The notes below the pieces were generated by a model. That model made no database searches. It was not told where the DNA came from and saw only the letters and a program-made list of their open reading frames with translations. Shown piece by piece: positions 1 to 64,000 of a stretch of 64,000 bases of DNA. The translations under genes were made by a program, and so were the position numbers. The stretch spans positions 62,001-126,000 of the forward strand of contig JAJEKV010000425.1 in assembly GCA_021234155.1 (NCBI GenBank). Reading direction: 5' to 3'. Every line of letters starts with the position of its first letter. Position 1 is the first letter of the stretch. Source of the stretch: Isoetes taiwanensis (Eukaryota > Streptophyta > Lycopodiopsida > Isoetales > Isoetaceae).

Positions 1-49
1 AAGATGTAGAAAATCTAGGTGAAATGACTCCATGCCAAGAGCAACTAAC

Positions 50-147
50 CTCGTATCAATCTGAAGTGGAGCGATAACCTTGCAATGCGAGGTTAACGTA
101 AATTGCAAAGCCGCATCAAAGATAGTGTATACTTTACCATGTCCAAC
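50..147 (-). CDS. putative 98 bp internal exon, unrecognised gene
   Basis: On the minus strand this stretch is open, has a good acceptor (TTGCAG) at 148-153 and a good donor (GAG/GTTAGT) at 49-50, and translates to a protein-like segment (VGHGKVYTIFDAALQF, then SHCKVIAPLQID). I do not recognise the family. The gene would continue outside the window on the left; no partner exon is evident up to 960. It could be a chance open stretch, but the coincidence of both splice signals with a compositionally normal reading frame makes a real or relic exon plausible. Confidence 0.3.
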
Positions 148-900
148 CTGCAACACAATTTTAGACTCTTAAATTTCTATCCACTCAATGAGATTCTTTG
201 CAAACATCAATGAGATTCTTTGCAAACATTGTTATCTAAGATGCAAGATATAACATGCATCCATAAAATATTCGTCAATAATAAGGAAATAATCAGAATT
301 TTTTTAGAGTATTCCTCCCTGCTTGCCTCGTTACCTGTGGCTGCAGAAACCAGGACTTGAAGTTCTTAGGCAAATCCGGAGTTACAAAAAATTATGAGTA
401 AGCAACTCAAGAATGGCTTACATCTGCTAGAGAAAAAGAGCAACCTTGAAGACAAATACCTAATCAATGATCTGCAACCCTGAAGACATAGCAGTGATGG
501 TAATAGAATCTATACCAGAATACTAACAAATGCAGAACGGTTTGACCTATGGCTCCATTTCGACCTGTCACAAAGCATGTATCGTTTCCTGTCTGTATGC
601 TCCAAGCCCGATTTCGCTCATTTTCCAAATCCATTCATCTAAAGAACATGAAACTGCAAAAATAGTATAGGCGTTTCTAAACAGAGCTTCTTCCCATCTT
701 CAAAGATGCATTTCGATGCCCTGCTAAAAAGAGGCTTAATAGAGTTCAGGGATGTTGGAGGTAGTCCTGGTCCAAGCTTCTATGATAGAGTTCTGCAGGG
801 GCGCGCATACTCTGCTATGGCCAGTATAACATTTCAAAAATTTCCCTCTTCATCTCCCAAGGAAAAACGCAAACGGCAAAGGAATAGTATTTTGCGGGAA
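148..900. other. non-coding stretch, no supported gene
   Basis: I see AT-rich sequence with no recognisable domain. A 93-residue open frame beginning at 706 runs into the inverted repeat at 901-936 and looks like chance. A short direct duplication (about 22 bp, caatgagattctttgcaaac) occurs at about 186-230. Confidence 0.4.
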
Positions 901-936
901 GGGAACGCCGCATGCGGCGTAAGATGCGGCGTTCCC
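901..936. repeat. perfect 13 bp inverted repeat, GC-rich hairpin
   Basis: GGGAACGCCGCAT (901-913) is the exact reverse complement of 924-936, separated by a 10-base loop. It lies in AT-rich surroundings about 40 bases before the retroelement-derived sequence that starts at 978. Such a hairpin could be the end of a small foldback element, but no target duplication is visible. Confidence 0.75.
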
Positions 937-977
937 TTGGCACGGGTCCCAACCCCCTCCCAAAATAAAAAAGAAGA

Positions 978-1121
978 TGTGTTATGATAAATTAAAATGT
1001 TACCTTGAGGTAATTATATTGTAAAATTGTATATATATCAAATGTGATTGCAGGATATGCAGGTTTCCAAGGTGGGGAGAGACGTGATGTTGAGGACAAC
1101 ATCAAGTCAAGGTGGGGATAA
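978..1121 (+). mobile_element. 3' internal end of gypsy element A, upstream of the left LTR
   Basis: This 144 bp stretch is nearly identical to 17569-17712, the segment just before the right LTR; only a few substitutions are visible (for example GGGATA here against GGGAGA there). It ends with the purine-rich tract AAGGTGGGGATAA, the polypurine primer position. A left LTR should not be preceded by the 3' end of the internal domain, so the locus looks like the truncated remainder of a tandem LTR-internal-LTR-internal-LTR array, or a chimeric junction. Confidence 0.75.
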
Positions 1122-2704
1122 TGTGACGTTCCAGCATAATATATGATCCGAATCGATATATTTATCAAGACGCCACACGTACATGCCACGGACGACATGT
1201 ACTTGCGAGACGTATAGGGTTGCACCTAGGGGGCAAGGGTTGCACCTAGGGCCCCGGGGCAACATTGAATGTTGTGCATGTTAAATAAACATACACAATT
1301 ATAAACCCCATGGACCCCATTGCCAAATGGCTAAATCCCATTTGGCCAATGTCTAACCTAACCCTAAGGGTTTCTATAAAAGGGCTTTCCCCTTAAAACC
1401 TTTCTTCTCTTTGCATTTTAGGGTTTTTCCTAGAGCTCCTTTCCTCTCTCGAATTCAGGGTTCTCTTGAGCCATTTCGGCCAAGTTAAGACCTCAATTCG
1501 CATTGCTCGGCTCTGAAAAGCCGTCTTTGCACAACAAGTCATCGAGTAGCAGCGATCTTGGCACAGGATCGAGGCATGGATGCATTTCGAGGCTCGGGAG
1601 CGGTGTCAAGGACTGTGTATCTAGTCATTCTCATAGTAAAGCCGCCTTTTTGGCTAGGCAATAAGCGGGTTTAGTATGTTAGATCAGCCCGTAGAAGTCT
1701 TATAGATCCCAAGATCATAAGCCCTAACTAAGGAACCTAACTCCGGATGTTTAGGTAGATAGATTAGATGATGTTCTTCATTTTGGCCTGTGATGATGTT
1801 GGTATTTCACTGCGGACCTCCATGTATTGGGAAGGGGGTAGAGGCCTAAAGCTTGTGTAGCCGGATGATCATAGATAGCCTATTAGCTCCCATTATTGCG
1901 GCTCAGGTAATGTGAGCCCGCTCGGGTTGTGGGTGGCGGGCTAGACCTGGCTGATACGGAGGAACTTGTCTCATCCTGACCGACCCCTCCGGGTAGTAAG
2001 GCCTATCGGGGGTCTATGCGGGCTAGGCTTAATGGCTTGTCGAGTGTGGGCAAGGCATGAGCTCGACACTCGTGGGGTGATGCATCACCTTCCATTGAGT
2101 TCAAGTCAATACCTGAGCAAAGGGCCCTCTAGCCGCTTTGTGATGGGCATGGATGCCTCTCGAGGGAGGTGACTCTCCTCCCGCCCCATCCGGCCGGGAG
2201 ATGTAACCCAATAGTAGTAGCCCCTCCGCTATTCACCCTGTGAGGCTACGGTCCAGTCCCAATACTTTTCAACCTACTCGCAGTGTGTGCGGGAGGGGCG
2301 GATGGAGTGGACTACCCTAAGCCATGTTCTTATGCCACCCAAATCCATTTGCCATGAATTGCCGCAATGACTCGGAGGCCCAAGCCGTGGGTCATACCCC
2401 CCTAAGTCGAGCCCCGGTAGGTTTTCCCTTTGCTGTTATTGTTCATGTTGATGTTGTTGGATCTCTGATGTTTATGAAGTGTTCACCCTTCGAGGTGATT
2501 GTATTGATATATTGTATCATGTGCTCATGTTTATTCACGCCTCCCATAGGAATTAATTCAAGGAGGGGTGAATGACACATCCACTCTTCCCTTGCTGGCT
2601 CATTCCACTAGGAGTGGTGTCAGGTGGATGTCCCCCGCCGGTATCGACAGGGGAATGCTCACCGATACGGTGTGTGCACCGTAGAGGAAGTAGGGGACGT
2701 CACA
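1122..2704 (+). mobile_element. left LTR of gypsy element A (1583 bp)
   Basis: The LTR starts TGTGACG and ends CGTCACA, giving 7 bp terminal inverted repeats. It matches 17713-19317 over its full length with numerous substitutions and small indels, so the insertion is not recent. It is followed at once by the initiator-Met primer site at 2706. A TATA box lies at 1375. The start was placed by the polypurine tract before it and by the identical boundary at the right LTR. Its termini and several internal blocks also resemble the solo LTR at 53856-55486. Confidence 0.92.
1375..1382 (+). promoter_or_regulatory. LTR promoter TATA box
   Basis: TATAAAAG about 250 bp into the left LTR; the same motif stands at 17967-17974 in the right LTR. 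Position and context fit the U3 promoter of a plant LTR retrotransposon. Confidence 0.65.
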
Positions 2705-2705
2705 G

Positions 2706-2717
2706 TGGTATCAGAGC
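2706..2717 (+). other. primer binding site, tRNA-iMet type
   Basis: TGGTATCAGAGC, complementary to the 3' end of plant initiator methionine tRNA, one base after the LTR end CACA. This is the standard minus-strand priming site of plant LTR retrotransposons and fixes both element orientation (plus) and the LTR end. Confidence 0.93.
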
Positions 2718-2916
2718 ATGATCTTGGTAGACCAAGATCGAGCACTGATCATTTTTCCCATAGGAATAACAGTAGACTCAAGTCTTGGGAAATTAGCCAC
2801 CCAAGCAGGAACCTCGAAAATTGGAAATTTTTTTCCAATTTCTAGTGTAGTAATTAGGTTAATGCTAAGTTAGTAATAAGTTTAGCAAGAACCCAACCTA
2901 AATTGTCCAAAATCAG

Positions 2917-4555
2917 GTGACCCCTCACAGAGTGCGCCCAGACCACTTTTGACCATGCTCAAAAGTGCTCCCCGCGCACTATGTGAGTGGTGGACCCATG
3001 TTGACCTAGTTAGATGCATAATTTAGTTAATCTAACAGTGCACTTCAGCTTATTACTTAGATTCTAGTTAGTTTTGCATGTTAAAACACTAAGAAAACCC
3101 TTGTAAATTGAAAATTGGACCCAAAAAGAGGTGACCCCTCACAGAGTGCGCCCAGACCACTTTTGACCGTGCTCAAAAGTGCTCCCCGCGCACTGTGTGA
3201 GTGGTCGGCTATTAATCTATGTCTAGACTTGTCCAAACGTAGAAACTAAGGGCACAGTTCGCCTCAAGTCTAAGAAATAAGCAGGATTCGGCCTTCATAC
3301 CAACTTTTTAGAATCATCTAGGACCTAAACAGGTGGTGACCACTCACAGAGTGCGCCCAGACCACTTTTGACCATGCTCAAAAGTGCTCCCCGCGCACTG
3401 TGTGAGGGGTCAAAACTTTGAACCCTTCTTTGACCCTCATAAGTTGAGCTATACAGTATACAGCTCCAAATTGCCTGAAATTTGTTGCATTGGGACCGTT
3501 AAAAGTCTAGAATCCATTTATGATCTCAAATTAGGTTTAAAGTATTATATTCCACCTCAAAATGATCAAAATTGCTCAAACCCTAAACTCTGTCTTCCAA
3601 ACTAGGGTTTGTTTAGAAATAGAAGCAATAGCTTTTAGGGTACAAGGCTAGAGCCACAGAAGAGCAAAGGGCATGACTTTTTGAAGACATTGAAGACCCA
3701 GGCGACGTACTAACAACAGAAGGGAGGAGAGTGAAAAGGTAGACCCAAGAGAGGAAGCACTATGGCAAACACCTCTACAACGAGGCGAGAAGTACAGGGC
3801 ACAACTGGCCTATCAACAATCTTCATCAAATGGAAGACATACGTTAATCATCTGCATGAAGAACCTTCTCGACTATCAAGCACTCAGTTGCAACACCATG
3901 AGCTCACAGCAGAAAGAAAATTGCTAGTTTATTGTAAATACACAACTTTTTGTAAATACAAATTTATGTTTTGATCATGTTAACGTATAAAACTACAAGT
4001 AATTAGGTTGTATTAATGTTATATGCATTTGGAATTACCAAAATTGGAGCAAAAGTCAGTGTTTTTTGGCCCCACCCCTCACAGAGTGCTTCGGACCAAT
4101 TTTGCCTGTGCTCAATTGCTCCTCATTAATGCTGTGTGTGAGTGGTCGACCACTGATCTTTGCCAATACTTGGCCAAATGTAGAAAGTAAGGGCATAATC
4201 CAACCAAACTCATTCAGATAAGTAGGATTTGACCCTTAGATTGTAGAAATTGGCCAATCCAAACTCAAATGGAGCCCCACCCCTCCTGAGTCGCTTGAAG
4301 ACAATTTTGACCCGGGCTCAAAAGTGCTCCCCGCCAAGACCGTGTGGTCGAAAGAATCGATCTAGGCCAAAACTTGTCCAAATGAAGCAAGTAAGGACAC
4401 AATCCCACCTATCTCGACGAGATATGCAGGATTCTATCCTTAGTTTGCATGTTTGCCATCATCTTTGACCCAAATAAGGCCCCACCCCTCACAGAGTGCG
4501 CCCAGACCACTTTTGCCCATACTCAAAAGTGCTCCTCGTGCACTGTGTGAGTGGT
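2917..4555 (+). repeat. array of six long-hairpin repeats in the element leader
   Basis: Six copies of a module of about 75 bp start near 2917, 3131, 3336, 4071, 4275 and 4481. In good copies the outer arms CTCACAGAGTGCGC and GCGCACTGTGTGAG pair, as do the inner arms ACTTTTGA and TCAAAAGT around CCATGC, so each module can fold into a two-step hairpin; in copy 3 the outer stem approaches 20 bp. Spacing is 204-214 bp within triplets. The three-copy block recurs about 1145 bp downstream (2917/4071, 3131/4275, 3336/4481), and the spacers match in the same order. Copies 4 and 5 are the most eroded. A role in RNA packaging, dimerisation, small-RNA production or transcription control is only inference. 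Confidence 0.88.
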
Positions 4556-4729
4556 CACACTAAAATTGTCCTAACTTGGCCTAACTTTCACCGAAATTAG
4601 ATGGAATTTGTTGCAATAGGACCCTTAGGATGCACTCCTTAGCATGATTAGCCTGTCTTTTGCATAGCAATATCTTAGAATCATAGGTTCTCCCAAACCC
4701 TAAAATTTTCCAAAAATTAGGGTTTTGCG

Positions 4730-4737
4730 TATAAATA
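4730..4737 (+). promoter_or_regulatory. TATA box upstream of gag-position ORF
   Basis: TATAAATA, 118 bp before the ATG at 4848 and just downstream of the last hairpin module. The minus-strand element at 20 kb has the same order (hairpins, TATA box, homologous ORF start), which argues for an internal promoter rather than chance. Confidence 0.5.
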
Positions 4738-4847
4738 GGACCACAACCTTTATTTGCACCCTACTCCCTTGCTCCTCACTCCAAGCCAATTTTTCAGCTC
4801 CCAGAGGCGCTCCTTCATCTGTTTGATATCCCCAGCAGTCTAGCATC

Positions 4848-5108
4848 ATGGCAACATCTGCATTTAGGTGATGGTATGGCGCCACTGCTCATGTGGCCGA
4901 GGCTGCCATCAATTCGATCTTCGCTGTTTTTCAAGCGGAGATCAATGTAGATGCAACCATCAATGCTACTCCCTATTACCAGGACATCATGGCTGAATTC
5001 CATGCAAAGATAGGTCCTTCTCTAGTAGAACTCCCCCCTTGCATAGGATACTTTGCCCCAAGCATGGCCCTTCGCATAAACTCTCCCCGCCAGACACCCC
5101 CAAGATAG
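4848..5108 (+). pseudogene. gag-position ORF start, conserved within the element family, interrupted
   Basis: ATG at 4848 opens MATSAFR, then an in-frame TGA (4869-4871), then continues in the same frame (WYGATAHVAEAAINSIFAVF and onward) to a stop at 5106-5108. The pattern M-A-x-x-x-F-x-x-WY and a later TPYYQDI block align with the minus-strand reading frame starting at 20203 (MAPTNFVEWY, later TSYYTDI). Two independent element copies sharing this start support a real ancestral protein, probably Gag from its place after the leader. No zinc knuckle is seen. A Glu-rich then Arg-rich decayed stretch follows to about 5480. Confidence 0.55.
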
Positions 5109-7728
<2,620 letters not shown>

Positions 7729-7730
7729 CT

Positions 7731-10700
7731 GCAGTGTATCAAATCAAAAGAGATGGGACAATTGGAAGGCATGAAGAATGAAAGCAACATCCTCAACACT
7801 TGTCTCACAACATGATACAAGACTCGGAAGGATGGAGTTGGCACAACAATATCAATCCAAAGGCATCCTTTAGCCGCCAAGATGAAGAATTCAACGTGGA
7901 GGATGTTTGTCAACTAAAACCACCTTCAAACCTTTGGGAAGTAACATAGAAGATTTCAAGTGGTCAACCACGCCATCAAACCACCAAAGAATGAGAAGTC
8001 TTTAATGAAGAAAGTTAACCTCTACACCGAGGAGGAGCTCAGAGTCTCAAGCAACTCGAAATAACGTTACGATGCGAGCAAGATTGAGGAGCTACGATCA
8101 TATAGTCGAGTAGGATAGGCTTATGGATGATGACATCCATAATGAAATTGGAAGGCATTTCCAGATTTTCTCAGGAAGGGATTGCCCCAAGTTGAGCTAA
8201 GCATCAACGAGTGGGAAGGAAATGCATAGGAGTAACTAAAATTATACACGATTGTTAACAGATATCCAACATATTGAAACCACTTGGTGAGATTGATCAC
8301 CTCGCTAAGAAGGAATCATTACTAGGATAATTGTTGACCATGTATAAAGCTAGTACCTCCAAGGAATATAATCCAATCGAATGAAAAGAAGTAATCTAAC
8401 AAGTCCGGCCAACTTGTTATGATGACATCAATTCAATTGATAGGAATATTCCAAGAGAGTAAATAAGTAAGGAAGGGGGATCTCTAGAATATAAAATTGA
8501 ATAATACATGAAAGGTACATCTAAAAATAAGAAGTATGTTAATCACATAATCTTTTGAGACAGAAGGAATTGTCATGATGATAAAAACTTGCAATTTAGA
8601 ATTGTTCTAAATAATTTAGTAACTCATCGCTTAGGGATAGATATGTTAAACATGATGGCTGCATCCATCATAAACGGTTAAATATGTTAGCCAAGGCTAG
8701 TAAATTAATGTGTTAGATAAGAAGCATATAACCTCTTAAGTTAAATAGAATAGATGAGTTGCTATGACAACATCAATCGAGGGGATAGGACACATTGAGG
8801 TGTAGGACCATTTTCTTATGAAGAAAGTGGGGGCTCAATCTTAGGACTGAACGTACCTATATCGTAGGGGTTGAATCGCCATCAAATTAGTCGACCCTTA
8901 GAATCGCACATGGAGCGTAAGATGGATAGATGCTTAATGTCTATAATCCTTTAGCATGCAAGACTGACGCGATAGCCAATTGCGCCAAAGTGGGGGAGCG
9001 AATTATTGGCAGCAATACAGCGGCCAAGTCGTCTCCAAATTAGTCGACACCGGTTCAATGGGGAGATGTATTCTAGCCTTAGTGGGTGCGACAACTAAGG
9101 TGGGGAGAGGCTTTGCATAATAGCTAGAATGTATGATGGGAAAAGCATTCACACCTAGGAATGAGCTAGTAGCTTAGCTCTTAATTAAATTATTCAGGGT
9201 TGTGAACCCCGTATAACTACATAAATTATCTTCCTATATATATGATTAGCAGGAAAAAAAAATCCGGCAAAAAAAAAAATCCAAAAATAAATATTTCAGG
9301 CAAGAAAAAATCCAAAAAAAAAATTACATTTGGAACCGGAAAAAAAAAAATTCTCGGAAGTTCTTCGCCTAGATTGTTTGGGCGGGCTAATTGGACATGG
9401 GGAAAATAAACAGGCCGAGGAAGGTGTGATTGTGAGAATCAAAGACAGAATTTGCAGATCAATCATTTGACAGATGGCTCTTGGAGATGAGAAAAACAAA
9501 GGATTGAGGGCCAAAAGCAATTAATTGAGCATAACAGGCAAAAAAACTCGGGTGATGGGCAAAAAATCTCAGGTCCGGTGATGGGCAAGAAATCTCAGGT
9601 GAAACTGAGGAATCCCAGTACGTTTTTCTCAAATTATTTCTTCTACAACATTTGTGCAAGCAGACGTCTCTAGTTTCAGATTCCTTGTGCAGAGGCTTAC
9701 AGGCAGATCATCTTCTTCAAATAAGAATAGAATTAACAAAAGGAGGGGATGTTTACCCTGTTAAATATCAACAACAAAAATTATAAGAAACCGCCTTGGA
9801 GATGCTTATGGGCATGATTTTCTCCCAAAACAGAGGTCTAATTGATTCTTTCAATGGGCTTGCATATGAATTAGTGAATAGAGGTTAGAGCTATCGGTTC
9901 ACCAACACTGCTGTGGAAAAAAAGGCTTGATTCAGGCATGTGTCATAGTCATTTGAGGTTTTGGGTCTGTAGATCATGTAGGCAGTGTTACGCCATATTT
10001 TGGCTGTAAAAACTAGGAAGAATGTTCAGAATCAAATGAAGATATGTGTGCATTTGAAAATGGTGGCCTTAGACCTGACACATGGATCTGGAAGCTCAAA
10101 TTAAAACAAGAAGCTAAGGTTTCTAGCCCTTTCTTTCGATTCTGCTTAAAATTGCAGAACCAAATCAAAGCTGACCTGTTTGGGGCCTGAGAATCAGAGC
10201 TCTACTCTAGAATCAATCAAACGTCTGTTTTGGGGCCGCTAATCGTGTGCATGGGTTCAGGTTCAGGCGCTTGAATTCAAGTTTTGATTCGAATTCCTTG
10301 GTATTTATATTTAATAAGCCGACAGTTGTATGTTTCTCAGGCAAACTCCTAGATCTTTCTAGGCAAGTTCGTAGGTTTCTAGGCAAATGGCACGGATTCC
10401 CCAGTCCAATCGATGGCTTTCTCAGTTGAAATGCATTCCATAACCTGGAACTCTGATGCTTGCTTCAACAACATGCAAGAATCCTTATTGTTTGAGTAAA
10501 CCTTTCATGGTTCCGTACTGCATTGGTTGTTCCGTCAAGAGTTCCCCGAAGTTTTTGAAAAATGTCTTTGCAGAGCCTTCTGATACTCAATTACTTGCTC
10601 ATCCTTTTGTTGCCCAGGATTTGCCTGTTTTCTGCTAAGCTTTCCCCTCGTTGGCTGGAGCAAAATTTCTACTCTGGAACTTGATTCCGGTTGAATTTGT

Positions 10701-12159
10701 TCAGCTGCGGAAAGCTTAAGTTGCCCAAGCATGAAATTTTGATGGCAAGTGCAGGCCCTTCCGGCCTCCCTGTACCAGATCATCTCCACTGCCTCTTCTA
10801 TTAGAAGTCTTGCCAGCATGGCAAAGCCACGCGGCCAAATCGTGGGTGGTATCGGTTTTGCCGGAAAACAAATCCGTTGCCCTAATGATTACGAATCGGC
10901 AATTTCCGCTACCTACAATTCGTTGCCAGCCACCTGATTAGGTTATTAGAACCGTTGCCCATTAAAATAGTCATAAAGAATTAATGGACCAAGATTTGGG
11001 CTATGTGTTGCATGGCAAGTTTTACTCCTCGATCTAGACCGTACATAAAGATCCTCATTTGTGGGGTATGCATGTATAACTTTTGGTATACTGTATAACA
11101 CAGTTTACAAAACACTATAAGATTTAAGGCAATGTATTATATGGTGTTGATTTTGTACATGTATAATATAATTTCAGGGGCTCTCGCTGCCCTACGTCAC
11201 CCCCCGTGTGAATATGCACCCAAACCAAAGGGGGTTTAAGGGGGAATTTTATTTTTAAGTGTGGAATGTAATGGTTTATGTTATACCTAAAAAAATTTTG
11301 GCCCCTTCGGGGCCTTCAACAAACCGAATTGTTTTTATTTTTAAAAAAATTGGGTCTTGATTGCTTATTATAGACCAAGTCGTTGGCATATCTTTTTGAA
11401 CATGCACGCAACATGGTTTGTATCCTAGGACCTCTTCAACACATTGTACAATATGATACAAGCACCTCTTATATACATTTACAAATATCATACAAGCAGT
11501 AAAGATCTCCTAGGAATCGAACCTGGAGTAACTTAACTGATGATTCATGTTGCTTCTAGTATTAGCTCTAGATTTTGGCCCCCAAACCTACAAGTATATT
11601 ACCTTGCACATATGTTATCCACAAAGCTTCATATAATTGCGCACAAAAATTATATGTAAATAGCCGCGTGGCATATTCCTCTCAAGATGTGTCAAACCCA
11701 AGAAAAAAATCTGTTCTAGCCACTCCTTTATCATCATCCCTCTTTAAAAGATTCAAAAGTTGTTCCTTTACTCCCTGCAAGTTTATGGGGATCTTTAACA
11801 GCCCACCATTACTTCATCCGCGGTGTCAGATACTACGATGCCACACGCATGTTGTGTGTCCAAACTTCGAGCTACAACATTGCAGTAGCAAGTCTTTTAA
11901 GACACACGAATTTCGAAGCGCACTGGTCCGCAAGACCGTGTCCGCCTCCCGGCAAAGAACTTCAATAGTCGTATGATGAGCATTTATATGTGCTCCTACA
12001 TTCCGGCCTAAAAACAGTCTGAACTTGAGATGTGGCGCTAACACTTTAAATCTTGTGTTGCCTAATAGAGCACTAGACCCTTAGTCCGTAAACTAATCCA
12101 TGCATGCAAAAATGGTACAATTTGGTTTACCCGTTGAATATATCATGTAATCTGTTTTT
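7731..12159. other. long stretch without a supported gene
   Basis: I see decayed sequence with no named domain. An A-rich tract with repeated AAAAAATCC/GGCAAAA motifs lies at about 9249-9350. Phrases such as AAGTGGGGGAGCG near 8988 and AAGGTGGGGAGAG near 9098 resemble polypurine tracts and may mark further LTR-element ends, but no LTR pair is evident. Sequence style changes around 9240 and 11160, suggesting a mosaic of insertions. Confidence 0.35.
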
Positions 12160-13110
12160 TCGACAAGCCCCCAACTACAAGCAAACACTTGCATTTCTCT
12201 CCTCGTGAACGATCTCGATTGATTTTAATAAGAGAAATGGTCTTTTATGCCAAAGGTCAAAAAATTGTTGCACAACTTGTGGAGTTAGATCCAACTCTTT
12301 CAGATTCATCGTCCCCGCTTGAAGATCGCCTTTGATCGATCCGATGCTTTCAAGCGGATGCAAGCTTGCGGGTGGTACGCCCCAACCAATTCCGTCATCC
12401 GAGTGGGCCCACAATTTCTCAATCAAGGTACCGGAAAAAGTTAGCATCCACAAAAGTGCCACCGCCCATTGCTCCAAGGCTAATCGCCACTTCCTGAACT
12501 TGGCAAAGCTTAGGATTTACCGATTCGCATGCGTAAACTAGGGTCAATGGTGCCTCCGCCTATATCCACAACCATAAACTTATCACCAGATTTTAAAGGA
12601 ACTTCATGCAATCTTCCCCGGCAATACATAGAAGCTGCTTACGGTTCAAGAACTATCGCGCAATGGATGTGGGCCGGAGCCAATGTCGCCATTAAAGATT
12701 TGCCATGGACCATTCCGACCATTTCACGCCAGAAGTTTCATTCTCGCGGCTTAGCCTTTAATCCCACATTGCAGGCACAGTTACACATCACTGAACATTA
12801 GACTTTTTCAGATGATTCCCATACATGTCCTTGAGATTATCCATGGCAAATTCAGACATGCATCTTAGGTAGTCAGAGATGAGTTTCTCTGCAGATAATC
12901 CACAAGGAAGATTTTTGCATCATAATCAGCGCCAGCATGAGCTTGAACTTGGTAACAAAATAGCCCACATCGTTTTCCTTTCCTGATCCGGCGTTGGACG
13001 AAATCATCTTGCCTCGCCTCCCGACTAGAGAATTTGTAGGTTGCAGATTGGTCCTGGGTTTGATGTCTTCACTTCTCAGATACTTGACCAAAGCAGGCCA
13101 TCCCCATCCT
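12160..13110 (-). pseudogene. HSPA12-type Hsp70-like ATPase fragment
   Basis: HSPA12 proteins are divergent Hsp70 relatives with an actin-like ATPase fold. On the minus strand I can read, in family order: EKLISDYLRCMSEFAMDN (about 12875-12810), then VTVPAMWD (near 12785), a segment ending AIVLEP-stop-AASMYC (near 12640), and MVVDIGGGTID (near 12570), the phosphate-2 loop of the nucleotide site. In the family these correspond to the helix before the VPAIW motif, the EPEAA motif and the GGGT motif. In-frame stops sit where Trp and Glu codons are expected, and the frame shifts around 12900 and after GGGTID, so it is non-functional. The first half of the ATPase domain is missing or is only the vague frame at 12873-13091. 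It lies inside gypsy element A, so it was captured, or an element landed around it. No introns are evident between the motifs. Confidence 0.75.
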
Positions 13111-14108
13111 TGAGCCCAAAGAGCCCCCAGATCCTACATAAAAATCCTCAAACCCTCGGAAGGGTCACGCGGCCTCTAATTGTGTTGCAAAACTTTTCCT
13201 GCAGCCAATAATCCAAGCTCCAGCTTCATCCAAGTCCCCCATAAAATCCTCAACTTTATCATCCTTCCCACGCCCTAAACAAACCCTAAAGGCCTAAAGC
13301 TTTTGTAGCCCTAAAGTTTTTGTAGCTTTAGATTTTTTTTAGGGTGGAAATCAAAAGAGAAACCACAGTCTCGCAAATCAACGGTTAAAAATTGATGCAC
13401 TCTAGAAATACTATTTAGTATGCACACCCGAATACAGCAACAAAATCATAGAAAAACCATATAGAAAAGCGTATAAAATATCAAAAGTTAACCCCCTGTT
13501 ATAATGCTACATATTCTAACTGAAAGCAGCTATTAAGGTATGACTGACTACAAATCTAGTAAAATTGGGTTCAATCCAGCCTGCAAAGCTCGAATTCAAG
13601 TAAATCGGACTCTAGGCCTTCTCTAAATGCGCAAATTGAAGGATAAGACTCCTAAACAAAACCACCCTTTCTGAACAAGGCCACATATCTGAAAGTTAGT
13701 AGAAAACAGAGCTTGCCCCATGTATGAAGGCCCGACAAGTAAATCTAGAAGGAAATAAAGGACAATTTAGGAAGAAAAATTAGTCCCGGGAACCAAGCAT
13801 GGCGTAAAAAATTAGAATACCGGATCGCCAAAAGAATTAAAGCAGGTGCCGATTGAAGTGTCGCAGTTTGAAAAGACCTAATGTACCATTTAAAACAAAA
13901 ATCTTCTACATAATCGACCATCGCAGTATAAGTTTGTAAGGTGGGTATTTTTGTCCTTTTCTTTCACTTCTTTGAATTGGGACTACAAATTTTGGCCAAC
14001 AAGCCAGAAAAAGGCAAGATAAAAACAAGGTCCCATGATTAAAAGTTGATGCATTTTAAAAGAACGCCTTTTTTTTAATTTAGACGTTAACATATTTGTG
14101 GTGCACCT
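13111..14108. other. non-coding stretch
   Basis: AT-rich sequence without a convincing reading frame or repeat. Short CCCTAAA-like phrases near 13280 are isolated and not telomeric arrays. Confidence 0.4.
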
Positions 14109-14560
14109 TCAATAGGAATAGAATAGAATAGAATAGGTTTTTAGCGCCCACGAGGAGACCAATTGGCCTATGGGACCCAAACAAAAGAGAGCAAAAGCAA
14201 GCATATTCGCGGCGGGATTAAAAAACCCCCACCGAAGGGTTTCGAGGGAAAACCTTAGCGATAATAAGCCCCGCCGCATATACCGCATACAATTGCATAG
14301 GACGGGGTTCAATACCGCCCCGTAGGACACAAACGAGTCTGGCGGCATCCATAACCTCCTCGGAGGTATGATCCCAACAAACCCACCGACGCTGTAGTCA
14401 ATAACCGATGCAACGGGCCGGCCGTGCACTAGTAATCGAACATATCGCTCCGGATATGGGCAAATGCCGGGCGTGTCCGGAGGGCATGACATTCATCCTC
14501 AATCGCGCCCTGGTGGCAACACTGGCAAAGCCTTTGCTCTCGTGCTTCAAACTATTCTAT
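14109..14560 (-). mobile_element. 3' end of a LINE (ORF2 C-terminus with AATAG/TTCTA tail)
   Basis: Reading the minus strand, a cysteine/histidine block (CQCCHQGAIEDECHAL near 14530-14480, in one frame) is typical of the C-terminal zinc-binding domain of plant LINE ORF2. The sequence then runs to the conserved terminal phrase GPIGQLVSSWALK and a pentanucleotide tail (TTCTA repeats, 14113-14138 on plus as AATAG). The same terminus occurs in the plus direction at 51455-51618. A frameshift separates the Cys block from the 127-codon frame downstream, so the copy is dead. It is 5' truncated and nested in gypsy element A. Confidence 0.72.
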
Positions 14561-15539
14561 GTATAACAAAGACATGTAGGTAAATTAAACAAGCAAAATG
14601 TGCAAGTAAAATGCTGTGTAAGCTAGAGTTTTTTTGCAACATAGTTAGATTACATAATGCATGCCATTATTCCATGTTTCAGATTTTTGACGAAGTCGAA
14701 ACGGAAAACTTGGTTGAATAAAAGCATTATTCAACATAAAAATTAGAGGTACCAATGTTTCGTAATTACTAGGCATAATTTTATCTTGCTTTTGATGATT
14801 CATTAACAGTGTCGGCAAACGAAGACCATAATGTCGAAGAACAAAGTATCCGAGATGAAACAATAGTAAAAAGGAGAGGTAGTCCAAGGTAAGCAAATTT
14901 TCCACCTATGTCAATTAAAGTTCATATGTTTGCCTCTCATTTTTCATTTAAAAGACATCTCTTACATTTCACTTTCAGCAGATTGCCTGCGCCTATTTCA
15001 ACACAAATTTTCGTCATGAACAACAGCGAGAATACCAAGCTCGAAAAAAGTTGAAGAAAATTACTAGAGGAATGGACGACCAACAAATCTTTACACTAAA
15101 ACTTGCATCATATAGGTACAAATTATAGATTTGGGTCCTTCTCAATTGACTAATGTATAAAAAAGTGCTAATGATATGGTTAAATACAATAGCTGTCAAA
15201 ACTCAACGAGAAACACTAAACAACAGGACACAAGCGCTCATGCGGATTACAAATGCAATAAAGAAAAAGCAAATCCTAGGTATGTATATATACTAGTTAT
15301 GTAGTTCAAACTTCTAGAAACACAATAAACAGTTTAACAGATTGTACATTTTTCCATGGTTCACAGCATTCAAACATTATACACTCCTATTATACGAAAT
15401 GAAGATATGAAGAAATCATCAAGCACAAGAAAAAGATGTTGCCCAAGGAACAGGTTGTATATTTTTCCATTGTTTGTTCATAGCACTCAAACATTGTGGG
15501 ATGCTATACGCGAAATGACTCCCTCCATCTCATGCCTAA
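14561..15539. other. non-coding stretch
   Basis: AT-rich; two similar phrases (cattgttc/catagcattcaaacatt near 15356-15376 and cattgtttgttcatagcactcaaacattg near 15468-15496) form a short direct duplication about 115 bp apart. Nothing else recognisable. Confidence 0.35.
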
Positions 15540-15540
15540 G

Positions 15541-15665
15541 ATGTAGATGGAACACCGATCCCCTCGCAGATCGGTGCTCCCTCTACACCATGGGTGCCGC
15601 ACCGAAAATCGCACTTGGGTTCGACTCCCAAGGGTGCACAAGGCGCCGGCTTTGCCGGCGCTAAA
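15541..15665 (+). mobile_element. possible SINE-like or element-end fragment with tRNA B-box motif
   Basis: GGTTCGACTCC (15618-15628) matches the internal B box of tRNA-type Pol III promoters. It is followed by the hairpin GCGCCGGC-TTT-GCCGGCGC (15643-15661) and an AT-rich tail. Another short hairpin (ACCGATC...GATCGGT) precedes it near 15554. No convincing A box or target duplication was found, so the SINE reading is tentative. Confidence 0.3.
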
Positions 15666-16204
15666 TTCTTGTATAATCTAAGTATACTATTATATAGGGC
15701 ATTGATAGCACTCCGTGAGGGCATGTATCATAAGCTTTAATGTCTTGTTGATAAATGATATGTTCATAATAACTGCATAGATAGTTTTGTCGCGTGTAGA
15801 TATCTTAGTATCGAGACAAAGTAAGATAATGATTACATAAAAACTTAGTTAAACCTTCGCAAGGAGGTAATTCCTTCGAAAGGCATTTAAGTAACCCTCA
15901 TAGGATCCTGACAAATATAATAAGAATTTGTCTATCTTTCCATAAGTATAGCAAATATAAAGTATATACATGTAAGGTTGATACATCACCAACCAAGTAG
16001 CGAGCGAGAGTCACACGCTCAACACTTGGATCCGATGGTATAAACCCTAGCCATATGATAAATAATTAAAATACTTTTCAAAATAAGTATTGCCTCGACA
16101 ATTGTATGATGACATATCTTAAAGGTCGTAAAGTTATCATATAACAGTTAGTTAAATATTATACTATTGGAAGCAATATATCCAATACTACTATAATGTT
16201 AATA

Positions 16205-16290
16205 TAAAAAAATTACCGTAAGGTAATTAATACAATTGCATGCATTAGGGGAAGTCCAGCAGGATCATGCAGGGGTCCAAGGCTGTAATG
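16205..16290 (+). repeat. degenerate copy of the pre-polypurine segment of element A
   Basis: ATTACCGTAAGGTAATTAAT... with GCAGGATCATGCAGG...TCCAAGG parallels the start of 978-1121 and 17569-17712 (GTTACCTTGAGGTAATTATA ... GCAGGATATGCAGG...TCCAAGG). It shows that this 3' internal module exists in at least three copies in the window. Confidence 0.5.
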
Positions 16291-16420
16291 TTTATTTAAG
16301 ACATTAACGAATGCTAGCTGACATGCAACCGTTAGTGGAGGAAATTCGAAGATATCCTCTAGCAGCAAGAGGCCGGCAGAAGAGCATAGCGACAAGCTCT
16401 CCATCGACAATTGCATAGAT

Positions 16421-16566
16421 GAAGCTCGTGATCGGGGTTAGGGTGAAGCTCGTGACGGCGGCTTAGGTCGAAGCTCTGATCGACGGCAGGGTGAAGCTCC
16501 AGATCGGGCGGTTAGGCTGAAGCTCTGCATCGGCAATTAGGGGACAATTGCTGAAGCTCTGCATCG
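16421..16566 (+). repeat. minisatellite of about 25 bp units
   Basis: Five to six imperfect units built on GAAGCTC(T/G)xGATCGxCGG...TTAGG. The array stops exactly where integrase-coding sequence resumes at 16567. A related GAAGCTC/GATGG-rich patch occurs at 51140-51230. Confidence 0.7.
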
Positions 16567-16985
16567 AAAATTGCAAGAAGCTTGCTCCAAGGTGCGTTGG
16601 ACCATTCAGGATAACCAAAAGAGTAGATAACCAATCCTATAAGTTGGACCTGCCAGCACACTTGAAGATCCATAGTGTTTTCCAAGTAAGTCTCCTAAAG
16701 AAACACACTCCTAATCCAGAGGAAGTATTGGAGACACCAAACTTACTGGAAATGACGGATGATCACCTTGAGATTGTCCCAGAGGTTCTTCTTGTCAGAT
16801 CCTATAAGAAGACAAGAAGATCTCAATCCTCCAATACCTAGTGAAAGGGACACTTACCAGTGGAAGACGCTACGTGGGCACTACAAATGGATCTTGAGAA
16901 GCAGTACCCACAATCCATGGAGCAATGCAAGGGTCAGCTCGTCACTGAAGTAGTCGACATCGACCCTATAGGGAGTGGAAGGTAG
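16567..16985 (+). pseudogene. Ty3/gypsy integrase C-terminus plus chromodomain-like tail
   Basis: The integrase C-terminal module is clear: KLAPRCVGPFRITKRV, SYKLDLPAHLKIHSVFQVSL, LKKH. This is the GPY/F-type domain that follows the catalytic core in Ty3/gypsy integrases. About 40 residues later EIVPEVLLVRSYKKTR resembles the start of a chromodomain. After a frameshift near 16845 the next frame reads PVEDATWALQMDLEKQYP, matching the P-x-E-D-A-T-W-E element of chromoviral chromodomains, and ends at the stop 16983-16985. The catalytic DDE core and everything upstream is absent, replaced by the minisatellite at 16421-16566. Chromoviral affiliation follows from the tail; the element is not autonomous. 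Confidence 0.85.
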
Positions 16986-17568
16986 ATTAAAAAGTCTACT
17001 TCCGTCCCACGGAAGTAGACAACCTTGAGAGATAAGAGGTCATTCAGGTATGCATTGATAGGAAAGCACCTTTGGTCAATGCCTACTACGGGGAGGATTC
17101 TATCTTTCTCGCCTAAATACGGGAAGGACACTATCCTCCACGCCAAAGGCAACTAAAGGTGTAAGCATGAGTTGGCATCTTAGGCATGATAGGGCGCTGT
17201 CTCCACGGCCACGATGGAAGAAACATAATCTTCCTATGCCGGGAGATATGCCTTGCATTCATGTAGTTGTAATTAATGGGTGGTTCCCTAACAACCAATA
17301 TCTATAATAATTAAATGTATGCTAGCGTAGTGTTGGACCTGCAGGACAATAGAAGAGTCGAGCAGGAGGAAGGTCACACTGCGAAGACTTGCAATACATA
17401 ATTTTGTCACGATGTGTTGTAAGGAAACGATGTGGAACCTTAAGTAGGAAATTTTGGAACTATGTTAATAATAATAGTGGTGTAAGCTATAAAATTTTGT
17501 GAATAATAATAGATGATAAAGCAAGAGGGTGAAAGACTCCCTTACCATAGTATGATATTAAACAAGGA
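16986..17568 (+). other. 3' untranslated internal part of element A
   Basis: Sequence between the pol stop and the pre-polypurine module. No ORF of interest; length is normal for a gypsy 3' UTR. Confidence 0.5.
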
Positions 17569-17712
17569 TGTGTTATGATAAATTAAAATGTTACCTTGAG
17601 GTAATTATATTGTAAAATTGTATATATATCAAATGTGATTGCAGGATATGCAGGTTTCCAAGGTGGGGAGAGACGTGATGCTGAGGACAACATCAAGTCA
17701 AGGTGGGGAGAA
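17569..17712 (+). other. 3' internal module and polypurine tract of element A
   Basis: Ends with AGGTGGGGAGAA (17701-17712), the plus-strand primer tract directly before the LTR start TGTGACG. A second purine block, AAGGTGGGGAGAG, lies about 45 bp upstream (near 17660). Matches 978-1121 almost base for base. Confidence 0.82.
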
Positions 17713-19317
17713 TGTGACGTTCCAGCATAATATACGATCCGAATACGTATATTATACTGCCACGCCACACGTACATGCCACGGATGACATGTACTTGCGA
17801 GACGTATAGGGTTGCACCTAGGGGGCAAGGGTTGCACCTAGGGCCCCGGGGCAACATTGAATGTCGTGCATGTTAAATAAACATACACAATTATAAACCC
17901 CATGGACCCCATTGCCAAATGGCTAAATCCCATTTGGCTAATGTCTAACCCAATCCTAAGGGTTTCTATAAAAGGGCTTTCCCCTTAAACCCTAAACCTT
18001 TCTTCTCTTTGCATTTTAGGGTTTTTCCTAGAGCTCCTTTCCTCTCTCGAATTCAGGGTTCTCTTGAGCCATTTCGGCCAAGTTAAGACCCCAATTCGCA
18101 TTGCTCGCTCTGAAAAGCCGTCTTTGCACAACAGATCATCCAAGTAGGCCAGTCTCAGCAGGATCGAGAGGCATGGATGCATTAGAGGCTCTGAGCGGAG
18201 TCAAGGACCAGGTATCTAGTCATTGTGCAGCAGAGCGCTTTGGCTAGGCAATAAGCAGGTTTAGTATGTTAGATCAGCCGTAGAAGTCTTATAGATCCCA
18301 AGATCATAAGCCCTAACTAAGGAACCTAACTCTGGATGTTTAGGTAGATAGATTAGATGATGTTCTTCATTTCAGTCTGTGATGATGTTGGTATTTCACT
18401 TTGTGACCTCCATGTATTAGGAAAGGGGGTAGAGGCCTAAAGCTTGTGTAGCAGATGATCATAGGTAGCCTACTAGCTCCCAATTATTGCGGCCCGTGCA
18501 CGTGGAGCCCGCCTTTGGTTGTAGGTGGCGGGGCTAGACCGGTTGATAAGGAGGAACTTGTCTCATCACGGACTGACCCCTCTGGTAGTAAGGCCTATCG
18601 GGGGTCTAGGCTAGGCTTAATGGCTTGTCACTGAGTGTGGGCAAAGCATGAGCTCGACACTCGTGGGGTGATGCGTCACCTTCCATTGAGTTCAAGTCGA
18701 ATACGGGCAGTGGCCCTCTACCGGGTGGATGGGCATGGATGCCTCTCGGAGGGGAGGTGACTCTCCTCCCGCCTCATTGGGGCTGGGGAGATATAATCCG
18801 GTAGTAGTAGCCCCCTCCGGCTATTCACCCGGGAGCTACCGCCCAAATCCCAATACTTTTTCAACCTACTCGCAAAGTGTGTACGGGAGGAGGGGCGGAT
18901 GGAGTGGACTACCCTAAGCCATACCAGATGCCGGTAAATCCATTTGCCATGAATTCTCTGCGCAATGACCGGAGGCCCAAGCCGTCGATCCCATACCCCC
19001 TTGAGTCAGAGCCCTGGGTAAGGTTTTCCCTTTGCTATTATTGTTTATGTTGATGTTGTTGTATCTCTGATGTTTATGAAGTGTTCACCCTTCGAGGTGA
19101 TTGTATTGATATATTGTATCATGTGCTCATGTTTATTCACGCTTCCGCAGATAGGTCGACTCGAAGGGAGACGGGTGAATGACACATCCACTCTTCCCTT
19201 GCTGGCTCATTCCACTGGGAGTGGTGTCAGGTGGATGGCCCTGCCCGGTTTCAGACAGGGGATGCTCCCATAACCGATACAGATGTGTGCACCGTAGAGG
19301 AAGTAGGGGACGTCACA
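17713..19317 (+). mobile_element. right LTR of gypsy element A (1605 bp)
   Basis: TGTGACG...CGTCACA, homologous to 1122-2704 throughout, TATA box at 17967-17974. Differences from the left LTR include many 1-4 bp indels concentrated in GC-rich parts (about 18480-18960). The sequence after 19317 (CAATG...) does not repeat the bases before either LTR, so no target duplication supports a simple single insertion. Confidence 0.92.
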
Positions 19318-19364
19318 CAATGGCTCCAGCCAAGAGACCGGTTAGTCCCTAGATAGCTTGTGCT

Positions 19365-19996
19365 TCAGCTAACACTTTTTTTTGTTGGAGCATTCAATAA
19401 GCCGAAAGGCATAACTATAAATTCATAGTGTCTATACCGCGTTCTAAAGGCGATCTTAAGAATATCTTCTTCCTTTATTCTTATTTGATGGTACCATGAT
19501 CTCAAGTCTATCTTAGAAAAGACGTTTGCCCCTTGGAGTTGATCCATCAGGTCATCTGCCCTAGGCAAGGCATATTTGTTCTTTACCATCTGCTTGTTCA
19601 ATTGACGGTAGCCTATACACATTCTTAGACTTCTATCCTTCTTCTTCACAAAGAGGATGGGTGCCCGAAGTGTGATATGCTTGCCCTGATGAATCCGAGC
19701 TCAAGCAATTCTTGTAATTGCTTCTTGAGTTCAACTAGCTCTGGGGCACTCATCCTATAGGGGGGCTTGCTGGTAGGCTTCGCATCTAGTGCTAGTGTGA
19801 TTTCACACTTCACACCCCTATAGGATGGTAACTCACAGATTTCATCCGGAAATACATCATGGAACTCCTTGATTGGCCTTGCTACTAGTCTGGGCAGCTG
19901 ATTCAAGCTTGGCTCCCTTTGCTTTTCCTGATCTGGCTCAATACTCTTGACTCTAGATCCCCCGCTTAAGACTTGACTTAATGACTCCAAGGACAC
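19365..19996 (-). pseudogene. Ty3/gypsy reverse transcriptase fragment
   Basis: Two overlapping minus-strand frames (19996-19646 and 19649-19365) together give the start of a chromoviral [46 protein letters not shown], then [51 protein letters not shown], and [13 protein letters not shown]. The first RT aspartate (SKIDLRS) is present; the YxDD block, RNase H and integrase are missing because the fragment ends at 19365, 48 bp from the LTR of element A. A one-base frame change at 19646-19649 breaks it. It is opposite in orientation to element A and belongs to a different copy. Confidence 0.92.
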
Positions 19997-20041
19997 CCAC
20001 TTACCTCCTCTTGGAGGAAGGTTGACTTCCCAGGGTAAGAC

Positions 20042-20203
20042 TTACTGGTCATACTGGCATACAATGTCTGTATAATAGGATGTTCTAGTCAGGGTTGCGT
20101 GGAGGTCAAAAAGATGGTCTCAGACATGGAAGGCCTCCTCTGCTGTGAATTCATGGATGTAGTTGGCACTGTTGTACCATTCAACAAAGTTTGTGGGCGC
20201 CAT
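20042..20203 (-). pseudogene. gag-position ORF start homologous to 4848-5108
   Basis: ATG at 20203-20201 opens MAPTNFVEWYNSANYIHEFT and runs 27 codons to a TGA, then continues in frame (DHLFDLHATLTRTSYYTD) to TAA at 20042. It aligns with the plus-strand ORF start at 4848 over about 50 residues. It stands 110 bp after a TATA box and after two hairpin modules, and upstream of the gypsy RT fragment on the same strand, which fits a Gag start. About 45 bp separate it from the protease/RT-side frame, so most of Gag is deleted. Confidence 0.55.
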
Positions 20204-20305
20204 TGAGCAGAGATTGGAGTAGAAAATGATTGGGAAAGATTGACAAGGAGCTAAAAAATTTACCTGGGTGAGAGAAAACTTGGTGAAGAGAAAATGTCAA
20301 CTGAC

Positions 20306-20313
20306 CTTTTATA
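20306..20313 (-). promoter_or_regulatory. TATA box before minus-strand gag-position ORF
   Basis: Reads TATAAAAG on the minus strand, about 105 bp before the ATG at 20203. The order hairpin modules, TATA box, MAxxxFxxWY start repeats that of element A at 4.5-4.9 kb. Confidence 0.5.
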
Positions 20314-20509
20314 GACTAAGGCTGCCTAGGTTCTCGTGCCCACGACTTCTTTTTCGAGAGACCTATGTTCTAAGGCTATAGATCTCCAAACTAGGTAACA
20401 TGAAGTGCAAATCTAAGCAAAACAAATCAAGAAACATTATAGGGCAGTTTACTAACTAAATTTTGGACAAATTTTGTCAAACATACTCGATAAGGGTTAT
20501 TCCACACGA

Positions 20510-20755
20510 AATGTGTCTGCATTCGTGATGCAGAAGCCATTGGCGCGATGTGACCCGAGTGGGTCATTTTTGGCAAACCTTAACATTTTCAGGAGCTATA
20601 AGATACTAAAATGCATGTTTGGATAAATTCTAGACTATTTTATGTTAAAGTAACATGTAAAAGTGCAAATATGGGTGACTCGAGTTAGATCGCGTGAAAT
20701 GCGTCTGCATTCGCGATGCAGAGCCCATTGGCGCGGTGTGATCCGAGTGGGCCAT
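20510..20755. repeat. two hairpin modules, about 190 bp apart
   Basis: Each module has a first hairpin TCTGCAT-5 nt-ATGCAGA (20516-20534 and 20704-20722), a conserved linker CCATTGGCGCG, and a second hairpin TGACCC-GAGT-GGGTCA (20551-20566; decayed at 20739-20754). A third copy lies at 30940-31000 beside the histone-like ORF. Confidence 0.85.
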
Positions 20756-21163
20756 TTTTTGCTCATTTTTTATATTTTTAACAAATTTAAAATGCTACAC
20801 TCTAAATCTTAACAAATTCTAAGCATTTTAATCATTAGGGAGAGTATTAAAAAAAGGCCCTTCTTAAGGATGCCAACGTGGCAATGGAAAAAAAAAGAAC
20901 GGGCTGCCCGACGAAATAGGGTTTCTACCCCATTTTTGTTTTTACTTCACAAGCAGACAAACTGAAGAGATCTGGAGATCGATTTGTAGACTATACGCTC
21001 GATGAGAAGAATGTTCAAGAAGAAGCCATCGTATCTAGGTCCAGGTATACAACGCTGTCTCTGCCACGTTTTTTCAAATTCAAATATCAAAATGTTTTCG
21101 CGCTTCCGCATTGACTTAAAAATGGGATTCTTTGCATTCAATTTCGAAATGGATGTCTTGGAA

Positions 21164-21297
21164 TTCCTTGCCTTTTGAATTTTGAAATGAATGTCTTTGA
21201 AATTTGGGAATGGAAGATCTGAAATTTAAATTCCTTGCCCTTTGAATTTCGAAATGAATGTCTTTGAAATTTGGGAATGGAAGCTCTGAAATTTAAA
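21164..21297 (+). repeat. 67 bp tandem duplication
   Basis: TTCCTTGCC(T/C)TTTGAATTT... repeats exactly once with three or four substitutions (21164-21230, 21231-21297). Partial similarity (GGATGTCTTGGAATTCC) precedes it. Confidence 0.9.
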
Positions 21298-21788
21298 ACT
21301 TCATCAATTGTACTGCCTTGACCGTGCTCTCCAAATAATGGTCAGCATTCTAAACCCTTCTTCTATTTGATTGAATTTGAAAGCATCCTTACTATCCTGC
21401 TAGATTATCTCATCTTTTACAAGCAAGGTTTCACATTATAATTACTGTTTGAATAATTTATGTGCAGCAAATTATTTATTGAAGTACATATGCTCCAAAC
21501 TAACTCTTCAAATTCATGGAAAATTTCTAGCTTGGCCTTTGGTGCTGCTAATGTTGTTTGTCTCATCAATATATTCTGTTCTATTTCTGAAATCTTAGAT
21601 CACGCTGCATAACTTATTGAATAAACAGAAGCATTTGAACACCTTCTTAAAAACCATGACCTCTCTTATTTGCATCATACTTTTAATGCTATTATGAAGC
21701 ATAGAAACAACAATATTCTTATGGTCCTACTTTATAAGTCTAATGCACTGTTATTATATGAGGATGCATATTCTAATGTTTCTGTTTG

Positions 21789-22260
21789 TTAGATCGTAAA
21801 GCAAGAGCCATTTTTAAAATCATAGAAGGCAGCCTTGCACAAACTGTCATTCAGGCACAGATGTGTGCATTCATCTGAAACAACCAGCTTCTAAGTTGCG
21901 TTGCCATATTTGTGTAGACAAAAGTGGTATTAGCCAAGAAAACAAATTTAAAATTTGCATTGGAGTTGCCAGAATTAGAGATAGGCTTGCAGCCGAAACT
22001 TGGATCCTTTGTGGGGCTTATATACTCAAAACAGTGTTTATCAGGGCAACGTTGACAAGTTCTATTAAAGCAAATCCCATATGGTCCGCATATGTGTGGC
22101 AAGTCATACTTTCTATCTTCAAACAAGGTGAACAAACTTTGCCAAGTCAACGCTGTGCTGTCCCATCTGTAGCCATGGATATCTCCATCTTCCTCTATAG
22201 CCTGAAAAATGTACTGTTGCTAATCAGCTGACCTTTGGCACGAGAAGACTTCTTCTCTCT
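21789..22260 (-). pseudogene. G-type lectin S-receptor-like kinase ectodomain fragment
   Basis: Members are plant membrane receptors with a mannose-lectin head, S-locus glycoprotein domain, EGF-like and PAN/apple modules. Here the minus strand reads YRWDSTALTWQSLFT (end of the S-locus domain), then LPHICGPYGICFNRTCQRCP (the EGF-like CG-x-YG-x-C block), ISPTKDPSFGCKPIS, ANTTFVY, and after a frameshift DECTHLCLNDSLCKAAFYDF and NGSCF of the PAN/apple domain. Lectin head, transmembrane and kinase parts are absent. The frameshift near 21860 and the stop at 21789 mark a pseudogene or one exon of a broken gene. Confidence 0.8.
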
Positions 22261-22429
22261 CAAGTTGTATCAAAATCATCACAAATGCTACTTGACACTG
22301 AATTTGAGCTCTGAATTGAAGAGTACATGGGAGTTCGATCTAAACTAATTTCACCAATGTAATTCCTGCATATTACAGCATACAATTCAGTTTGGGAGAA
22401 ATTCAGTTTGAGAGAAATTCAGTCTCCAC

Positions 22430-23143
22430 TAAACACTTACAGACAGATGGATGCCCTTTGAAGCACAAAAGGACTCAGCTTACGCTGTTGCCACATTGGG
22501 TGGCATTCTACTTGGTTCACTCACTGCAGGTACTATTTTTGTATGGTCCAGTATCCTTTGAAGTGACTTTGCAGTAAAATTGCTCACTCCTATATTACGA
22601 ATTTTGCCAACATCTTTAAGCTTCTCCATAGCTTGCCATGTCCCTTTTATGTCCAACTCCTCATACTCATGTTGTCCAAAAGTTCCCTTTATACGAAGAG
22701 GCCAATGTATCCGAGGAAGAAGAAGCCAACATTAGAAATGGTACGGATGCAATTTATCGTGATTTGGAATGCATACAAGATAGAGATCAAGGTAGTCTAA
22801 TTGCAAGTCCTGTAAAGTTTGATCCAGTGCTTTAGGCACATCTTCGAGTGCATGATCTGTAAACCTGAATGATTTACCAATATAAAGTAGGAACACTAAG
22901 TTTGCCATGTGCTGGCATCAACATAAGAATTGCAAGAAAATGACATTACCAGAGTTTTGAAGTGATCCAGATATCTTCTCGTTTGACTGTCCCATTCTGC
23001 ATGAGGTCTTGCAAAACAAATCCAATCTGACAGATGGCAGCACATGTCGATATCAACAGGGTGATCAAAAAGACTGCCAAACAGTTTTTGTCTTTGCATT
23101 CAAGAGTGCCAAATTTCCAATCATCCATTAACAGCTTCTGCAC
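22430..23143 (-). pseudogene. aldo-keto reductase (AKR4C-like), intron-containing, broken
   Basis: NADPH-dependent carbonyl reductases of this family act in the cytosol or chloroplast on aldehydes. Minus-strand exons can be read: one ending QDLMQNGTVKREDIWITSKL (donor GTAATG at 22949), an exon 22864-22777 with [17 protein letters not shown] and [10 protein letters not shown] (acceptor TTCAG, donor GTATGC), and a third from about 22710 with HWPLRIKG, TWQAMEKLKDVGKIRNIGVS and, after a frameshift, QVECHPMWQQRKLSPF. These blocks include the family's DLYLIHWP, GVSNF and NQVECHP motifs. The first exon shows the expected position of the catalytic-tyrosine segment only in corrupted form, and the exon 3 acceptor lacks AG. 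Retained introns show it is not a processed copy. N-terminus and C-terminal third are not seen. Confidence 0.85.
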
Positions 23144-23329
23144 TCCAAGGCCACTAACTACATATACAGTGCATGTTGAATAAAATGATTCTTAATATGT
23201 TGCAGGGTACAGTAGCAAGTCTTGTCGCATAAATTTGAAGTACAATTAATTGGTCTACTTGATGTAATTCCTTAGGGTACTTGTTATGGTTTGTCACCAG
23301 CATATCTAATTCCATATTTTTCATTGTAG

Positions 23330-25663
23330 TCTAACCAAGTACATGATGAAGGGCTTGGACAATTCCGAGTCGAAGTACCACAAAGTTGCCTGCCTCTCAG
23401 GAAAAAAGGAACAAGGAATAAGAGTTTTGATGATGATGCTTTGAGGGCCCAGGGAGCAAGGCACATCGATTTATGGGCAAAAGGTGCATTGTACCCAGTA
23501 GACCCTTTTACTCAACTCCATCCAGATTTCAACTCTGCGTCAGGTCTGATCAAATTCACGTCATTGGGTTTATAACGGCCTGCTTGGGTACTGCCAACAC
23601 CTAAGCTACTCTGATTTTTCTTTGCGATGTTATACCAATGCATTGGCAGCGACAAACACTCAGATGCAATGTTCTTTGCATATGCTGCAAACACATTTTA
23701 AGGAACTACGAGAGGAAAATGACCAGCTAAGAATTGATACTTGCAAAAATGCAGATGTCATAACTCAAATGAGGTATGATATCATGTCAATAGGTTTACG
23801 AGCAAAAGCATTGGAGGGAAGATTGAAACGTTTGAAGCGTACTCCTATGGGATGTAGAGAGAGAAAAAGGAGCATGAAGCCTATGTGTGTCCTTGTAACT
23901 GGAGGTGGTGGAACAAAAAGAAGAATAAAAGCAATCAAAGAGCGTGATAGATCCGGAGAAGGAAAAGCAAAGAAGACTCGTGGAGATAAAATGGCTTTTG
24001 TTCTTAAAAGGCTTGCTACAAAAGAAGATATCTTGAAGCTAATGGACTTTCCAGGCTCAAAGTCATTGAAGAGTGCATTGATAAATATCGTATTGGATGA
24101 ATTAAGCAAGCAACAAAGCCCTGAATTTGTGCAGTATGTATGCGATAGTGCTGGAATTAGTAGGAGAGTTTATCATGCATTATGTAGGTCTTTGCAAGGA
24201 AATTTTGCAGGAGTTGGTGTAAAGAAGTTGCCTCTTCCACAGTATCGGCCGGTATGGATGTGTAGGAATGCAAGGAATGAAAAAGATATCAAAGCTTTTG
24301 GGGCTTAGATGACTCATATTGATGCTTGCATTAGTTTGGATGAGTTAGAGAAAAATAAGAATGTAAGGGCCAAGAAAAAAGTTAGTGACACTTTCAGTTT
24401 GAATGAGAAAAATAATTGCTGGTTTAATGCAGAGAACGTGCTCCAATTGATGGTTAAATATTATGATATGAGCATGGAAGAATGTGCAGGAAAGCTTGTC
24501 GTAGTCATTAAGCTTGACGAGATGCAATTATTAGCAGGGGAAAAGTATGAACGAGTCTCATTGACATTTATGAACAGGGCTCTTAAGCCAAGTGAAGATG
24601 AGAAGAAAAACTTTTCTGTGCAATGAAGGAACCTGTATCATCTACAAGTGCTCGGTTTGCTAATAAGAGTACTCTTCAATGTGATCAAGATAGTGCACCA
24701 TGTAGAGAGGAGAAAGATACGTCGTTGGAGCCAATATTAAACATTCGTTTGAGTAGGGTGCATTTCTGCACACTTCATGCATTCCTTAGAATCATAGACA
24801 AAATGGTATATATGAGTATTTTATTTGCATGGAACAGATTGCCAAAATCAGCCAGTGAAAAAAGCATGAAAGACATTGAGAATGTGTTGTTTGAAGTTGG
24901 TCTACATGGAAGGAATTATAAAATTCAAAAGGATGAAAGTAGAGGAGAAAATACATGTAAAACCTTCCATGGGAGGCATCAAAGCAAGAAAGTTTCTTCC
25001 AAGTTTGAATGAATCAGCAAATGGAAAATGAGAATACTATAAAGATTTGATTGAGGCAGAAGATGACAGGACTAGCCGTGGTCAAATGCGTGTTAAAAAA
25101 TTAATGGCTTGGCAATCATTGTTTCTAGTTCTCGAATTGATGGTCAAGAGTTTATATAAAGAAGGGGATGCTGAGAAGTTCAAAGAGGCAGTTACATCTT
25201 TCACAAAGGCATTCATAGATGCATGGGGCGAAAATGAAGTGACGCATATTACATCCATATTTTATATGCTCATGGTCCTTGGCTTGCAAAAGAATATGGG
25301 AGTTTGGGAGTATGGAACACTCAAGGAATGGAGAAGTCACACAAGCAAGCCAAGCATGCGTACTTTAAATTCACCCAGCATGGAGGCGGAAAGCATAAAT
25401 CTAATCCACTTCAACAAATTTGTCAATGGTTTTATCGTAGGGTTTTAGCACGGATGGAAGGTTCGCTTCCATTGAAGTCTTTGATTCGGAAACAAGTGAG
25501 AGCAAGGAAATCTCGTCAAGCGGCACAAGTCATAGCAACTTTGGTATGTATAATAGAATACTTTTCTTCCTTTTCCATAATTTTATTTTGTTCACATAGA
25601 GTAATCATTTTAATTTTCTTCTAGGCTGTTGGAACCTCATCTAGTGGCAGTGCACATATCTAG
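23330..25663 (+). pseudogene. unrecognised spliced gene, interrupted reading frame
   Basis: Reading frames at 23622-24308, 24309-24626, 24623-25012 and 25047-25543 form one consecutive protein broken by stops and shifts. An upstream open stretch (23330-23570, with SFDDDALRAQGARHIDLWAK) may be its first exon. Visible parts: a coiled coil (FKELREENDQLR), a basic stretch (GGTKRRIKAIKERDRSG), KLDEMQLLAGEKYERVS, LHAFLRIIDKMVY, and near the C-terminus TQGMEKSHKQAKHAYFKFTQ and GGGKHKSNPLQQICQWFYRR. The last intron has consensus sites (TTG/GTATGT at 25544; TTCTAG at 25624) and a 39 bp last exon ending TAG at 25663. I do not recognise the family. The conserved H/K-x-Y and GGGK blocks and the mosaic context would suit a domesticated or relic DNA-transposon protein, but this is inference. 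Confidence 0.6.
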
Positions 25664-26543
25664 GACCTAAGCATCCTCTGGCTTCCTGATATGGTGCTTC
25701 TCAATCTTCACATCTTGCATGAATCACATCTGTTCTTTTATGAATCAATCATAATTTTGAAGCATTCATTGTTCTTTTTGCTTAACATGAACCTTTGATC
25801 ATCTGTTACATTTGCAAGGCAATATAATTCTGTTATATGTGTATAAATCGAGGTTGTGGAAGTGTACCCAGTGTTTAGCTTATGATTTCATTGCGGATCA
25901 AGATTTGCTTTATAGCATATGACTGAAAAAATTAATGGCACAGTTGGAAGTTGTTTTATGTGTATTGTTTTAGAGGCTGTGATTGTGTTGTAGAAATTGC
26001 AGAAGCATGTGCATGGCACTTTCATGATTTGATTTATGACAGGTACAATTGCTTAGGCAAAAGGTCGACTTAAGTTAAATAGTCATATCTTCAATTCATT
26101 GGGGGCTGCACAAAGCTTGGGCACAAAATTCATCTTCATTTATAACAGGTTCAACTTAGTGGGCACCCACAAAGTTTGGCAAAAAAACTTGACTTTATTC
26201 GGGACACATTGCAGTTATTGTGGCAGCCACAAAGTGGATGCAATCATTCAAATGCCAAGCGAGTCACATTCACTTTATTCTATAGATATATTGCACATTC
26301 ATTAACTGCAGTCCACAAAATTGTTAGCAATTTGCACATACACAAAGAATACCAACAATTTGGGAAGCAAAAAGAGACATTTATGGTTAACAACAAATAT
26401 GGGATTAAAAACAATATGGGAAGGAAATTAACATTTCCTAAGAAAGTACAATCCTTATGAGTTACATCTATTCGATGGTTGTTTTTTATTGTTCTAAGTG
26501 ATGGTTTGTTTAATGAATTTGCTACTTTGTTGTTGGTTTGGCA
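25664..26543. other. non-coding stretch
   Basis: AT-rich sequence; recurrent phrases with CCACAAAGT(T/G)(T/G)GG (about 26169 and 26228) are isolated. No supported gene. Confidence 0.4.
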
Positions 26544-26865
26544 GCTGGTGTGGTAAATGAATCTACATTTAAAAGACTTGTCCTTGAGAGTGATATCCTA
26601 GTTCTTGTTGACTTCTGGGGCACCTTGGTGCGGTCCGTGTCGCATGATTGCTCCTTTGATTGATGAAATGGCTAGGCAATATGCTAGTAAGCTTAGATGC
26701 CTTAAGATCAATACAGATGAATGCCCTCAAATTGCAACAGATTATGGCATCACTTGAGAGCATTCCCACTTGTCATGGTTTTGTTGGGGGTGAGAAGGAA
26801 ACGGTTGCTCGGTGCAGTTCCTAAGTCAACATTGAGACCATGAGATACGAGAAGTACTTAGAATG
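26544..26865 (+). pseudogene. m-type thioredoxin exon, frame-disrupted
   Basis: Chloroplast thioredoxin m reduces target disulfides using electrons from ferredoxin. After an acceptor (TTTGGCAG, 26543) the exon reads [20 protein letters not shown] and VDFWG; one base out of frame follows [20 protein letters not shown] (active site C-G-P-C at 26629-26640), [20 protein letters not shown], then a stop and another shift before remnants of IPT, GEK and GAVPKSTL. The order and spacing match the complete thioredoxin fold. The transit-peptide exon is not visible upstream. Three indels in 300 bp make it a pseudogene unless they are assembly errors. Confidence 0.85.
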
Positions 26866-28600
26866 GTGATTTGGAAAAGTATTTTTCCTATATGATCATT
26901 GTATGTCCAACTCTGTATTCCCAAGGTGCCCGGCATTATTTCTAAGAAAGAAGGCTTGAGCATGTTGTTGTTTCTTCTCAGCTTTTATAGATTGGAATTT
27001 CGCATGGTGGCTGGATTATGATTTGATTATCTTTGCTGCTGCATTAAAATCTTCCCTAACTTTGAGATTGTCTAGATTCCTTTAGAGAGGCTAAAAGTAA
27101 TCTTGCTTATTCTAATGAATACAAGTTCATATTTTATGAATGAATGTAGTCTTTAAGAGATTGAAGATGAATACAAATAAAGTAAGCAAATTGGAGGCTA
27201 TATTGCAATTTCATGCTTCTCTTTATGCTCCTGAGATGGATCTAAGATGGATTTAAGATGAAGCTACATGCTTCCACTTGGAAAGTCCACTTGGAAAAGT
27301 AAGGAATGTGTCCTGCAATCCAGTTTGGTTATGGGTATATCGGGAAAGCATTTTCACCGCCGGGGAAAATGTGAGATATCTTTTAGGATGTTTAAAAGGT
27401 ATTAATATTCCTATGTTTCTCATGTTGCTGGAAAACATCTTATTTTACATATGATGGGTAATTGAGTATGAGAAGAACTAATACAAAGTTAAGAAGCAAG
27501 ATAAACCATAAAATGAATTTTCTAATTTTCCCTCTTCGTTTTTTCCAAACAGTGACTAGTGACATGAAAGCCAAGTAGTTTCTGGAGGTTAAGTAAGCCC
27601 GGAATAGCATGGCCTTGCATGCATTTGCATATGACAATCTTTGAACAATTCCTGTTGGATAGAAACTTGCCACGAGCAGCTAAAATGGAAATCTGAAGTG
27701 AAATGGAAATCCTAGTTTAGTTGCATCTTTCAGGATTTCCCACTGAGAGTCGTCAAACATTATTACCTTTCTTTCAAGTCTCCATTAGCCATTGACTTTT
27801 AAGCCTGCAATGGTAAGTAGAACCATCATATCATCAATAAATGCTGCCCCCATTTAGCCATTGACTTTTAGTAAGACCATCCTATCATCAATAAATTCAC
27901 GTCTTCAAATGCATTACCCTAGTTTAGCTTGTAACTTGATTCACTTTTTGGCAAAAATGAAGGGAAGTAAATGCAATAATAACCATCATAAATTGGGTCA
28001 ATGGCATCATTGCTAAGTCTTGTGACATGACATCTAGATCTACGTCAAAGTTTAAATCTTCGCTTAACCCCGATGGATGGATGATGAGCCACTTACGTAT
28101 TGGAATTAAATGAGCTGAATACAAAGGGATCTTTTGTATTTGTGCTTAAACCTTCTCATTGCAACTAGCTAAGCCCCAACACAACTGCCAGACTCTATTT
28201 GTTTGCACACATTAGCCCATATCTAGCAGATCCTTGGCAACAATCTAACAATTAAAGAGTTAGCAAAGCCTCCCAATAAATTAAAATCATATTCATATAT
28301 GCTTCATCTCCATGCTGATAATCAAATTTGTAGAAAGAATGCAGCATGCAGCATATATGATAAAACCTCTGTACATTCTGAAAACTGAAGCATGGTAGTT
28401 TTAGCATTCATTGCACTTATTTTGTGCAAAGGGCCTGCGTCATTTTGAAGAAAACAGTACAATGATATTGATATCATTTTTAATGCATACAATTAATCTG
28501 CAGTAGCATTTATACAAGCATAATCATTGAACAAAGGAAGCCATTCATGACCAAAATAGTTGCTATTATGCAAATGCAATTACAATGATTTACACGGGGT
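26866..28600. other. non-coding stretch
   Basis: No supported gene. A direct duplication of about 45 bp (AGCCATTGACTTTTA...CCATC(A/C)TATCATCAATAAAT) occurs at 27787-27842 and 27856-27895. Confidence 0.4.
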
Positions 28601-28606
28601 TAATCT

Positions 28607-29462
28607 TCATGGATAGAGATAGTTTTGGAGGCATACAATCTTTTGCTTTGATTTCATCCTCTCTTCTTCGACCTTCTCTCCATTAATGAAGAACTTGAAG
28701 TAATTTAATGCCATTTCTGCTCTAAAAGCCAAGGATATCAAATAAAGTCCATTCTTTCCACAACCATATCTTTTTAGAAACTGACCATTCTTATGGAAAG
28801 GAATTCTCAAAATTTCAGAATGACTCCCATCGTCGTCATCTTATTCAAATGGAATCCAACTCCACTTGCAATCAGTAAGCACATGCCTATATCTCCTATA
28901 TTTAAAAGTTGTATATAAAATTTGCCTTCTAAAGGCAGTATTTGAAATGTACGGTCTTGATCTTTATCCACGTGATTCAACATCTTCAGCTCTCCTTTAT
29001 CATGAACACGAATCTCCCATCCTGTAAACAACATGGATTCTAGAAAATCCTCAGTAGCATCTTTGATAGTAAACATTTTCATTGTCTTCTTAACCGTTGC
29101 GCAACTTTTGAACTTTGAAATAAAGAAATTGATGGGTAAAAATAGCTTGGTTGTACCACATACACTTCCACGTTCCTTCAAAGCATTCTGAAATTTTGCC
29201 ATCAATTTTTTCCTTGCCAGCAGCAAAGACATACTATCAATCGGGCCTGGATCCATGTCAGCTACTACAGGCAAAGGGATTTCTTCCATTCGTTTGGACT
29301 TTGGCCGATAAAGGAACTTATGAAACCATATCCATAGATCACGAAGTTGAATAGGCATCTCATTCGCGAATAAGATGGATCCAACATCAACGTGAAAAGC
29401 ATGGAAAATACTAGTTATACTATCTGGTGAAACAATATCTTCTTCTTCAGATAAACATAACC
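28607..29462 (-). CDS. 3' exon of unrecognised multi-exon gene
   Basis: After an acceptor (CCATGTAG) near 29463 the minus strand is open from GLCLSEEEDIVSPDSITSI through MPIQLRDLWIWFHKFLYRPK, ARKKLMAKFQNALKERGS and FLESMLFTGWEIRVHDKGEL to a stop at 28807, with a second frame (IPFHKNGQFLKRYGCGKN, ending FINGEKVEEERMK...) from 28810 to 28607. The paralogue at 37.8-38.6 kb on the plus strand shares the exon boundaries and the blocks LCxSxxExxVSxxSIxSxFHxF, LLAxxKL, ALKExxxxCG and FxGWxxRxHD. I cannot name a domain. The frame is nearly intact except for the 28807 break, so this is the better-preserved copy. Confidence 0.6.
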
Positions 29463-30069
29463 CTACATGGAAAAAATCAAACTATAAATCCATAATTTCA
29501 AAACAGAATGCATACATGGCACTTTCTACATATTATAAAGTTCTTATATTGCTGAATATGACAAAATACAAGCAATTCAAAGTTCCTATGTTTTAAAAGT
29601 AGTTAGCAGCATCCACATGTATCATGGATTGTTCTTTTGATAGCAAGGAATATGAATAAATGAAACAACATCATGAAATGTAGAGCAGCCACATGATCTT
29701 TTACATCCTTACCAATTGAGATTCCAATTTGATGTAGACATGTTTATAATGGAAAAAGTAAGAATTAAGTGATCAACGTACAAAGTTTGTTCAATCAAAC
29801 AGTATGTTTGATAACTACTTGAAGCATGTTAAGACTGGAAGATGGATGATATTCAGATATGAATAGTCAAAACTATTTTAGATTAACTAGAAACCCAAGA
29901 TCTGTACCTTGACCGTCTATTTAATTTTTTTAAGACCGAAGGCTCTATCAAGTTTAGGTAGACCTCCAGGATGGTTTTATGCCAACATAAATAATAGATC
30001 AATGGCAGAATGATTACTGTTTTCAAATAGCTAAACAAAAAGAAACAAAATCTGAAGGCACTTACAATT

Positions 30070-30350
30070 TGCTTGTAGTTTTGGAAAAGTTCTTCTTGTG
30101 GAAATAATCTCATTTGCCATGTCCGTAGGACTGTAAATATGCTGAATTCTAACACCTAAATTACTTCTACCAAATTCGAAGGCCAGAACTCTTGCTTTTT
30201 AGTGAGCTTTTAAATCATTCTGGCGGACCTGCTTCACACGATGTGGACCTCTTGTTGATGGTTTTAATGTCACAAAAGAACCTAATCTGATGGATAAGAT
30301 ATCCCCATCATCTGTAGGAACCCTGATTGATTCCATCTCTCCTTCCCATG
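30070..30350 (-). CDS. middle exon of the same unrecognised gene
   Basis: The minus strand reads MAWEGEMESIRVPTDDGDIL, SIRLGSFVTLKPSTRGPHRV, one TAA, KARVLAFEFGRSNLGVRIQH, IYSPTDMANEIISTRRTFPK and ends at a good donor (AATTG/GTAAGT-like, GCAAATTGTAAGTGC near 30068). The plus-strand paralogue at 37.79-38.03 kb repeats SFVTLxPxxRG, HxYxPxDMA, RRTFPxLxANCK and the same donor. A weak resemblance to BAH-type domains is possible but not convincing. The single in-frame TAA is either a real lesion or an assembly error. Confidence 0.55.
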
Positions 30351-30393
30351 CCATCATTAAAAATCTATGCAAGAGAAATCGAGAAACTTGTTA

Positions 30394-30493
30394 AAAACAA
30401 TCATATAATAATTGAATTATTATATGATTGTTTTGCTATCTTCTATTTCTTAGAATTTCAGCCTGAAATTCTAAGAAATAGAAGATAGCAAAA
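30394..30493. repeat. two adjoining perfect palindromes
   Basis: 30394-30413 and 30415-30434 are exact reverse complements around one base (20 bp arms). 30431-30461 and 30463-30493 are exact reverse complements around one base (31 bp arms). The two palindromes overlap by four T residues. Odd-length palindromes with a single central base are typical of replication-fork template switching or of an assembly artefact. Confidence 0.97.
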
Positions 30494-30939
30494 CACACAC
30501 CGGAAGTTCAAGCAATTTGAAAAAGGGGAGATCTCCCTTATTCAGCCAAAAAAGTCCTGCCCGAAACCATCATGGATTGCCAAAGGCATAATTGTATAGA
30601 CTAGTTACGGTGGCAGCCAGGAGTTTTCGGGAGTTTCATCCACGAAATGGAGTTCATTGTGAGAAGCAAGAAACAAAATTGGCAAGAAGCAATGAATCGA
30701 GACAAATCTACAAAGGACAAGCTTCTACGGGCAGCAGCTACACGGCCAATATATTCTCTACACGTGTACATAAAAAATCGATTGAATCTAATCACCTCTA
30801 CATAAGGCGCATCCGATTGGCCCATGAGGTTTCCTATTGGCAACTTAGTTTGTACTTTTTTTTAAAATCCTCTCTAATGAACTTTTTTACAAAAATTGAA
30901 CAACTTGAGCCAAAAAACAAGGGACTCGAATTAGACCGG

Positions 30940-31000
30940 GCGGAACGCGTCTGCGTTCGCGTCGCAGAGGCCATTGGCGCGGTGTGACCCGAGTGGGTCA
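30940..31000. repeat. hairpin module beside the histone-like ORF
   Basis: TCTGCG-7 nt-CGCAGA (30950-30968), linker CCATTGGCGCGG, then TGACCC-GAGT-GGGTCA (30985-31000). This is the same module as at 20510-20755, where the stem carries A:T in place of the last G:C pair. It begins 155 bp beyond the stop of the H3-like frame on its 3' side. Confidence 0.85.
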
Positions 31001-31154
31001 ATTTTGACCTAAAAGTCAATTTTAAAGAAAAAATTTAAACTGACATTACTAATAAGAACATTTTAATTAATTAGGAAAGATTTTACACCAAATTGATTTA
31101 TACAAAAAGTACTTTTATATGTATAAAATTACCTTAGTACAAAATTAGAAGCTT

Positions 31155-32228
31155 CTAAGGCTTCTCCTTACGGATCCTCCTAGCCAAATGGAGATCCTTG
31201 GGAATCACTGTTACCCCCTTCGCATGAATGGCACACAAGTTGCCTTCCTCGAAGAGCTGTACCAGTTCTGCCTCTGCTGCCTCTTGCAAGGATTGGACCA
31301 TTAGGGTTGTAACCCTATAGTCGGTTTGGAAGTCCTGTATGATCTCCCGGAAGAGCCGTTCGAACAGCGTCTTCCGGATCAAGTGTCTAATCTCCCGAAA
31401 CACCCGGGTGTGCTTTGAGTTAGGTCCATGGTGAACATTCTTCGAAGGCTCTGGCCATGGTGGTGGCGGCTTCGTCTCATTGTTATACCAATCATTGTAC
31501 CTCTTCCACCTCCGGAGGTACTCTTGGTATGCCTTCTTCCTTCTCTCAAACTCGCGGTCCTGCTTTAGCATGAACTCACGCTCTCCCACCTTCTGCTTTT
31601 TCATCCTTTGGTGGCTTGGGTCACTTCGGTTCGGGTGGACGGTCGGGGTTGGATGTCTCCCCGACATCCCCTTCGAACTCTTCCTCCTTCTGTCCGCCTT
31701 CTTCTTCTTCTTCTTCAGCCTCCTCCTCTTCCTCCTCATTGGTTGAGTCCCGGCGAGGTTCTTTAATGTGCACTGTCCCTCTGGGCCGATCTTGGTCCCT
31801 TTGGACCTTTCTCTCTTCTCTAGTCCTCCTTCTCCTGCTCCCTCTTCCTTCTGGCCGCTCGATCTTCCGACCATTTTGCTACCTTCTCCTTCCCCTTCTT
31901 TTTGCTGGGGCCGACCTTTTCTTGTCGTTGCTCCTCCTATTGGTGGTCACCCCCTGCTGCTGCTCCTCCTCTTGGCTCGGCGAAAGCGTGGCGAGCTCGA
32001 CCATCTCGTCCTTCCTCTGGATAGCCCTCGACGAGCTGCTGGATGTCTGCTCATGTGAGGTGTGGAAGGTCTCGTCCGTGGAGCTGGACGAAACTTCCGC
32101 TCCTCCTCCTCCCTCCCGGGCTTGAGGTGCTCCGGTATTTTCTTGTCGCTACCTGCTGCCGCCTTCGCCATGGAAGGAGTCTGCCTTGGGCTCTTGAACT
32201 TCCTTGATGTGAATTTGGTTCTAGCCAT
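31155..32228 (-). pseudogene. histone H3-like protein with long inserted region, inside an LTR element
   Basis: The frame opens at 32228 in good context (AAGATATGGCT) with MARTKFTSRKFKSPRQTPSM, the start of a histone H3 tail: R2, T3, K4, T6, R8 and K9 are kept, S10 is Phe. It runs 93 codons to a TGA (31949-31947), then continues in the same frame to 31155. The C-terminus is an unmistakable H3 fold: [59 protein letters not shown]116 is Gly, and about eight residues are missing just before the LIRK block. Between tail and fold lie roughly 230 codons of very charged sequence (basic KKKK runs, then a Glu-rich run visible in another frame, then an amphipathic [18 protein letters not shown] segment), absent from canonical or centromeric H3. 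Small indels probably separate the parts. A TATA-like TATATATAG lies about 180 bp upstream. The gene sits 550 bp inside the minus-strand LTR at 32780-34277, in the direction of its transcription. It could be a captured host histone variant, an extra ORF of the element, or a host gene next to an LTR. Confidence 0.8.
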
Positions 32229-32779
32229 ATCTTACGTTTAAGAAAATGGATTAGCTTAAGCTGGAGATCAAGAAAAGAGGTTTAGGGTGAGTTAGGGAGA
32301 GTGGGACCCAAGAATAGTATTTAAAAAGGAAAGATGCTCTTAGGGCTAGGAATATTCTCTCACCATTAATAGCCCTATTAATCAGCCCCCCTATTAAATA
32401 TCTGTACTATATATACTTATCCTTTAAAATTCGAATTTCTTCTAGTGGTTTGATGTATTAATTATGGATTTGCGTCATTTTTCACCCGAGTCTCGGATTG
32501 GGATGATTCTTCGACCCATTTTGGGTGAAATTTGATGCTCATGCATAATTTCCACTTAAGTCTTACTAGAATGTTAATTTGATTCATCCTTTTTCCCGTG
32601 CATCTATAATTTAGCCCTAACTTTATGATCCTACTACTTAAGAGAAAAAGTTTCCCCCATTGTCGAGGTTCACTGCTGGAATTTCTATTCTATGCTCTAT
32701 TAGGTCGATTAGACTACTAAATCGAGTGTAGTCAAGTTTTGGCTCTTGGTCATTAAGAACATTGTTTCTTCGATACCAT
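32229..32779 (-). other. leader between LTR and H3-like ORF with primer-site-like sequence
   Basis: Immediately inside the LTR the minus strand reads TGGTATCGAAG (32779-32768 region), matching the first seven bases of the initiator-Met primer site TGGTATCAGAGC. Toward the ORF there is a TATATATAG motif (about 32404-32413) and a TTTTTAAATA motif near 32320 that could act as core promoter elements. No ORF. Confidence 0.5.
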
Positions 32780-34277
32780 TGTGATGCTCCTTACTAAATA
32801 TACGACTTTCTCAGACGCGGCCAGAGAAATCCCCCATCGGCACTCGGCCGCATGGGCCCTCCATCTATCCAGACTCCAAGATATCCCTAGATGCGGGAAG
32901 GGGATACCTGAGGTTGAGCCCTTCCCTATGGGCTCCTATAACAAAATGAAGCATAACATAACGTCAACATTAACAACAATAATACATCTAGCTACCTCAA
33001 GTGTAGCCATCCCATACATCCATAGATCCAACAAATCAACATGCCATAAAAACATGAGCTCCTACCTAGGGCCTCGCACTTCAAGGGAGGTAGGACCGAC
33101 GGTTGGGCTACAAGATAGAAGCGGCCCGAGATATAACAATGGCGGGCTGGCTATAGACCATGGCTAGGGTTGACTACTCCATCCGCCCTCCAAAGGCATG
33201 CCCGCAGACCGCTCCTCGACGGACTCCGCATGACTATAACCCTCGGCTCTGACACGGGTCTCGTGGTATCACCCATCAGAGACTACTCACGGTTCTTGAC
33301 TTCTCGGTCTAATGAGGTTGGAAGAGTTCCATCTCCCTTCCAAAAGGTCTAGTAGTTCCATAGGAAGGCTAGAGAATCGTAGCGACACCGCGATTCGTCC
33401 CCCCATCAACTCCCTAAAAACAAGACCCGTGCCAACACCTGCAACTCACGAGGATCAAGGCGACACCATTGATCCAAGAAGTGTTGGACCCATACCCGAC
33501 CCACCACGGGTGACCAACTATAGACCTAGCCACTATGGGTCCCTAGTAGCCACGCCGCCAAGGACCCCCATCCACTTTGCCACAAGCCTCGTTGGTCATA
33601 GCCCCCGTAGGCAAACATAGATCAACCAACATCATACATCAACATAATATGATCAATAATGAAGATACATTAATCAGTAATCACATGCATCTAACTTTGA
33701 TTTAGGGTTCATTGATTAGGGGTTCCAAATCTAGACCGGAGGGTTCTAGGAAGGCTCTACTCAAAGTAAGATAAGATACTAGCTCATGCGGAATCCTAGG
33801 TCCAGATGATCTACCTATAAAGCTACTATGAATACATTCCCTCTTAACTTCCTCCAACTCCCAGGGTCTCCCCCATGACTTGATGATGAGTCAGTGATTC
33901 CTCCTCCTTCCGATGGCCGCACTTGCCTTGAGGTCAGTGATCCGAACACGCTCAAACCAGAGTTCGGAAAGGAAGAATAGGTCACAAGGTAGGTGGAGCC
34001 AAAAAGTGGTCTAGGGTTAGGGTTAGGATACTTATATGTTAGGGTTCCATGTCACTGCCACATGGCTCCAATGAGGTGCTTCCATGTGGCGGGTGCCCAA
34101 TAGGTTGAGGCCATGTGGAAATGGCCTTAAGCCTAAGGTTGGCTAAGTTATGTAAATAACTTAGCTATGCTACCTTCTCCACTTACTATGGTGTACAAGG
34201 CTATAATGATAGGCTTGTATGGTGACGAGGCCTAGAAATATATGTATTTATGGCGTATATTTCTGGGAAACATCACA
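32780..34277 (-). mobile_element. LTR of a second gypsy-type family (minus orientation, 1498 bp)
   Basis: On the minus strand it starts TGTGATGTTTCCCAG at 34277 and ends GCATCACA at 32780. It matches the solo LTR at 53856-55486 from end to end (for example CACCATACAAGCC near the start, the CCACATGG blocks, and CTCCxxxCTAAATAT near the end). It shows an eroded primer site on its inner (left) side, so it is a 5' LTR whose interior extends to lower coordinates. Flanking pentamers ACCAT and CTAAT differ, as expected if the left side is internal sequence. No matching 3' LTR is present; the interior seems truncated between about 30.5 and 30.9 kb. The LTR abuts coding sequence at 34278. Confidence 0.85.
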
Positions 34278-34674
34278 CTAATTTTACAGCATCTGAAGCT
34301 TTCTCTGAAGCTTTTCCAATTACTAATATTTTAGTTGGTGCAGTTAAAGATTTTGCAGCTCCTGATGGACCTAAGGATATAGTTGGATCAGTTGGTAAAG
34401 TCTCTGCATCTCCTGCTGCTCTAGCTCTCAAAACTGCCATCTTCTCTACTTCTTCAATTTTAGATTGCCATGTTCGAGCCTGCACTGTTGCATCAGGTTC
34501 TCTTACTAGCAGAGACGTCATGCTTGGTGATTTGGAAGTGGAAGCTGGCATCTGTTCATATTCAAGCTTTTCATGGTCATTACCATCTGTAAACAAAGTC
34601 AATGTAGATGGTTCAGCAATGTCAGCGATGGAAGGTTGTATGCAAGTGGCCTTCTGGATATAAACATCCTCATC
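34278..34674 (-). CDS. exon of the unrecognised gene, cut by the LTR insertion
   Basis: After an acceptor (TTTCCAG) at about 34675 the minus strand is open for 132 codons: DEDVYIQKATCIQPSIADIA, VREPDATVQARTWQSKIEEV, EKMAVLRARAAGDAETLPTD, PTKILVIGKASEKASDAVKL, and then stops being gene sequence exactly at the LTR end 34277. The upstream exon may be 35322-35400. It is Ala/Ser/Glu-rich with a short helical stretch and no named domain. Order and strand fit a gene whose later exons are at 30.35-28.6 kb, with the LTR element between them. Confidence 0.5.
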
Positions 34675-35321
34675 TGGAAACAAACAAATGATCAAAATGT
34701 TAATACACATAAAAGCAAAACTCAATGTTAATAAACATGAAAACAGAACTTAAACATGAGAAATATCAGGTACATTCTAGTACATTCATCTGTAACATAT
34801 ATATTTCATGTACATAAAATGTATCAATTGTATGTAATGTTAAAAGCGGTCATTCAACCTACATCTATTGTACATTTAATGTACAATAATGTACATAATG
34901 TACATAGATGGACCCAAGCATGCAGAGAGAGAGAGAGAATATAGATCTATGCGCAAAAAATGCACATGTATATAACAAAGTTACATAGATATGAATCATC
35001 TACAGATGCACTCCAACCACAGGAACACATGCATCAAAGAAAAAAGAACATGTACATCTATTTGCGGATGTAGATTCAATTAAATCCATGTACAACTAAT
35101 ACATAAAACAAATCATACATCTGCAGTCCAAGCTCAAAAATAGAAACATCAATAAACAAGCAAATATATGCCTATATATCCCTGCTTGCAGATGTACAAT
35201 AAGGAAAATACATACAAGGAACAACAATGCACTAAAAGACATACATATAGAACATTGAGTATACAGTAACAAATATGAATCAAGAGAAATCTAAGACTAA
35301 ACATTTAGAGTAATGCATACC
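34675..35321. other. intron-like AT-rich stretch with GTAC cluster
   Basis: Lies between the two putative exons above. Seven GTAC tetramers occur between 34770 and 34903 and three more by 35197, mostly as TGTACA/ATGTACAT. No ORF. Confidence 0.4.
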
Positions 35322-35400
35322 TTGTCCAGCAGGGAAACCAAGCTGATTTTGAATGCCCCTCATCCCGCATCGACCTTTTTATGCAATTTCATTTTCATAT
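35322..35400 (-). CDS. possible upstream exon of the same gene
   Basis: The minus strand reads RCGMRGIQNQLGFPAGQ up to a consensus donor (AAG/GTATGC at 35321). Joining in phase to the exon at 34674 gives an uninterrupted GQDEDV junction. A TAA lies about 20 bp upstream of this block in the same frame, so the exon start is unclear. Confidence 0.3.
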
Positions 35401-35579
35401 CTGTGGGATAAGACAAGCAAAAGAGGCAATAAGGATCTCTGCAAGAAGCCAGCAGCACCAAATTAGATTTGCCAAAGCCTTGGCCACAGTAGATACACAA
35501 ATTGAATGAGAGGAACTCGTACAGAAGTAGCTCCTAGAGGATTTGGCCTCGAGTGAAGGGTATTGGTAGAGCCCGTTCT

Positions 35580-36521
35580 TGTAACGTTCCTAACCGACAT
35601 GCCCTTAACCAACTGGGCAAAACCGTCCAGACGTTTATGAGTAGTCACTTCTATCCATTTATGCCGGTGAAAGGGGAATGCCCCACGTGCACATTCAAGG
35701 TTCGAATACTTCGAGCGGTCTACCATGGGCCAAGCATCTCTCCCACTAGAACTAACGCCGCCCCTCGAGCATCCAAGGCTATACTATGTCTATGTCATAC
35801 CATGTCACAATGACTAAGTCTTTGCAAATTACCCATGCATATAGGCACCCATGGAGACTCGAACTCGAAACCTGCTCTGATACCATATCTAAGCATACTC
35901 AAAACTTGTCTTTATTGTAACCTTATCCAACCATGGCCTGAATGCTATCAACTTAGCAACTTATTGTTATTTTACCACTGAATATCAATATATAGATGCT
36001 GCCTGGTTTTCTCAATTTTATCTTCAAAAGGATGCACCTAACATCACATCAAAAATCTTATTCCTCCGATATGGTGAGATGAACCTTCCCTGAATGCTTA
36101 TTCCAAATTTTCTTGCCACCAGAGTATGCTACTACGAGATCACATCTACATTATAAGAAGTGGTTACCAAAGTGAAATACAATACCTGTACCTTAATCTC
36201 CCTCAAACATCACTTCCATTCTTCATAAAACAATTTGTCACGCCTCCTCTAAGGCCGTCATCTCCACATATATTCAATTGAATACTATTAGCATAATCCA
36301 ACAACCTCAATTTAAATCTAGACTTCGCTATCATACATCCAAGGATCCAACTATGCTCTGATACCAACTGTAACGTTCCTAACCGACATGCCCTTAACCA
36401 ACTGGGCAAAACCGTCTAGACGTTTATGAGTAGTCACTTCTACCCATTTATGTCGATTGAAGCCGAACGCCCAATGTGCATTCAAGGTTCGAATATCGGC
36501 GGCTACCATGGGCCCGTTACA
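35580..36521 (-). mobile_element. complete TRIM (942 bp terminal-repeat retrotransposon in miniature)
   Basis: Short LTRs lie at 35580-35736 and 36369-36521 (TGTAACG...CGTTACA at the right copy), homologous along their length. A primer site (36355-36366, TGGTATCAGAGC on the minus strand) is next to the right LTR, a polypurine tract (AGTGGGAGAGA on the minus strand, 35737-35747) next to the left LTR, and the exact 5 bp target duplication GTTCT flanks it (35575-35579 and 36522-36526). No coding capacity. The LTR also carries a tRNA A-box-like phrase (TTGCCCAGTTGGTTAAGG on the minus strand). A second perfect TGGTATCAGAGC lies internally at 35875-35886. Confidence 0.95.
36355..36366 (-). other. 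TRIM primer binding site (tRNA-iMet type)
   Basis: Exact TGGTATCAGAGC on the minus strand, two bases from the LTR end at 36369. It sets the TRIM orientation. Confidence 0.93.
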
Positions 36522-37789
36522 GTTCTTTTGTACGAGGTTGAAGTCTGGGGCCCAGTGGTGTCCCTTGCTACTTGGAGCGACTTAGAACAGGTGCAGAAGG
36601 CCTTCTTAGCACGGGCACTCGGAGTGAAATCCACGGTCCCATATCAAATTTTGTTGCAGGAGACATGTTTCCTGCCACTTTAGCGAGCGGCCCTTGATAG
36701 ACACATCGTCTATTTCCAGAAGGTGGTAAATATCGATGATGATCGTCTACCGCACTTGGCCTATGCAGTGGCAATGGGACCACAACGACTCAAGAATTGT
36801 TGGAAGGATAAAAGAGTGCAAAGGGCTAACTAGATGGAATGTCGGGGAGCACATGTGCATCCGTAGAAACAGAGGCAGATCAGCGGCGACTGAGATGTTA
36901 CCTTGATGCTTGTTTCTCCGGCAAGCTTTGGGATTCCGTGGCCTTGGAGCAAGTCAAAACAAACACATTACAAGCAAAGACATAAATCCCACATTAGAAC
37001 GAGGCCCACAACACTACCTACGTTCACATATCCGCCCCATGAAAAAAGCGCAGCATATCGCCTCCATTCCGCGGGTGCCCACCATCTCCTCGGATTGAGA
37101 CAGTCGATGGATTGGGGAGCCACGTCGGGATAGGGCTTGCCGGTCTTTGCTGCATGTGAGCGTTGAGGGATGAGTGTCACACTTTCAGAGCTGCCCCGAC
37201 ATATGACGGGGATTCCGGACCGCCTATGCTCGATTGATTAGATCTCGATGAGCCGCTACACATGATATCGGCACCGACTTGATTGCACTCACTCGGATCA
37301 TACATTCAGAAGTACCGGACTTGAGGGCACCGGATATGCCCCGATCCAACCATTTTAGAGTTTTTGAGGTCAATTAAGGGCCCTTACTCGATGCCACGCC
37401 AAAAGCTCGGGCCAATGGGGAGCCGAGCTACAGAAGAGTTTTTTTTACCAAGCCTTGGTTTACGCCATTCCAGTGTCAATCGCGACGTAGCTTCTAATAT
37501 CCGTGCCTCTAGCTTTGGGTGTCGATACACACGTAGCAATTATGACCGTTAGCTCCCCCTCAATTCCCTCAGGTGTTTTCTTCAACAAAGTTTTGCCAAG
37601 ATCGATTGCCGCCAAGGGAACTTTTTGATTTGCTCGGGAATTTTCGACCTGCGCCAAAGTGAGTTTCGACCACGAAAAGCTCGATCAAAATAAAATCACC
37701 TAGCCTTTCCTACTATTTTGATTCCACTCCACATTCTGATTTGAATTCTGTGACTTTAGATGGCTATAAGCTCTATCACAATCGGAAAT

Positions 37790-38600
37790 GACTTTGAAAG
37801 TTCGTGGTGTCGCCGGGAGCTTTGTTACACTCCAACCTCGAATGCGAGGTGAATAGCGAGTCAAAAGATGCTTGGGGAGAAGTGATGTTTACGCATATTG
37901 GAAGGCTTTGGTGGTCGGTTTTCGTCAAAGCAAAGAGATATTTGTACAAGTGAGTCATGTATACACTCCAAATGATATGGCAAAAAAAAAAAGCAAGAGA
38001 AGAACTTTCCCACGGTTAGAAGCAAATTGTAAGTATGTACTTCTATGCAATCCATATCTAAATTAGTTAAGTTACTTATCCAGTTCATTCCTATTCTCTC
38101 AGGTTTGTGTATATCTGATGTGGAAAACACAGTCTCTTCACACTCGATAAGTAGTGTATTCCATTGCTTTCACCAAGATATGGGCTCCTTGTTGTTCGAA
38201 GGTAGCATACCAGTGCAGCTCATAGAAAAGGGGTATATGGTTTTGGAGGTATGAATACTCTCCACGAAGGTCCAAGCTTATTGAGCTTCCATTGCCCAGC
38301 CTGTCAGAGCTATACTGCAAGCCTCTGGATGCCACTTCTATCTTACTAGCACAGGGTAAGTTGTCACATGAAATGTTTACGGCATTGAAGGAGAAGGAAG
38401 GTTTCTGCGGGCATGTGAAGACAAATTTAGGAATTGATCTGTTCATTGCCTTATTCAAAATGTTTACAGTTCCGACAGTCGGTGGATAGTTTTTTAGATA
38501 GTCTATTTCTTGAAGGTTGGAGTGCTCGACTTCATGATGGAGCTGAATCTACTGGATGCAGGATAAGTCACGACACGGTTCGGTTCAGATATTGCATCTG
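37790..38600 (+). pseudogene. decayed paralogue of the 28.6-30.35 kb gene
   Basis: The plus strand reads GSFVTLQPRMRGE, VSHVYTPNDMAKKKSKRRTF, PRLEANCK with a donor GTAAGT near 38030, then after an acceptor (CTCTCAG near 38101) GLCISDVENTVSSHSISSVF, MGSLLFEGSIPVQLIEKG, and ATSILLAQGKLSHEMFTALK, KEGFCGHVKTNLGIDLFIAL. All blocks align in order with the minus-strand gene at 30.35-28.6 kb, including the exon junction. Frameshifts and stops after about 38480 show decay. A poly-A run of 11 at 37983-37993 interrupts the first exon. Confidence 0.7.
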
Positions 38601-38689
38601 TATATGAATCTATGTAATATAAATATAAGTGACGATTAATTGGAGATCTATTGTATATTGATTGAAAAGGTTTGCTTTCAGTGTAACAT

Positions 38690-38840
38690 AAAAAATTAAA
38701 GTAGCTACGATGCGAAAACATGAATATCATAAAATAAGGAAGTAGTTATTTTCAAGCACGAAGTAGGCACGGTCTTGAAATTATGTATAACATAAAATAT
38801 GGAAGTGTTATTTTCGCACCGTAGCTACGGTGTGAAATTC
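38690..38840 (+). repeat. 60 bp tandem repeat with CACCGTAGCTACGGTG palindrome (left array)
   Basis: Unit built on GTATAACATAAAATATGGAA, GTGTTATTTTCGCACC, GTAGCTACGGTG. About two and a half units here; further units at 43690-43797 and 49966-50025. The 16 bp palindrome CACCGTAGCTACGGTG is perfect at 38817-38832. Confidence 0.8.
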
Positions 38841-38984
38841 ATTAGAGGTTTGATGGGATCACTTAAGGGCCCTACCCCGATCCCAACATGGAAAATCCAC
38901 TAGGGTTGAGGCCTGAGACTCTAGGTTTCTAATGAACAGGTTGTAGATTCAAATCTTTATTTCATTAACAACCTCAAGAGCATG

Positions 38985-39260
38985 GTTACAGTGCGCATTT
39001 GCCATATCCATAACCAATGGTTACATGCATTTCATACTGTGGCTATTATGCAACACTTTATTTCTTTCTTTTTAGGGATTGGCTACGGTGCGAATTTGTT
39101 ATGTTCCATGACCCAATGAATACATGCATTTTGCATTGTAACCATTGTGCCCTTTTTTCGTGCCCTTTTTTTTTTTAAAGAGGCTACTACTGGTCTTGAA
39201 TTTGCCATGTCCACGCGACCAATGGATACATGCATTTCGCAACGTAATTCATTGTGGTTT
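38985..39260 (+). repeat. 75-100 bp repeat family, left array
   Basis: Three degenerate copies of a unit containing GGCTACGGTGCGAATTTGC, CATGTCCACG, CCAATGGATACATGCATTT and GTAACCATTGTG (starts near 38985, 39070 and 39180). Two more lie at 43215-43480, in the same orientation, on the other side of the ABCF-type pseudogene. Confidence 0.75.
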
Positions 39261-39531
39261 TTTTTCAATAATTTTTTAGCATCGTTTGCACAAACGCAAG
39301 TGGACACTTTGAAGCAATTCTAGAGTGTCCACGCGTTGGCTGCCGTGTGGGATTTTGTGCGGCGGTGATCTGCTTCCTTCGTTGGATTTCATCTACGGCT
39401 TCAAAAATTCATGGAAATTCCAAGTCGAGGCGATTATGGGTGCAGGGATATCTTCGCGAGGAAGTGTTCCCGGCATTGTGAGCAGCAAAGATTGAAAACC
39501 TGTGTTTGGCGGCTGAGTAAAGAATTTCGTC

Positions 39532-39796
39532 TCTTGGTCTGCGGCCCGCGGTGTGTAACAAGTCAAGCTTCTGGGAACGGCATCGTGAAATTCCGTTGGT
39601 TAGTCCTTTTTTTACGCAAATGGGTTACGCCCATCCGTTTTATCTGGCCCGAAGAGTCCTATCTTGGTCTCTCGCAGCCCACGTGTAACAAGTCAAGCTT
39701 CGGGGAATGTGCATCAGGAAATTCCGTTGGTTAGTCCTTTTTTTTACGCAAATGGGTTCTGCCTTATCCATTTTTTGTACTGACAGAAGAGTCCTA
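39532..39796 (+). repeat. tandem duplication of about 130 bp
   Basis: 39532-39661 and 39662-39796 share TCTTGGTCT...TGTAACAAGTCAAGCTTC...AAATTCCGTTGGTTAGTCC...GAAGAGTCCTA with scattered substitutions. The 107-codon frame over it is created by the repeat and is not taken as a gene. Confidence 0.88.
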
Positions 39797-39869
39797 TCAG
39801 CGGTTTAGCATTCCTCAATGTTCGAGAGGACTATTCAATGCAAAATGCTTGTTGTGGAAGGAATTGAGG

Positions 39870-42800
39870 ATGCTATTGCCGTTGATCGAAGCACCAAGAA
39901 AGGAAAAAAAAATTTCTTCGAGCATCGGGCATGACTTGTGGGTAAGGCTAGAGCATATTAAAAAACCTTCAAAGGGAACACATTGTCAAGGATGTGAATT
40001 GGGAGGTCAAGAAAGGGGAGAGAGTTGGCTTAGTTGGGGTGAATGGCTACAGTAAAACAACCCAGTTTGAAAATCATCACCTTGGAGGAGGAAGAACCCG
40101 ATTCGTGTGGAGTGTAATTAAAGCTAAAGAAGATATAGATTGCTTTCCTTACCGGTGAATTTGATGTGGTCTTGGCGTAACATTGAGAGAAGAGCTTAGC
40201 AATTGCTTTTCAAGAACAAATGGTTATTTTACAAGACTCGAGCAAGTCCGTAAGGCTCTTGAAAGTGCCATTGATGACATGGACCGCATGGGCAAAGCTA
40301 CTTGATGAGCTAGGATAAGCTACAAGAGGCAAAAGTGTGCGGATGCATGTGTATGACATTGATGTCAAGATCAATAAGATGATCGCAGCTAGGGTTTTCA
40401 AAAGAAGATAGTGGCATTGGTGGCTTCCTTTAGTGGTGGGCAAGGTTTGTAGCTTAGAGTTCATATTTTAGGGTTTATAGTCTAATATAAAAGTTGTGCA
40501 ACTGCTTGTTTGGGCTTTTCAGCCCGGTCGCAAAGATGAAGGCATGGTGGTTTTAATAGAACCTATATCATTACAGAGGGTCACTTTGTGCAAAAGGTAA
40601 ATGTAGCAGCCTGGCAAGCAACCAATAAGCATGCATCTCTACAAATACAATAGTCTAGTCTAGTCACAGTGCTCTAAATTTCTTTACGTTTTCAATCGTA
40701 AAAAATATATTGTACGCTTGTAATATCTTGAAGCTTCCTATTTACAGGCTCCCATCATATTTTCAGTTTTCATGGTGCATGGTGACTCCAAAATGTTTAA
40801 TCTTCTTGGACACGCGGCATTTGGACAAAGCAGGAATTACTTTTTGATATTATTGATGCGCATGCTTACTTGCAACATGCAAGAACTTATGGGAATGTTA
40901 AATTAGGGATGGAACTTTGATCAAATAATCTTGTTGGATCCCCAATGATGGCTGGTGTGCCCACGATGCTTATGCGTCGCATATATTCTTGTCGCATAGA
41001 AAGGAATGCCAGTAGGCGAAGAACTCTAAGTAAGGTGTGCTAGTTCATGGAAACAACCGCCAAGGCTTGATTGAGGTTAACAGCCCTTTCCCAAATGCGT
41101 GAGCAGGTGTTCTCTTGTTCCGCATACAAACTAGTCATCCATTAGATCCCTGGCCCTTGAAGAGGTTACGATTACCAGAATCTGGCCGCGGTAGCTGGAG
41201 CAACTCCGTGAGGTAAACTAGCTACAGCTTTAAATATGCATGTCTTGTTACTTAATTGAAATATCTAATATCGATACCTAGATGCCATGAGATTTGTGGA
41301 GGTTATTCAATGAACCTTCCAAAGAGGTGGTATGCTCCTTGCGTGATGCTTTTTTCCAATCTTTTATCAAACCAAGCTTACTATGTTTCACAACGCAAAA
41401 GGGAGCCATTGTTCCTTTGGTACCGCCCCGGAGACAAAGCAAGGCTTATAGTATATAACCTTCTGACAAATGAAACAAGTATCTAGGTTGTGGAACCGAT
41501 GTAAGTTTGCGCGGCTATAACGAGGTGGTCAAAGTAATTCCGATGTGTAACCTTCAATGGTAAGAAACTTTGAGCTTTTATAGCACTTTTATCCCCTGCC
41601 TTGGAAAGAAATTTAATGCCCCAATTAACCTTTAACCCTCGCTTATGTGATATACAACAAGTTTATCAATCATGTTTCCTTCTATTTGTATACAAATTTG
41701 TTTATTGATATTTGCATGTTTTGAACAATATGCACTCTCCCTTCAATGGTAAAGTGTGTGATTTCTAGTAGTAGGCCATAGGTTTTTACTAGTAATTACT
41801 TAGAATTGCCTCGATATATTGTATAATTACCCCTTAATTCCATTTGTAGTGGTCCAAAAACCATATCCAATTGATGCAATATGGTGCAAGATTTTTATAT
41901 GAATAGTGCAATATACACATCCTATTTGCATGACTTACATATTCTATGCATTTCATAATGTGCCCCGCTTAGCTACACGCCCAATTATGAAGAGACTTCG
42001 TTCTATGGGTTTCACAATGTGCTCTCTCACGAAGTTCTTTTGTGTAGATTGAGCTTACATATTAGATTTACCTAAACATAATGTGTATGCATATAGTCAC
42101 CAATTTTGAGAACATTGTAATGGCATAAATTAGATTGCTAAAATGGATCTTAGAACTTTTACAACACCTGATAATCTTTCTTTGAGCATAGTGCCCTTTT
42201 TATTTTAAAATTTGGTTCAAATCAAGGTTCTCTAGAGGAATACTAATTTTTTGTTTCTACATTTTGATGCTTATACTTGATACATTGGCCATCAGAAGAG
42301 TTATGGACCTTTCCAAGAAGCAATGAGAAAAAGAGGTGTAGAGATAACATGGAGCTTGTCATGGTAGATCCATAGTAAGTCGCTGATGTTCCATAAGCTG
42401 CCCTTCCTTGTAGATTAACATGATGCCGCTACAGTGTAGGCTACTATTCCGAAGCGTATATTCCCAAAGAGGAGACTAGCAAAGCTACTACTATTTAGTA
42501 GAACCGAAAGTGATTGCTCCATGGAAAATGGATATGCACGACCGCTGAAGGGATTCACATATTCTGTAAATCTAAAGATCAAAATTTATTCCATTGCCAC
42601 CTTCGTCCCTTTGCACAATTACACCCCCTTCCCATATCGATCACATCGCAAGTTTCTTACATATCTTCTTCAACCTGATCTTTACTCCCCGCCGCATACA
42701 TATCTTCAAGTGAGATTATTGTTGATATAATCCGATCTATGTCTATCAAGAGCTATGCTTGAGTTGGAATCACATGATGTATCATGATTTGCATACATAA

Positions 42801-43110
42801 GGTATATCAAAGATAGTGGTATATTAGTGGTGGCGTGCCATTTTTATCATATCCATTGAATATTAAAGACATTGAGTGGACTTCTTACATAGGCTCTTTT
42901 GATTTTGTTAGGAACCAGATCTTGACACAATTGAATGGCTTGAGGGTTACTTAAGGAAGCAGGAAGTACCCATGGTTATAGTTTCTCACGACGTAGCTTT
43001 CCCTGGACCAGCTTTGCACAAAGATAGTGGAAACCCACATGGGGTATCTCAAATTTTTGAAGGAAATTATAGCAAAATTATGTGCAATCAAAAGCTACTT
43101 GATAGAATCC
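39870..43110 (+). pseudogene. ABCF-type ATPase (GCN20/ABCF5-like), two fragments
   Basis: ABCF proteins have two ABC ATPase domains and no membrane segments, and act on ribosomes. First fragment (39930-40450): VRLEHIKK, VKDVNWEVKKGERVGLVGVN then GYSKTT at the Walker A (the second Gly is Ser), FDVVL, RLEQVRKALESAIDDMDRMG, LLDELDKLQEAK, DIDVKINKMIAA across several frames. Second fragment (about 42915-43100): DLDTIEWLEGYLRKQEVPMV, IVSHDVAFPGPALH, VSQIFEGNYSKI, which follow the Walker B/D-loop and H-loop. The signature and Walker B block itself are not seen; the 2.4 kb between is either intron or unrelated. Multiple frameshifts make it a pseudogene. Confidence 0.82.
40470..42900. other. long non-coding stretch between ABCF fragments
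   Basis: AT-rich with no named coding block; a 76-codon open frame at 41256-41486 has no recognisable features. Best read as a retained long intron or intervening insertions. Confidence 0.4.
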
Positions 43111-43214
43111 CTGCCTAAAGAGCGTTTTACACATCACGCCCAATCCAATGTATGACTCAAATCTTGCAATTTTTCTATGCAAAGTAATCAAACGTGCTTT
43201 TGACTAGTTTTTTT

Positions 43215-43490
43215 TTTTTTTTTAGGGGCGTGAGCTATAGTGCTGACTTTGCCATGTCCACGTACCCCCAACTGGGATACATGCATTTTTAATCAGAATT
43301 CTCAGGATTTTTTTTTTTTTCTCTTTTTTTTTCTTTTTCTTTCTTTCTTTCTTTTCTTTCTTTTCTTTTCTTTCTTTCTTTCTTTCTTTCTTTTATATTA
43401 AAGTGGGTTACAAGTATGAATTTGCCATGTCCACAAAACCCCCAACGATGGATATATATGCATTTCAAGATCAGAACCATCAAGGCCTAC
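43215..43490 (+). repeat. 75-100 bp repeat family, right array, with TTTC tract
   Basis: Two copies of the family seen at 38985-39260 (GTGAGCTATAGTGCTGACTTTG.. near 43229 and GTGGGTTACAAGTATGAATTTG.. near 43403) separated by a pyrimidine tract of T runs and TTTC repeats at 43307-43393. Confidence 0.75.
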
Positions 43491-43689
43491 TCTTTTTCAT
43501 AGTCAATTTGAGAATAACTAATCTAGAGACTACTTTTTGAACTCACAAAATACTACTCAAAATTTAATGAAACAAAAAGAGTTGTCATTGCCTAAATATC
43601 AATGTTCATTGCTCTAAATTACCGAAAAGCATCCTCATCAACTTCCTCCCCTTCAATTGAACCTCTTCTTGTATGGCAGCTATAAAATA

Positions 43690-43797
43690 AGGAAGTGTTG
43701 TTTTGTAATCACTATGTACGGCGAAAATGTGTATAACATAAAAATATGGAAGTGTTATTTTCACCGTAGCCACTGCATTTAAATTGTGTATAACATG
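43690..43797 (+). repeat. 60 bp palindromic repeat, right array (split by LINE)
   Basis: Nearly two units of the repeat found at 38690-38840; the third unit resumes at 49966 after the LINE insertion. Confidence 0.8.
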
Positions 43798-46050
43798 ATA
43801 GGAAGCAACATAGGAAGCAACTTGGACGTGACTCTAAACGCCATGTAGAGATGGCGCTTTGCATTTTCGATTGTATCCGAGCATCTCGCGTCGGACCGGG
43901 CGATTCTTGGTGCGTTGGAAAGCGGATTCAGAGAGCTTTCCAAGGTATATAGCTTGTTAAGTTTTCAGGTCTATAGCTAGGCCGGATTTTCACCGGAAAA
44001 TTTTTCGCCAGCATGGCTCCCCCCGCACAAATTCTCGCACTAAGGCTCTTTGGTTCAGCTGAGATTCCGCTTGGGGTTGAAACCGGTGAGATGGCGAAGG
44101 AAGAGTCCTAAGGAAAAGGGATTGGCCACGTTGAGCTTGAGACAGATGTGCGCCTCCTTCCGTGATCACGTATACCATGTCGTAATCACTTGAGGATTTA
44201 CTAACCGCAAATCTTGGTTCACAAGGAGAGGCATTCGATTTAATAGAAGGTGAGAAAGAAGCAATTAATGCTATGGATATTGATCCCCAAAGGCAATTGT
44301 TGAGGGATATCAAAGCTCTTTAGAGTCACCTCGCCAGATAGGTATGTCAATCCGCCTCTTCCTTTCAATTCGGGTTTAGAGAATTCAGAAAATTGTGTGC
44401 CTAAGAACTCCAACCCATATTCCTTCAAGCATCGCCATGAAACAGATTCAGAAACCCCTCTTCACCCGGCGCTAGAGAGAGGAGGTTGCCAAGGAAGGTG
44501 ATATAGGTGTAGCGACGACTGGAGGGAGCCAAATCCACCTTCGTGACTCACCGAGGAGGTTAGAGACCTCTCAAAGCTGCTAAAACTGGGCCAACATCAA
44601 GACGCCCAAACTGGAGGACAAATGACACAAGAGGCCCCTGCCTCTCCTCGGCCCGTGCTTTTTAAACCGGATTAAGCGTAAGGTGCCCCCACCATGGGAG
44701 TGCTCGTGTGGAAGAGGCTATGAAGTTTGTGGATGATCATTATTCGCTTGACTTATTTAGCAAAGGTTTTCCAAAGCAGATCCTTGGATAGATATAGACC
44801 ATGCTCTGCGATATTCGGACTATAGAGAATTTGGTCTCCTTTGCGATTAGGGTACTTCAGGGATAGTTTTGGACACGCCAAGGTTTAGCTCATGGCTCTC
44901 CTGGACATTTGAGGCGGATTGATTTGCCCGGTACCAGTCTTTAAAAATTTTTTGCCTAATAATTTTTTTCCTCATTATGTTCGAGGTTGAGTCTTCTGCA
45001 AGTACACGGTTGGTTAGTCGAGGGGTTGATGCCTTAGGTGAGGCATATGTTCTCAGACGGGGCCTATACTCCAGCTATGTCCACGAAGCTCTTGACAACG
45101 GTGTAAAAATCCCATGTTGGTTTCCAAATCATGGATTTGCCTCCAGATATGCCGGGTTCCCGAAGTTCTTGGTTTCTATGGCTTAATGGTCTTGGGGTTC
45201 ACTTAGCTCATTCCATTGTTCAGACACCTAGGATATAAAGTTGCTTTGCCGCTTCCCGCAGCCTTTGCCCATTTCTATACCTCGGCCCCAGAGTGGTTCT
45301 TGGCATTTTCATTTCAGTTTTCTCAATGGCCCCGATTCAGCGATGTTCCCTTCCATCGCTCTTCCCCGGTAGGGTTGATAATGATGATCCTCATGGGGTG
45401 GTAGTGCTCGAGCCCCAGCCTAGAGGTATTCTCGCTGAAAGTGGTCATGGGGTGGTAGTGATCGAACCCCGCCCAGAGGTGTTCGTGGGCGAAAGTGGTC
45501 ATGGGGGTGGTAGTGATCGAGCCCCAGTTGGAGGCCGAATCCCGGATGGTTTTGTTGTTGGAGGAGGCAATTGTGACCAAGGCCCACGGTTGAGATGTTA
45601 GCATTCTAGATATCACGTGTGGAGTTCCATATGGCGTAAGTCTGAGATGATATTGTCCGAACCCCAGGCGGAGGTAATCAAGGGATCGTCCCACTAATGG
45701 CAATGCTAGGGGTGGTAGACCTCTTGAGGGTACTAGCACCTCATGTCCCAGCCTCTGGGATAGTGATGATGCCGGTAGGCTTGGAGGTGTTGGTTCCGGA
45801 GAGCCGTAGGGATGGTCGTAGTGTTGGGGGGTGGTAGGGTTCGAGCCCCGACCGAAGGGCCAGTCTCAAGTGAAGGGGGGGCCTCCGTCCGACTATGAGC
45901 ATATGCAAGAAGCCAGGCAAATTGTTAACCTGGACTAGGTTGAGAGAGTTGGGCTGATGAGGTAGACCGTGATCTCTGAGGTCAATCCATTGGCTCTAGA
46001 AGGCCCGGCAGGTTTCACCCCCTGAGGAGGAGGAACAAGATTGTTGTGGG

Positions 46051-46480
46051 ATGAATAGGACAATTCTGGCTTGGAATGTGAGGGGGGTGCGGTCCTCTAG
46101 TAGTAAGAGGGCTAGAGTTTCTTTTGGCGCTCGGGCCTTCCATCCCGATATTGTTTGTATTCGTGGAGCATAAGTGCCACAGGGGAGATATGACACAATT
46201 GATGGATATGGTTGAAAGACATTTTGCATCCATTGCCTCTTCCTGGGCCCCTAGTGGGGGTACTCTTATTTATTGCTTGGAAAAATGAATGTTAATGTTA
46301 CGCATCCGCAGCAGATAAGCATGGTCGCTAGGCAATTATTAAGTGGCTTGAGGGAGGACATGAATGGGGGATTGTGAATGTCTATGCCTCAAACCAGCCA
46401 TCTCAGAGGTGCTCAGGCCACAATAAGAAACAAGATAAGGAATCTTGGTGGTTTGGTAAGTAGCATGGTTGCTACTAGGA
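46051..46480 (+). pseudogene. LINE ORF2 endonuclease domain remnant
   Basis: ATG at 46051 gives MNRTILAWNVRGVRSSSSKR and FHPDIVCIRG before a stop. The WNVRG start is the hallmark of apurinic-type LINE endonucleases; the catalytic Glu expected after DIVCI (LQET in relatives) is lost. Later endonuclease motifs are only faint. Confidence 0.8.
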
Positions 46481-47409
46481 GACTTTAATATGGTAGAGAG
46501 CAAAGATCAGACGCTCGCCCCCAAAAGCTAAATTGTGGGGTGGTTTTGAGAGGGACCAATGGTCTAGATTATTGTAGGATTTGGCTATGGTAGAGGTGGA
46601 AGGAGATTTGTCTCTTCACATGGTGCAATAGGCAGATCGGGGCGGGGCGGGCCTATGCCGTGCATGATAGATGTTATGCCTCCCCTCACAAGCATTGGAT
46701 GAAGTACCGCGTCTCTCATGATAGGAGCAACATTCTTTCCACCTCCATTTCAGACCATTATCCTCAATTGTTCTCAGAGCTGTAATACTTCTACCCCTAA
46801 ACCCTCCGCACGTTGTTTCGTCTCAACATTTGCTTCTTGGACGGATGAAGTCTTCGCCTCATTGGTTTGGACTTGTGGCTCAACACCTTCTCCTCTCCTC
46901 AGTGGAATGGCGTGCATGGTGGCAGCATTGGCTAGGTTAAACGCTTTGCTAAGGCTTTGGTAGGCAAATGAGTTTAACAGATGGCTGTGAACTCCACTTA
47001 CTCTAGAGAGTTGGGGCGATTCTCGCACAACCTTCCGATGGCATCCGGAGAATGTCATACATCGCAGCCAGCATCATATCTCTAGAGACGGCCAAAGTTC
47101 TGGTGAAGCTCGGGTGAAGTCCTGACTTACTTGGCTGAAACAAGGAGACACGAGCTCTTCAGCTTTTTAGGGCAGCAAGGCAAATAATATGCGCCGCCAA
47201 TGGCATCCCTTACTTTGTCGATGGTCGTGAAATTGGAGGATCCCGCTGGATCTCCGTGAGGTATGTGCATGGCCATTTTTCAATGTTCTTTTGCTAAGTA
47301 GCCGCTTCCATACGCAGCAAGAAATGCAGACTGTTTGGTCAAGCAGTTAAGCCATCTATCTTGCACCATCAACGGATAGTTTAAAAAAATGTAAACTCTC
47401 CAAGGAAGA

Positions 47410-48200
47410 TTTAGAGGATGCATGTATGTGCATGGCTAAGGAAAAGTGTCCCGGCTGGATGGTGTGCCTATGGAATTCTTTCAGACTTATTGGGAATGAG
47501 CCGGAGAGTCAAATTGTATCAGGTCTATCTTATATTGCTCCTCATGAAATGGATAAAATTCTTAACACCGCTTACATTTCTCTCGATCCCTAAGGTAAAA
47601 AAGCCATCCACGATCAATGATTGGAGGCCTATTTTTTTCTCTCTCCTCGTATAAGATTATTGCAAAGCTTTGGGTAAAAAGCTTAAACCGGGTTCTAGCA
47701 TCCTCTATTAACAAGGTTCAGTCCCTGTTCATCCTGTGAAGAAACATCTTAACTAATGTTGCCGCAAATTTTATGAGGGCTTGTATTGGGCTAGGAAAAA
47801 ACAGCTGGTGGAGTTGTTTATCTTAAGCTCGATTTTACTAAGGCATATGACAAAGGTGCTACCGGGAGTTTTTGTCCAGTGTGCTTTTGGCTTTGGGTTG
47901 TGGTCCATGTTTTACGTAAACAGCTTATGAAGTCACACGCCAAAGACGAGCTACAAGGTGCCTGGGGAGCACCTCCGCTCTTTCGATGGGAAGAGGAGTC
48001 CGCCGTGGCTGCCCTCCCGCCCATTTTTGTTTACCATGGTGGCGGAGGCATTATCACAATTGCTTTTTACAAGCATAGAGATGAGAGAGTGGTAGAGGAT
48101 CGCCAGATTTGTAATCGGGCTTGTATGTATGACACTTTCCTTTGTGGCGTGAGAAGAAAGCAATTTGGCGAATGTTAAGGGTTTGTCGGATACATTTTCC
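47410..48200 (+). pseudogene. LINE reverse transcriptase domain remnant
   Basis: Readable in shifting frames: LSIPKVKKPSTINDWRPI (47575-47635), LDFTKAYD (47828-47851, first catalytic Asp), GVRRGCPP followed by an APFLFTMVAEAL-like stretch (about 47994-48050). The YADD block is not recognisable. These are RT blocks 1, A and B in the expected order and spacing. Confidence 0.82.
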
Positions 48201-48539
48201 TTGGCTTCCGGGTTGTCTTCTTTAATCGGGAAAGTGTTCGCCTCTGGGGCTTTGGAGACGCCTACCTCCCACCTTGTTTGTTTCTCTCCTTCCGGAAGGT
48301 ACTCCCGATGAATGAATAAAACCGCACTTCTGGGCATTCCTTTTTTGGGAGTGATATCTCTATGGGCTAATGTGGGATGAGATTTTGCAGGGACTACGTA
48401 ACATAACTGAATTGGTGAAAGGATAGTAAGTTGTCGATGGCAAAAGCGGGTGATTACTGTAGCTAAGTCGCTTTGTAGCACCCATTTATACACAAATGGG
48501 CCCCTGTTATGTTAGCTCCGTAATGCAAGGTTCAAGAAT

Positions 48540-49560
48540 TGGATAGAATTGTCCCAAAACTTTGTTTGGGGAGGGCCCCGCAGAGGAGCAGTGGTTAAAG
48601 TTGCCCGGGTGGAAGTGCCTCAGCCCTCGAGAGGATGGGGGTTTGGCAATCCTAGATTTGGCTTTGCATTCTAAGGTGTTAGTCTCCAAGTTTGTCCGGA
48701 GTATTCTCCATGAAGAGGTGTTCTCTCAGGTGCAGATTGCTTTTTATCCCCTCGAGAATTGTGTGGTTTTTCACAAGCCATCTGGTCCATGTGAAGTTGC
48801 CTTGGGCCTTGCTTTATGGTCTCAAAGCCGCTCCTACACACGTCACCCTTTCTCAAGGGTGTCCGCAGGCTGGAAGCATGTGCTAATGCTTTTCCGTGTA
48901 GACATGCATCAAAGATTTCATCACACTTCTCCTCTGCCATGGGTTCCTCCTCGCCCGGCTATACTTGCCTTTGGTCGCACCCTTTGCACGCCTGGGGCAG
49001 CCCGCTGGACTTCGGCCGCGTCTTCCACCAGAGAGGATTGGTATTGGCATGGCCAACCTGGCTCTTTGGGAGTTTTTTCAGTGCCCGCTGGCTTAAAAGC
49101 GTTGATCGAGCTATCCGGCAAAAGCAAGTGGCCTCCTGTATTCCATCGTGATATTCCCGTTTTTCTCTGGAGGGGTGGTCTTTCTCGATTTAGAAGGTTC
49201 ATTCAGGGTCAATGAGTCATGTTTTGTTCGCTCTTTAAGCACGGACATTGGTTATTCATGATACTTTACCTCCTTCCAAGTAAGTGGCACTTTGAAGCTT
49301 CGTGGTTCCCCAAACCTCCCGTCGGACATGGACTTGAACTCTCTCCCCACCAAAGGTTAGGGTTCTTTGTGGCAAGTGGTGCACGCGGCCGCATTAGGGT
49401 AAATGTTCTTGTGCATAGATTTAAGCCACCGGTGACTTTTTATTTGCCCCATGCCGTGGCTCTCATCGAGTCCATTGAACATTGTCTAGTCTTGTGCCCA
49501 CATTTGCAATTTTGCATGGGATTGGGGATGTGTAACTAGAAGATACTCCTTCATGTGTTT
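48540..49560 (+). pseudogene. LINE ORF2 C-terminal region with zinc-binding block
   Basis: The open frame 48562-49215 contains KLPGWKCLSPREDGGLAILD, LALHSKVLVSKFVRSI, matching the W...C.P...GGL.I.DL...N.AL..K segment downstream of LINE RT domains. At about 49450-49505 HAVALIESIEHCLVLCPHL resembles the C-terminal CCHC-type RT zinc domain. Confidence 0.78.
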
Positions 49561-49965
49561 CCAAAATTTCATGGTCCTCTCCTAAGAAGCAAAGGCTTTC
49601 CATCCGCGATAAGGCGTGGTTGGTTTGGTTGATTTGAAACGGCGTTGTTTATGGATTTTTAAGGGATTCAAAGAACTGGCGGCCTCTTTAGTTCCACGAC
49701 TCGCAGACATAAGCTATTCCGTAGTTTTCTTGTGTTTACCGCCTAGAGGAGACAAAGTTTTGCATCCGGGCGTAGATATTTTGCACATTGTAAATCTGTA
49801 ATGGAGAATTTGTATGCTGATTACTAGAGGTGATTGAAGCTTACGCCTAGTTTTTTAGTATGGAGGCTGAGGTGTCTTTGTCCCTTCTGGGGCATTCTTT
49901 TCCTCACTACTGCCTTGTATCATTGCCATTCTTTTAATATAAGTGTCTCAAAAAAAAAAAAAAGG

Positions 49966-50025
49966 AAATTGTGTATAACATAAAATATGGAAACGTTATT
50001 TTCGCACCGTAGCTACGGTGTTACA
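49966..50025 (+). repeat. continuation of the 60 bp palindromic repeat
   Basis: GTGTATAACATAAAATATGG... with CACCGTAGCTACGGTG at 50006-50021; originally contiguous with 43690-43797. Confidence 0.8.
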
Positions 50026-50097
50026 CTCTTGCATATCAAGCTGCTACTAAGGCACTCACCTTCAAACTATCACAAATCAAGGTGTTGCTCAACGAGA

Positions 50098-50690
50098 ATG
50101 GTAAAGAGTAAATCAGATAAGGCATGGGAGTTGTTTAGCACATGGTATGATAATATAGTAGAGAAAGAATGGAATTTTCGCCGGAAGTATCCGTAAGAGT
50201 TTGAGGAGGAGATAGAGGAGCCGCTTGATGCAACCATCGTATACAATAATTTTGCCCGACAAAGCGTTATGGCAGAAGAGTGTAACAGGACTACCAATGC
50301 ATATGGGGGCATTCTTCATAGCTTCATGGCTGGAGCTGGACCTGATCTGAAACCATGTTATGTGACTAATTTGCCTTTACTGAGCATGCAAGCTTTAATT
50401 AAGATATTTCTGAAGGCTGATCAAGACCAAATTAGGAGGTTTTTGAGGAGACTACCTGCAGAACTGTGCAGGGAAAAAGGCAAAGAAAGTTTTTACAGTG
50501 TAGATATTATGTTCAAGACATACATGATTTCTGATGAAGTCAGACCAAGATGCCGGTTCTTCTTCAAGTGTGGAGGTCGCTCAGATAGAATGTTCTGCCT
50601 CACCAGTAGAGGAGCAAATAGATCCTACAGAAAAGAAGCTCCTACTAGAAAACGAGGAGAATGAGGAGGTATTGAAGAGGAGGTCTCCGA
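50098..50690 (+). pseudogene. unrecognised coding remnant
   Basis: Consecutive frames (MVKSKSDKAWELFSTWYDNI near 50100; then MAEECNRTTNAYGGILHSFM from 50269 with PLLSMQALIKIFLKADQDQI, RRFLRRLPAELCREKGKESF) look protein-like, helical and charged, without a domain I can name. A stop at 50196 and a shift near 50560 break them. The segment directly follows the repeat array at 49966-50025, so it may belong to an unidentified element. Confidence 0.35.
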
Positions 50691-51454
50691 AAAAAACTTG
50701 TCTACTTGGGGGGTTAAAGCATATCCCATTTATGGGCTTCAAGTTTCTTGCCCTTTCCCTCAAACCCCATTGGAGTTGTTTTCATTCGCTTGCCTCGCTT
50801 GTGAGGGAATCATTTTCTTGGCAACCCTCTTCATTCCTTTGTCGCAGTTGATTTCATCTCCGTCACCAATTTTTATTTTCTACCTCCAATTCATTGAGCT
50901 TTTGCAGCATTGTTGAGACAAAGATTGTTGAAACAGTATATTAGAACCAATAACACTCAAAGGAATGCAATGACAACTTCGAAAACCAAATACCTTTGCC
51001 ATTGACGTTGCAAAAGACCGAGAACCGGGGCCGAGCTTAGATTTGGAAGATTCTTGCCAACAAACAGAGTTTAAATTGAAAAATTTTGCTCTATTTGCTG
51101 GCAAGAACTGGCCATAATTCGAATTCAAATAATGCTTGGGCGCGATGGCAAGGTCGTTGGTGCTCGATGGTAGCGATGGCAAGCTCGATGGCGCTGAAGA
51201 AGCTCGGATGGTGAAGCTCCGATGGTGGGAAAAGGAAAATCTTAGATGTAATCATCAAATTTTGTGGTCGTAGGAAATAATGATTGCAAAGTTAGGTACG
51301 AGGTTAGGTTCCTGAGGGGGGGAAGTTAGGTTGGGGAGAGTGAAAGTTAGGTATGGAGGGGGGAAAGGTAGGTTTGGGGTCCTACGTGATAGCCCCCCCA
51401 ATATACTCTTACAAGGCCCTTATTTGACCTCAAAAAAACTCTAATCGTTGTCAG

Positions 51455-51620
51455 CAATCTTATTGCTGCCATGGTTTTTCCCTCGAAAACCCTTCGGGGC
51501 GGGTTTTTTTTAATCCGGGCAGTAATGTGACTGCTGCGCTTTTTGTATGGGTCCCATAGACCGATTGGTCTCCGTGGACGATAAAAACAATTCTATTCTA
51601 TTCTATTCTATTCTGTTCTA
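51455..51620 (+). mobile_element. LINE 3' end with TTCTA tail
   Basis: CCCTCGAAAACCCTTCGGGG..., GTCCCATAGACCGATTGG... and ATTCTATTCTATTCT... repeat in the plus direction the terminus read on the minus strand at 14109-14280, including the pentanucleotide tail. A heavily 5' truncated copy. Confidence 0.75.
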
Positions 51621-51905
51621 CTCATAACCAAGTCTTCCAACTTGTATTTCAACACTCCATAGCTAACTTGAGTTCCAACAGGATCATTGGCCAATTTGTC
51701 AAATTCTAGCTGCAACTCTTCTTCTAGCATATCCTTTCTACCCTCAATCCGGCTGATTACCTTCAATGCATCCCTCCTTTTTGCTTCCACTTCATTCAAT
51801 AGGTTAATTTTCTTTTCTGAACCATGCTTAAGTAACTGGTTTATTATGTCAACATCAGACTTAGAATAGCCCAGAGCTCTAGCATTCTGATGCAATACCA
51901 CCTCC
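51608..51905 (-). pseudogene. coiled-coil coding remnant, unrecognised
   Basis: The minus strand gives a 97-residue frame with ARALGYSKSDVDIINQLLKH, EKKINLLNEVEAKRRDALKV, ISRIEGRKDMLEEELQLEFD. High Glu/Lys and heptad-like leucines indicate a helical coiled coil. An open stretch on the same strand to about 52000 (DWMDVAKTAKDLAKTS) may be its upstream part. It resembles in style, not in sequence, the remnant at 61980-62830. Confidence 0.4.
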
Positions 51906-52005
51906 TGCTAGATGTTTGAGGATTTGCCTGTTGTAGGTTCCTCTATAATATCTGAAGTTTTGGCAAGATCCTTGGCGGTCTTAGCAACATCCATCCAATC
52001 AACAA

Positions 52006-53855
52006 GGCGTTCCCTTCAAATGAAGAGTAAATGCCAGAGCAAAAAATGTAGAAATATAGTTTTGTTTGTTACCTGCTTCTTGCCATAAACCAATTCATAA
52101 TATTTGAAAAATTCTTCTTTCCATGCATTCTGAACTCTGCCTTCAGTGAATCCTCTTCTATTCTTTGGAGCTGCACCTTATACCTTATTCATAATTTCCT
52201 CGAGTCCGGATATGTGGATCTCAACATGTTTTTCATGAAGGTCTTTGACTTGGATCACTAACAAAAGTTTTCTCCTTGCTAGTAATTTTCCACTGCCGGA
52301 TCAAGAATTGGTGATCGGAATGGAGACAGAGAATGCAAGGGCGGGATAGCGAACGCGAGACAAAGCAGGTTGGTAAAGAAATTTAAAATCCGAAAACGGT
52401 GTAGTTGTAGAGTGGTGGATAGCATTAACCATGGCAGTTACTAGCGGTTCATGATTATAGGACGCCCTAATTTGTGCATTGGGTACATATATTAAAAGGG
52501 CTACATTTCGAGACACCCTTTCATGCTTTTACCCCTATGAGGATGTGGATGCATTATTTGGCAAGTATAGTTGTATACAGAAGCAGCAGACAATGACCAA
52601 CTTTTCTAGGCTAATGGAAATCTTGCATGAATGCACTACTCCAAACCTATAGGATCTCTCATAGAAGAAGTGCCTGATTGAGAGAGATTGATGAATGGTT
52701 ATGCATTGAATCTTGAAGGTCATTCTAAGCCCCTTCAACTCACTTTTTGGGTCAGAAAATGGGATTCCAATCTTTCAATGGAAGATGAGATCTTCAGAGG
52801 AGGAGTGGAGAGGAGGGGAAGAAATATGGCATGGAGATGAGAATGGCAAGCCTATGATACATCCAGGTCAATCAAAGATCTAAAACCTACTAAAGAAGTG
52901 AAGCAATTGGGATTGACTAAGGAAGGAAGGTGATTGATAGCTTACTGGAAGAAGGTGATTAACTTGTTGGGGGAGATAGACACATCCAATGATGCCACAG
53001 ACTTATGTTACTTTGTTAGATTTACGATTTACATGTTATCCCTAAAAGTAGATGGCTTAGATTAAACCTAAAAGTTCATATTGTGTTATTTTAAGGTCTA
53101 TATAAAGTTATAAAGAAAGGCAATTATGGGGACAAGTAGTTCATTTTTAGCGGACTAGAGGCCAGCCCACTATTCAGACTAACCCCCAAGTAGGGGCAGC
53201 TCTCCTATATCGAACGTATATGTTTGTTTATAGGGGTGCCCTACATCACCATTCAAACCTAATCCAATCTTACAAAGTCCTGGGCAAACTAAGAAGATCG
53301 CATATAAATTTTCATGTATTTTCTATAAAGACGAGAGAAATTTCTGGTTGAAAACTTGAAGAGGGAATATCATGAGATTTTTCAGTTAACTGTAAAAGTT
53401 TTCCCAACATTGGTTAGGCAACTTTTAATTAACACATGATGTTTACTAGTAGTCAAGGTCAAACACGTGGTCCAAGTTCACATCAAACCGAAGAAATCAC
53501 ATGATGTTTACTAGCCAAGGTCAAACACGTGGTCAAAGTTCACGTCAAACCAAAGAAATATGTCAAGGTCAAATATGTTGAAACATCACGCGCGTGGGTG
53601 CAAAATCGATACTGGGTAGCAAAAATCACCCTCCAGATGCCGCTTACATGTGCTTAAAATCGGCATGTTTTAAACACGACGTGCGTGTTTGACGTGCTGA
53701 CATGTAGGGTGCGCGCCCATCAAATGATACGCTGAGAGAATCATTAGCTTGAATGGTGCCGGAAACATGAATGCTTGTAGCCCACCATATTTGTGGATGG
53801 TGGGCTTGGCAATCGTGAATTCACGCAAAATGGAGGGGTTATTTGTCTCACATAA
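52006..53855. other. non-coding stretch with a 65 bp repeat
   Basis: No supported gene. A tandem pair containing ACATGATGTTTACTAG, GTCAAGGTCAAACACGTGGTC and GTTCAC(A/G)TCAAACC occupies about 53430-53562; the CACGTG core also appears in similar sequence at 63617-63660. Confidence 0.4.
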
Positions 53856-55486
53856 TGTGACGTCCCAGGAGAATATACTATAAATATGATATTCCTCGTT
53901 ACCATACAAGTCTACCTAGGTAGCCTTGTATGCCTTAGAAAGTGGCAAGGGGTGCACATCTAAGTTAATTGTTTAACTTAGATAACCTTAGGATAAGGCC
54001 CATTTCCACATGGCCTTATCCTATTGGGCAACCGCCACACGGCTCATCTTAGTGGTGCCACGTGGCATCCCATGTGGACCCACACCTATATTGGCTCTAA
54101 TCCTAACCCTAGACCCTTTTCCCACCTAGCACTGAACTTCATTCACATGCCCGAAACCCCGCTTCGAGCATCGCTCGTCATAGCCTGAAGGCCTCGGGAG
54201 GCAGCTTCTCCCTCGGAAGGTGTGCATGATCGTTGAGGGAGCAAGCCTTCACCCACGCCAAGGAGCATGGAGACTTTGGGGATGGGGGGAAGCCGAGGAG
54301 GAGGTAGGTTGAGTAGAGTTCATGTTAGTACATCCGGAAGTAGCACGTGATGGGTTAGTATTTCGCGGTGTCTAGAGTAGAGCCACCCTAGAATTTTGTT
54401 GAACATCTTGAACCCTAATCAAGGAACCCTAACCTAGTTAGATATGTATGATTAGGTTAAGATGTTCTCATTATGATTATCATGATATGATGTTATGGGA
54501 TGTTGGTTGATCATGTTGCTCCTCTTGTATTGGGAAGGGGGGTAGAGACCTAGGGCCATATGTAGTATGCTCCTAGTGTAGATCATTTAGTTCCAATTAT
54601 ATGCGGCGGCATAGGAACCCACCGGGCTATGGAAGCTATGATGTGACTCAGACACTACCACAACAGGGGCTAGAGGCAAGATGGAGGGTGGATCCCCGCA
54701 GAGTGGGGGCTCGGGGATCCCATAGTGGGCTAGGCTTATGGTCTGGGCCACTTCGTGGGCCGGTGCATGGGTCCGACACCTCCGGGGCAATGGTGTCAGC
54801 CTCTGCCTCTCAAGAGTTGCAAGTGTCAGCTTGGCTCTTGTTTTGGGGGTTCACGGGTACTAATCGTGTGTGTCGCCACGATTCTCTAGCTGCCCGTGGA
54901 GCCTCTAGACCCCGGGAAGGGGAGATGCAACCCTTCCTACCTCGCCTGGGACCGAGGTGGAGATGCACCTCGAGTAGTCCCGGATGGGTGATGCCATGGG
55001 ACTCAGATCCGGAAGGTTAGAGTCATGCCACAGCTGATGATTAGCCCATCCAAAGTATGCAATGTGAGGGGCGGATGGAGTGGTCAACCCTAGCCATTGT
55101 CTTGATGCCCCCGCCATTGTTGTGACTCGGGTCCGCTTCTATCTTGAGGCCTATCTAGTCAGCCGACCACCTTATGTGTCTGAGCCACGGGTAGGAGCTC
55201 TCATGTTTTATGGCATATGATTACGTTCTTTGCATCTATGGATATGTGGTTGAGCCACCTTCGAGGTAGTATGTTATGTTGCATTGCTAGTTCTCGACGT
55301 ATTTATCGCTTCCCTCCGTTATAGGAGCCCATAGGGGGGCATAGAAGACACCTTCGGTCCCTCCCCCGCACTAAGGGTCACCCGTGAGTGCGCGGGTAGA
55401 CGAAGAATTTTGGCGGTTGTTGAGCCGGACGGGGATTTCCTGTCGAGTGTACGCACGGGTGTCAGATATTTAGGTGGAGTGTCACA
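53856..55486 (+). mobile_element. solo LTR (1631 bp) of the histone-bearing element family
   Basis: Starts TGTGACGTCCCAGG, ends GTGTCACA, flanked by the exact 5 bp target duplication CATAA (53851-53855 and 55487-55491). No internal domain follows, so it is the product of recombination between the two LTRs of a former complete copy. End-to-end similarity with the minus-strand LTR at 32780-34277 places it in the same family; termini and several blocks are shared with element A. It contains a perfect G-box GCCACGTGGC at 54057-54066. Open frames within it (for example 54601-55020) are not genes. Confidence 0.95.
54057..54066. promoter_or_regulatory. G-box in solo LTR
   Basis: GCCACGTGGC, the palindromic core bound by plant bZIP and bHLH factors, about 200 bp into the LTR. 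In the minus-strand relative the corresponding region reads CCACATGG-type sequence, so the site is not strictly conserved. Confidence 0.35.
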
Positions 55487-55611
55487 CATAATTGTTAAAC
55501 CGAAATTCAACAATCTCCCTGCACCAATTTTGCAAAACATAGAAATCCGAGAGAGATGAAACTAATTTATAAAGCAATGATGTAGCATGGAAGAGAGATT
55601 ACAAGCAGATA

Positions 55612-57170
55612 TTGTCTGCAAAGAAGGTAGCAATGAAGAAGAATTCCCCTTCTAAAGCTTTACCTTCAAAGAAAGATAAGAAATTGAGACCGAGTGACCG
55701 CAGAATAAGAGAAACTTCAGGAGAAACCTTTGAAGTATTCAACCAAATTACTACAAATGTTTATGACAGTGAAAAAGACATATCCTTGACAGTCTTCTTT
55801 GGAGGACAAGGGACTTATCAATTGCTTCCATAAAGAAACCTAAGCAGTTTATTGTGGCCGAGCAAATGGTGAAGAATTTGAAGGAAACAATGCAAGAACA
55901 TAAGTATGAGAGGAATTATGACATGCTTCGTGTAAAAAAGTCCACCTTGATAATGTTAGCAATAGGTATAAATGGTACCAAGTCTATGAACCAAACAGAA
56001 GTGGCCAGATTGCTCAGCATCCCAAGAAAAACAATTTCAATTCCTTTTAAAAAAGGGTGCAAGTCAACAAAGGGGATGGACCTTGGTCGACATTCAGAAG
56101 GAGGAAGCGTAGCATGTTAGATTACAATAGAGAAGCTATTATCAAGTTCTGGACAGAGAATACAAGAGTATCTCCATATAGGAAAGATGTGAGGAGATAT
56201 ATATCAGAGACAGGAATAAAGTTGGAACATCCAATTCACCTTCTTGAAGTCAGCCAAGTAAGTATTCATCCAATATTCTAGGTTCATTACATGTGGCAAT
56301 TATTTGATATATTAGTTGCAATTCTACTTCAGGTTCAAAGAGGAGAATCCTGGTATCAAAAGGTTGAAACCGAGTTTTGTAAGGAGGATGCGTAAAAGGC
56401 ATACGTGCTGTTGTATCTATCACTTGAAGTTTGAATACATCTTGCAGGGGTTGAACAACGTGAGGAAATCAGGTGGAATTCGTGACAATTGCAACTGCCT
56501 TTGTGACATTTATGGCTCTGGCCAAGAATGTGCAGCCAATGAGCAAATAATAAGTGCAGCAGTGACTTATGGAGACAAGTGGTTTGCAGCAAAGTTGATG
56601 ACGATGAGTGGTTTGATCATAACTGTTTTGATGTTGGCATGGAAAAAATGTGGCTTAGATAGAATTAAAAAAATGTCCACAGGAAATGGATGGCACGGGT
56701 TCACTACTAGTTACTTGGAAGACATTTAAAAGGCAACTTGTGGGCCAAGACAGAGGATTTAGGGATCCAAGAGAGGCTTTGAGGTACAAACCTGTCTTAA
56801 GATTAGTACAGAAAGAAAGAAGTCCCAGAGAGTTTCAAGAGGATGTGAAGAAGGTAATATCAGATTTTGTTCCACAAATTACATGGCACATTGCAGGCCA
56901 ATCAGTTTAAGCAGTGCGTATCGTCATTTCCAGAAGATACAATTGTATTTGTTATTAACTTTGCAGAAAATTATAGCATCAAGATCCAAAATGAGCCCCA
57001 GTCAATGCAATGCCACACAGACCAACTTTCTATACTCGTTCACATAACATATAGACATGACAAGAGTGCGGATATTCATGTTCCTGTTGCAGACAAAGGA
57101 AGCCTTTCTAAAGAAGAAAAAAAGGAACACAAGATTGAAGCACATTAGGAATAGACTCAACAATGGTAGG
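55612..57170 (+). pseudogene. relic transposase-like protein, 5' part
   Basis: Broken consecutive frames: a basic start (MSAKKVAMKKNSPSKALPSK), a helix-turn-helix-like part (NQTEVARLLSIPRKTISIPF), then KRHTCCCIYHLKFEYILQGL and a Cys-rich CNCLCDIYGSGQECAANEQI, then near 56950 VFVINFAENYSIKIQNEPQS. I associate the last block (xFAENYxxxxQNEPQS) and the later WSDxxSSQFKSR block with an uncharacterised, widely scattered transposase-like family with a DDE-type layout; in relatives I recall Asp where this copy has Asn (56957-56959). Stops and shifts throughout, plus an insertion at 57197, inactivate it. Confidence 0.55.
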
Positions 57171-60100
57171 AAGACTTTAAAAGAGACTCACTTTTAAGTC
57201 GCATTTAATTAAAGTGGGTCTCATTTCATTCCCACTTTTATTTGGAACCCTGTTATTTTACACGAAAAGAATGAGGGAAACTTTTAAAACCGCATTATTG
57301 CTTTAGAAGATGCCTGTTTTCCTATGTGAAAAAAAATGTTAAGGAAAATTACGTGGTCTATTTTCGTTAGTTAGCGAGTCGAGAAGGTAAAGAGCAGATC
57401 TAAAACCAATGAAAATGCTATCTCGTTGTAAACAAAGTGGTACTCTGCCGTGAATTTTTATTCATAAATTATTTCACTACATTGTATTTTACAGTGGTTG
57501 AAGAGACCATGATGGTCAAGCTATCACAACTATTATATCGTTTTCGCACACAGACCACCTACTGGGAAAAAGGTTCGAGGTGTTCTAAGCCACGAAAGTA
57601 ACTTGAAGATAATAGAAATCTGAACGCGTTGGCCTTCAAGATGCATGTCACCAACCTCTTTTCGTCCTCTTTCTTCAATAAAAGGGTCTTTCCATGGCTC
57701 CTTTCTGTTCGCGATCTGGACTGGAAGAGATAAAACTGCAAGAGAAGTGACCCTACGCACAATAATAAAAAAAAAAACAATCGGTTCTAAGCGCCATTTA
57801 TGAAAAGCAAGTTGATTGCCTTTCCCACCGGAGTCGAAAAAGCGCATTTCATTGAAAACGCAGTTCGATGGCCTTTCACCGACTCGCGAGTCGAGAGAAC
57901 GTAGCTTCGGAGGGAAAAAAAAAAAAAGGGGTTTTGAGGGCCTTCTCGACTTCGAAATGAGAAAGGCCCTCAAGGCCCTTTTTCGGTTAGAATCGCTTTT
58001 CTCGACTCACACCAGTCGAGAAAGGCTCTTAAAGGGGCCTTGAGGGCCTTTCTAGACTACTGAAGCCCTCAACGCAAACAAAAAAAGAAAAAAAGAAAAA
58101 ATGAGGGCCTTTCTCGACCTATGCATTAAATGCCCAAAAGCCCATTGAAAAGATCAAAACTATATAAACCTATGCATTGAACTATGTAAGCCTATTAAGC
58201 CTATGCAAACCTATGCATTAACCTTGATAACTAGCCTGTTTAGTTAACTGGCAGGCCAAATAATGTATGCAAGTATTGCATACGTATAAAAAAAAATAGC
58301 CTTCATTAAATGCACCATTTTTATGCTTTATATGCACACACATTGCCTAGCAACATTTTTGATTAAATTTCTACTTAGTATAATCATTGGTTTGACGACC
58401 TAAAACTCATATTTATTCAACTTGACCATACCTAAAACTTAGACCCTTTAACCTTAAAATTAGAATTATGTGCCTTAGGCACATTTTCTACTATACAGTA
58501 TAAGTATAATGGTAACGTAATGTGTAACACGTAAACATATAGCATACTTATAAAAAGAGAAATTAGAATGTATAAATAAATATGTCAAATTATAATGCCA
58601 TATTAGTATTTATTTAATAATTGTTTTTTAAACGCCTTTTCTATACCCCGCCTTTTTTTCCCGCCATGCTTGAAATTTGAACTCTTTTCTATACCCCGCC
58701 TTTTTTTCCCGCCTATGCTTGAAATTTGAACTTTGGTACATACCTTTGGAACTGTTCTTTTGGGTCACCCTGCTTCTGGAATGTTGCAGCTTCAATACCG
58801 GTCAGTGCAATTCTCCATTCTCCATAGATGAGCTTGAATCATTCGGCACCTGGAAACCAAGAAAAATTGCTTAGTCGATTTTGGGACTTTGTTAAAAAAA
58901 AAAAATCCCAGTTTAATCTAAACGAACTCCGGATCCGCATCTTCCTCTTCCGCTTTTAAGAAATGAGCTTCCCAAACCGAACCCTGGCTATGGTAGACAC
59001 CTTCTGCTCTTAACTGGCTATGGCAGATCTCGATCGGCAAGCCACTGACGACTTAAACCACCCGACGACCACGCGGTCGATCGTTGCAAAAAGAACTCCA
59101 AATGCGTTACCGCCAAGCCAAGACGGGAAGAAAAAAGGTCTTACTTGCTGACTACAAAATAAGGAATACTGATTCTATTTCGAGGTGGATGAGGTGGGGA
59201 AACATCAAGATCTATAAAATATCTAGGTATTCAAGCCCAAATTTGAAGATTTAAGACCGGTCCGTACCTTTTCTTTGCCATTTTTCTTGATTCTTTTTTG
59301 CCGTATAGATCTAGACTAAACCGCAACAAACGCTAACAAATTTGTGAGAAATAGGATCAAGATAAGCCATATTTTACAAGAAACATGCTAAGGGAGGAGG
59401 AATCCATGACACAAAAGGTTTGTCGGAATCATACCTTTGAAGTCGGCCGGAATCGTTTCGTTCTTCATTCTCATGAGAAGTTTTTCGCGTTGATGCCGCC
59501 AAACCCGCATAAGAAAATGGCGTGCTTCTTCTTGAACGCTGGAATATAGCTTCGAAAACAGATTTATAAGAGTTTAAAAAAGCTTAGAGGAAGATCATGC
59601 TCATTTGGAAAGCTTCTGAGAAAAGCTTTAGAAGAACACCATAGTTGCTTTTCTAACTGCTTAAAAAAAAATGCCCTTTGAAGGTCCCCTCAGAGCAAGC
59701 ATTGGGCAAGCTTGCAAGGCAGGAAATAAACGGATTGGAGGACATGAATAAACGGATTGCATACCATCCCCATGCTTGGAGCTCTAAGGAGATCCCAGAT
59801 CCAGCAGTATGGTTACGGCAGCTTGGTGTAGGTATTTACACGGTTTAGTGCAGATGGCGGATGGCTTCAAAGATGGTGTAGGTATAGAGGTCCCGTTATT
59901 TTGGAAAGCCCCGGGGATTGCTTGCTTAGTGCAACGGCTATGGCTATGGCTATGGCGCCGGAATAAACAGAAGCGAGGAAAAAGGGAAGGTATGGCTATG
60001 GTGTCCATGCATATCTACACTTTCTTTGTTTTGGAAAACGCGTTTGCTTTGGCTATCTTCCTTCGTATTGGGAGCCATGGAGCTGGTCCATCACGATTCC

Positions 60101-60240
60101 CGCATCTTGCAGATGAAGATATGCCAAAGAGATGTGGAAGGAGGATCCTGTTGCCATGCACTATAGTTTTGAGCGAAGATTTAATGAAGATTTGAACCAT
60201 GGTGGATTCAGCTTTTTGGCCGAAGCTTCAGAAAAGGATA

Positions 60241-60366
60241 CTTCATTCTCGACTACCGAGTCGAGAATGAAGCAAATCAAACACATGTTTAGGGAAGTAT
60301 CAAAGGATGCTTAGGGCGAAAGCTTTAGAAAAGGATGCTTCATTCTCGACTCAGGAGTCGAGAATG
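60241..60366. repeat. two hairpins built on CTCGACT/AGTCGAG
   Basis: 60241-60254 pairs exactly with 60259-60272 (14 bp arms, loop ACCG); 60341-60351 pairs with 60356-60366 (11 bp arms, loop CAGG). The same core occurs at 57884-57896 (GACTCGCGAGTC) and in several pieces to 58110. Location near both ends of the TIR element suggests subterminal repeats. Confidence 0.85.
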
Positions 60367-60599
60367 GAAAGATTATATTGTGTGTTTGGTGTTGTATTTG
60401 GGCCCTAGGTAGTTGTGGTGTTTGGTGTGTATTTGGGCTCCATGCTTGTAATTGTATGCATTCTTGACTATCATATCAAGGTTTATTATTTAACTTAGTC
60501 ATTAGATTAATTTAATTTATTATTTAGTTAGTTTAATTAATTATTAATTATACATTAATAATTAATACTTTTTGGGTGGGGTGGGGTGGGGGGACCTTG

Positions 60600-60850
60600 C
60601 CCCACTTTGCCCCTCCCTCTCCTCCTTTGCCCCTTGGTTGCTCTTCTCTTTCCTCTGCCCCCCTCCTCCCTCCCTCCCCCTCCCTCCCTCCTTCCCCCTC
60701 CCCCTCCTCCCGCCCCCTTCCTTCCCCTTCTTCCAACTTATCCCTTGCCTCTCCTACCTCTCCCCCTCCTCCCTCTCCCTTGCTCCTTTGCCTCCTTCCA
60801 TCTCCCCTTCCTTCCTACCATTCTTTCTCCACCGTCTCCTCTTCTTTTCT
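60600..60850 (+). repeat. polypyrimidine tract (CCCT/CTCC-rich)
   Basis: About 250 bp almost free of A and G on the plus strand, preceded by a short GGGGTGGGGTGGGG run (60576-60592). Three overlapping open frames with Pro/Ser/Leu repeats arise from composition only. Confidence 0.9.
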
Positions 60851-61004
60851 CGGATAGTTCTTTGTAAATGTTATTCTTGCTTTATTACGAAAAAATTCTA
60901 TTCAAGCATTCATTTCAAAACCAAAAAAGCCGTATGAGTCCCATTTTCAGTCTGAGTCCCAAATTTCGAGATTTGACCCACTTTAATTAAATGCGATTTT
61001 TTTA

Positions 61005-61620
61005 CATTTCTTGATGATAAAGTGCATGACTCATTATTTGTGGATCACTGCTACAAAAGCATGTTGCATGGCTTAAGGAACAGGGAATAGAGTATAAGAA
61101 GCATTGGGTATGGAGTGATAGCTACTCATCACAATTCAAGTCAAGAAAATCTTTTTTTTTTTCTTAGGAAGGTATTACACAATGAATGACAAGGCTGTAA
61201 TGTGGAACTACTTACAAAGGTGAACATGATGGTGCATGTGATGTTATCAAAAGGCTGCTAAGTAAAGAACAGTTCAAACTCAATGGTGCATAACTGAGGC
61301 ATGCTAACGATATTGTAAAATTTTTGTGTACATATTTTAGCAGTCTACCAGTTGATGAAACATATGAGATTAGAAGATATTTTTGAGAAATTGAACCTGT
61401 TGTTGTGGCAAACATGAAGGAATATGAAATTGAAAAACTCAAGGGCACAAAGAAGATTCACTGTATCAGACCTGCCAGCAGGAATAGACCAAACAGGTTT
61501 TCTCTTAGATGCCTCGAGGATGCCTTTCATGTTTCTGTTTGTTTTGCATGGATCAGAATGAGACTCATGGATCAGTACAGGTAGATTTGGAAAGTGGGAA
61601 GTAACTGGCTTAAAACCAGG
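61005..61620 (+). pseudogene. relic transposase-like protein, 3' part
   Basis: The plus strand reads AWLKEQGIEYKKHWVWSDSY followed by SSQFKSRKSFFF (61072-61160; second acidic residue of the layout in WSD, 61105-61119), then KGEHDGACDVIKRLLSKEQF, SSLPVDETYEIRRYF, VVVANMKEYEIEKLKGTKKI and FSLRCLEDAFHVSVCF. It continues the protein begun at 55612. Frameshifts after the TTTTTTTTT run at 61151 and stops disable it. Confidence 0.6.
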
Positions 61621-62020
61621 AGTGCAGATATTCATGTTCCTGTGTAGACAAAGGAAGACTGTCCAAAGAATAAAAAGGAACACAAGATTAGAGCAGAGTA
61701 GGAATAGACTCAACAATGGTAGGAAGATTATAAAAGAGACTCACTTTTATATTTCTTGATGATAAAGTGCATGACTCATTATTTGTGGAGCACTGCCTAT
61801 AAAAGCATGTTGCATGGCTTAAGGAACAAGGAATAGAGTATAAGAAGCATTGGGTATGGAGTGATGGCTACTCATCACAATTCAAGTCAAGAAAATCTTC
61901 TTTTTTCTTAGGATGGTGTAATGTGGAACTACTTATAAAGGTGAACATGATGGTGCATGCGCTATTATCAAAAGGCTGCTAAGTAAAGAACAGCTCAAAC
62001 CCAATGGTGCATAACTGAGG
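61621..62020 (+). repeat. partial duplicate of the transposase region without the TIR insertion
   Basis: 61621-61745 matches 57065-57196 and 61746-62015 matches 61005-61293, joined without the 3.8 kb element. It therefore preserves the empty site (CACTTTTATATTTCTTG at about 61740-61758). A 5 bp to 30 bp internal deletion relative to the first copy is visible near 61915. Confidence 0.85.
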
Positions 62021-62830
62021 ATCTTGCACTAACAACTTATCTATGCTAAATGTTGTAGCATTACCCGTTTTTAGCTTCCACAGGTTGTTTATATAGAAAT
62101 GCAGAAGTGACTGTTCTTCCTCAAGAACTTTTAACTCCTCCTCAAGTTTGATTTTACTTTTGACCTGCTCATTAATAGATGTAGGGTTCATTGCTTTTTC
62201 TACCTTGTTCCTATGCCAAGTTTCCATCTGGATAGTTTGCTCCAAATCTTTACTTTCTGCCTCGAACTCATTTATAGCCAAATCATTTTTGGCCTATCTT
62301 AAACTATTCTCAGCATCTTCCAACATCATTTATACTTCAGAGGCCTTCTCATTGCCTTTCAACTCACTTCTTATTGCTTCCAGATTCCTTGAGATAAGTA
62401 AAATTGCTTTTTCATTCTTCTGCACTGCATTCTCTAAGGTTCTTATGTTTTCATCACATGCATTTCTCATTTGAACAAGCCACCTTTACCTTTGCCTTTG
62501 CCTTCATTTCAGTTTTCCTAACATATGCTTCACCATTTGCCTCTGTTTTTTACTGTCTATTGTTGTGGTATCTTTGGCATTGCACAACAAATGCAGCCCA
62601 GTTTACTTTGTGTTCCTCAGGCTTAACTATTGATCTAGTGCAAGCAAGGGCCAATTGCTTTCTTACTTCTTTGTTGTGACAATTCTTGTAGATTTTTCGA
62701 CAGAGTGATTCTAACTTCTCTTGAAGATGCTCCTTTGCACAGTGCCATTTTATCTTTCCCTTGTTCAGCTTCCTTGTCTAAACAGAATCCCAATCTCAAT
62801 CTGTAACATTATTTTCTAACCAGTTTTCTT
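61980..62830 (-). pseudogene. coiled-coil coding remnant, unrecognised
   Basis: On the minus strand, broken frames read KGKIKWHCAKEHLQEKLESL, CRKIYKNCHNKEVRKQLALA, then AVQKNEKAILLISRNLEAIR, ELKGNEKASEV and MAINEFEAESKDLEQTIQME, KIKLEEELKVLEEEQSLLHF. Strong heptad character predicts a coiled coil. Convergent placement next to the transposase relic raises the possibility of a second protein of the same element. No domain name can be given. Confidence 0.45.
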
Positions 62831-62994
62831 CCTCGTGGGGCTTCACCCCCGAATTGCACAGACCTCTGATGTTGTGAAAATCATCCGCGCTCCATACCTC
62901 CATCATCAACCGTCCTCCCATCGATCTGAGTTTTCGTGTGCAGGGGAAAAGGAGGGAGAAGGGTGTAACGGGCTTCGACTTCCGTGATTTTCAG

Positions 62995-63302
62995 CATTTA
63001 AAGTGCTTCAACGCTTCGCCAAATATTGTACCCAGTAGTGATTTTATACCCATGTATAAATATGTACATGTACAAATATGTCAAGGTCAAACACGTTAAA
63101 ATATCACGTGTTCTGAAAACTCCACTCCCAAATACTTGTATGTGGGTGCCACCTCCATATTTTGGCACTGGTAAGTGAAGGGAGGGAGGCCTTCGTTGAC
63201 CCGAGGATGAGACGAGCAACAACTTAGTCTTAGCCAAATTAACCCACATGCCAGTGGCCCGGCATATTGTATACAGGGCATCCAAATGGTGCTATATATC
63301 AT
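62995..63302 (-). pseudogene. LINE reverse transcriptase fragment
   Basis: Two overlapping minus-strand frames read LDALYTICRATGMWVNLAKT (after a frame change from MIYSTIW), KLLLVSSSGQRRPP, and VAPTYKYLGVEFSEHVIF. The pattern hydrophobic-CxxxGMxVNxxKTK ... YKYLGV is the RT region after the catalytic box (blocks D and E) of RTE/L1-like LINEs. It continues neither upstream nor downstream in a convincing way. Confidence 0.75.
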
Positions 63303-63776
63303 GTGGGGTGCAGGGTAAGAGGTCCAGAGGGGACATCGTGAGAACCATTGGAGTAAAAAATAGCTATGATTTATAGGGGTAAGTGGGGGTTAGGCTCGAG
63401 AATTACTGGTTGGGTTCTTATTTTCCAGTTGACTCTTTTGCGTGTCGGGAAAAAAATTGAAAGCAAAAATAGAGTTTTTATGCAAAGTCTAGTATTTCTT
63501 GAGTTTTTAGTATAAAGGAATCCGGCCGGTATACACTAACAAACAATGGCAAATTTTGTGGCTACACCTCAGTCAGATATTTTTGGAACCAACACTGGTC
63601 AAAGGCAACTTGTAATTAACACGTGATCTTTACTAACAGTTAAGGTCAAACACGTGGTAAGATATTCAGGCCGGCCGAAGGACGTCTTCTGCCGCCGTCG
63701 ATCACATGCTTAGCATTTTCGTTCACTGGGTCGAGCTCTTAGTTTCAGGATTTGCCCGGAGCTCGGATCTGCAGCT

Positions 63777-63971
63777 ATGTGGAATTCCGTTGAGCTGGTG
63801 GATTCAGAACGAGGAATTTATAAAGTTTGTGACAAGTTCTGGACTGGTATGCAGCTCTTTGATATGTTAAAAAGATCCCAATTTTCTTATCCTGTTGATC
63901 TGACTTCCCAAGAACGGTCAAGGTCAAACTGTCTCTGGGTATTTTGGTGCATTGTATCTAAGTGGCCTTAG
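63777..63971 (+). CDS. short hypothetical ORF
   Basis: ATG at 63777 opens a 64-codon frame, MWNSVELVDSERGIYKVCDK, FWTGMQLFDMLKRSQF, to TAG at 63969-63971. Composition is protein-like and the ATG has an acceptable context (GCTATGT). It may be the first exon of a gene running off the window. No family recognised. Confidence 0.3.
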   Translation: MWNSVELVDSERGIYKVCDKFWTGMQLFDMLKRSQFSYPVDLTSQERSRSNCLWVFWCIVSKWP

Positions 63972-64000
63972 TATCTGCAAGCCATTAACTTACTACTATA

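Follow-up and report, generated by a model that had tools for sequence, protein, structure and literature searches.

Additional open reading frames (ORFs) of LTR retrotransposons have been reviewed (PMC7264820), and giant elements have been described as well (PMC6431247). For plant Ty3/gypsy elements, Neumann et al. sorted the proteins of extra ORFs into 314 groups, with known domains in 21.4% of all (PMC6317226). The Retrosat2/RIRE3/RIRE8 family of rice carries an ORF0 upstream of gag-pol, which according to the published account diverges faster than gag-pol, was not found outside grasses and has an unexplained role (PMC3485330). Retrosat-2 has been placed under the chromovirus lineage Tekay (PMC6317226). 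Among orchid Ty3/gypsy elements, the extra ORF codes for a 2-ODD m6A demethylase (PMC9289625), while the fungus Pyrenophora tritici-repentis has an H3-like gene, H3L, in a hAT DNA transposon, and this gene was amplified with the element (PMC3538342). Histone H3 in a mobile element is thus already known from the fungal hAT. Among the papers listed in the literature searches none reports an LTR element with H3, and a histone may stand among the extra-ORF domains in the supplementary list of Neumann et al.

The locus analyzed here lies in a 64-kb stretch of DNA (the window). Like Retrosat2, it appears to be a plant gypsy-type element with long LTRs in which an additional sense ORF is placed after the 5' LTR and before gag-pol, provided that the two parts described below belong to one element. 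In contrast to Retrosat2, for which the main text of PMC3485330 contains the word 'histone' 0 times, the present ORF encodes a homologue of H3 that has a long linker. The orchid elements likewise bear an extra ORF of host type; they captured and kept theirs, but the protein is a different one and a family of copies was demonstrated, whereas a single copy is at hand here. With the H3L-bearing hAT of P. tritici-repentis the locus shares an H3-like gene in a mobile element. However, the fungal element is a DNA transposon with terminal inverted repeats and a transposase, and the present one has an LTR, a primer site and a leader. No hAT domain was detected among 12 distinct window proteins submitted to Pfam, a small part of the window, and visual inspection of the 40 bp inside the 9-bp repeats that flank the H3 segment showed no inverted repeat.

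We interpret the H3-like frame as what is left of an additional ORF from the 5' internal part of an old Ty3/gypsy element, in which the LTR was followed by primer site, leader, H3 ORF, repeat array, gag and pol. The ORF would derive from a canonical host H3, would have diverged under constraint and would then have decayed. We assign this interpretation a probability of about 0.5. The features are listed in Table 1; a related copy on the plus strand is referred to as the sister element, and the LTR of the H3-bearing element and a further LTR of its group are termed LTR1 and LTR2.

Table 1. Annotated features of the H3-bearing element, its sister and related repeats, numbered from the first position of the window
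Feature	Position	Strand	Basis or remark
LTR1, 5' LTR of H3-bearing element	32780..34277	-	TGTGATG...CATCACA ends; LTR alignments
Primer-site-like TGGTATC	32772..32778	-	One base (A) past LTR1; sister counterpart TGGTATCAGAGC
Element leader, sister-homologous part	32607..32779	-	Aligned to sister leader from 2705 (+)
H3-like ORF start, MARTKFTSRK, H3-tail-like	32199..32228	-	ATG at 32228; frame shared with fold
Charged middle of ORF, frame disturbed	31617..32198	-	In-frame TGA; periodicity shifts between frames
Linker in frame with fold	31413..31616	-	Coding-like GC periodicity
H3 histone fold, alpha-N 7 residues short	31155..31412	-	Stop at 31155-31157
Repeat unit D4a, just behind H3 ORF	30923..31005	-	84% to D4b over 83 bp
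Repeat unit D4b, upstream of gag-like start	20677..20759	-	Matches D4a
Repeat unit D4c	20489..20571	-	Matches D4a/D4b
Gag-like N-terminus MAPTNFVEWYNSANYIHEF...	20045..20203	-	One stop inside; named by position and by-eye likeness to sister
Pol remnant, two frames	19368..20041	-	RT fragment 19368-19700; homology end at ~19385 by eye
Sister LTR	1122..2704	+	Followed by GTGGTATCAGAGC and related leader
LTR2, solo LTR of LTR1 group	53856..55486	+	Perfect 5-bp target duplication CATAA on both sides

On the minus strand, LTR1 begins with TGTGATGTTT and ends with GAGCATCACA, showing the TG...CA ends of an LTR. It agrees with LTR2 in 80.8% and with the sister LTR in 77.1% of ungapped columns. The flanks of LTR1 are unequal (ATTAG outside, ATGGT inside) without a target duplication against the inner flank; in this it differs from LTR2, and LTR1 is therefore not a solo LTR. 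The initial annotation had named LTR2 as a member of the LTR family. Its target duplication marks it as a solo LTR without an internal region that could be compared, and a second full element at that place was rejected. A second copy of LTR1, or a 3' LTR on the minus strand, was not found within the 64-kb window, so that the copy is either truncated or ends beyond it.

The same annotation had described the order of LTR, TGGTATC and a leader of some 550 bp, and this was borne out, with 551 bp measured from LTR1 to the ATG. Beyond TGGTATC the primer-site-like motif has diverged; the sister has TGGTATCAGAGC at the same place, and a primer site of this kind would pair with a tRNA-Met. The first 173 bp past LTR1 run in register with the sister leader. 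When the first 220 bp of each leader were compared, the score was 75 against a maximum of 48 in 100 shuffles. Over the whole leader the score of 75 equaled the shuffle maximum of 75 (100 shuffles; mean 54, SD 8), and at that length the match is not separated from shuffled sequence. A scan of 1566 windows on both strands placed the sister leader on top (75), followed by the best unrelated place at 48.

The ORF itself opens as an H3 tail and closes in an H3 fold, as had been noted from the sequence, and the ATG and the fold stand in one frame. Counted against a canonical H3 sequence, whose tail begins ARTKQTARKS, seven of the first nine tail residues are kept (A1, R2, T3, K4, T6, R8 and K9). Tail and fold are not joined directly as they are in canonical H3; a long linker lies between them. 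Codon 94 is a TGA, the one in-frame stop. GC periodicity moves between frames along the charged middle of the ORF, and frameshifts are therefore probable there: near the tail, frame 0 leads at 32140-32110 only, frame +2 is favored at ~32050-31930, frame +1 at ~31900-31840, frames 0 and +2 are tied at 31690, and frame 0 is favored from ~31750 to the stop. The ORF of this copy is thus decayed and its frame is not intact. Across linker and fold (31155-31616), GC content differs among codon positions with a spread of 0.31, a value matched by none of 10000 shuffles, and for the linker alone the periodicity was matched by 33 of 10000. Since the periodicity spans both, linker and fold look like a single coding unit.

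The fold matches the Pfam histone family (PF00125) at E 4.1e-20 and H3 chains in the PDB from E 4.4e-24, and judged by these matches its identity as an H3 fold is beyond chance. Relative to canonical H3, 49 of 75 fold residues are equal and 26 are changed. The residues C110, H113, K115, D123, L126 and I130, which we take to have roles in H4 pairing, are all kept, while R116 is changed to glycine (R116G). Both R116 and the alpha-N helix presumably have roles in tetramer and DNA contacts.

Protein-collection searches returned a few divergent H3-like proteins, namely 1 of 127 candidates with the linker-plus-fold query and 3 of 59 with the fold query, while none of 6 candidates passed with the linker-weighted query. 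None of these searches yielded a close relative, and they did not list the canonical H3s, for which the PDB search gave good matches, hence they were not exhaustive. The linker of this ORF is present in none of the divergent relatives aligned. Viral contigs gave no confirmed relative; one search returned a single stretch that matched the pattern and was not confirmed, and another returned 0. The changed fold residues tend to fall where H3-like proteins vary. Positions changed in one or more of four H3-like proteins from the database account for 20 of the 26 changed residues, compared with 23 of the 49 unchanged residues (Fisher p 0.011; for the counts, Mann-Whitney p 0.0065). When three CENH3 sequences were added, the proportions were 23 of 26 for changed and 32 of 49 for unchanged residues (p 0.026 by Fisher and 0.0005 by Mann-Whitney). 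Such clustering may be the mark of a once-constrained protein, and a divergent host ancestor would give the same.

A one-off capture is an alternative that we consider possible, though less probable than the interpretation above. By this account a host H3-like gene, perhaps with its long linker already in place, was transduced or retrocopied into this one leader, decayed there and never served the element. The window has a single H3-bearing copy, which is broken, and neither exact motifs nor DNA comparison revealed an H3 at the matching place of the sister. The segment without proven element homology (32606-31093, ~1.5 kb) has the size of a gene insert, and capture of host genes by a single or a few LTR-element copies is documented (PMC7264820). 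However, the 135 bp past the H3 stop have no A run of at least 5, and there is no significant flanking duplication; the 9-bp flanking repeat, considered as a target duplication, is at chance level (P 0.48). Moreover, a coding linker and a pattern of constraint need time as a protein, and the protein searches, within the limits given above, found no such host gene.

Element sequence flanks the H3 ORF on both sides and on one strand, with the sister-like leader upstream and the repeat unit D4a downstream, where D4 homology begins 62 bp past the H3 stop. The extended alignment of D4a (31092-30915) with the D4b region scored 150, compared to a maximum of 58 in 200 shuffles. Downstream of D4b and D4c on the minus strand are CTATAAAAGG, the gag-like start at 20203 and the pol remnant, whose RT fragment matches Pfam RVT_1 (9.7e-14) and Ty3 RT (1.5e-23). 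Between the H3 part and the gag/pol part lie some 10 kb of other sequence, from about 30.9 to about 20.9 kb. As D4 copies lie both behind H3 and before gag and RT, the simplest reading is that both parts belong to one element whose repeat array was split by the 10 kb, and it is through the repeat units that the RT assigns the H3-bearing element to Ty3/gypsy. A motif scan found no integrase in this copy, and no target duplication bounds the 10 kb, the longest shared word being 8 bp and AT-rich.

With the gag-like start and the gypsy RT following further D4 copies on the same strand, the H3 ORF is likely an extra ORF and not a substitute for gag. The initial annotation had put H3 in the place of gag. 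The position behind the 5' LTR and inside the element stands, with leader on one side and D4 on the other, but H3 does not appear to replace gag, because a gag-like start and RT follow. An extra ORF upstream of gag is the most likely arrangement and explains the observations better than gag replacement.

The D4 link also bears on a second alternative, by which the pieces are neighbors by chance: LTR1 and its leader would be a truncated element, the H3 ORF an unrelated host gene or pseudogene, and D4 a dispersed repeat. Unrelated matter does occur in the 10 kb between D4a and D4b, including a piece resembling an aldo/keto reductase exon (22522-22686, minus strand; PF00248, 1.4e-10), and the missing 3' LTR would fit as well. 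We nevertheless regard chance as improbable, considering that all parts share a single strand, that the LTR and the ATG are 551 bp apart and the stop and the repeat unit 62 bp, that the thresholds used revealed D4 copies nowhere else in the window than behind H3 and ahead of the gag-like start, and that the pre-gag region of the sister also has repeat arrays, though of other sequence. Some additional features were recorded in this part of the window. A second aldo/keto reductase piece (22771-22863) has E 0.038, below the family cut-off, a 183-codon ORF at 28807-29358 on the minus strand has no Pfam match, and two adjoining near-perfect palindromes of 41 bp (97.6%) and 67 bp (98.5%) occupy 30394-30495.

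Proteins of the CENH3/CENP-A type have a longer loop 1 between alpha-1 and alpha-2, and plant CENH3s start with MARTK, a start that would suit an element-encoded CENH3-type protein targeting centromeres. In the PDB alignment, loop 1 of the present fold shows no gap or insertion against H3, so the CENH3 loop insertion is absent and a CENH3 origin was rejected on this length. Thus, the earlier suggestion of a captured host H3 or CENH3 variant survives as descent from an H3 gene but not in its CENH3 form, and the source looks like canonical H3, with which the ORF shares the tail ARTK..T.RK, the 49 fold identities and the loop-1 length (PF00125; PDB 1kx3 class), while it is set apart by the long linker, the shortened alpha-N and the changes at R116 and 25 other fold residues. 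AlphaFold models were poor, with a mean pLDDT of 49.6 without an alignment and 62.7 with four relatives. Foldseek with a low-confidence model retrieved H3 chains from E 3.5e-4 at TM ~0.2, too weak to add support. A CENH3-type protein would fit the long, changed linker and the residence of CRM-clade gypsy elements in plant centromeres (PMC3059260), but is highly improbable in view of the canonical loop 1, of the best 60 of 174 PDB matches, which are named H3 or 'histone domain-containing' and none of them CENP-A, and of the Foldseek search, where the low-confidence model met CENP-A chains at E 0.09 or worse only.

Under the interpretation of an extra H3 ORF upstream of gag, a canonical host H3 gene would have been taken into the element, a long charged linker would have come between tail and fold, and alpha-N would have been shortened; the protein would have diverged under constraint before this copy decayed. 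The sequence shows position, homology and decay; a once-functional protein and a role in chromatin are what we infer beyond them. The element would have made an H3-like protein with an H4-pairing fold and a K4/K9 tail, which could have joined host H4 and entered host chromatin or the element's own DNA, its long linker being free to bind components of the element or other partners. With alpha-N shortened and R116 lost, tetramer and DNA contacts would be weaker, and so would the nucleosomes. As a net effect, the element might have been tethered to chromatin, or its silencing loosened, disguised or disturbed. More tentative, and in our estimation less likely than not, is the general proposal that a lineage of plant Ty3/gypsy elements encodes its own H3 variant upstream of gag, with the K4/K9 tail kept, a long linker and a short alpha-N, by which it enters or changes host chromatin.

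Plants silence retrotransposons through marks that are carried by histones. If the proposal is true, an H3 encoded by the LTR element itself would offer a direct molecular handle on the silencing conflict, and the upstream ORF of large gypsy elements, unexplained in its role in Retrosat2, would gain a content related to chromatin. If other copies share the H3 ORF, the locus would represent a mobile element that once produced a histone of its own.

The sister element gives a view of the same region in a related copy. Its 76-bp units, which are imperfect palindromes, flank a short upstream frame with its ATG at 3762; after this frame and the repeat units a TATA-like box comes next, and then a gag-like frame that starts at ~4848 and is broken. 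A repeat array and an extra frame before gag may therefore be a trait of the family, although exact motifs and DNA comparison revealed no H3 in the sister. The regions upstream of the two gags are alike (score 44, reached by 0 of 200 shuffles; shuffle maximum 39). The DNA alignment of gag to gag between the H3-bearing element and the sister is not significant (35 of 200 shuffles), so a common gag of the two rests on a translated resemblance seen by eye.

Several other candidate similarities were rejected. The H3 linker was compared with the upstream frame of the sister, where sister windows scored 54 against 63 for the best place elsewhere; an earlier score of 60 between linker and sister (reached by 0 of 50 shuffles) was put down to purine-rich composition. 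Shuffles reached the scores of the downstream H3 flank against the sister in 7 of 200 cases, and this flank was not among the best places in the window scan, in which neither the linker nor the flanks of H3 matched the sister more strongly than they matched other parts of the window. The corresponding counts were 38 of 200 for the upstream H3 flank and 47 of 200 for the 5' coding part, each against the sister, 52 of 200 for D4-like units upstream of H3, and 126 and 56 of 200 for a promoter block common to the H3 and gag starts.

Single-stranded DNA folding was computed for seven stretches. Long hairpins were obtained for three sister units (z -7.6, -7.5 and -4.5), three D4 units fold more weakly (z -1.7, -2.0 and -3.1), and a candidate stretch upstream of H3 does not stand out (z -1.4). 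The hairpin-forming 76-bp units of the sister occupy 2894-3412 and 4068-4558, flanking the short pre-gag frame. A second sister LTR at 17713-19317 is 94.3% alike to the first in ungapped columns. The two are preceded by the same stretch (at 966-1121 and 17559-17712) with a PPT-like AGGTGGGGA, as would be expected of LTR-internal-LTR units in tandem more than of a simple insertion. Finally, a long CT/GA microsatellite at 7489-7913 yields LSLSLS and RERERE open frames on its two strands.
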